In this document: positions 1-64,000 of the stretch, piece after piece | Position numbering within the stretch: the stretch's first letter is position 1 | Layout: each line of letters begins with the position of its first letter | Origin: Bolinopsis microptera | Taxonomy: Eukaryota > Ctenophora > Tentaculata > Lobata > Bolinopsidae | Assembly (NCBI RefSeq): GCF_026151205.1 | Contig: NC_087082.1 | Coordinates: forward strand, 12,449,365 to 12,513,364 | Length of the DNA: 64,000 nt | Direction: 5' to 3' | Position numbers and translations under genes: made by a program | Notes under the pieces: model-generated | Database searches by the model: none | Told to the model about the DNA's origin: nothing | The model's input: only the letters and a program-made list of their open reading frames with translations

Positions 1-1640
1 ACTTTCAAAACAGCGCTGCCGAGTAGCCACCAAGCGAGGACGAACAAAACGTCAGTCAAACGAACTCCTTATCCTTCTACGACGCGTTATATAACTCAGG
101 TCACGTTTGTGAAGCCGGAAACGTACGAGTAGGTAGACGCGGACGGTCCCGTTAGAGGGCTGGAAATTTATCAAGGGAACCTCGGAAAGATACATCAAGA
201 CGGGCAAGACTGTTGTTTTCACGATGAGCTTCCATCTGTAATACAAAAACCATTCAGACATTTAATTTTCAGTTAAATTAGGGAAATTAGACAAAATTTT
301 ATTATTCTTATATTAGTAGTATTACACGTTATTCAAGAAGACATGGTCCGGTAATTAATGAACTAGTTCTACCTGAAAAAACAGCTCATCAGACAACCAC
401 ATCACCCTCTAGGTTTAAGAGATAACAGACTTTAGAGTGTGGCCATTGAAGCGGTACGCGAGGGATCTCTCACTCTCTCTCTCTTGCAGCTCATTAGTCG
501 ACACTCGTTGTTGAACCTACATACTGTTAAGAACCTGCTCTCTGCAAAGTTCGTGGAGCAAAACACTGAGTGGAGCTGTCGGGACGTGTACATGTTACAT
601 TCTCCTCATGTCTCGTGCAACGAACGTGTCCGTGTTGACTGTCAGCCTTCAGCTCTCGGATCACACATCACGCACGCCTGTATGCTGTGAAAATATGTAC
701 ACTGTACAGAGAACAAAACAAAGGAATGAGGTGGCCACTATTTCACTGCCAGCGTGTATTAACATTGTGTGATCATATCATGTCAACGTGAAATAATGCA
801 TCAGAAAATAATTAGGTCAACGTGATTAAATTGTCCTGACATGTTGATATAAATGCATGTCACATTCTCACACAGTTTTGTTAACTATTAAGTTCACTAA
901 CTGAATAATAGCATTGCGAAACTTACAGTTTCCGCAGAAGCCGCTTGTACAGTGTACACAGGGTATAGGGGTTAAGAGGACTGTCAGATGTCTCTAAATG
1001 TAGGAATTCTCAGTTCGTCTCTTGTGTCACCTCTGCACTCCTCTTCTCTTTTCTCTCTCCAGCTCCCGTCTCTTCAGTTGTTCCTCCAGCTCCCGTCTCT
1101 TTGTTCGTAATTCTGTACTCCACATTCCTCTCCCAGCTCACTTCGTTTATCTAACCCTACCAGCTCTCACATCACTGCTCCTAAGTCGTGTACTGTCTCC
1201 ATCACATCAAGATCACACTCCTACTCGCTTGCGTACCTGCAATCTGCATCCTCAATCTCCTCCTGGTCATGTCGTCGAGTCTCACCGTACCAGCCAATAT
1301 CTTACACCACCAGTCACGTCAGAAACCAAGTCTGTCAAGCAGGAGAGACTCTCACCGGGTCGTTAGAACACTTGTCAGTCAGATCTCGCACAATGTAGCT
1401 GAGTCAGCAGTCAGATCAGGGAAGGTTCAGCACGTAACGCTATTAGGGGGGTCTCTGCACGATCTTAACTATGCTCCGGAGACACGAACTCTAGTTAACC
1501 TGTTAGCACCACAAATAACTTTCACATCTTACTATGATACCGACTCTAAAATCTAAAATTGATCATAGTGCGAGATGGTTGCAGGGTTTTTAACACTTAG
1601 ATAAAATAAGAGAAACACGAATTACACGCTTACGTTTGTC
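1..1640. other. Gene-poor left edge, no supported gene
   Basis: I see no exon structure, RNA gene or conserved protein here. Short open frames near 440-690 and 1020-1550 have low-complexity Ser/Leu/Pro composition from CT-rich DNA and no recognisable domain. About 1056-1110 an 18-base phrase containing CTCCAGCTCCCGTCTCTT occurs twice in tandem, which explains the local open frames. Confidence 0.5.
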
Positions 1641-1685
1641 AAGGTGACCGTAGAGCTTGTGAGACTGGGTGTCCATGAGTTGACT

Positions 1686-1782
1686 GTTGAGAATCCTCAA
1701 CTAGCAGTTATCAGGGTTGTCGAGAACTCTCGACTTGTCACCGGGAAACTGGGAACAGTCCCGAGTACAAACGGTCCTTTTC
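1686..1782 (+). repeat. Hairpin module 1 (double)
   Basis: HP1 is 1686-1701 (GTTGAGAATCCTCAAC). HP2 is 1719-1734 (GTCGAGAACTCTCGAC), where both stem arms carry a matching T-to-C/A-to-G change. CCTTTTC is at 1776-1782, unusually far (41 nt) from HP2. Confidence 0.75.
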
Positions 1783-2188
1783 TTTATTTTTCATCACTTA
1801 TCTCGGGGAGACCGGGAAACCTCCGTCAAAACTGTAACTAACAACACCGAGGTAACGCTAGTCGCTATCAGGCGGGCAGGGACTGCACGGGGCACAACCT
1901 GTTGCCCTGTAATGGGGAATTTTGTGTCAGTCTTACCGACTAACGACCAAAGTTTTAAACAGTAAAATTTACGGACAAGAAATTTGCGTGAAAATGGCCA
2001 AAAAAAGAACACACACACACAGCTTAAAAACAAAACAAAAGATACTTGTCCCGAATATATATAAAAGATCTAGCGTATGATAGGAATACTTTACAATTCA
2101 CTCAGACATTTCCTAACTTGCTACGTGCAGAAACGGTAGTACAAAGTAGAGTTAAGTGGGAGAAACCGACCACAGAGCACCAGTTTGC

Positions 2189-2256
2189 GTTGAGAATCCT
2201 CAACTAATAGTGATAAGATCCTGTTGAGAACACTCAACTAATCCGGGAACCTTTTC
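2189..2256 (+). repeat. Hairpin module 2 (double)
   Basis: HP1 2189-2204 has loop AATC. HP2 2223-2238 has loop AACA. CCTTTTC is at 2250-2256. Spacers are 18 and 11 nt, close to the array norm. Confidence 0.85.
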
Positions 2257-3407
2257 TTGTGTATGTTTGCCTATGATCTCACAGCACATAGCGTTTGGTA
2301 CCCGCAGCACATGCAAGGACAGGTCCCGTCAATTGTCCGGCCACAAGGAGAAATCGTAAACCGCTAGTAACTGCTCTAGAAAGAATAGCACCAGGTTACC
2401 GCAAATATACACGTACCCTCTCAAAGCGAAGAAATATAGCTATACAGATTGTATTTGAACGGATGCTATTCATGGGAATAGTAAGACAGCATAAGCTGCG
2501 GAATGATATGTGAAAAGCCAAACTAAATCAAAGAAGGATCAATTTAGCAATCAAACGGGCCACATATTTAAATGAATAATAATGCTTTAAAGATAAACTT
2601 CTTAGTCGAAAACCAACGCTTTAGCTAAATGTAGCAACCTAATTAGTAATTACGTAATATTTGATACAGATTACTATGAACTCAGCCTGATTGATGTATC
2701 GATTCCGGAAAACAAGTTTGGACAGTGCTGGAAATGACACTCACATCTACGTTCAATTGTAACTACCTAGTAGTTATAGTAAACCTGTTTGGAGTCAGCC
2801 ATCCACGAGCCAGTAGAGGATTAATTACCAAATTTCAAACATAACCGATCACAGTACTATCTAAACAGAGCTAGAGGCGAACAGATTTCTAATGATAAGA
2901 GCTACTATCATGTAAGCTCCACAGGTACTTTGACGCAACAACTGACTGCTGAGGTCAAATCTTATACCGATTTCGTCGAGAGTAGCTCAACATAGGCCCT
3001 TTTCAAAGCACAAAAATCAATTCATACTTCTTCGTTGGACCAAAAGGTCGACAAAATTGCCAAGAAATTAAGGACACAGCCAATTAGGCGATCGAAAATT
3101 TCCGTTCATTGAGAGTTCTCAATTATAAGAAGCTCTAAGTTGACCGCTTATGAAGCTTTTTTTTGCTATCCAGAAATCAATCCCAAGCGGAACGGTACCG
3201 TGTACTGTATACATAGTATACAAGACTACACTACCGAACACTGCATACAAGTTCAACACATGCTATGGCCGTTAACAAGGTCGAACTTATAAACTGCTTT
3301 ACTGAGTATCAATCAGACGGTTTGACTCTGAATCAGTAGGTCCAGAATCTGCGTACCTCAGACAATTCAAGACACACAATTATCTTGAGGTCATGACGTC
3401 CATTTGT

Positions 3408-3438
3408 GTCGAGAACACTCAACATAAAGTTCCTTTTC
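3408..3438 (+). repeat. Hairpin module 3 (single)
   Basis: One hairpin, 3408-3423 (GTCGAGAACACTCAAC), with one G-U type pair if folded as RNA and the AACA loop typical of HP2. CCTTTTC at 3432-3438. Confidence 0.7.
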
Positions 3439-3613
3439 GGGTTACATCAGGGACCAATCAAGAGAAACCTGGAATTCCAGAGCCACACGTCCACAACGTG
3501 AATAGACGAGAGACACGGGCTCCAATACTGCAGTTAGCAGCAATTGACAGAATCAATCAAGTTCCCTGTTGTGATGCAAAGCCACAGAATGTTCGTGCTC
3601 GGACATCAATAGT

Positions 3614-3695
3614 GATGAGAATTCTCATCTTTAGGTTGAGAATACTCAACGCTCCTTTCTGGGCCTTTTCTGGTTGGTCGCATTTCTGCGACCAA
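3614..3695 (+). repeat. Hairpin module 4 (double, plus a third downstream hairpin)
   Basis: HP1 3614-3629 (GATGAGAATTCTCATC) and HP2 3635-3650 (GTTGAGAATACTCAAC) are only 5 nt apart. CCTTTTC is at 3664-3670. It is followed directly by a perfect 8-bp hairpin, TTGGTCGC/GCGACCAA with loop ATTTCT, at 3674-3695. Confidence 0.8.
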
Positions 3696-3928
3696 TTTGA
3701 TCTGGGTTTTGTTGGTTCAGGATGCTAGTGCTTGCCACTCCAAGTCCACAAAAGAGCGGTCTCATCATGATGGCAGTACAAGATCGAGGTGTTGTTTATA
3801 AAAACCAGTCCAAGGACACTGTAAGGCAATCCAAAGACGGTTCGGTTGATTGGTAAAGTTGATAGTGAAAACCAGTCCATAGTCAACGGAGGTTGACATG
3901 GACGGTTAGGTGTCGTTAGTGGGTAAAC

Positions 3929-4127
3929 ATCCATTCCAGGACTGCCGTGAAGCTATCCTTAGATGGTTGTTTGGCTGTGTTTGGGTTCTGTTTGGTTCCG
4001 TTCGGTTAACTCGCCATACCAGGACTGCCCGGAGGCTATCCTTCGATGGCTGTCTGCCGTCTGGGTTACATGAGATCGGTCACTTTCGCCATACCAAAGG
4101 CACTCGAAAGTAATCCTCAGATGGCTA
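3929..4127 (+). repeat. Degenerate tandem repeat, about 80-bp unit
   Basis: The phrase CCAGGACTGCC and the following GCTATCCTT and GATGG recur at about 3929-3971 and 4012-4053. A more decayed third copy lies at about 4089-4127. It sits between hairpin modules 4 and 5 and contains none of the hairpin motifs. Confidence 0.55.
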
Positions 4128-4694
4128 AGCAAACTTTCTGTGTTGGGTAAATCATAGTTGACATATATTGGTGCTACAGTTTGAGTGAATACAGTTTTTA
4201 AACGATGATAAGCTATCAAATTTTGGTGGACTATGCTTTTTCTATGCAACAATTGAACATGAAGTTGAGCACAAAATAAACATGCTAATACTATACCCAT
4301 AAAGATAATTGCAACTATAACAAATTCTTATTCTTCAGTTCTTTAGTATATATAGTAGTTCTGCTTATTTCTGTTCGGATGATAAAAAGAGCCTTCAAGA
4401 GAAGAGAGAGAACCAACAGCCAAAGACCATCAACTACAAGCTAGCTGTAGTCATGATAACTTAAGCTTATCAGCCTGTCATAATAAAATATCCGGAGAGA
4501 GATTGAAGTTCAGAAGGAAATTTCGCATCAGTTGATGCAGATGTAGCAATGTAATACTAAAATAAATTTAGCTGATAGGATAGGACAATTTTCTGAAATA
4601 AGAGCGTATTAAAATCTAAAATTCGAAATTATTCAGAAATTAATCCCGAGGTTATGGGTAAAATTCAAAGACATGGAAGATTGGGAAAAAATGT

Positions 4695-4744
4695 GTTGAG
4701 AACTCTCAACTGTGTCAATGCAACCTTTTCAAATTATAAATTTG
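4695..4744 (+). repeat. Hairpin module 5 (single, plus downstream hairpin)
   Basis: Hairpin 4695-4710 (loop AACT) and CCTTTTC 4724-4730. A 6-bp hairpin CAAATT/AATTTG with loop ATA overlaps the last C, at 4730-4744. Confidence 0.75.
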
Positions 4745-5014
4745 ATAAGGACAGTTATAAAATTGAGAAAGTCAACAAATTTAAAGTTCGAACAAGAATT
4801 TTATATATATTTAAAATCGATAGAAAAGTTAGCTGTGCAATAGTCAATAATGAAAAACTAACCAAAATGAGATGTAATTTATCACTTATGGGTATTTTGG
4901 CCTACTTCCAAGTTTTTCTCTTTATAAAAGATCATGAGTATACCATAGCTTAGTAGGCACTTCATCGAGTAGAACAGAATATTCGAGGAGTTCAAGTCTA
5001 GAGCCAAATCTAAC

Positions 5015-5077
5015 GTTGAGAATTCTCAACTTGAGAGTATCAATGTTGTTGAGAACACTCAACATTTCAACCTTTTC
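5015..5077 (+). repeat. Hairpin module 6 (double)
   Basis: HP1 5015-5030 (loop AATT), HP2 5048-5063 (loop AACA), CCTTTTC 5071-5077. This is one of the cleanest copies and a good seed for a search model. Confidence 0.85.
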
Positions 5078-5413
5078 GTGCTTATATCTATTCGATTCCT
5101 AACTCATCTGGGATGTATAACTTTTTTCAGTAATCCTTAAGTTATCCTGGTAAATCCAGTTGTCCTGAAATCCAGTTATCCTGGTAATTCCTTTTAGAGT
5201 CCTTTGATTTTATCAATCAGTTATCCTGTGAATTATTTCCTTTTTCAATATATCAAAGCTATCGTTCTATCGTTTGCTACCGTTATCATTCTTGTATTCT
5301 GTACTGGTTACTGTTATATCCTGACCAATTCTGTTGTTCGTATCACTATCATCTAAAATCCTGATAAAATGTTATTCGTCCTGTGTTTTAGATCCAGGGG
5401 ATCAGCCTTGGAT

Positions 5414-5476
5414 GTTGAGAATACTCAACTAAAAGTGTTGAAAATGTTGAAAACATTCAACTGGGTGGACCTTTTC
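5414..5476 (+). repeat. Hairpin module 7 (double, paired stem change)
   Basis: HP1 5414-5429 (loop AATA). HP2 5446-5461 (GTTGAAAACATTCAAC) has the innermost pair changed in both arms, G-C to A-T. CCTTTTC 5470-5476. Confidence 0.8.
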
Positions 5477-5710
5477 ACAGAGACCTTATATTCCACAACA
5501 GCCATGCATTCTCCAAATCTTATTACATCTGTTTTTACATCAATCCAGTGCTTCTAATTTACCAAGGTTTAAAGTTGTATTTTATACACAATACAATATA
5601 GAATCAAGTCGAGTTGGTTGTACACAGGTACATCACAGAAGGGAGTAGTTGGATCAGTGATAGGTAATCTAGTCAATCATCGTATTTGAATGATATTGAA
5701 CAGCTCAGAT

Positions 5711-5778
5711 GTTGAGGATTCTCAACTTTAGTTTATGATTGTTACCTGGGAACGCCCAGGATGTAATGAAACCTTTTC
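5711..5778 (+). repeat. Hairpin module 8 (HP2 stem fully replaced)
   Basis: HP1 5711-5726 (GTTGAGGATTCTCAAC). At the HP2 position, 5745-5760, the sequence is CCTGGGAACGCCCAGG. The stem is different yet perfectly paired, and loop type AACN and spacing (18 nt before, 11 nt after) are kept. CCTTTTC 5772-5778. This is the strongest single sign that pairing, not primary sequence, is conserved. Confidence 0.8.
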
Positions 5779-6465
5779 CTCTTATTCTACATCAAGCTAG
5801 TCAATACTTTAGCTGATTCAATTAGGTAAGCATGCATGCACGGAAATTGGTTCAGGAGTTTCAAACCCAAGAGAGAACGAACGCTGGCAAGCTTTGGAGA
5901 ATTACTGAAAATAACAAAATTTACATTTAGCATCGAAGTTTTCTTATTTTTTTGGAGGAAATGCTGCAAAAAATAGAGCCATTTTCAAACCCGATTATAA
6001 ATATAAGATAAGGCACCGCAATTTACACGAAAGTGATACATAGACTTTAAATAACAATAGAATATACAGACTGCACTGACAAATGGTTATTTATAGTTAC
6101 TGTTCAGAGATAGGAAAAGTCCAACTGGAACTCAGACACACGGATTCGGGATATCAGGTTGTATTAGCTAGAGCTATGCTTCAACATTTACATGTCCAGA
6201 GAAAGAAGACCATCCATTGTTCAGCAAAACATTTACACATCAGATATATGTATTTCTGACTACATCCGGGTCTACGTATTCCAAAGATTCCGGTGAGGTA
6301 ATAAGCGTTCATGCTCTAGCGCCAATTATTCGTGAGTTCCGATAATAAAGCTCCATATTTCAGCAAGAGGATACATATATGTACGCTTGATTAAATTGTT
6401 TTGCTCATGCACAGTTACCAATTTATATTGTATACAGATCATCTTTAAGTGGTAAGAGCCTTTTT

Positions 6466-6537
6466 GCTGAGAGTGCTCAGCTGAATTGAAATACCTGAAT
6501 TCGTTGAGAACACTCAACTGGGATGAGTAACCTTTTC
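6466..6537 (+). repeat. Hairpin module 9 (double)
   Basis: HP1 6466-6481 (GCTGAGAGTGCTCAGC, paired T-to-C change). HP2 6503-6518 (loop AACA). CCTTTTC 6531-6537. Confidence 0.85.
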
Positions 6538-6822
6538 GTTTGCCAAGTCTGGCTTATGAGAGATGTTAGATAGTTGTCTGTACTGCGTGGCTGCGTGTTG
6601 AACGAGTGCAACTTGTAACTTGGCTGATTGCAGTGTACCGTGTTGATTTACCAAATTTCTGAAATTTCCATTCCTTAGTATATCTCACAATTCGACATAT
6701 AGCATTTGTACTAAACTAATTTTGGTACAATGCTACAATGCTCACTGCATTAGTCATAAATTCATACAGATAGCTTCAGTTAGCTATAAAGAGCACTTTA
6801 ATCTCTAGATACTTATGGTTTT

Positions 6823-6856
6823 GTTGAGAACTCTCAACTTCAGTTCGAGCCTTTTC
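6823..6856 (+). repeat. Hairpin module 10 (single)
   Basis: Only the HP2-type hairpin is present, 6823-6838 (loop AACT). CCTTTTC at 6850-6856. Confidence 0.75.
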
Positions 6857-9367
6857 GGAGTGGTAGGGATGGTCAAGTTGGTACTGGGGCTGGAGTGTCG
6901 GGAATGTTGGGCGAATAGGTTGCGTTTATAATATGTTGTCGATCATTGAGTCGATTGCGGCGAGCGAGTGTTGCTTGTCAGGACATTGCATTGTGCTGGA
7001 ATGTCGATCGAGTGCGGTATATGTCGATCGAATGCGGAAGTTTGCAAGGAAGGTTAGTGGGAGGGTGGTAAGTGCAGGTTCTGGTTGTGGTTAGCGTTTC
7101 TGTGGCGTGGGAAGGTGTTAGGCTAATTACCACATATATTTAATTAACTTATTTTGCGTCTCCTCCATGCCATCAACTAAAGTCAAGCCTAGTATCACAC
7201 ATTCTAATCCATAATTAATTTCTATAGACTCATTACCAATACTTATTTCTGTCCGAAAGATAGTCAATGTTCTGGAATTTTTTCATAACGGACTTCCACA
7301 GACGAACGTCTGTACGGGAATTTCAATTATCTAGCGGTCAGATCCAAGAGGAATATCAGTTATAGGAAGGGGACACTGGACAGGATAGGTAAACTTTAAG
7401 AGGGTCAAACTCACAAGTCACCTGATAAAACAAATTTTGTATCATTATTTTAAATTATAACATTCTTTTACTATTTCTTATTTGACGGAGTATGTTCTTA
7501 ATGAAGGTTAGAAAATATCATAGACAATCAAAATTAGTAATTACCACTACTTTTATGCTTTATTTTAAAAGATTATTAGTAGTAGAATATCGTTAGCATT
7601 TATTCATGTTTACCAGACCTATATTGATATACTTATACAATGAGTATACTTGTGCAACGAGTGTAGACTGGATGGCCGCAAGTCAGCTAGAGGAGGAACA
7701 GCCTTGCCAATCCAAAGGGATGGTTGTTAGGAACCGGATCCACAAGAGAACACACGATGAGTTTGGCGAAGTACAATTTAAATTAATATAGAGCTAGAGG
7801 ATCCGGGTCATGGTAGGCGGCTCTTCAAACGTTGTTCTGTTCATAAAACTTAGCTCTGTTGGCGAAACATTTCCGTTTCTGCAGCATGGGCACGTGTTAA
7901 ATCTAAGTTTTCTAATTATAAATGTAGATATATTTAAGATTGATTTATCTTGTTTTTACCCTGTTTTGCACTGTTAGCCGAAAGATTTAAATCTAAATTA
8001 ACCCCCTCGCATTCCCTAGTGCCAAAGTATACTTATTCGTTACTAATAATAAAGAATCCCAATTCCGCAGAACAAAGATCTTCAGTGATGACTTCAGAAA
8101 AGAAGGACTGTCAAGGATTTTCAGGATGGACCTGTCAAATAATATAAACATAAGTAACGTATCCTAAAAGATGCAATGGTTGAAAGTATTTCTGTCAGTT
8201 TCTTTTAATAGCTTATTAACCTATCAAGGCCATAAAATTTAACCGTTTGTGTTTTATTTTTATAGTCATCCATACTGATTACTTCAGACCTCTTGGTTAT
8301 ACTTAGGAATAAACAGACGATGGTTAAGACTGCAGTCAGGAAGATAGGGAAATAAGAGACAAGAACAGATCAACGTCACAATGTCATCATTGTCATGCGA
8401 CCGACTCCATTACTCAAGGTTCAGTTTCCTCACCTGATGAATTAATATCGATCAAATGGATACATCATTATTCATTACGTCATGGATCTGAGTGTTATCC
8501 TCAACACGAACATTATATGACAAGACTATAAGTTTAAATGATTTGAACAGCAAATGAGATAGATATCAAAATCGTTTAAAATCGTATCATTTCGGTAAGG
8601 TACTCCCTGTATATAACAAAGTGTCCATCCCCAAACAATAAGGCCACGTCACGTCACACTAGTTCAGATCTGTAAACGAAGAACACGGAGTAGCCAAGCC
8701 TGAGAGTTTTACAGAGATACCGACTAGCGGATTAGGTTTAATACGTCACGACATTATCTCAATCATAGTATTAATGATTTTTATTGGATGACTTCTCAAT
8801 TCTTAGCTGATTTGTGTATCTTAGCTGATCAGGAAGGGGCAGGAGACTGAGGGTTTAGACACTGCCGTCACATCACCACTGCACGGCAAGCCTGTCAAGT
8901 TTTATCACAAGTTACATATTTCAGATTCCAAATGAACTGAAGTCTAAGAAAAGAGAAAATTATTACAGACTATTAATTTGATGAAGGACAAATACACAAA
9001 TTCATGAAAATATACGAGGTACTCCCTGATTCCTAACTGTAATGCTGATCCAGTAATGCTGCTAATTCAAAGGTTTACAGTCAAGGTAACGAAAAGGAGA
9101 TGGGAGCTTGCTGGCAGCTGTAAGTAAAGAGAAGATTGGCTGATGTCGATCTGAATGTCAAGTAGAGAAGAGACAGTGTGACAACCCTCCCGATATATGT
9201 GCTACACCAAAAACCCTGCCAAAAGTACTGGTGGCATACGATAGTATCTGGTTGGATTTTCATGAAGCAATGCGCGAAGCTTAATCAAAAAGCTTTCAAT
9301 CTCTGCATGATGATTACAGTTCAAACAATCTCTCAAATGAAAAATAAAACTCAAAACGCTTACGAAG

Positions 9368-9436
9368 GTTGAGAATTCTCAACTGCTTGAAGGTTTTTTA
9401 ATGCTGAGAACACTCAGCTTAGCTTTAAACCTTTTC
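9368..9436 (+). repeat. Hairpin module 11 (double)
   Basis: HP1 9368-9383 (loop AATT). HP2 9403-9418 (GCTGAGAACACTCAGC). CCTTTTC 9430-9436. Confidence 0.85.
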
Positions 9437-9692
9437 GTAAAATGCCAGAGCGGCAGAGCCAGTGATCAAGAGTACATTGTAACCACAGCATTAGAGAACA
9501 TTAATTTAACTTGTAAAGCAGAAACATAGTAGGGGCACTGAAGTGAACAGTAAGTTACACATTGATGTGAAGACGAGCAATGCAAGCTGAATACATCATA
9601 CCAAATAACAATCCGCAATTATATGTTCCACCAATTATTGGTTTTTTATGTGAAATCATCGATGAATTTCTGGGCATGTAACTCAATTGAAT

Positions 9693-9768
9693 GTTGAGAA
9701 TGCTCAACAGTTACCGTTGATTGATTTAAATTCAGCGTTGAGAACACTCAACAAGCTTTAACCTTTTC
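9693..9768 (+). repeat. Hairpin module 12 (double)
   Basis: HP1 9693-9708 (loop AATG) and HP2 9737-9752 (loop AACA), 28 nt apart. CCTTTTC 9762-9768. Confidence 0.85.
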
Positions 9769-10135
9769 GTTAGATTTTTAGACAGATCTCAAACTAGCTG
9801 TAGTGGTGAGCTTCACGCAAACAAACTTTCTGTAATAGATAAAAGAGATGGAGACAATCGGTTAAGGATTATGAATACCATTAGAAAGATTATATCATAT
9901 TGGACATATCATAATTAATTTCATTGATTTTTCTTGCCATAACAAATATCTTTGGTGCAGGAAACAAGATCTGAGAATGCATTGGAAAATGTTGAAGTTT
10001 AGCGCAAAATTACAGTCAAATCAAACCGTCCAGAAAGCGATTAAGAGCACTACGAAATCGGTTGTAGTTCCGTGTAAAAGCAGCGGCTGCTATGATTTTG
10101 GCCGAGTTCAGTGGGGTGTGTCCGAATGATGGTTT

Positions 10136-10183
10136 GCTGAGAATTCTCAGCTGAATACCTTTTGTCTGAACGACTCCGTTCAG
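10136..10183 (+). repeat. Hairpin module 13 (single, plus downstream hairpin)
   Basis: Hairpin 10136-10151 (GCTGAGAATTCTCAGC), then the variant CCTTTTG at 10158-10164. A perfect 7-bp hairpin follows, CTGAACG/CGTTCAG with loop ACTC, at 10166-10183. Confidence 0.7.
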
Positions 10184-11623
10184 TAACATGCATGCAGATG
10201 TAACAGGCAACATATAACAGTTGATATAACAGCTTTGTGGTTAAGTGCGAGGAAACGTTTTATCATAACAGCTGGCTCCGTATCTGCTCCTCCGATCAAG
10301 CCAGTGATGGGGAGGATTGGGAATCACGGGTGGACATCATGCCGAATGTGTTCTGCAAGCCCAAAATTTAGGAAATTTAGCCGTCCTAGAGGTCTTCAAG
10401 GTGCCGCTCAAACCTTACGTTTCTGCGAATTTAAATCTATTTTTAATATCGTGCATCAGTTTTAGTGTAATATGTCTAGACAACTAAACATGGTGCTATC
10501 TACGAAAAGTTATGCATATGCAGAGTTAAAATAAAACTCAATACTGCACCGTTGTCCGTCATCGACAAAAGATGTTACCGGTACCCATCGAACCGTTTAG
10601 CTCCAGCACATATGTATGACAATTAAGGCGAAGAGTTTGCATAACAGACGGCAACCCATGTCGGCAGGCCACATGTAAAACAAAGAGCTCTGGGAACATA
10701 ATGGTATTATGTGTGGGCAGTTTTTGGACAATGCCCGGGTCACTCAGATAGTAAATACATAGAGCTTTCGGGAAGAATTACGCGATATCCGAAACAAGCA
10801 TACACTTTAAGCATTTTTGTTTTATGATGGTACTTTCATAAATTCCATAGGACTGTGCACACGTAAGTTCAAAGAATAAAGAAGCCCGGTTAAAGAAATC
10901 ACTCACCCATTCTCGTTGTTAAAATATGCTGCACGGCTCACAAAGAGTTGTTAACGAAGAACTGCGCATAGCTTTAGGTTCAAGGGATCTAATACGGCCA
11001 CGCAGTTCTGAAATCTTGTTAGTGCAGCAGCTCAGGAAAAGGCCACAGACAATAAAAGATATTTCAAGCATTCATTCAGATTCGCAAGAAAATTACACTT
11101 CTGGAGCCAAAAACATAGCATTACAATTATTAATAAGTAATCCATTTTCCAATTTGAGTTACAACTATTTAAAGTATTTCTGTATCACTCGCCATTATCT
11201 TGAAACAAATTATATTCCAGATCAAACCGGATAATTAAAATTTCAACAGTCCAATAAGAACCTGAAATAATCTTGCTTGAAAGCAAATTTATGTTAACAC
11301 TGATTTAAAAGTAGCTTGCTTGTCAAAATCATGCATTGCAATTGTATTACACCAATATTCACCACAAATTGAGACGTGAAGAAAGTTGCCAAGAATAAGA
11401 ATTCTATAACAGAGTATCAGAATCGGTTTATCTCTCGAAAAAAGTTAAAATTTACAATTACGATCACTTTGAAAGGTCGGCCTACCGGTTATCAATCATC
11501 CAAGAAACCCGATATAAACACAACTAGCCAAGCTTAATCGGCAGCAGGTTATCAATACTAGCAGTAAACACCGCACTTGCGTTGACAGGTATAAAACTAA
11601 GATAAAATTTTCTGTTAAAAAGT

Positions 11624-11654
11624 GTTGAGAACTCTCAACTTTTCGGCCCTTTTC
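11624..11654 (+). repeat. Hairpin module 14 (single)
   Basis: HP2-type hairpin 11624-11639 (loop AACT), CCTTTTC 11648-11654, immediately followed by TATAAA. Confidence 0.75.
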
Positions 11655-12127
11655 TATAAAAGAAATTTGAAAAATTGATGGCTTGGCTCAAACATTTAAA
11701 GATTTGAACATAAGATATTTCATGTTTAGCAACATACCCGTAACCAGCGACAGATTCTATAAACCCCGTAGACTGAAAAGTTAAAAAGCTTATCGGCTTT
11801 ATAAGTATAATATCGATTTTAAGATGGTAAACGAAATACTGTTTACACCAGATTACATAAATAACACAATTTACCGACATCCCGTAAGAACCTCCAAGAG
11901 TTAATCATATGGTTGACCCAAAAGATTTTGCTGACGAAAAGACCAAGAATTGATGTAGAAAAGGAACTAATTTACCAAACCTCTCGAACTGATTACCTTA
12001 TACCACATCTAGTTACCGAATACTGAGATACAGAGATAAGGTTATTCGTCGTTTACAACTTCTGCTGTTGAGCCAGCCGCACCCCTCTAACAATACCTTA
12101 CTTGAAAATATAACCCAGAAAAGTTAC

Positions 12128-12158
12128 GTTGAGAACTCTCAACTTCTGTCTCCTTTTC
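12128..12158 (+). repeat. Hairpin module 15 (single)
   Basis: HP2-type hairpin 12128-12143 (loop AACT), CCTTTTC 12152-12158, followed within a few bases by TTATAAA. Last copy seen. Confidence 0.75.
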
Positions 12159-12159
12159 A

Positions 12160-13980
12160 TTTATAAAAATGATCTGAAATACCCATTAAACGCCCCTCTA
12201 AAATGCTAACAGACACTATGTTTGTCCACTCAGAAATCTATGATTATCTACTCAGAAATCTACCGTTAATTATCACGTAGCAAATGCTTTAACTCAAGTC
12301 ATGCCCACAAAATAAGATGGAGAAAATTGTTCATATTCAATAGTATTACTAAATAACAACCTGATTAAGTTTGTTACATTTCTTGGCAAAAATCGTGTGC
12401 TGCATGGAGACTTTTGAGTTATTTACAGATTAGGAAAGGCTTACGAATATTGAGAATTGCGGGAGTTGACATGTCAAACCAGTTCCCGTTGTGATTGCTG
12501 TCTCCATATAGTTTGAAGAACTGGTAAGAGTGGGCACACAAAAGATGCTCGACAGGAAAGAACTGAGGAATATTCGTTGGGACCTACACTAAGGCTAAAT
12601 ATACTCTATAGGTAGGATATTAGTATCCGTGCCTAATCGAATGAAACATAGCAAACAAAGATAAATTTTGGATTGTGAATATTTTCATCTCGTGTACTGA
12701 GTTAAATACCTCTACTAATGAGTCGCCTCTGAAATCCGAGCTGCCTAATTAGATGGCGTGGGCAGTTACATCCTTGATATCCCTTATCCCTTATTGGACT
12801 AATTTGTCCCAGCCAGTAGTAATTGGCACCCAATTAGATAATTGCTTGATACAGAGTATTATTTGATGATATTTGACGCCTTCTCAGGCTTAATGCTTGA
12901 TATATGTTTAATTCCACACAGTTTTTCTCATAGCATAACTAATCTATGTAATTAGGTTACAACTTCTTATTTATAACATGGTTTTGACAAATTTTTGACA
13001 GAAAACAGACTACACACTAACAGTACACTTAGCTATCAAGAGTGATAAGAGTTCCTTTTAATTCTTCGTGTATCATTTCCCATCTCTTCATTTTCTTTTC
13101 TTTCGCTGGACGCAGAAGAGAACAAGAAAAAAAGGCGACCGTCAAAAAGTCGAAATCCGGGAACATCAAAATTTCGTAAGCGAAGGAAAAACAGCAGCGC
13201 GAAGTGCCGGCACCGGCGCGAGAATGCGTCGTGAGGAGCGACGTGCTCCTTTATCAAAATTGTCGAGAGTTCTAAAAAATGGCGACACGAACATACGATA
13301 CGTACCACTTTTCTTCTGATATTTCACATTCTGAAGGTCGGTTCGAACGTTAATCGGAATGTAGCAACGATAATAAAGTAAATAAAACTGACGAAACGGT
13401 ACTGCAAGTCTTTAATATGACTATAAGGATAAGTATAAAATACAAACTCGGTTTGAACCTAACGTTATCATGCTACGACCGTAAGCGTGGAGTAACGCCT
13501 AAAATAATCATACTTAACTATTATAATCATGATACGTGGCTCCTCGATTACAACTATATTAAACAAACACACTAACGAATTGGGCTATTCCTGGCTTGGT
13601 ACGTGGACTAGCTTGTACAGTTCATGCAACCGATACCGGATCGGTGACACTACGTCAGATAAGTTTATGGTTCCTAATTCCTTGAATCATAAATAAGCAG
13701 AAAATAATGAACGTTAGTGCCAGAAAATAGGCAATAATTGATATTGCGCAATCCTGTCACAGTTAACAGGTAGATGATATCCTAAGCCGTAATTAACTAC
13801 ATTCTAACCTTGCATGAAATAAGTAACAAGAGAGGGAGGCCCCGAGAACTTTGGGAACAGCTAATATTTCATCATAATCTAAGGTCGACTAACAATTGTC
13901 CACACAGCTCAGACGGGAGGACAAGATTTTACACGAAACATTGCTGAGCTGCGTTAACTGAAGACATAGGTAAACAAATT
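12160..13980. other. Intergenic, nothing recognised
   Basis: AT-rich single-copy-looking DNA. Around 13100-13260 there is a short CG-rich patch with open frames rich in Arg/Lys/Glu on the plus strand, but no domain and no splice structure. I do not call a gene. Confidence 0.4.
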
Positions 13981-13983
13981 ATA

Positions 13984-14160
13984 ATATGGACCGTGCTCTG
14001 TGATATCACGGTCATGTGACATCACGTGCTTTCTACAGCCAATTGATGGCAACGGGAGTGACACGTTAAATCTCCTTATATGGAATAATTTCACTCGATT
14101 TTGATCACATGACCCTTCATCGCCGCGTGAGTAAGGGTCACGTGTCTGTGATCCAACATA
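13984..14160. promoter_or_regulatory. E-box / CACGTG cluster with inverted symmetry
   Basis: Two CACGTG palindromes (14023-14028, 14139-14144) lie beside GTCATGTGA (14011-14019) and its exact inverted copy TCACATGAC (14105-14113), plus a TGATATCA. Such sites bind bHLH-Zip factors in animals. No gene start is visible next to them, so a regulatory role is an inference. Confidence 0.3.
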
Positions 14161-14209
14161 GTATGGCAGTCTTGCGGAGTAAATCGAGAGAGTTATAGTA
14201 AAAATAGCG

Positions 14210-15150
14210 TTAGTAGACTGCGCGCGGCGTTCGCGCGGCTCAATTTATTTTCCACTGTTTAATTATTAAAACTTTTAAGAAACCCACTTTTGGATTTTAT
14301 TATTGATAAATGGTATGCAAAAATACCAAAAAAAGCTAATACTACCCAGTTACTGTGTACTGATTAATCGTTTTCAATCATTAATGCATACAACGGTTCT
14401 TCAATTTAGTATATGCTAATTCTTAATTCATGCTATACAACTGACAACGTGTCGGTTTATCAATCATAATAATGATAGTAATATAGACAGATTAGATCGA
14501 TGAAAGATGCGGTGGAGTTTATTTTGTATTTATACTATTAATTGTGTATTTCTCGTTCACCTAACCATGTGCTTTCGCGCCACTTCGGGCGCGCTTGTTT
14601 CACAAGTCAAAAAACGTGAGGCGGGCGCGCGCTACTGCAAGCGCAAGGGCTCTGGATAGAGCAATATTTCTCGCTTCTCTCTGTGCTCTGCGAGAAGATT
14701 AGATTGAAAAGAGCGCCGCGCATAGAAATTGGTGTGCAGTTGAAATGATAGGCCGAGTGATGAGTCCCGCCCAGTAAACATCATAACAATTTGTTTTTAG
14801 TTTCGATGATTAATTTGCAAGTATTTTATATTATATTACGTGCGATGCACAAGAAATTAGGTTTGAAGTTTAAATTTCACATTGAGACAGGTCGCATATT
14901 TCATATTTTGAGTAATACCATGCTACTATATATACATTGACGGATGTTGACGGATGTTACTCGTCTAAATTTCTTCGAAGTAACGCGCGCCGCTTTCTTC
15001 TCGAAATGCCCGACGGCAAGTGCTACGAAGTAGCGCGCGCCGGGCCAGACCATTAACAATGGTCAACTCAGCGCGCCATTCCTTTTATTCCGTTCGCACC
15101 CGTTCTGCGTTTCACTTCTAGATCTATCCCCCTTTTCACTCTTCTATGCG
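14210..15150. other. CG-rich islands with repeated GCGCGC blocks
   Basis: Within AT-rich surroundings there are blocks of GCGCGC at about 14220-14240, 14588-14640, 14980-15050 and again near 15576. Two near-copies of CGAAGTAGCGCGCGCCG lie at about 14977-14993 and 15024-15040. This looks like decayed transposon or CpG-island DNA; no gene is recognised. Confidence 0.35.
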
Positions 15151-15179
15151 TCGCGTGATGTGTTCATAAACATAAACAC

Positions 15180-15375
15180 ACTGATCACTGATGGATACAT
15201 GATCACTGATGGATACATGATCACTGATGGATACATGATCACTGATGGATACTTGTATCACGTGGTGACCCCCACTGTCGCTTCACTATACAGGGGGAGC
15301 CGCGCACTTCGTGTCATACAACGTATGACAAATGGATACATGATCACTGATAGATGGATACATGATCACTGATAG
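15180..15375 (+). repeat. 18-bp minisatellite
   Basis: The unit GATCACTGATGGATACAT repeats about four times at 15183-15250. After an unrelated 80-bp insert, partial copies return at about 15335-15375. Confidence 0.8.
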
Positions 15376-15738
15376 TGATAGATAATATGGCGGAATGACA
15401 GGTTTAGCGCCCCAAGTAGTTACCATGCACACACCATAGATCTGAAAGCTGGTTTAGGATGTGCTTTTTTATTGTTTATGGAGATATAGTATGTAGAAAT
15501 GAAATGGATGCGCGTAGATGGTAGAGCATAGAGGCATCCGTTCTCAGTTTTACTTGACATACGTTGCATGCCAATTTTCGCGCGCGCCGCCGAAGGCGGA
15601 TACGAAACATGTATCAAAGTTTTACTACTCTTTCCAAGAGAAGCAGGCCAAAGACCCCGATTTTCAATGTTAACGTGTAACTGTAAGTGTAAGCTTGGAT
15701 AAAATTACACCGCCCGATATTTTGTTTCACGTCACTTC

Positions 15739-15814
15739 GCGGCAACACGGGGATGAAGTTGCCGCACACTCAACACTTGAGCGTGGCTTACCTGGGGACC
15801 CGAAGCTCAAGTGT
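15739..15814. other. Two consecutive long perfect hairpins
   Basis: GCGGCAAC/GTTGCCGC forms an 8-bp stem with an 11-nt loop at 15739-15765. ACACTTGAGC/GCTCAAGTGT forms a 10-bp stem with a 22-nt loop at 15773-15814. Both stems are perfect and G/C-containing, so they could fold in RNA of either strand. They lie about 0.4 kb beyond the SPAG1 stop codon (downstream of that minus-strand gene). This may be a 3' structure, a small RNA or a transposon end; the function is unknown. Confidence 0.45.
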
Positions 15815-16187
15815 TCATAAACACTTCAAACTAAGTAATGATAGAGATAACTTAATTCACAATTGAGTAATGATAGAGAGAACGTAATTCACTGACCCAG
15901 AATATCATAATATAACGAAGCACAATTATACACACAAGCCTTCGTCCACCTTTGTTAGCAACCCCCTTTTATCCCTCTAAGTGAACCTAATAAAACTCAG
16001 ATATAATGGAGAACTGAAAATAAAATGTAAAACTATATACAAACATAAAGATACAAATAACTTGGCTGTCTGGTTCAAAACGTGAACCTTGCTTCGACAA
16101 TTTATATATCAGACCGAAAAAGAAAAGACACTTAAACCAAAACGATTGAGAGTAAATAGGCTTAATCTACGAAAAATTCGTTAATTC

Positions 16188-51295
<35,108 letters not shown>

Positions 51296-51869
51296 CTGAG
51301 ATGCGACGATAAAGTAGATTGTATGGCAAAACTGATTTGTGTTTTAAATTGATATTACTATTAGCTCCATGTCGTGTAAATGTTTCGTTGTAAAATGTAA
51401 ATAACGTTTATTTTTTCCATCATGACCCGATGGGCGGTTGTGGTGGAAAAAGGGGCACACCGTGTGCACTGTGCACACGTCATCGTAAAATTGTTTGGTA
51501 GAACACACAGTTTCTTTCGATTCCGTTTTTATCATTCCAGTAAGGTTGCAAAGATAAGCTCAAGCAATTTAATTTTTGTTAAATACTACCCGCCAGTATT
51601 TGTTGATTAATATGGGTAATGCGGGTTTTCCAAAAAGAAAGAAAAGAATGAGGTTAAAACAATTGATCGCTTTTACGATAAATTAAAATATAGCAGATTG
51701 AATCCGTTCTTGGGTCACATACCACATTCTTAAATTTGTCTTGACCTGACTCTCAAAAAGAAATGAAAACGAAACACCATCTGATTCAGCAGATTCAATA
51801 CAGCACAAAATATGAATTTTAACTGTTGAGATAAGTTTGTAGCAGCGAATCAGTCTTTTTATCTACCAG

Positions 51870-53036
51870 CTACTGGCTATCATAAAAGATGGAGTTTTTT
51901 GTGCATTTTCCGTTGTAAGATGTTTTGGTCGTAGGTTGGTCATTCTCAATCTTATGGGTCATCTTCATCCCAGTCGAATCATTCCTCGCTTTGTATTTGT
52001 AGAAACATTTTTGGATCCAGATCCGGAACTTCGGCATAAAACTAAAATACAGGATAGGGTTGGCCGTAGCATTTAGAGCCGTACAAAGCCGATAGCCAAC
52101 AAAGAACCCGTACCACGACATAAACGGGTTTAACAGTCCGGGCCAGTACTCAATCCAAGTGAAAACGTTTTGAAGCATTTCCGCGAGAAACAGCGGGAGA
52201 TTGCACATCAGAAATACTGCAGTGAAGATGGATATCGTAACTGAAACCTTTCTAAAGTCCTTGTTGCCGGTCCTGGTTCCCTTCAGCAGAGTTGTTACAG
52301 TCAGAGCAAAACTACAAAACACCGTGGTTGAAACAAGGACCACAATGATCAGGTTGAGAAAAACAAAAGTGGTGTACCTCCAGTCCTCCACGTTATTGAC
52401 TGTAACACACGATGCAACTTGCCGGATGTAACGGTAACTCAGCACACCAGTACCAGAGAATAACGCCTCGAGGGTGAGGAGAAAACAAGCGTACAGCACG
52501 CAAGCCACAGTCAGGTATAGTTTCTTAACTTGGTAGAAGGGAGCCCGCATGGAGATGGCACGGGTTACACTGATCACCACCACCATGAACTGCGAGAAAC
52601 GGAGGAGGAAGAAGAAAACAGCAACCCAGATACCACAGAAAGAACCATTGCCAAAAAGGGACTTATCCCGATTGTTGGCGAAGAGTGAGGATATCATAGG
52701 GAAGGCGATAGCGCACGTGCAAGAGTCCGCAGCACTGATTATCGTGTAGAGAAGATCAGGGTAGGAATGATTACGTTTGCCCCAGAAGTACATGAAGGCG
52801 AGGAGGTTTCCTGGTAGTCCAATCAAAGTACAGAAGATCAGGAGGGTTCCTATGGAAATATCAGCAGCGGAGCTGATGGCTGGAGTGGCAGTGGTGTAGA
52901 GCGTCGAGCCAACAATTTCGGTCGTCACATTTCCGGTCATTCTCTGGGTATGTCGGCTTACTGGAGAAGTTAATCGGGTAGCTAGGGGGTTTATTAGGGT
53001 CAAATATAGTGGAAACTGGAAGTGTGGCTTATGCAT
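51870..53036 (-). CDS. Class A (rhodopsin-like) GPCR, intronless
   Basis: A single open frame of 388 residues from ATG 53034-53036. Met33 (codon ending near 52940) is a likely alternative start, because the segment before it is atypical and MTGNVTTEI gives an N-glycosylation site. Seven hydrophobic segments are present. Key positions are GLPGN in TM1, SAADS in TM2, the ECL1/TM3 Cys in FCGIW, a second Cys in ASCVTVNN for the conserved disulfide, MCNLP replacing CWxP in TM6, and NPILY in TM7. The DRY motif is replaced by TRA (ISVTRAIS). The C-tail is short and basic. It is a plasma-membrane receptor; the ligand is unknown. It could lie inside a SPAG1 intron if that gene extends further right. 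Confidence 0.88.
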   Translation of the reverse strand: MHKPHFQFPLYLTLINPLATRLTSPVSRHTQRMTGNVTTEIVGSTLYTTATPAISSAADISIGTLLIFCTLIGLPGNLLAFMYFWGKRNHSYPDLLYTIISAADSCTCAIAFPMISSLFANNRDKSLFGNGSFCGIWVAVFFFLLRFSQFMVVVISVTRAISMRAPFYQVKKLYLTVACVLYACFLLTLEALFSGTGVLSYRYIRQVASCVTVNNVEDWRYTTFVFLNLIIVVLVSTTVFCSFALTVTTLLKGTRTGNKDFRKVSVTISIFTAVFLMCNLPLFLAEMLQNVFTWIEYWPGLLNPFMSWYGFFVGYRLCTALNATANPILYFSFMPKFRIWIQKCFYKYKARNDSTGMKMTHKIENDQPTTKTSYNGKCTKNSIFYDSQ

Positions 53037-53920
53037 AAATTATTAATCATAAAAGTTTACAAACAGTGCTCAGACACCAAAGAGGTTCTCGAATGTGTAC
53101 CATCTAAAAGAAGCTCAAGGCGGTAAATTAATGAAATATTGTATAAAAAACAAAGATATTGCGATTCCACAACAGATTGCACGACATGTCTTGGTCGTAT
53201 GCTCAGTGAAAGTTGCAAAAACTATAAGTAAATATATAATAATAAGGATAGATAAACTATATAAGTAAATATACGATAAAATGATAAGAAAAGTAAACTA
53301 ATATTTGAATTAATAATTAATTAGGACGAGCCGGGACGAGGAAACAAATTTTAGGTAGCCGGAAAAATGTCTGTACAACAGTAAATATAGTGTTCTAGAA
53401 AGGACTGCAGAATAATAGAACAGGACTGATCTGAACTTTGACTTTCAAATGGTGTGATAACAGTTGCTAGTGATGTGGTTTGCAACAATGTAACCAATGA
53501 AAAATAGACAGCACTCAGACTTTCCGCTTAAAGGTTAGATAAAGGTCTATTGTAGAAACAATAATACTACTGATCATGAAGAATTGAGCGTTTAGAAGAA
53601 GCCATAAAGCTGCATTTGGATTGAATATCGTTTATAAGACATGGTAATTCCACAAGAGGTTGTGCACTGTGCAACATGTTTCGAAAGTCTCATTTTCAAT
53701 ACAATGTAGCCCATAAAGAATAGACATAATCTGAGACTCCAAGAAACATCATCAATTTGACCTTTTACATTTCTGTATACGAGAAAAATGAAACGTGGCA
53801 ATATCTGAAATTGACGAGAAGTTGAACCATAAGCAATTCAATAACCTTCAGGTTACGCAACAGAGGTGAAGTATCATCATAATGTCAATGATATTGATAC
53901 AAATTATCTCAATTCTTCCG

Positions 53921-53966
53921 ACCAATCAGTAATCACAGCACGACCAATCAGTACCCAACCAATCAG
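53921..53966 (+). promoter_or_regulatory. Three ACCAATCAG (CCAAT) boxes
   Basis: ACCAATCAG occurs at 53921-53929, 53943-53951 and 53958-53966. Clustered CCAAT boxes are bound by NF-Y. They lie about 0.9 kb upstream of the minus-strand GPCR start and could serve it or an unseen first exon of SPAG1. Confidence 0.45.
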
Positions 53967-53969
53967 CGA

Positions 53970-56520
53970 GCAAACACATGTTTCAATAATTACAAACTCA
54001 GTCACGTAGATCGTGTCCAATAATACGAAAATAGCTCAGCACCCGCATGTTTATGTTCTATGGAATAAGTATTATATAAGTTGTAAACCACGTGATAGCT
54101 TATCTTAAGACTAAATTGAGATGGATAGAGGATATAATTTAACATTGCGCTATCAATCATTTATATTCTTTCGCCAAACACTATACTATGTCAAAAGTCA
54201 AACTTAAACATTTTTTCTTTTATCGCTATGAACAGTATTTAATGAATGAAAGAGGAAATAAAAACTGTCGAAAGGATTAAAGCTTGATTCAACACTAATA
54301 CTGAGAACACAGTACCAAGAATACTTCATGCTAACAATACCGTTAAAATGGTAGCTCATAAAGTTGTCCTACGGTCGATGTTCAACACGACGCGACTTAT
54401 TTCCGTACAAATGATCTGAATAACCTGCAGTTCTTTGTCTGGACTGTGGAGAATGATCTATTTTTTAACTCGTGTACTGTTCAACCATCCCAAAAATGGG
54501 ACTTCAAAGAATAGCAAAGGTTTGGTGCTGGGAACCGACCTGATCGCCATTCATTAACCGTATAAAACCGCATCTGAGAGTACAATCTGGTGGCTGGACC
54601 GGGCCAGACAAGACTGGCTTTCAGGCAAAATAGCCCAATTTAGTTGTCAGACTGGACGAGATCATAAAAAATAAGCCCAGAAGTTAGATAACCTTTCTAA
54701 TTGATGACGTTACTGGACTAGCATAGTAGCAAAGAACAACCAAGAGAAAATATCAAGATATTTCAATTTTGAAATTTATCATCGCGAACAAGCAACAAGG
54801 TGAACTTCAATAACTTAAAAAATGACATCAGAGTTAATAAGCTGACGAGGGTTGGTAAGTAAGGAGGCATAATCTTCAAGATGAACAGGAGAGAAATGAT
54901 GAACTTACAAAAAGCTACGTGTACGCACTACGCAGTTCATAAGAAACTGTTCACTCGGAACTATTCGCTGAGAATTACAATTGGTTTCATATCAATAAGG
55001 AGCACGATTGTTTACCAATTACAAAGCCAATTACAGCGCACAAATGTCACATACCGTTCTGCTCGTGAAATAATTACAAACAACGTCTTGAGAAAACATC
55101 CCTTTTTATTAACCTAAACCCAAAACAGAGCATGTCAAAACATGACCAAGTGTGATGTTGACCAGCAATGGAACACTGCACAATGATCATTTAATTGGAT
55201 CATTAATCGAGAAACGAAGCCTCATTAAACGCACAACACATAGCAAGGACACAATGTAATGATTGCTGGACTAATACATGATGCTGTATTATGGGTGTGT
55301 CAATTTGACCGCCAGATTTTGAGGAGCTGTTAGTACAGATTTGAGAGATAACAGTTCAGGTTTGGGGTTGCTAGCCAACGTCGTCAGTGTTTTGAGTATT
55401 TAATTAAATTAGCAACCGCAACTGCAGACTGCAGTGCGTCTAAACTCTAAAGCATTTGGCGATAATACGTGTAACACTGTAACACTAACAGCTACAGGGC
55501 AAAGAAATAATCTCATGGTCAGATTATCGTGAAGTGTTGACAGATGCCCTTATTAGGTAATTTTGTACCGTTAATCTCTCAAATCAATCACTCATAATTA
55601 TTCACTATTCTATTTCTTCATGTGACATTAATTAACCGCAAGAAATCTGGAAATTAGCTATGAACAAGTTATCAGGCGATGCAAATATACCAGTAAGAGT
55701 AACGAACTAGCGAGGGCCCATGTCACAGCAACAAAAGGACGTGACCAGCAGACCCAGAACTGAGGCAGGACCACTCAGACCAGATTAACGAGCTGTGTCA
55801 CGTGACTACGTAATCAAATTTACGGGCCGCTTCAAACCAACAACTTGCAAACGGCCTCACAGCCTGGCGCATTTTCAGATTTGCTAAACAATAGTAAACA
55901 AGCGATCGAGTTTGGCTACTGACCGTTAACCGTTATAATAGACAAAATCTGTAATAACTGGAGCTTTAGTAACGCGTATTACAATAAAATAGTGTTCTCA
56001 TGACCAGTCGCACAGTGAAACGTTTTAGCTAATGACTCCGATCCCCCATACTAAAATTCCTATACTGCAAAAAAATGCCCAGCTGGTCCCTCAGATTGCA
56101 TTATTTCACATTGAATTAAACAGTAAAGAAAAGTAGAAATATTATATTATGAAGTATTGTACAAATAATATGCCCTCTGTAGTCATGACTCATGGGCTAA
56201 CAAGACCTTTTGTGTGCATGGCGAATCGTCTTTAAAAATTGGTTTTTGTCGAATGTAGCTTAGAACAATGAAAATGACTGAAGCCCTTTGTGGACATATT
56301 CACCATTACTGATTACTGATTACCGTAATGACGATATAAAATATGTCTTCCTACATTTATGCTTCATAAGTTGCACGATAGTCCATAACATAGTGCATAA
56401 CCTCGATGCTATCTTACCAATCATTCTGATCATAATATCATATATACCTAGACATTGGGATATGATTGGATTGGAATCAACAATAGATTCCAAGCGAAAA
56501 TATCGCAATATAGTGAGAAC
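53970..56520. other. Intergenic, nothing recognised
   Basis: AT-rich, apparently unique sequence. Short open frames (for example 54881-55117, plus) lack domains, splice structure or repeats of interest. Confidence 0.45.
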
Positions 56521-56525
56521 CGCTC

Positions 56526-58058
56526 CACAGTGTGCCCGCGAGCCCGATTTTCTGCAAAAAGTCAGTATTTTTCTTCAACCAGCCTATTTTCAATTTAAAA
56601 CTACCCTATCCAACCTAAAATTGCATGAAAAATCGTTTAAAGGGGGTTTCAAGATGATTAGAAGGATTTTTGACCTCATATATTGATTTAACCTGATTTT
56701 TGGTGTAAAATTACATTTTTTTGCCGTTTTTTGCCATATTTTTGAACAAATTACAAAAATAAGTGACAAATTCACTTTGATGAGCATCCATAATTCACGC
56801 TATCTGTAAGTATAGGACATTTAGAGTAATCTCAGAAAAATTTACAGTGTGATATTGTGGCATCATTTTTTTATGGGCCATCAAAGGTTTAAGATTAGAC
56901 AGAAATTTTGTGAATTTTAGGACTTTTTGATTCCATTTTTAGACCATTTTATCACTTATATCAATTATAAACTACTTCTTTGTGTTTTAAATGGAAAGAG
57001 GTTATCAAGAGCTTTCATTTGATACCTCCATACATGGCTTTTGATCAAAATTCGAATTTTCTTGGACAAAAACAATGTTATTTTGAGCTAAATTGAGTTA
57101 CGCGCTTACAAAATAAGGTAATTTAGCCCCAAATTGCTGATATTTTCTTTTTTAAAGCCTTTAAATCACCTCAACAAGTGTTTCCGGACCTTACAATGAC
57201 CAAAAACACTTAAAAAGCAATCTTGATTCTCTCAAACAGTTCAGAAATCATTATTTTTGCAATTTAAGGTCTAAAAATGGTAGATTTAGCCCTATTTTAA
57301 CTTTAAAGGACCCTAATTTCAATAAAATTACCAAAATTTTAGGGCAGTAGCTGAAAATAGTTCCCAAATAGTCATTCTTAGGCATAACCATACCTAAAGG
57401 TTACTTTAAAACACATGTGGAGACTCTTAAACTGCCCCCATGATTAGTTAAGGGTAAAATAGTGATATCCCCATATTTTGGCAGTCAAATTTTTTGAGGG
57501 AGGCTGGGGGTACTTATGGCCATGGGAAGGTGTCAGATGACAAATTTGGGTTCCCCATTATGTTTTTTCTGTCAATGTAAGGTATCAGGCATAACAAATA
57601 ACTTAGTTAATAGTTCCCAAAACTGGGATCTGGAAGTTGATTCTGCACTTTGGTACCATGCGAACGAAATTTTGTCCTTCAAAAATGATGAAAACATCGA
57701 ATTTTGCCTGCAAAAATCGAAATTTCGTATTTTTAACCCAATTTTTATTGGATCTGGCCCCTAACTCCATATAATAATGATGAAAAACAATGTTTATGGT
57801 TTTAGACATGTTTAGAGATTATTATTCTAGTTTATATGCGACCAATTCATCCATTAATTCTTATCCTATTGAATTTTATTCATAAATTTCATACCAATTT
57901 GGTGTATATGATTCAAGATATCTCAAGAACCAAAAATGATAGCCCCTTAATTCTTTTTTTGTTAGAAAATTCAGATTATTTCTGATCAGATCAGGCTAAA
58001 CTTATCTGGAAAGCAAATATCACCCTAAATACTTTTTGCAGCCTCTGGGCACACTGTG
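56526..58058. mobile_element. 1.5-kb TIR element, non-autonomous
   Basis: CACAGTGTGCCC starts the element at 56526 and GGGCACACTGTG ends it at 58058. The match continues inward imperfectly, with CTGCAAAAAGT at about 56554 and its inverse at about 58030-58040. The interior is rich in T/A runs and has no transposase frame. The flanks share CGCTC. The CAGTG-type end is hAT-like but assignment is uncertain. Confidence 0.6.
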
Positions 58059-58666
58059 CGCTCTCCGGGAAAAATAAAATTCTGATAAAATCGTAAATTA
58101 TAAGCTGAACTAGCAAAAAAGGGTGCACTCATAGAAAAGGGTGGACTGGGATTAGGAACAGTGACCACTTGTTCTCCATGCAATAGCGGTGCTTCGTAAG
58201 TTCTATCATTATTAAAGTTATATCGTGGAAAAGCTTTCATATTTACTAATTGATCATGATAACTACTGCAGGTCATTATTAGTGTTAGTATATAGAATCG
58301 CGTTCAGGAATTTTCATATCTAACTGGAATTTGCTGAAAGACAATAGTGCCATCTTGTTAACTGATACAAAATGGAATTGACTTATTATATATTGACTAT
58401 TATGCAATATGCATTGGCCTGGGATTATCTTACTTTAACTCAGTTTTCCCTGGTGGAATGTAACATAAAAAGTGCACTACTGAGTACTGATCCATCAGGC
58501 GCCTCAGGCTGCATTATTTCTTATGAAACTAAAGAAATATAATATAAAATAATAATGTATAACATAATAATACGGCATTGTTTATGGCGAATAGCTTTAG
58601 AAACTATCTTTGTCGTCTTCTGATTTCACAACTGAGAACAATTGAGCACTGAGTAGAGGTATAGAA

Positions 58667-59347
58667 CACTAGGGCGTACGGAACAAGGGCGTTAGACGCA
58701 AGATCGGAGGACACGAGGGCGTAGGACACAAGGGCGTTACTTTCCTGAAAGGGTGGACACGAGGGCGAATCACATGATTCATTTTAGTATGGACACGAAG
58801 GCGGAACAAAAACCGTCCCAAATGATGGTCGTTTTAACTGAGAGGATTGATGGTTTGAAATTGAGTGAACACACCTCAGTGAAATTCGTCTACCCAAATT
58901 AAATACCCGTTTTGGTACGTACTACCCCTGATCTAAACCCGGGTAACCGTAGCGTCAGCGTCTGCGATATTTTGAATGCCAAGTTTGTCACATAAAAATC
59001 TAGGAAGTGTTTGATTGGTCTAAGCACGTTACCAAATCCCAAAATCTGCTGCTGAGTTGGCTGAGATATTTAGGGAAAATCTATCAATTTTTGGCTCGTT
59101 TAAATCTGGCCTATGGGTGATTATTTGTCACATCACTATGTTTTGTTTCAAATTTACACGTGGGTAGATCCAATTCTTTGAGCTAAACTGTTGAGAACAT
59201 TGAAAAAACCGTTTGTCCTGGATGTTAAAGTGATTCATGTCATTTGCCCTCGTGTCCACCCTTTTAAGAAAGTACCGCCCTTGTGTCCTACGCCCTCGTG
59301 CCCTCCACTATTGTGTCTACCGCTCTTGTTCTCCGCCCCCGTGTCCG
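58667..59347. mobile_element. Foldback/MITE with GGGCG-repeat arms
   Basis: The left arm, about 58667-58790, and right arm, about 59215-59347, are inverted copies. Each is built from several versions of ACACGAGGGCG / ACAAGGGCG (for example GGACACGAGGGCGTAGGACA). They are separated by about 420 bp of unrelated DNA without coding potential. Repeated subterminal motifs like these usually bind a transposase. Confidence 0.65.
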
Positions 59348-59349
59348 GT

Positions 59350-60925
59350 TCCCTGGAGTAGCTTACATCCTGCTATAATTCACCGTGAAGTCGCCATTTA
59401 GACTTTAATGAGGATTGAACTGTCATTGCTTCCCCAAAAAAAACGGCGTTATAAACAGCACGAGGAAACGTCTAAAGTAGCTAATATAATGACTTTGGTT
59501 ATTCGTCCTCCATGCATTAGCAATGTTTGGCATACAGAAATTGATCAGTATAATTACTAATGCAGATCATTATCAGTATAATTACAATCGGGAATTCCGA
59601 TAACTAACTGGGATACATGTTGAAAACAGTTTAACGTGGAATGCAGTTAATAAGCTTCTTGGACCTACGCTGGAGGGGTCGCCAAGGCCAAGCAGGATTA
59701 AAGTCTAAGGTTTGACTATAGCCTGTAATATGAAGTCAATGTAAATGATCGTGGCAAAATATGCGGTCATTGTCTTTTGAATAATTTCTCAAAATCTTCA
59801 TCACTCATTCTTCATCACTCATTAGTCATCACTCATTAGTAAACTACATGTTAACACATGTTAACACATGCTGGACAAACTGTTAAGAAGATGCTGTTTG
59901 AGTACGTGTTATAAAAGATTATGGTAAAACGGAGGCAACATTGTTTGGTACACCCCCCGCCCCCCGGCCCCTACATCCCCTCACGTACCATTTGCCATAA
60001 ATTTTCTGTTTTTAAACTGGGCAGAGAGCAACTTTTGGAGCTACAATAATATCAAGACATACGTTTCTACACTGAGAAGTGAAGCTGAGGACAACCAAAG
60101 AATGTATACAATCTACATAGTACACAGGAGACGTAACAAAGAACCACGGGCCATAAACATTAATAGTCTACCAGTTTCACAAGAAGTCAAGTACAGAGCT
60201 GCTCAGAGCAGTTATAGTTGCATGTGTTTCACAACAACCTAACAATACATGAATAGTCAATACCATTTCCACGGACCAACCAGCCCTGCATAAACCATGA
60301 GCAATAAACCCTCCCCAATTGGGGATATTGTCCACCTAACTTAATTCACGAATATATTCAGGTCACAATCCACAAGTCAATGAAATAAGAATCTGAGCAC
60401 TGCCCAAACTGGAGTCGAGCTGACTGTACGTCCAGACCGTGCAATTTACAATACTTGAGGGCTAGGATAAGTGTTGGTGGTGCGTGGTGCATAATGGACA
60501 TGTCCCAGTGACACGAGAAAAGGCTCATTGTAATAATCAAGTATTGTAACGACAATTATTATTAAATACCTGGAGCAGTGAAGATGCGACTCCCTCAGAG
60601 AAAATACGCTATTACCGGGTATGCTTATTGCTTTGTTAATTGTTATAATCAGCCGGTTCGATAAATTATACGAATCCTAAGCTGATGACAAGAGTATACA
60701 GATTTGATGCATTATTGATACTAACAGGGCGCAGGCGAGACCTTTTTGTGGTAGGATACTGGTACTACATAACATAACTTAACAAATTATTACTAATATT
60801 ATAGGGATTGTAACTTAATATTTCATCTTGCTGACGTCAACAGAGTCGCTGCTATATAGATTTCGTCTTAATTAGAGATATTCAGACTACCACTCGCAGA
60901 GTAAAATTAACTCTGTAATTAATAC
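59350..60925. other. Intergenic, nothing recognised
   Basis: No exon, RNA gene or repeat element supported. A short run TCATCACTCATTAGTCATCACTC near 59800-59835 is a small local duplication. Confidence 0.4.
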
Positions 60926-60929
60926 ATGA

Positions 60930-61122
60930 GGAGGAGGGGAGGGGGAATGGGATGAGGAGGAGAGGGAATGGGAGGAGGAGAGGGAATGGGAGGAGGAGAG
61001 GGAATGGGAGGAAGAGAGGGAATGGGAGGAGAGGGAATGGGAGGAGGAGAGGGAATGGGAGGAGGAGAGAGAATGGGAGGAGGAGAGGGAATGGGAGGAG
61101 GAGAGGGAATGGGAGGAGGATG
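60930..61122 (+). repeat. Purine-only minisatellite (GGGAATGGGAGGAGGAGA)n
   Basis: About ten copies of a 15-18 bp unit, almost entirely G/A with one T per unit on the plus strand. Such tracts form triplex or G4 structures. Apparent Arg/Gly, Ser/His or Pro/Leu proteins on either strand are translation artefacts. Confidence 0.95.
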
Positions 61123-61129
61123 AACAAAA

Positions 61130-62855
61130 GTTATTGCTGACTGCTTCAAGCAAGAGAAAATGATCCTTATAGATGAGTTAAACATAACTTATGACCTTCC
61201 TCCAGCAAAACGAGTTTATACAAGTTTGTAATGAACTTTATAACTGTTTCGAAAGCCTAACAAATTACATTAATAATACGCCAGCAACCTTAAACTAAGA
61301 ATAAAAGGCGAATAACTTTAACAGCTGTCAAGAAAAGTAACAAATCAGCAACTATCAATAATCACGATAGTTAAAACAAGTGTTATTATAATGGACCACT
61401 TGTTATCGACTGGTTTAATTCACATGCTGTAAATCGTTAGTCAGATATGCAACACGTTAGGCTCACAGGCACGGGATATGTTCCTAATGGACGACCCACA
61501 CAGTCGTTACTCAGTATGTTTGTGTGACGTATGTGTGTGTGGTAAACTTATCAACTTATCACAATGGTCTCGGTTTAATAGCTTATGAGTATAAGGCAAC
61601 TTTTTTTGTTGGAACGTTTACTTTTATTAAAGCATAATCTTTATGCCTTGTAGGATGTGAGATTTAATCAAATAAAACTAAAATGTAGACTAAAAGAAAG
61701 AAATTCTATACGTAGATCTGTTTCTTGTGATTCTTATTCAAGCGAAAAAGTGGTTGTTCGCGTCAAGTGGCTGGATCGAGCAGAGGTGGGTATCATTTGA
61801 AATGATTTGACTATTGATAATTGAACAACATTCGAGAATATTCTGCATTCATGCACGTCAGATAAATGCAGGTAAAGGCTAACTTATTCTGAATCTAGTT
61901 ATGCTGGCTTGAATTGCTGAATGGAATGTGTGTGACCATCAACCCGATGAGTCTTCAAATAGTGTCCCAAATAATACAATATACATATTAGAAATTTGTT
62001 CGAAATAAATCTCAGGATAGTATCAGTTACGACAAAAAAATGAGTACATGACTGATTCATGATGTGTAGCTCAGAAGGGCTAGGTTAAAATTGACATCAC
62101 CATTTAAATGTCGACTTGTTAAAATTATGAGCGTGTGGACTGTGGAGTATATTGTAATCTCACTGAAGCCCGCCAAATACTCCAACTACCAATCCCATCA
62201 ACCACCACTCAGGACCACTCACGATCACTCAGTACCGCTCATGAACACCTGAATCCACTCCTGCACTTGGGACTCATAATTTTGATATTTTCATCAAATC
62301 ACATCCCCATAATACCTCCTCTGGCCGTGGTCCAGGGCATAATAGCAAGGGTGTCTCCGTCCTCCAACCTCACAAGTCGCCTCGCACAATCGCACTTTAC
62401 AAAATAATTACAAATCGGCCCTGAAGCCCTCAGGCTTACTTTGACGTTTGTCTTGAATAACGGTTATCAGTTAACACCGATCTTAAACCCGATCTCTTTA
62501 GAAAACAACACCTCATTTTATTGGTTAAACCTCTCAACAACTATTTTACCTTTCAGCCTGTCTGATACCTTTTCCATTCACTTTCATACATAACTAACTC
62601 TTCAGTCTTCGTGCTGACATTTCTTACGTCACCAAATTAAATTGCTTATGAAACAAAATGATCAAAAATCCAAAAGGCTGAGGTTTGATTGACGAAAGCA
62701 TTTTCCGGGTCGAATGACTGAGCTATCCTGGTGTTCTCCCACCTCCCAAAATTCAGCAAAATCAAAATTTTGGAGAGGTCAAACATTTATTTCTACAAAT
62801 GATAAACATCATCTCAAAACCACCATATTATCAAGATAATAGATGTGGATACTGG
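61130..62855. other. Intergenic, nothing recognised
   Basis: AT-rich DNA with no supported gene. The frame at 62135-62407 (plus) has no domain that I recognise. Confidence 0.4.
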
Positions 62856-62859
62856 CGGG

Positions 62860-62967
62860 GAGGTGATAATTGTTTGTTTACATTAATAGTGAGCACATGT
62901 TAAGCAGGCTGAGGAGGTGATAATTGTTTGTTTACATTTCAGGTCGAGCACATGTTAAGCAGGCTGA
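62860..62967 (+). repeat. Tandem duplication, about 54-bp unit x2
   Basis: GAGGTGATAATTGTTTGTTT followed by GAGCACATGTTAAGCAGGCT occurs at 62860-62910 and again at 62914-62967. The second copy has 3 extra bases that create TTTCAGGTCG. Confidence 0.85.
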
Positions 62968-63506
62968 TGAGGTGATACATATTTTGTATTATAGAACGCT
63001 TGTAACACTTGTAACGCCTTCTTGTTACCCCCCTTTGAGGGCCCCGAATTATTTTCTGAACGAAAGCTCAAAAATAACCGAGAAATCGACCTTCTTATTA
63101 ACTCATTTTGATGACCGTTTCTAAATTGCACGAAAAATTTTACTCAGTTAAACGGCGTTAATCAGGAACCAATTATCACCAAACTGACATGCTCTAGGAA
63201 TTTTCGTCTGTTTCACACGATTTTCATGGTCAGTACTAATCAAGCTATAATTATTGTAATCTACTGACCCCGATAAAATTCGCTTATTCCTGGTAAATGC
63301 TCATTAAACCCTCCACTAACGTTTCTTCTCGACTAAACTCCCAAACCTGAACGCATATAAATTCATAAAACGATTAATGACTTTTAAATTCAGCTAACAC
63401 TACCCCAGGTTCTAGGTTATTAATGATGTAAAGTTTTGTCATGCAAACTCTTACATCTTGATCTCCGAAGTTAGCTTTGATAGCAATTAATTTCACTCTA
63501 AATACT

Positions 63507-63560
63507 TTACCTAATACCTATATAATATATATAGGTATATAATATAGGTATTATTATTAT
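63507..63560. repeat. AT-rich palindrome
   Basis: ACCTATATAATATATATAGGT with flanking TAATACC/GGTATTA forms an imperfect long palindrome. No gene adjoins it; the remaining sequence to 64000 shows nothing else. Confidence 0.6.
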
Positions 63561-64000
63561 ATATACTTCATCCCCATCATACATTTATATGGTTACATTG
63601 AGAATTCAAAAATTTCATCTATTTTGTTGTTTACCAAACAACCATGCAATATTATTAGATTTCTAACAATAAATAAATAAAATTGTTCTTTCATTCAGGA
63701 GTTTGAAGTATAGATTTAAGAACAAAACGTGAGAAAATTAGGCGATGTTTTGAATTTATAGCTGCGGAAAAGGGACCGGTAAAGTAACGCAATCGATAAT
63801 TAAATAAATCCGCCTGCGCGGCGTAACAAATACAGCGTAGGGAAGAAACAATAGAAACGTTAATATTCATTAACATCAAACATGGCCATGTTAATGAATA
63901 TTAATGCATGGGTGGGGCATCAGGCATGATGTTGAATATTGCACTGCTGATTATCATAAACTTTATATTCAGGATAAAATAGGGCTTCGTACTTTATCTA

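Follow-up and report, generated by a model that had tools for sequence, protein, structure and literature searches.

What kind of element is the long array of hairpin modules in the genome of the comb jelly Bolinopsis microptera, and from which strand is it read? The window, i.e., the whole stretch of 64,000 nt that was analyzed, had initially been annotated as containing at least 14 modules over 10.5 kb. All the elements described there were shown to be real, but the array had been undercounted: 29 modules were found along 18.8 kb (C11:12442697–12461522), 17 of them inside the window and 12 to the left of it. The left end of the array is located 6.7 kb outside the left edge of the window and the right end at window position 12158. 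The count is based on 28 modules detected by a covariance model and one variant with a 17-nt hairpin that was read by eye (2975–3004). All 28 covariance-model modules showed the same orientation, as annotated. The sequence GTTGAGNNNNCTCAAC was found 16 times in the window, every time within 1686–12143, and 32 times across the 18.9-kb array region compared to 0.0 expected from 300 first-order Markov simulations. Besides, a hairpin followed by 6–13 nt and CCTTTT was found 20 times in this region (0.0 expected in Markov simulations). CCTTTT followed by C, G or T was present 30 times on the plus strand of the region, where 26 copies follow a module hairpin within 46 nt, and five times on the minus strand. 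A scan of the window against Rfam at the gathering score detected only U1 (21495–21655) and no family for the 17 window modules.

On the plus strand, the usual module was found to consist of hairpin 1 and, about 17 nt downstream, hairpin 2, followed usually after 6–13 nt by CCTTTT (Table 1). The initial annotation defined the module as a 16-nt hairpin with CCTTTTC; the hairpin and CCTTTT (present in 26/28 covariance-model modules) agree with this definition, but 21 of the 29 modules contain two hairpins, and the base after CCTTTT is C in 21 of 28 modules, T in four and G in three. The edges of the modules are sharp, with nothing clearly conserved outside, and besides the stems the unpaired heptamer and letters of the loops are conserved. 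By hand count, a NATT loop is present in 16/21 first hairpins and an NGTT loop in 15/21 second hairpins of double modules, and this difference by hairpin position argues against recognition of a symmetric dyad. Two further structures were considered, the first a weak possibility and the second rejected. For a third hairpin directly after CCTTTT, stems of at least 5 bp were found in 10/28 modules compared to 4.3 expected, a weak excess, and the stem mean just past CCTTTT was 4.1 compared to 3.2–3.7 at later offsets. For an outer stem closing the module, the longest match was 5.1 compared to 4.6 across modules (up to 30 nt), and wider windows showed no excess; a single 10-bp case was seen at −3702.

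Table 1. Hairpin modules and a CpG-rich stretch in the window (window positions; strand as predicted).
Feature	Position	Strand	Detected by
Double-hairpin module (1686, 1719); CCTTTTC 41 nt on	1686–1782	−	Covariance model
Double-hairpin module (2189, 2223) + CCTTTTC	2189–2256	−	Covariance model
Variant module, 17-nt hairpin + CCTTTTC (at 2998)	2975–3004	−	By eye; missed by model
Degenerate single-hairpin module, tail GCTTTTTTTT	3108–3161	−	Covariance model
Single-hairpin module + CCTTTTC	3408–3438	−	Covariance model
Double-hairpin module (3614 GATGAG/CTCATC, 3635), linker 5 nt	3614–3670	−	Covariance model
Single-hairpin module + CCTTTTC	4695–4730	−	Covariance model
Double-hairpin module (5015, 5048), also copied on C7	5015–5077	−	Covariance model
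Double-hairpin module (5414, 5446 GTTGAA/TTCAAC), also copied on C7	5414–5476	−	Covariance model
Double-hairpin module (5711; 5745 CCTGGG/CCCAGG)	5711–5778	−	Covariance model
Double-hairpin module (6466 GCTGAG/CTCAGC, 6503)	6466–6537	−	Covariance model
Single-hairpin module	6823–6856	−	Covariance model
Double-hairpin module (9368, 9403 GCTGAG/CTCAGC)	9368–9436	−	Covariance model
Double-hairpin module (9693, 9737)	9693–9768	−	Covariance model
Single-hairpin module (GCTGAG/CTCAGC) + CCTTTTG	10136–10164	−	Covariance model
Single-hairpin module	11624–11654	−	Covariance model
Single-hairpin module; right end of array, 5′-most on minus strand	12128–12158	−	Covariance model
CpG-rich stretch, tentative candidate promoter	12750–14500		CpG o/e

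The stem arms had been reported to change together, as expected if pairing is selected. Every paired change listed (GTTGAG/CTCAAC, GTCGAG/CTCGAC, etc.) was indeed present, and selection on pairing is supported by a minus-strand reading of 27 modules, in which all 276 pair cells were standard pairs and 14 cells were changed on both sides compared to 1.7 in shuffles that ignore the relatedness of the modules. Among the 49 hairpins, 17 pair positions were changed on both arms (1.2 expected) and four on one arm. The compensatory changes exceed both shuffles and slid controls, and a DNA cruciform would yield identical changes. Of the alternatives, the one that survives best is a DNA element, with dyad or cruciform sites for a DNA-binding protein and the heptamer as the second half of a composite, at a locus similar to an enhancer, boundary or pairing centre. 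It is favored by palindromes that are mostly perfect and clustered at one locus amid unrelated sequence, and that are also found in the intron of another gene. However, dyad sites for a transcription factor, with symmetric half-sites varying independently, predict something other than 17 both-sided versus four one-sided changes to quite different words, and the asymmetric loops and the single orientation of the model-found modules also argue against it. The annotated option of a dyad-site locus control region explains the arm changes and the loop asymmetry less well; it is retained as an unlikely but serious rival.

The genomic restriction of the full module was tested by pattern searches. In 264.65 Mb, the pattern AAAAGG-N6-16-GTTGAGNNNNCTCAAC showed 20 matches (17 in the array, one in a copy on C7 and two in an intron on C9) compared to 0 in the control, and a looser module pattern showed 30 matches, 23 at known loci and seven elsewhere, compared to 12 and 13 in the controls. 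A genome-wide scatter as for a transposon end, raised as a counter-possibility in the initial annotation, was not observed; full modules were found only in the array, the C7 copy and C9. The C7 copy is segmental and shows 96% identity to window 4948–5637, which includes two modules. Its origin from a processed transcript was rejected, as the copied DNA is contiguous over about 0.7 kb and has neither poly(A) nor poly(T) at the printed junctions. A double-hairpin pattern search was also discarded (147 + 147 matches compared to 125 + 125 in the control), with a satellite swamping the matches listed.

On C9, a long intron within a gene holds two full modules, in sense orientation as the minus-strand version. 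The predicted product contains an RRM (Pfam RRM_1, E 6.6e-07), one in the exons read, and an RS-rich tail noted by eye. Intron 3, which contains the modules, is about 2.26 kb, whereas introns 1, 2, and 4 measure 118, 189, and 208 nt (exon borders by eye). A comparison with PDB showed related RRMs from SPEN/SHARP and SR proteins: the lowest whole-sequence E was to a SPEN/SHARP chain (3e-06), without any single stretch passing alone, and the best single-stretch matches were to SR-protein RRMs (6.9e-05 and 2.2e-04). The intron also contains a candidate unproductive exon, seen by eye (segment L053, 2339–2378) and followed by GTAAGT. Co-occurrence at one locus suggests that this RRM/RS protein is plausibly the most likely ligand of the module. 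The location of these modules in the long intron of a gene for a splicing-type factor would also fit cis-acting control of splicing or processing of one long multi-exon transcript rather than a trans-acting decoy, and the array spacers (115–2511 nt) could hold short exons. However, no Pfam domain was found in six frames of the array stretches scanned (window 1–9990 and segment L047), and AAAAG/GT, considered as a 5′ splice site, was rejected as inconsistent (GGT in 16/28 modules by hand count), which makes cis control improbable. The idea of a host gene was likewise set aside, as matches in the stretches scanned were found in the flanks only: a weak LRR match under the Pfam cut-off to the left on the plus strand, whose gene may extend further towards the array, and TPR and RPAP3_C to the right on the minus strand. 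Segment L045 and segment L046 (minus strand) showed no Pfam match.

Each of the four one-arm changes gives G·U if the minus strand is read and C·A if the plus strand is read (two-sided chance about 0.12). This suggests that the RNA is probably 5′-GAAAAGG-hairpin 2-hairpin 1-3′, and, together with the sense modules in the C9 intron, that the RNA probably has AAAA in place of TTTT. Judged from these four changes and one other locus, the array RNA is probably read from the minus strand, opposite to the initial annotation. Predicted stem pairing in modules with 10-nt flanks reached only 0.63 for the minus strand and 0.68 for the plus strand (48 stems), a low level that is probably due to alternative pairing between the arms of the two hairpins. 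CCTTTT is a possible Pol III stop, and the modules typically end at it in one orientation, as in the annotated plus-strand cluster of small structured RNA genes with 3′ ends at TTTT. This proposal found no support and appears very improbable, since reading that strand turns the one-sided changes into C·A, the C9 modules are antisense to it within a protein gene, and the 17 window modules match no Rfam family. In addition, no positional conservation was found in the 120 nt and no convincing 7-mer in the 300 nt upstream of the modules; GAGGTCA (5/28 modules compared to 0.4) and CTGAGGT (6/28 compared to 0.75) were rejected as shared words, being by our own estimate expected from so many tests.

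The sequence between copies had been described as unrelated, and a BLAST comparison of 27 spacers with each other gave nothing at E 0.01. A 2.2-kb spacer matched only itself in the genome; the region copied on C7 is an exception. The longest word common to the flanks, a measure of target-site duplication, averaged 3.8, and 3.5 in the comparison across modules; a 9-nt word shared by both flanks was seen in a single module. The palindrome GTTGAGAAYNCTCAAC alone showed 165 + 148 matches in the genome (self-palindromic ones doubly counted) and was rejected as a module marker, since among the 27 loci read, which are all on C1, 26 are copies of two interspersed repeats and lack CCTTTT in the printed flanks. 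The least probable explanation is a mobile element in decay or a neutral array of repeats, with palindromes kept by template-switch correction: palindrome-correcting mutation exists, the 16-nt palindrome, with loops of the NATT type, also occurs in interspersed repeats of this genome, and flanks of one module share a word, but full modules were found at three loci only, target-site duplication is not general, the 2.2-kb spacer has no other match, and the unpaired heptamer and loop letters are also conserved.

We tentatively favor a long non-coding RNA transcribed from the minus strand, on which about 29 structured modules would bind a protein, plausibly the C9 RRM protein, with the RNA acting as decoy or scaffold; as judged from sequence, this is the leading explanation, though well short of established. 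The fit is poorer for transposon debris, for a cluster of Pol III genes and for ordinary dyad sites. The unit would be transcribed leftward, possibly from the CpG-rich stretch to its right: of 372 one-kb windows, the six with the highest CpG o/e start at 12752–14752, directly upstream of the array when the minus strand is read. Repeat matches start only at about 14555; the peak partly overlaps a repeat and marks a weak candidate promoter. The RNA module would consist of 5′-GAAAAGG, usually 6–13 nt, and a 6-bp hairpin with a loop that is mostly NGUU, and in most copies another 6-bp hairpin, its loop mostly NAUU, would follow after about 17 nt. Selection would retain the stems and loops, the spacing and the purine heptamer but hardly anything else, a pattern that fits an otherwise unconstrained RNA with repeated sites for a single RNA-binding protein. 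The C9 protein may bind its own pre-mRNA and thereby regulate itself, perhaps via the unproductive exon, and the C11 RNA may be a multivalent decoy or scaffold that titrates it. Function of long non-coding RNAs is hard to see in sequence; here, selection seems to leave a strong, countable signature (paired changes in 49 hairpins), and, if the proposal is true, this multivalent RNA would be recognizable from a single genome. If the C9 link is true, a direct binding test could draw on a known site, RNA and candidate protein.

Comb jellies may be the sister lineage to all other animals, and a literature search on this phylum showed, among the entries listed, no structured long non-coding RNA described. 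Like the ctenophore CTEP1/CTEP2 loop motif, to which the available part of the source assigns a regulatory role, the array module is a repeated motif in a comb jelly; however, CTEP1/CTEP2 is GC-rich with two CpGs and reported in most of 8,523 loop-anchor regions (PMC12221973), whereas the module is AT-richer and confined to few loci. SR-protein and splicing-factor genes commonly regulate themselves via non-productive (poison) exons, according to the source excerpts available. The C9 gene is similar in its RRM/RS type and its one unusually long intron among those measured, with modules inside, but here the unproductive exon is a candidate by eye. The unit of the XIST A-repeat is a hairpin. As described in the available part of the source, this repeat has multiple short units in one non-coding RNA, of which at least four are required for tight binding of the RRM protein SPEN (PMC10870365). 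The array resembles it in its repeated short unit, and the lowest whole-sequence PDB E of the C9 RRM is to SPEN/SHARP; the best single-stretch matches are to SR proteins. A further difference lies in the C9 protein, for which the exons read encode a single RRM and an RS-rich tail, and no dosage-compensation setting is known here. NORAD is described, in the parts of the sources available, as a long RNA in which one short site for protein recognition recurs many times within repeated elements (PMC4947167, PMC7617650). The proposed RNA is comparable to this Pumilio decoy in its many copies of one recognition module, but NORAD is mammalian with linear Pumilio sites, whereas the array has hairpin pairs, unrelated spacers, a putative transcript and a conjectured ligand. 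Together, an RNA with about 29 modules from a single locus and an RRM/RS-type splicing protein recognizing this module within an intron of its own gene would form a regulatory circuit, a possible though doubtful case of independent evolution of a system similar to NORAD and the XIST A-repeat.

The window, which corresponds to C11:12449365–12513364, contained 16 exact GTTGAGNNNNCTCAAC hairpins, all within the interval given in the table below and none elsewhere in the window. The left end of the array was located within the 30 kb read to the left of the window, and no convincing modules were found further left in that stretch. A covariance model, trained on 27 modules that match it by construction, detected 28 array modules, 12 left of the window and 16 inside. 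Modules 1686, 3108 and 3614 (single modules are cited by start position, negative numbers lying left of the window) were left out of model building and were also detected. All 28 scored best in the model orientation, with the heptamer reading GAAAAGG on the minus strand, which is evidence of a common orientation and not of the transcribed strand. A 29th module with a 17-nt hairpin was recognized by eye. The modules were divided into 21 double and eight single ones, the doubles being 20 plus module 5711 once CCTGGGAACGCCCAGG is counted as a hairpin. The linker between the hairpins was 14–21 nt in 18 of these 20 doubles (5 and 28 nt in the other two), and the distance from the last hairpin to CCTTTT was 6–13 nt except for 1686 (41 nt) and 3108 (31 nt). 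Outside the module, only a weak T preceding the first hairpin was seen (15/28). Double modules make up the whole of the left-most 12, and the eight singles are all found from window position 2975 onward; the modules on contig C9 are also single. This distribution may reflect the direction of array growth. Modules 3614, -121, 10136 and 4695 carry another hairpin of up to 9 bp, unrelated in sequence, directly 3′ of CCTTTT.

Coordinates of the features described (window positions unless a contig or extracted stretch is named)
Feature	Position	Strand
Left end of array	C11:12442697	
Exact GTTGAGNNNNCTCAAC hairpins	1686–12143	
29th module	2975–3004	
Segment copied on C7	4948–5637	
Copy on C7	L048 5032–5730	
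Palindrome-bearing repeat, first family	L002 1321–1643	
Palindrome-bearing repeat, second family	L013 ~1140–1810	
Satellite	C1:1801963–1804641	
Modules in C9 gene	C9:3765383–3765520	
Candidate unproductive exon	L053 2339–2378	
Starts of six highest CpG o/e windows	12752–14752	
Candidate promoter	12.75–14.5 kb	
GC-rich repeats	14555–15333	
End of TPR/RPAP3_C reading frame (by eye)	near 16.19 kb	minus
U1 spliceosomal RNA match	21495–21655	minus
Two Cys-rich reading frames	43074–45132	plus

The two arms of the hairpins were shown to change together. Among 49 hairpins, counted without the 2975 variant and the C9 modules, both arms were changed in 17 of 294 pair cells and one arm in four, compared to 1.2 both-sided changes expected under independence; a cell is not an event. 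In a minus-strand alignment of 27 rows, including both C9 modules and leaving out 1686, 3108, 3614 and 2975, all 276 cells pair. Both-sided change was found in 7 of 12 pairs (1.5 in shuffles) and in 14 cells (1.7 in shuffles, at most 2 in slid controls), the shuffles not preserving relatedness among modules. RNAalifold predicted the same two stems. Each of the four one-sided changes gives C·A or A·C when the plus strand is read and G·U when the minus strand is (4 to 0), and by eye the 2975 variant is also consistent with G·U on the minus strand. Besides, hand counts of minus-strand loops gave NGTT in 15 of 21 second hairpins and NATT in 16 of 21 first hairpins, these positions being swapped in module -121. 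A symmetric DNA dyad predicts neither the one-sided G·U bias nor the loop asymmetry. Single-sequence folding, however, gave a mean stem probability of only 0.63 on the minus strand and 0.68 on the plus strand; arm exchange between the two hairpins is the probable reason.

The assembly searched comprises 264.65 Mb in 232 contigs; the genome of Bolinopsis microptera is described as 265 Mb with 13 chromosomes, the largest 26.2 Mb, and 38.5% GC (PMC11797021), and base counts gave 38.4% GC for the window. The full module pattern, AAAAGG-N6-16-GTTGAGNNNNCTCAAC, gave 20 matches, 17 in the array (all minus), one on C7 and two on C9, compared to 0 for the control. GTTGAGAACNCTCAAC was found 17 times (14 in the array, one in the C7 copy, one in an interspersed repeat on C5 and one on C9), and a looser module pattern gave 30 matches (20 array, one C7, two C9 and seven others; reversed control 12 and 13). 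These counts are possibly lower bounds, and the genome-wide restriction rests on pattern searches that strongly diverged modules could escape. The C7 match belongs to a segmental copy of ~0.7 kb (96% identical, 8 mismatches, 19 gap positions) carrying two whole modules. The same 16-nt palindrome occurs beside a second palindrome in two interspersed repeat families, with loops AATG, AATC, AATT and AATA (plus reading) and no CCTTTT in the flanks examined; these families may have given rise to the module or may mimic it. A satellite on C1 has 42-bp units with TGAGAGAACTCA palindromes. An aequorin query gave 55 genome matches, many in tandem, the best having berovin and mnemiopsin as closest solved relatives; such photoprotein genes form tandem arrays on C1, C3, C5 and C13, with 15 equal-scoring consecutive matches on C5.

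The two C9 modules, whose starts are 107 nt apart, are oriented in the sense direction of a gene. With exon borders set by eye, its product combines a single RRM with a Gly-rich N-terminus and a long RS-rich tail. The joined exons matched RRM_1 (E 6.6e-07). Among solved structures, Msx2-interacting protein (SPEN/SHARP) had the lowest whole-sequence E-value (3e-06), with no single stretch passing alone; SR-protein RRMs followed (6.9e-05 and 2.2e-04), and in both cases a stretch did pass. By eye, the module-bearing intron is ~2.26 kb compared to 118, 189 and 208 nt for introns 1, 2 and 4; a search of 1.2 kb of it gave no other match. It also contains a 40-nt candidate unproductive (poison) exon with an in-frame TAG, directly 5′ of the sole GTAAGT of that intron.

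The array is flanked on its left by two cholinesterase-like reading frames in tandem, identified by eye, and by a weak plus-strand LRR match that falls short of Pfam's cut-off (E 0.00098); to its right, minus-strand exons matched TPR and RPAP3_C (E 1.9e-07 for the latter), and a U1 match lies in the same stretch. No Pfam domain was matched in any of the six frames of window 1–9990 and of L047, a further array stretch; the scans covered both strands up to 9990 and only the minus strand beyond 12000. A repeated Cys-rich unit occurs in two overlapping plus-strand reading frames, one of which was scanned without a Pfam match above cut-off. The six highest CpG o/e values of 372 windows (94 kb) form a peak directly 5′ of the array as read on the minus strand. 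Since repeat matches start at ~14555, within this peak region, only the part before them counts toward a promoter, and it is weakly indicated as that of a minus-strand transcript. For the GC-rich repeats, 40 of 3,386 candidates were scored, and these included matches on each of the 13 large contigs.

Our tentative reading, to which we give somewhat less than an even chance, is that the array would be transcribed on the minus strand into a long non-coding RNA offering many copies of the hairpin module to an RNA-binding protein. The most likely candidate ligand would be the C9 RRM/RS protein, which would recognize the same module within its own intron. No such locus was found described in the titles and opening abstract lines of the open-licence PMC articles listed for comb jelly non-coding RNA. 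As proposed, the C11 locus is alike in kind to NORAD and the XIST A-repeat, and it is not counted as a family member of either, no sequence relation to them having been seen.
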